Below are positions 1-7,129 of a stretch of DNA of 7,129 bases, piece after piece; position 1 is the first letter of the stretch; each line of letters begins with the position of its first letter. The translations under genes and the position numbers were made by a program. The notes below the pieces were generated by a model, which saw nothing but the letters and a program-made list of their open reading frames with translations, was not told where the DNA came from and did not search any database. Origin of the DNA: an uncultured Candidatus Pelagibacter sp. (GTDB taxonomy: Bacteria > Pseudomonadota > Alphaproteobacteria > Pelagibacterales > Pelagibacteraceae); contig CALCPL010000106.1 of NCBI GenBank assembly GCA_937897125.1, forward strand, positions 1-7,129, read 5' to 3'.

Positions 1-1
1 C

Positions 2-373
2 CTTGATAAATCTGACATAAAAAAAATTAAAAAAATTAAGATAATTAATCTATGGGTAGTTAGGCAATTAAAAAATGAATATAATCCAATTCATTATCAT
101 GAGGGACAATTGTCAGGAGTTGGGTATCTTAAAATCCCAAAAGATATGAATCAAAATAAACTAGTTAAGAATAAAAAGATTAAAACTAATGGAACAATTG
201 ATTTTATTAATGGTCAAAAAAACTTTTTAAGTAAAAGTATCTATAATTTAAACCCTAAATTAGGAGATCTATTGATTTTTCCAAATTATTTAATGCATAC
301 AGCTTATCCATTTAACGTTGATGGTGAGAGAAGATCCTTCTCATTTAATGCTAAAATATTATTCAAGAAGTGA
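2..373 (+). CDS. 2OG-Fe(II) oxygenase-like protein, C-terminal fragment (5' end outside window)
   Basis: The frame is open from base 2 to the TGA at 371-373, giving 123 residues with no credible start, so the gene is cut by the left edge. The fragment looks like the 2OG-Fe(II) oxygenase family with the HxH...SGVxYL pattern (the TIGR02466/PF13759 type, recognised from memory). Visible motifs are H31-Y-H33 followed by LSGVGYL, then a GDLLIFP strand leading to H99, and E-R110-R111-SFSFN. The two histidine sites fit iron ligands, and the arginine fits the group that holds 2-oxoglutarate. The fragment contains most of the catalytic barrel. A TTG at 110 opens a shorter reading, but it lies after the first histidine pair and would destroy the metal site, so it is not the start. 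The substrate cannot be deduced. The next gene starts 162 nt downstream behind its own leader, so the two are probably not co-regulated. Confidence 0.75.
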   Translation, partial: LDKSDIKKIKKIKIINLWVVRQLKNEYNPIHYHEGQLSGVGYLKIPKDMNQNKLVKNKKIKTNGTIDFINGQKNFLSKSIYNLNPKLGDLLIFPNYLMHTAYPFNVDGERRSFSFNAKILFKK

Positions 374-402
374 TTTACTAATCAGTCTATTAGATATATA
401 AA
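374..402 (+). promoter_or_regulatory. candidate sigma70-type promoter for the riboswitch leader
   Basis: TTTACT at 374-379 matches 4 of 6 positions of the -35 consensus. It is followed after 17 nt by TATAAA at 397-402, a 5 of 6 match to the -10 consensus. Initiation would fall at about 404-409, which places the SAM-II-like aptamer at the extreme 5' end of the transcript. In such AT-rich DNA similar matches arise by chance, so the position relative to the aptamer is the main support. Confidence 0.4.
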
Positions 403-403
403 T

Positions 404-450
404 AGTTTAACCGATTTGATCCATATTGCAGGTACTAACTGCTAAAAAGG
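404..450 (+). promoter_or_regulatory. SAM-II-like riboswitch aptamer (upstream member of a tandem)
   Basis: Two conserved strings of the SAM-II H-type pseudoknot are present in the right order: CCATATTGCA at 421-430 and GCTAAAAAGG at 441-450. They can pair as in SAM-II (CC with GG, U residues with the A run, GC with GC). A first stem is possible between ACC 410-412 and GGT 431-433. It can extend outward through A409 with T436 and AGTT 404-407 with AACT 437-440, across small bulges. The stretch GATTTGAT at 413-420 resembles the U-rich loop segment that contacts the first stem in the known structure. SAM-II binds S-adenosylmethionine and usually represses methionine-cycle genes. I see no clear intrinsic terminator after it, so its output is uncertain. 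The stem is weaker than in textbook examples. Confidence 0.7.
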
Positions 451-487
451 AAATCATTTAATAATTGGTAAAGGTAGTTGGACTATA

Positions 488-528
488 TTGTGCACCTTGC
501 ATAAAGCCAAAGCACTAAAAAGGTAAGG
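488..528 (+). promoter_or_regulatory. SAM-V-like riboswitch overlapping the ribosome binding site
   Basis: The segment folds as an H-type pseudoknot. Stem 1 is GTGC 490-493 with GCAC 512-515. The loop begins ACCTTGCATAAAGCC, and ACCTT 494-498 pairs with AAGGT 520-524 downstream of the conserved CTAAAAAGG core at 515-523. This matches the SAM-V class known from marine alphaproteobacteria, which shares its binding core with SAM-II. The pseudoknot strand AAGGT is part of AAGGTAAGGA (520-529), the Shine-Dalgarno sequence of the gene starting at 536. SAM binding should therefore hide the ribosome binding site and repress translation of the methyltransferase. Position, core and target gene agree; ligand specificity is inferred from the class. 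Confidence 0.85.
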
Positions 529-535
529 AATAAAA

Positions 536-1444
536 ATGGATATTAACTTTTTTAAAACAACACGAATTTTAGATGGTGGTATGGGGCAAGAATTATTGGC
601 TCGTGGTATGAAAGCAAATGGAACATTATGGAGTGCTAATGCTGTATTAAAAGAAGAATACCATCAACTTTTATTAGATACTCATTTAGATTTTATTAAA
701 GCAGGTGCTGAAGTTATTGTTACAGCCACTTTTACCACTAGACGAATAAGATTACGTGACAATAAAATTGAAGATAAGTTTGAATACTTAAACAAAAAAG
801 CTGGTGAGATAGCTCAGAAAGCTAAAGAACAATATCCTAATGTTTTAATTGCAGGCGGTCTTCCACCTCAATATTTAACATACGAAGAAGATACAAGACC
901 AGATAATGAAATTAAGCAAAATTTTTATGATCAAGCAAAACTATTAGATCCTTATATTGATTTTTTTTACTTAGATGTTTTGTCTAGTGTAAAAGAGTTT
1001 AAATTAGCAATTGAAGCAATTAAAGAATTTAACAAGCCTTACTTAATGGGTGCTCACATTTCTGAAGGAGTAAATCTTCCAAGTGGTGAAAAAATATCGG
1101 ATATTATTAACAATATTAACCATAAAAATTTACTAGGATTAATTTTATCCTGTGTTTCTCCTGAAAACTTTTCTGAAAATTTAGAAGAAGTAAAAAATTT
1201 AGGTGTTCCGTTTGGATTTAAGCTTAATGCTTTTGTTACAACTAAACCTAAAGATGGTTACACTAATAGTTACAATGTCAGTAAAACTGGTAACCCAAAT
1301 GAATTTTTGGGTCAAAGAAAAGATTTAACACCTGAGTTGATGGCAAATTTTGTTAAAAAATTTAAAGATGCTGGTGCAACTATTTTAGGTGGATGTTGTG
1401 AAACGAGACCTTCTCATATTAAAGAAATGGTTCAGTTTAAGTAG
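536..1444 (+). CDS. bhmT: homocysteine S-methyltransferase (BHMT/MmuM family)
   Basis: This 302-residue cytosolic enzyme should transfer a methyl group to homocysteine to form methionine. The N-terminal ILDGGMGQEL (11-20) is the homocysteine-binding signature of the family. The zinc-binding cysteines are all present: Cys206 in SCVSPENF and Cys287-Cys288 in GGCCE near the C terminus. The length fits the compact single-domain barrel. The ATG at 536 follows AAGGTAAGGA by 6 nt, and this site lies inside the SAM-V pseudoknot, which settles both the start and the likely regulation. The methyl donor is not evident from sequence. Betaine is the best guess because this riboswitch-controlled gene is called bhmT in SAR11, but S-methylmethionine or another donor is possible. 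The 3' end overlaps the convergent transporter gene by 8 nt. Confidence 0.88.
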   Translation: MDINFFKTTRILDGGMGQELLARGMKANGTLWSANAVLKEEYHQLLLDTHLDFIKAGAEVIVTATFTTRRIRLRDNKIEDKFEYLNKKAGEIAQKAKEQYPNVLIAGGLPPQYLTYEEDTRPDNEIKQNFYDQAKLLDPYIDFFYLDVLSSVKEFKLAIEAIKEFNKPYLMGAHISEGVNLPSGEKISDIINNINHKNLLGLILSCVSPENFSENLEEVKNLGVPFGFKLNAFVTTKPKDGYTNSYNVSKTGNPNEFLGQRKDLTPELMANFVKKFKDAGATILGGCCETRPSHIKEMVQFK

Positions 1445-2324
1445 TTTTTTTTTGATCTGCTTTTTTAACAAAGTAAATTCCAACAACGACTGCTAATAAA
1501 GATAATAAGACTTTAGGTGTTATTATTTCTTTTAGGAAAATATAACTAAGTATAGTTCCAAATATTGGAATTAAGTAAGAGACTTGTGACTGAAATATAA
1601 GACCATTGTCTTTTAAAATTTTAAATCTTAACAACCAAGCAACACCTGTTGAAACCATTCCTAAATAAACTACCGATATTGTAGATTCAATACTTGGAAC
1701 TGTGTTCCATGGTTTTTCAATAAAATAAACAAATGGTATTAGAATTAAGATAGCCCATATTAAAATAGAGCCTGTTACATTTTCATTTTTTTTCTTGCTG
1801 ATTTTAAGAGTTAAAACTCCTCCAATAACATAGCAAGTTGACCCAAGTAATATTAATAAAGCAGAAATAAAATTACTATCATTTATTAATAAATTATCTG
1901 AAAACAAATAAATAATTCCTGAAAAACCGATTAGTATTCCAAAAGTTTTGACTGAATTGAACTTTTCATTTTTTGTGTAAAAGTGACCTAATATTGTTGA
2001 GCTTAAAGGTGTTGTTGACATTAAGATTGCAGCCAAATTACTTTGTACAGATTTCACGCCATAAGCTATCAAGAAAAAAGGTAATACCAAATTGACAAAT
2101 CCTATTATAGCAAACCAATACCAATCTTTAGAAAATGCTTCTATTTTAATTTTTTTGTAAAAACATAATAACAATACTGGAATAGATCCAAAAAAAACTC
2201 TCAAGAATGCAATCGTGATAGGTCCAAAAGACTCTGTTGCAATTTTAATATTGAAAAAAGCTGACGCCCATATTAAAGCTAAAACTACTAATAAGGTATA
2301 ATCGATTAGTTTAGGTTGTCTCAT
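1437..2324 (-). CDS. EamA/DMT-family transporter, ten membrane segments
   Basis: This 295-residue inner-membrane protein is built almost entirely of hydrophobic segments. Ten can be placed at about 9-29, 36-56, 68-88, 95-115, 126-142, 151-173, 184-202, 214-234, 243-263 and 270-286. It therefore has the two repeated five-helix EamA units typical of drug/metabolite transporters. The LIWASAFFNIKIA stretch in helix 1 and FLR at the start of helix 2 are characteristic. It ends with a basic tail rich in lysine. The family exports or imports amino acids, nucleobases and other metabolites, and the substrate cannot be read from the sequence. Its ATG shares the ATGA overlap with the stop of the deacylase gene upstream, so the pair is probably translationally coupled. 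The last 8 nt overlap the convergent methyltransferase gene. An A9 run in the coding strand near the 3' end (T9 at 1445-1453 on the plus strand) could slip, but only the final few residues would change. Confidence 0.88.
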   Translation of the reverse strand: MRQPKLIDYTLLVVLALIWASAFFNIKIATESFGPITIAFLRVFFGSIPVLLLCFYKKIKIEAFSKDWYWFAIIGFVNLVLPFFLIAYGVKSVQSNLAAILMSTTPLSSTILGHFYTKNEKFNSVKTFGILIGFSGIIYLFSDNLLINDSNFISALLILLGSTCYVIGGVLTLKISKKKNENVTGSILIWAILILIPFVYFIEKPWNTVPSIESTISVVYLGMVSTGVAWLLRFKILKDNGLIFQSQVSYLIPIFGTILSYIFLKEIITPKVLLSLLAVVVGIYFVKKADQKKTT

Positions 2325-2800
2325 TCAATTATATCTTTGATTTTTCCATTGGTAATTTTTTGAATATTAATAAAGTTTATTTTAAATACACAGTTTGGAT
2401 GTCCAGCTGCTGCAAAAAGCTGATTAAACCTTTCTAAAGATTTGTCTATTATAATCTCAATCTTGTTTAAATGACCAATGGGTGAAACACCACCAATTGT
2501 GTACCCAGTTTGGGTTTTAACTTCTTCTGGTGATGCCATTGAAATATCTTTTTTATCTTTAAATTTTTTAAGTTTATTTAATGAACACCTCTTATCTCCT
2601 GCTACTAAACATAAGATAAAATCATCCCCAGCCCTAAAAAGTAAGCTTTTGACAATCGCGCCTACATTACAATCTAAAGCTTTAGCAGCGTCTTGTGCTG
2701 TTCTTGCTGAATCTTCTAAAATAATTACCTCTAAAGATTGGTCAAAACTCTTAAGAAATTTTTCTGCTCTTTTAACGGGCTCTTTATCTAATAAGCTCAT
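2321..2800 (-). CDS. YbaK/EbsC-family aminoacyl-tRNA deacylase
   Basis: This 159-residue protein belongs to the YbaK/ProX editing family, which hydrolyses mischarged tRNAs such as Cys-tRNA(Pro) or Ala-tRNA(Pro). Visible features are TAQDAAKAL, the conserved lysine K51 in IVKSLLFR, CLVAGDKRCSLNKLKK, and the GGVSPIGH loop at 103-110; all are standard for the family. I chose the ATG at 2800 (MSLLDKEPVK). A longer reading begins at a TTG at 2833 and adds 11 residues, but neither start has a strong Shine-Dalgarno and the shorter form matches the usual family length and N terminus. The exact tRNA specificity is unknown. The stop overlaps the transporter ATG by 4 nt (2321-2324). A functional link between the two is not obvious; tight packing in a small genome is enough to explain it. 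Confidence 0.87.
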   Translation of the reverse strand: MSLLDKEPVKRAEKFLKSFDQSLEVIILEDSARTAQDAAKALDCNVGAIVKSLLFRAGDDFILCLVAGDKRCSLNKLKKFKDKKDISMASPEEVKTQTGYTIGGVSPIGHLNKIEIIIDKSLERFNQLFAAAGHPNCVFKINFINIQKITNGKIKDIIE

Positions 2801-2947
2801 ATTGCAACTATTAATTGATTGATAATTTAACAAATAATGATGTAATTCATATGTAAAAAACGCATAGGTGATATTTATTATTCAAGCAATATTATCAAGA
2901 AAATATTTGTTATCTATTGGATACAAAATTTAAAAAAGGGAGAAACT
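2801..2947. promoter_or_regulatory. divergent intergenic region between the deacylase gene and glnA
   Basis: These 147 nt must hold the promoters of both divergent units. The glnA ribosome binding site is clear: AAAAAAGGGAGA (2932-2943) lies 4 nt before the ATG. An imperfect palindrome sits just upstream: TTTGT 2906-2910 plus ATC 2912-2914 pairs with GAT 2920-2922 plus ACAAA 2923-2927, around the loop TATTG, with one bulged T. It could be an operator or a short leader hairpin. No convincing -35/-10 pair, sigma54 site or riboswitch could be assigned by eye. Confidence 0.4.
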
Positions 2948-4354
2948 ATGACTGCTGCTAACGTATTAAAATTCATGAAAGAAAAAGAAGTTGAGTTTGT
3001 TGACTTAAGATTTTCTGACCCAAGAGGTAAGCTTCAACACTTAACAATGGATCACACTATTGTTGATGAAGAAATGTTAAATGAAGGTGTGTTTTTTGAT
3101 GGTTCATCTATTGCTGGTTGGAAGGCTATTAACGAGTCTGATATGATCTTAAAACCAGATACTTCAAGACTTATTATGGATCCTTTTACTTCACATAACA
3201 CATTAATTCTTTTTTGTGATATTTTAGATGCTGTTAAAAGATCTCCTTATGAAAGAGACCCTAGAGGAACAGCTAAAAAAGCTGAAGAATACTTAAAGAA
3301 ATCTGGTATTGGTGATAAAGCTTTTTTTGGTCCTGAGCCAGAATTTTTTGTATTTGATGACGTTAGAATTAATAATGATCCTAACAACACAGGTTTTAAA
3401 ATAGATAGTAAAGAAGGTCCTTATAACTCAGGTACGGAATATGCTAATGGAAACATGGGTCATAGACCTCCAGTAAAAGGTGGATATTTTCCAGTACCTC
3501 CTGTTGATAGTGAGCAAGATATGAGGGGTGAATATTTAAAAAGTTTAAAAGAAGTAGGTATTAAAGTTGAAAAACATCACCATGAAGTAGCACCGAGTCA
3601 ACATGAGCTAGGTATGTACTTTGGAACACTTGTTGATCAAGCTGATAATGTTCAATTATATAAATATGTAGTTCAAATGGTTACTCACTCTTTTGGAAAA
3701 ACTGCAACCTTTATGCCTAAACCAATTGCTGGTGACAATGGTTCTGGAATGCATATTCACCAATCAATTTGGAAAAATGATAAGCCAGTTTTTTCTGGTG
3801 ATAAATATGCAGGGTTATCTGAAACTGCACTTCATTACATTGGTGGTATTTTAAAACATGCAAAAGCGATTAACGCTTTTTCAAATGCTACAACAAATAG
3901 TTATAAAAGATTAATTCCTGGCTTTGAAGCACCTGTGTTACTTGCTTACTCTGCAAGAAATAGATCTGCTTCTTGTCGTATACCAATTTCATTAAGTAAA
4001 AATGGTGCAAGATGTGAAATAAGATTTCCTGATGCCTCAGGAAACCCTTACTTAACTTTTGCTGCTATGCTTATGGCTGGTTTAGATGGAATTAAAAATA
4101 AAATACACCCTGGCGAATCTTTTGATAAAGATCTTTATGATTTACCTCCAGAAGAAGTTAAAAACATTCCAACTGTTTGTGGCTCATTAAGAGAGGCCAT
4201 GGAAAGTTTAGATAAAGATAGAGAGTTTTTAACTGAAGGTAGTGTATTTACTGACGATCAAATTGATGCTTACATCGCATTAAAATTTGAAGAGATACAT
4301 AGATTTGAACATGCACCTCATCCTGTAGAATTTGAGATGTATTACAGTAGCTAA
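2948..4354 (+). CDS. glnA: type I glutamine synthetase
   Basis: This is full-length glutamine synthetase (468 residues), which makes glutamine from glutamate, ammonium and ATP in the cytosol as a dodecamer. The N-terminal beta-grasp region includes [10 protein letters not shown] (49-58). Catalytic and metal sites are intact: E130 and E132 in GPEPEFF, E213 in [12 protein letters not shown]220, H269 in GMHIHQS, R339 and R344 in [10 protein letters not shown], and E357 and R359 in CEIRFPD. Tyr397 in [10 protein letters not shown] is the position adenylylated in the GSI-beta class, so covalent control by an adenylyltransferase is possible. The start is fixed by a good Shine-Dalgarno (GGGAGA at 2938-2943). 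No glnB gene precedes it, unlike in many alphaproteobacteria. The gene stands alone on its strand between divergent and convergent neighbours. Confidence 0.98.
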
Positions 4355-4360
4355 GACTAA

Positions 4361-4531
4361 TTACTGTCTAGTTGTTGCGATTGTATCTTTGTTAATTCCT
4401 TTTTTAACAACGTAATCCTGTGTGCCGTTTGCACCAGTGTTTACTTCTTTTCGAAGTGTCTTAAAGAAAGTTCTTTCTTTCAATGACTTTTCTAAAGATT
4501 TAACAAGATTTTTAAATTCGAATTTGTTCAT
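4361..4531 (-). CDS. small basic protein, 56 residues, function unknown
   Basis: An ATG at 4529-4531 opens a 56-codon frame ending in TAA at 4361-4363. It fills the gap between glnA (6 nt away, convergent) and sufA. I do not recognise the protein. The first half (about 3-30) is a lysine/glutamate-rich, probably amphipathic helix (KNLVKSLEKSLKER, then FFKTLRKEV). The second half has a glycine/asparagine turn (NTGANGTQDY) followed by VVKKGINKDTIATTR. By count it has 13 K/R against 6 D/E, so it is strongly basic and may bind nucleic acid, which is only a guess. There are no cysteines, signal peptide or membrane segment. The Shine-Dalgarno is weak (AGG very close to the ATG). Support comes from its fit to an otherwise empty gap, its sensible amino acid mix and its own possible promoter. 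Conservation has not been tested. Confidence 0.55.
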   Translation of the reverse strand: MNKFEFKNLVKSLEKSLKERTFFKTLRKEVNTGANGTQDYVVKKGINKDTIATTRQ

Positions 4532-4537
4532 ACCTAT

Positions 4538-4566
4538 TTAATACCCTAGATATGTGATATTTGCAA
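4538..4566 (-). promoter_or_regulatory. possible promoter of the small 56-residue gene
   Basis: Read on the minus strand, TTGCAA (4566-4561) and TATTAA (4543-4538) are spaced by exactly 17 nt, each matching 4 of 6 consensus positions. Only 6 nt separate the -10 element from the ATG at 4531, so the transcript would be leaderless or nearly so. The matches are modest and the region is AT-rich; this is a hypothesis only. Confidence 0.22.
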
Positions 4567-4589
4567 TACTGATATGCGTTAAAGTAATA

Positions 4590-4922
4590 TTAAACTTTAA
4601 ATGATTCACCACAACCACAACGCTCAGATTCATTGGGGTTATTGAATACAAATGATGATGAAAATTCTTCTTTTTTATAGTCCATTTCAGTGCCTAATAA
4701 GTACATAACAGCTGCAGCATCCACAAAAACCTTAACACCTTTGTCCTCAATTATTTCATCTGATGGATTAATTTCTTTTGCATATTCCATTACATAAGAC
4801 ATACCAGCACAACCACCAGACTTGACTGCAACTCTAACACCAATTGAATTTGATTCAACTCCAGACATAATTTCTTTAATACGACTTGCAGCATTGTCAC
4901 TTAATTTAATTATAGGGTTCAT
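4590..4922 (-). CDS. sufA: A-type iron-sulfur carrier (HesB/IscA/SufA family)
   Basis: This 110-residue cytosolic protein is an A-type carrier that receives Fe-S clusters from the SUF scaffold and hands them to target enzymes. The three conserved cluster-binding cysteines are in place: C38 in SGGCAGMSY, and C102 and C104 in the C-terminal CGCGESF. The length equals that of typical family members. It is the last visible gene of the suf operon. Its ATG overlaps the stop of sufT by one base (TAATG), which implies translational coupling. The name sufA is chosen from the operon context; iscA or erpA would be equally defensible from sequence alone. Just after its stop is an AT-only inverted repeat (4579-4600) too weak to call a terminator. 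Confidence 0.93.
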   Translation of the reverse strand: MNPIIKLSDNAASRIKEIMSGVESNSIGVRVAVKSGGCAGMSYVMEYAKEINPSDEIIEDKGVKVFVDAAAVMYLLGTEMDYKKEEFSSSFVFNNPNESERCGCGESFKV

Positions 4923-5218
4923 TATAAATTTAACTCCAATTTAGCAGCTTCTGACATCATTGATTTTTCCCAAGGTGGTTCAAAAACTAAATCTAGATCA
5001 ACTTCTTCAATACCTTCTACTTGCATTGCACTATCTTTAACTTCCTGAGGTAAACTTTCTGCAACAGGACAATTTGGTGTAGTCAAGGTCATTATAATTT
5101 TAGCCTTAGACTCGTTTACCTTAACATCATAAATTAAACCTAATTCATAAATATTGACCGGTATCTCTGGGTCATAAATTTTTCTAATTTCAGCTATTAC
5201 TTGTTCTCTTAAATCCAT
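4922..5218 (-). CDS. sufT: SufT, MIP18/DUF59-type Fe-S assembly factor
   Basis: This 98-residue protein consists of a single MIP18 (DUF59) domain, which assists Fe-S cluster maturation in SUF systems. Characteristic segments are YDPEIPVNIYELGLIYDV (15-32), the TTPNCPVAE loop with the conserved Cys50, and the C-terminal VDLDLVFEPPWEKSMMSEAAK. This C terminus matches the short SufT form rather than the longer PaaD-type proteins. It lies between sufU (3 nt upstream) and sufA (1-nt overlap). There is no visible Shine-Dalgarno, so reinitiation after sufU is the likely way it is translated. Its precise biochemical role is less well settled than those of SufS and SufU. Confidence 0.92.
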   Translation of the reverse strand: MDLREQVIAEIRKIYDPEIPVNIYELGLIYDVKVNESKAKIIMTLTTPNCPVAESLPQEVKDSAMQVEGIEEVDLDLVFEPPWEKSMMSEAAKLELNL

Positions 5219-5221
5219 AAT

Positions 5222-5692
5222 TTAATCTAATTTTTCAGTATTAATTTCTTCTTGAGTATTGTCAATTGCAGAAATTAAAGTATGCCATGATAAAGTCGCA
5301 CATTTAACTCTCATTGGATATTTTTTTACTCCAGATAAGCACATTAATTTAGTTTTTTCATCCTCTTTTAAATTTTCTGAATTTAATTTAGGGTTTTCTT
5401 TTATCATCCCTAAAAAATCTTCTACAATTTCTTTAGCTTCATGTTCATTCTTACCTTTAATTAAGTCTGTCATAATTGAAGCTGACGCCATTGAGATAGC
5501 ACAACCACTACCTTCAAAAGAAATATCTTCTACTATTTTTTGTCCATTAAGTTTTAAATAAACATGTACATTATCACCACATAAAGGATTATGTCCTTTA
5601 GCATCTTTATTAAAATCATCAGTCTTACCAAGGTTTCTTGGATTTTTACCATGCTCTAGTATTATTTCTTGATATAATTCTTTTAAGTTCAT
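5222..5692 (-). CDS. sufU: SufU-type sulfur-transfer protein (IscU/NifU-N fold)
   Basis: This 156-residue protein accepts persulfide sulfur from SufS and relays it to the SufBCD scaffold. Ligand residues are visible at C38 and D40 in NPLCGDNV, C64 in GSGCAISMASASIM, and C131 in RVKCATLSWHTL. The roughly 67-residue distance between C64 and C131 includes an insertion (GKNEHEAKEIVEDFL to MCLSGVKKYPMR). This insertion, with the SGVKKYPMRVKC signature, marks SufU rather than the scaffold IscU. In well-studied SufU the Cys/Asp set binds zinc; the same is assumed here. The ATG overlaps the sufS stop by 4 nt, consistent with the two partners being made together. No sufE gene is visible in the window, so SufU probably takes the SufE role. 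Confidence 0.93.
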   Translation of the reverse strand: MNLKELYQEIILEHGKNPRNLGKTDDFNKDAKGHNPLCGDNVHVYLKLNGQKIVEDISFEGSGCAISMASASIMTDLIKGKNEHEAKEIVEDFLGMIKENPKLNSENLKEDEKTKLMCLSGVKKYPMRVKCATLSWHTLISAIDNTQEEINTEKLD

Positions 5693-6909
5693 TTTTGGTT
5701 AAAAATTTTTTTACAATTATTTATTGCATCATTAAGTTTATCTAAATCTTCTCTCGTATTATAAATTCCAACAGATGCTCGTGAGCTTGCAGGTATATTT
5801 AATTTATCATGTAGAATTTGACAGCAATGATGACCTGCTCTTATTGCTACTCCATCTTCATCTAAAATAGTTGCTACATCATGTGGGTGAATACCCTCAA
5901 TAGTAAAAGATAAAACTCCACCTTTATTTTTAGGGTTACCAATTAATTTAACTGAGTTATTTTTTTGTAATAGTTTCTGCCCATATTCAACTAAGTCAGC
6001 TTCATGTTTCACCACATTATCTATACCAATTCTTTCTAAAAATTTAATAGACTGATCAAATGCAATCACTTGAGCTGTAGCCATAGTTCCTGCTTCAAAT
6101 TTATTGGGTAAATCACCATAAGAAATTCTATCTTTTTTAACTTCATTGATCATTCCACCACCACCTTGATACGGTGGCAATTCTTCTAGCCATTTTTTTT
6201 TACCATACAAAATACCTAAACCAGTTGGGCCATACATTTTGTGACAAGAAATTGCGTAAAAATCACAATCAAGATCTTGCATATCTAATCTTAAATGAGG
6301 AGCGCCCTGACAACCATCAACTACAACAATTATTCCTTTTGAATGAGCAAGTTCTGTTATTTCTTTAATTGGCAAAATAGCACCAGTAACATTTGATAAA
6401 TGTGTAATTGAAATTACCTTTGTTCTGGAGGTAATTTTTTTTTCGATCTCTTCTAATGTAACTTCACCATCATCATTGATTTCAGCAAAATTAATTTTTA
6501 TATTTTTTGATTTTCTTAGAAAATGCCAAGGTACATAATTAGAATGGTGCTCCAATTCAGTGATAAGCACTTCATCACCTTCTTGTAAATAATTTTGACC
6601 CAATGTATTAGCAACTAGATTAAGTGCTTCTGTTGCACCTTTAGTAAAAACAATTTCATTTTTATCTTTGGCATTAATAAACTTTTGAACTGAAGTTCTT
6701 GTGTTCTCGTATAAGTTGGTAGCAGCAACCGCAAGATAATGAACACTTCTCCCTACATTGGAAAATTGTTTAGTATAGAATTCATTAATTCTATCTATTA
6801 CAACCTTTGGTTTTTGAGAAGAATTTGCACTATCTAGATAGACTAAATCATTATTTTGAATTTTTTCATCAAAAATAGGAAACTCTTTTTTTATCTTGTC
6901 TATATTCAT
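5689..6909 (-). CDS. sufS: SufS cysteine desulfurase (group II)
   Basis: This complete 406-residue PLP enzyme removes sulfur from cysteine, giving alanine and an enzyme-bound persulfide. Visible sites are H121 in ELEHHSN (stacks on PLP), D198 and Q201 in VVVDGCQGAPH, the Schiff-base lysine K224 in SCHKMYGPTG, and the catalytic C362 in RAGHHCCQ. R377 and the following SVGIYNT motif, which bind substrate carboxylate and phosphate, are also present. The short active-site loop and RxGHHC motif place it in the SufS rather than the IscS/NifS group. A second cysteine (C363) directly follows the catalytic one, where alanine is more usual. The ATG overlaps the sufD stop by 4 nt and the TGA overlaps the sufU ATG by 4 nt, so expression is tightly coupled. 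Confidence 0.96.
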   Translation of the reverse strand: MNIDKIKKEFPIFDEKIQNNDLVYLDSANSSQKPKVVIDRINEFYTKQFSNVGRSVHYLAVAATNLYENTRTSVQKFINAKDKNEIVFTKGATEALNLVANTLGQNYLQEGDEVLITELEHHSNYVPWHFLRKSKNIKINFAEINDDGEVTLEEIEKKITSRTKVISITHLSNVTGAILPIKEITELAHSKGIIVVVDGCQGAPHLRLDMQDLDCDFYAISCHKMYGPTGLGILYGKKKWLEELPPYQGGGGMINEVKKDRISYGDLPNKFEAGTMATAQVIAFDQSIKFLERIGIDNVVKHEADLVEYGQKLLQKNNSVKLIGNPKNKGGVLSFTIEGIHPHDVATILDEDGVAIRAGHHCCQILHDKLNIPASSRASVGIYNTREDLDKLNDAINNCKKIFNQK

Positions 6910-7081
6910 TCTTTAAGTCCAATCGTGTTTTTTATTAAATTTTTAATTTCAGAATCTGTTATTTTTTCTATTACATCTAGTAAAAACCCATTAATTAAAA
7001 GTTCTCTTGATTGTTGATAATTTAATCCCCTAGACATTAAATAAAATATAGAATCTTCATCTAAACTACCTGATGCAGAAC
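6906..7081 (-). CDS. sufD: SufD, C-terminal fragment (5' end lost at contig end)
   Basis: The frame ending in TGA at 6906-6908 reads back to 7081 without a stop and encodes about 58 residues. They match the extreme C terminus of SufD/SufB-type proteins: a SGSLDED turn, FYLMSRGL, then SRELLINGF and a helical tail ending IGLKE. SufD pairs with SufB and the ATPase SufC as the Fe-S assembly scaffold. SufD is preferred over SufB because it directly precedes sufS. The remainder of the gene, and probably sufC and sufB, lie beyond the contig. The upstream edge is artificial: the genuine sequence stops at 7081 and adapter follows. The adapter brings an in-frame TAA (7091-7089), so a gene caller may wrongly shorten the gene to the internal ATG at 7037. 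Confidence 0.85.
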
Positions 7082-7129
7082 CTGTCTCTTATACACATCT
7101 CCGAGCCCACGAGACAAGAGGCAATCTCG
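7082..7129 (+). other. Nextera/Tn5 sequencing adapter contamination
   Basis: The last 48 bases reproduce library read-through rather than genomic DNA. The 19-base Tn5 mosaic end is at 7082-7100, the 15-base Nextera read-2 adapter CCGAGCCCACGAGAC at 7101-7115, an 8-base i7 index AAGAGGCA at 7116-7123, and ATCTCG, the start of the flow-cell P7 primer region, at 7124-7129. The GC content is visibly higher than in the rest of the window. The order and lengths match the commercial adapter exactly. From memory the index corresponds to Nextera N711. Confidence 0.98.

Follow-up and report, generated by a model that had tools for sequence, protein, structure and literature searches.

Does the methionine-forming gene of this Pelagibacter locus stand behind two SAM-sensing RNAs, and if so, do these form the tandem already described in this group or another arrangement? 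The question was raised by an earlier note, made from the sequence, which read a SAM-II-like and a SAM-V-like pseudoknot in one leader and mentioned that such a tandem has reportedly been described in Pelagibacter. It is addressed here with the window, by which we mean the whole stretch of 7,129 nucleotides analysed, and with related leaders. All window features described below lie on the forward strand.

The mmuM-type gene and its SAM-V riboswitch

The leader precedes a gene (536-1444) encoding a homocysteine S-methyltransferase of 302 aa (Pfam PF02574, E 7e-53). By sequence its best solved relative is 5dml, a homocysteine S-methyltransferase, and it scores below the NCBIfam equivalog cut-offs. 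A 2OG-Fe oxygenase-like gene (cut off) is located upstream of the leader, and the genes downstream encode an EamA transporter, a YbaK-like deacylase, glnA and four Fe-S assembly proteins. A match to the snoRNA family sn2524 in the EamA gene (1743-1839; 27.4 bits against a cut-off of 44) was taken as chance. The ~48 terminal bases of the window (7082-7129) resemble an untrimmed Nextera adapter with index and are presumably not genomic. The methyltransferase shares 96% identity with a protein of genome G030; the window thus belongs to a close relative of G030, and the gene is best called mmuM-type. The G030 homologue adjoins the region given for mmuM SAR11_0750 by Meyer 2009.

The presence of a SAM-V riboswitch at 463-526 is certain. 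Rfam RF01826 matches it with 69.3 bits (cut-off 41; E 3.4e-10, whole window), and the match lies at the ribosome-binding site of a methionine-cycle gene, 9 nt from the ATG of the PF02574 gene. The class was reportedly defined by Poiata 2009. P1 is formed by AGGU (472-475) with ACCU (494-497) and P2 by GUGC (490-493) with GCAC (512-515). The letters from which the earlier note had drawn this core are all present (ACCTT at 494-498, GTGC at 490-493 and GCAC at 512-515, with AAGGT occurring twice, at 471-475 and 520-524), but its P1 of ACCTT with AAGGT has to be redrawn as AGGU with ACCU. The sequence AAGGA (525-529), directly 3' of the SAM-V core and 6 nt 5' of the start codon, is a likely Shine-Dalgarno sequence. 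In the model derived from the crystal structure, as the available text presents it, SAM folds the SAM-V pseudoknot and the ribosome-binding site becomes hidden (PMC6061858).

A SAM-II-type element upstream of SAM-V

Positions 410-451 carry a SAM-II-type aptamer with a short P1, whose letters in order are ACC GAUUUG AUCC AUAUUGCA GGU ACUAACU GCUAAAAAGGA. As claimed, both halves of its pseudoknot core were located, CCATATTGCA at 421-430 and GCTAAAAAGG at 441-450. P1 comprises 3 bp (410-412/431-433, ACC/GGU) and is followed by the third strand GAUUUG (413-418); UAUUGC occupies 424-429, P2a is formed by 420-422/449-451 (UCC/GGA) and P2b by 428-430/440-442 (GCA/UGC), and L3 (434-440) has 7 nt. The short-P1 element spans 38-42 nt, counted from P1 to its closing GG. 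The window and the relatives nearest to it have ACC/GGU as P1, others GCC/GGC. The bulged first stem previously drawn by pairing 404-409 with 434-439 is not kept in relatives, where only 410-412/431-433 is conserved.

Rfam scoring, which had been suggested as a check, bore out the SAM-V half of the tandem and left the SAM-II half below threshold: on 400-466 all models fell short of their cut-offs, with 14.5 bits for RF01726 (SAM-II; cut-off 44), 10.6 for RF00521 (SAM_alpha; 36) and 21.0 for RF01826 (SAM_V; 41). Both Rfam SAM-II models are drawn with a P1 of five or six pairs, which 410-451 does not have, its conserved pairs numbering three. The models were also applied at gathering scores to 20 compact tandem loci and to 20 loci with a terminator, the latter being, as judged from their anatomy, of the published tandem kind. 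SAM-V was detected in 20/20 of both, and a SAM-II family in none of either (0/20 and 0/20). Since Rfam misses SAM-II in the terminator-type loci too, its miss at 410-451 is not diagnostic.

Among 37 distinct copies the SAM-II core GAUUU / AUUGC / GCUAAA does not change at all, in contrast to L3 and the flanks; these copies were picked by a pattern containing most of the core letters, and searches with the R1 model, which does not require those letters, agree. The same element is found at the same distance 5' of SAM-V in the leaders of methyltransferase relatives, and this recurrence at one place before SAM-V makes it more than a chance resemblance. Some methyltransferase relatives have neither element (e.g., L053-L060 and L065-L072). 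We consider it very likely that the SAM-II-type element is real. It is an element that would work like SAM-II, with Rfam scores below family membership and a P1 shorter than in the models, and it probably binds SAM.

In alignment A2 of the 37 copies, 96.7% of the cells of the nine pairs proposed for an H-type pseudoknot can pair, and the CC...GG pairs, the loss of which was to count against a SAM-II element, are kept in 36/37 and 37/37 distinct copies (one as U-G). Covariation of the first stem is likewise not lost. Changes on both sides occur in P1 (GC to AU in 2/37) and in P2a (UA to AU in 2/37); four of the nine pairs are invariable (two in P1, two in P2b), and the others change in few rows. 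A control slid by -1 column in A2 reached a covariation score of 0.087 against 0.081 for the structure and contained more cells changed on both sides (10 versus 4), yet it paired only 51% of cells compared with 97%. In a 17-row alignment (A3), composed of 13 related elements (metX and terminator-type) and 4 compact ones, with L155 and L157 left out for unread bases, 4/9 pairs change on both sides. The paired changes count as support and not as proof, the covariation being thin and the sequences related.

Distribution of the element in the family

The R1 model was built from 32 compact copies only. In the family sample it found 85 places in 72 of the 297 genomes. At 45 bits or above there were 64 places, comprising 62 outside metX leaders and two before metX genes (L147, L148); in 62/62 of the former (45.8 to 77.2 bits) a SAM-V core came next, with no run of eight T between. 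Among the 23 places outside compact tandems, 15 were read, and 10 of these lie before metX-like genes. Short-P1 tandems that do have a terminator were also detected, before the metY-like genes of L149, L150, L155 and L159, and in L158 an R1 place precedes a metY-like gene without a SAM-V match. A class-wide search returned matches in 5/240 genomes: G001 and G008 were already in the set, and three were weak, at 31-34 bits (G349:C5:60642, G460:C3:146373, G323:C13:20118). No match was obtained at E up to 0.1 in 28 long-P1 terminator-type loci; because R1 is silent there, the link to their SAM-II copies rests on reading the core.

Gene names in this survey reflect sequence likeness, most of the genes scanned with NCBIfam being partial and below full-length cut-offs. 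L147, L151 and L160 (the three that were scanned of the ten metX-like loci) were best matched by MetX models, and L012, L127, L149 and L158 by O-acetylhomoserine sulfhydrylase (MetY) models. The single SAM-II-type elements before metX genes scored 35-50 bits with R1. Ten metX-like loci (L147, L148, L151-L154, L156, L157, L160, L161) carry single short-P1 elements of this type, none of which was listed by the Rfam SAM-II models at E up to 1. On visual inspection, GGA is followed in most of these ten by a small inverted repeat ahead of the start codon.

On the upstream element SAM_V gave the highest score of the Rfam models (21.0 bits), and the P1 of the element is short, as in SAM-V, so that it might be read as a second SAM-V, or else as a sensor of another ligand. 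We regard this as highly improbable: the element is without the P3 hairpin of the downstream SAM-V and has a P2b of 2-3 bp instead of 4, whereas GAUUUG, the CC/GG of P2a and GCUAAA are SAM-II-like, and R1 finds such elements before metX genes.

The element could also be a relic of the terminator-type tandem, with SAM-V alone regulating the gene. The 3-bp P1 of the window, computed at -0.9 kcal/mol, would suit such decay, as would the same short P1 in the terminator-type metY leaders L149, L150, L155 and L159. A relic is nevertheless improbable, as its SAM-contacting core would hardly be the same in all 37 distinct copies when L3 and most of the linker have drifted, and a relic would be expected to lose P1 and P2a, which a few paired changes instead keep.

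Two leader architectures

A loose SAM-V pattern fitted 139 places; on visual inspection, 36 of them were taken as chance matches within coding DNA and removed. The resulting leaders are best-scoring and hand-picked, from related sequences; SAM-V itself occurs in at least 190 of the 297 genomes among the matches listed. Two architectures emerged, with 67 distinct compact leaders and 36 distinct leaders with a terminator, in which a run of eight T divides the aptamers. The linker from the SAM-II-type element to SAM-V has 18-27 nt in the 67 compact leaders versus 50-67 nt in the 36 terminator leaders. The proposed combination of a SAM-II-type element and SAM-V in one leader before a methionine-forming enzyme is correct for the window, and the element recurs ahead of SAM-V in the 67 distinct compact leaders.

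The window belongs with the compact group. Its linker (452-471) is short and without a terminator-like site, and no such site was found in window positions 330-600. A leader peptide behind the SAM-II GGA was considered and rejected, the window linker having no ATG. Compact leaders precede either the window's methyltransferase type (mmuM-like) or metY-like genes, and terminator leaders precede metY-like genes or a second methyltransferase family (ICAEGFLFEIERRGYM or a close variant), L037 excepted. The member of this second family in G030 is the gene listed as bhmt. The best reading of the leader is a compact, terminator-less two-aptamer form and not the tandem described in Pelagibacter: the bhmT tandem has a terminator and a longer linker, while here the gene is mmuM-type, the linker has ~20 nt and no terminator-like site was seen. 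The suggestion that the two aptamers act at two levels fares no better, since without a terminator that route is not supported by the sequence.

Locus L017 carries a SAM-V (1501-1565) before a gene weakly like methionine synthase, with no SAM-II within 140 nt upstream; the loose pattern misses this SAM-V, which was read separately, and it is a natural single-aptamer control. Two terminator-type leaders, L034 and L009, show additional features. Here 74-77 nt separate SAM-V from the start codon of the bhmT-like gene; the interval holds a possible short open frame that begins with ATGAA, and also CCTTTTTTCTCC, which is largely complementary to the GGAGAAAAGAGG behind SAM-V. The extra frame and the complementary stretch suggest a possible further layer of control in these leaders.

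The compact leaders in the model organism and in the literature

Genome G030 allows comparison with published coordinates. Its glycine riboswitch matches (498458-498615 and 649787-649944) coincide with those given for HTCC1062 in the available part of Meyer 2009 (498458-498706 and 649763-649953; PMC2704228), and the three antisense primers provided in the accessible text of PMC11508383 all match the G030 bhmT leader (3/3). On these coordinates and primer matches, G030 is taken as "Ca. P. ubique" HTCC1062 or the same sequence.

SAM-V matches in G030 are located at 732787-732850, 1005818-1005886, 1126163-1126227 and 1127359-1127423. For HTCC1062, Table 1 of Meyer 2009, as far as the paper was available, lists SAM-V only at 732778-732938 (mmuM) and 1005679-1005890 (metY), and SAM-II/SAM-V at 1127293-1127553 (bhmt) (PMC2704228). 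R1 places compact elements at 732855-732909 (68.9 bits) and 1005758-1005812 (66.0 bits), with the remaining three G030 matches at 18.5 bits or less. Both elements fall inside the mmuM and metY regions that the accessible entries give as SAM-V only; the same genes and intergenic regions correspond to the downstream half of the leader studied here, and in both a SAM-II-type element stands upstream (PMC2704228). The available text of PMC5069961 names SAM-II in P. ubique only at bhmT and metX. In the open literature, as far as its texts were accessible and with Poiata 2009 outside this scope, no report of an upstream SAM-II-type element at mmuM or metY was found.

Among known systems, the closest is the bhmT tandem of P. 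ubique, which according to the accessible texts likewise places a SAM-II-type element 5' of SAM-V in the leader of a methionine-cycle gene (PMC11508383, PMC9481103). Its P1 is longer (of the AGCGC type in the loci read, for which L034 stands) and it carries an intrinsic terminator, compared with a P1 of 3 bp and no terminator found here. As stated in the available portion of a review, the original 120 SAM-II/SAM-V tandems always have an intrinsic terminator (PMC9481103). With the translational metX SAM-II (solved structure 2QWY), the element shares, on the available descriptions, the GAUUU third strand, AUUGC, GCUAAA and the CC/GG of P2a (PMC10907184, PMC6061858), and short-P1 copies before metX genes were found by the same R1 model. 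Those copies stand alone near the start codon, whereas the window element ends 84 nt upstream of it with SAM-V between.

The linker as a predicted anti-aptamer strand

The linker segment AAUUGGU (463-469), a second copy of the P1 3' strand that coincides with positions 1-7 of the Rfam SAM-V match, is complementary to ACCGAUU (410-416) and is predicted to act as an anti-aptamer strand. At or just 5' of SAM-V P1, the linker ends in TCGG[TC] in metY-like compact leaders (L107 has TTGGT) and in TTGG[TC] in the window group. This motif complements [GA]CCGA, that is, the P1 5' strand and the start of the SAM-contacting third strand. The window has ACC, GGU and a linker GGU, L006 has GCC, GGC and a linker GGC. 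T[CT]GG[CT] is present in 57/66 short-P1 leaders (54/62 compact, 3/4 terminator-type) versus 0/32 long-P1 leaders (Fisher p 5e-18, uncorrected for kinship among these related sequences).

The minimum-energy fold of the window leader includes the linker helix and keeps P2a and P2b. In the window the P1 5' strand pairs with the linker at a probability of 0.90, a value reached by 3/30 shuffled linkers. The probability is at least 0.5 in 54/61 leaders and averages 0.86, as against 0.63 for dinucleotide-shuffled linkers. A threshold on complement length is reached by 43/57 distinct linkers; over 300 shuffles the corresponding number averaged 29.1 and never exceeded 38. Both shuffle comparisons give a weak null, because the shuffles retain GG and CG steps; short-P1 and long-P1 leaders differ more clearly, though as relatives they are not independent. 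The computed energy of the linker helix is -5.1 to -8.4 kcal/mol, versus -0.9 to -2.6 for P1 alone. Taken over its full length, the window leader shows no unusual stability (z -0.81; 40/200 shuffles equally stable).

The motif is missing from 8/62 compact leaders, all before mmuM-like genes, and in one motif-less leader, L090, P1 is predicted instead of the linker helix. The mmuM-like compact leaders without the TCGG linker motif are L004, L049-L052, L061-L063 and L073; in these the linker end either looks like an extension of SAM-V P1 or is able to pair with no more than the third strand. For the bhmT tandem, the available text reports that the linker blocks SAM-II in refolded RNA (PMC11508383); the compact linker, a different sequence, could do likewise. 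We hold the case for a linker switch to be evenly balanced.

Possible transcript start and proposed mechanism

Promoter-like hexamers lie at 374-402 (TTTACT at 374-379, a 17-nt spacer and TATAAA at 397-402). In our own scan the window pair matched 9/12, with the second hexamer 7 nt before P1; a stricter promoter scan did not list the 374-402 hexamers. The mean best score in 62 compact leaders was 8.4 versus 7.4 in shuffles, against a high shuffled background. The best second hexamer falls 6 nt before P1 in 43/62 compact leaders and 7 nt before it in 7 more, and on this recurrence the transcript may start at P1. The window hexamers would start transcription at ~408-410, the latter being the first base of the SAM-II-type P1.

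We propose that a short-P1 SAM-II-type pseudoknot stands at the 5' end of the mmuM-type mRNA, or close to it, and is followed by a ~20-nt linker and SAM-V. The upstream arm would adopt one of two states: SAM would keep strand 410-418 in P1 and the SAM-binding triplex, while in its absence 463-469 would capture the 410-418 strand, giving a long hairpin that keeps P2 and destroys the binding site. As the aptamer is complete ~11 nt before the linker segment is transcribed, the decision may fall during transcription. The SAM-V pseudoknot abuts the ribosome-binding site, and high SAM should fold it and hide the site (OFF), as published. Given that no terminator lies between the aptamers, our proposal is that both act on one translation decision and so sharpen the response. 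We infer that the upstream arm binds SAM, that it switches and that it is coupled to SAM-V; the sequence shows no route by which the linker state would reach the ribosome-binding site.

The upstream aptamer might instead bind SAM and act before translation, on RNA polymerase, on Rho access or on the decay of an mRNA that starts at P1. Such a role would fit the position of the window P1, 7 nt behind a promoter-like hexamer, so that the pseudoknot would cap the 5' end, as well as an upstream arm without a start codon of its own in the linker. It would also fit the finding, as given in the accessible text, that sulfur limitation of P. ubique raises metY and mmuM mRNA and not protein alone (PMC5069961); translational repression, however, can also alter mRNA, no terminator-like site was found, and none of the 62 leaders examined for it has eight T in a row. 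We judge action before translation unlikely, although it preserves a form of the idea of two levels.

A compact, terminator-less two-aptamer leader, probably translational and with a linker-switched SAM-II arm, is the reading that we modestly favour. Its coupling to translation through SAM-V is put forward more hesitantly, at slightly less than an even chance. The fullest version is more tentative still: a second, terminator-less SAM-II/SAM-V architecture, with a tiny aptamer, a cotranscriptional linker switch and cooperative action on one ribosome-binding site, could possibly have gone unnoticed in the model organism.

Implications for SAR11 bacteria

Few cells in the ocean are as abundant as SAR11 bacteria, and the supply of methionine and SAM holds a central place in their sulfur economy. 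Should the upstream element work, studies of how SAM controls mmuM and metY have dealt with half of the leader, and affinities obtained from SAM-V alone would misdescribe the real response. One genome offers both architectures, with and without a terminator, and hence a natural pair for testing what is gained from a tandem riboswitch.
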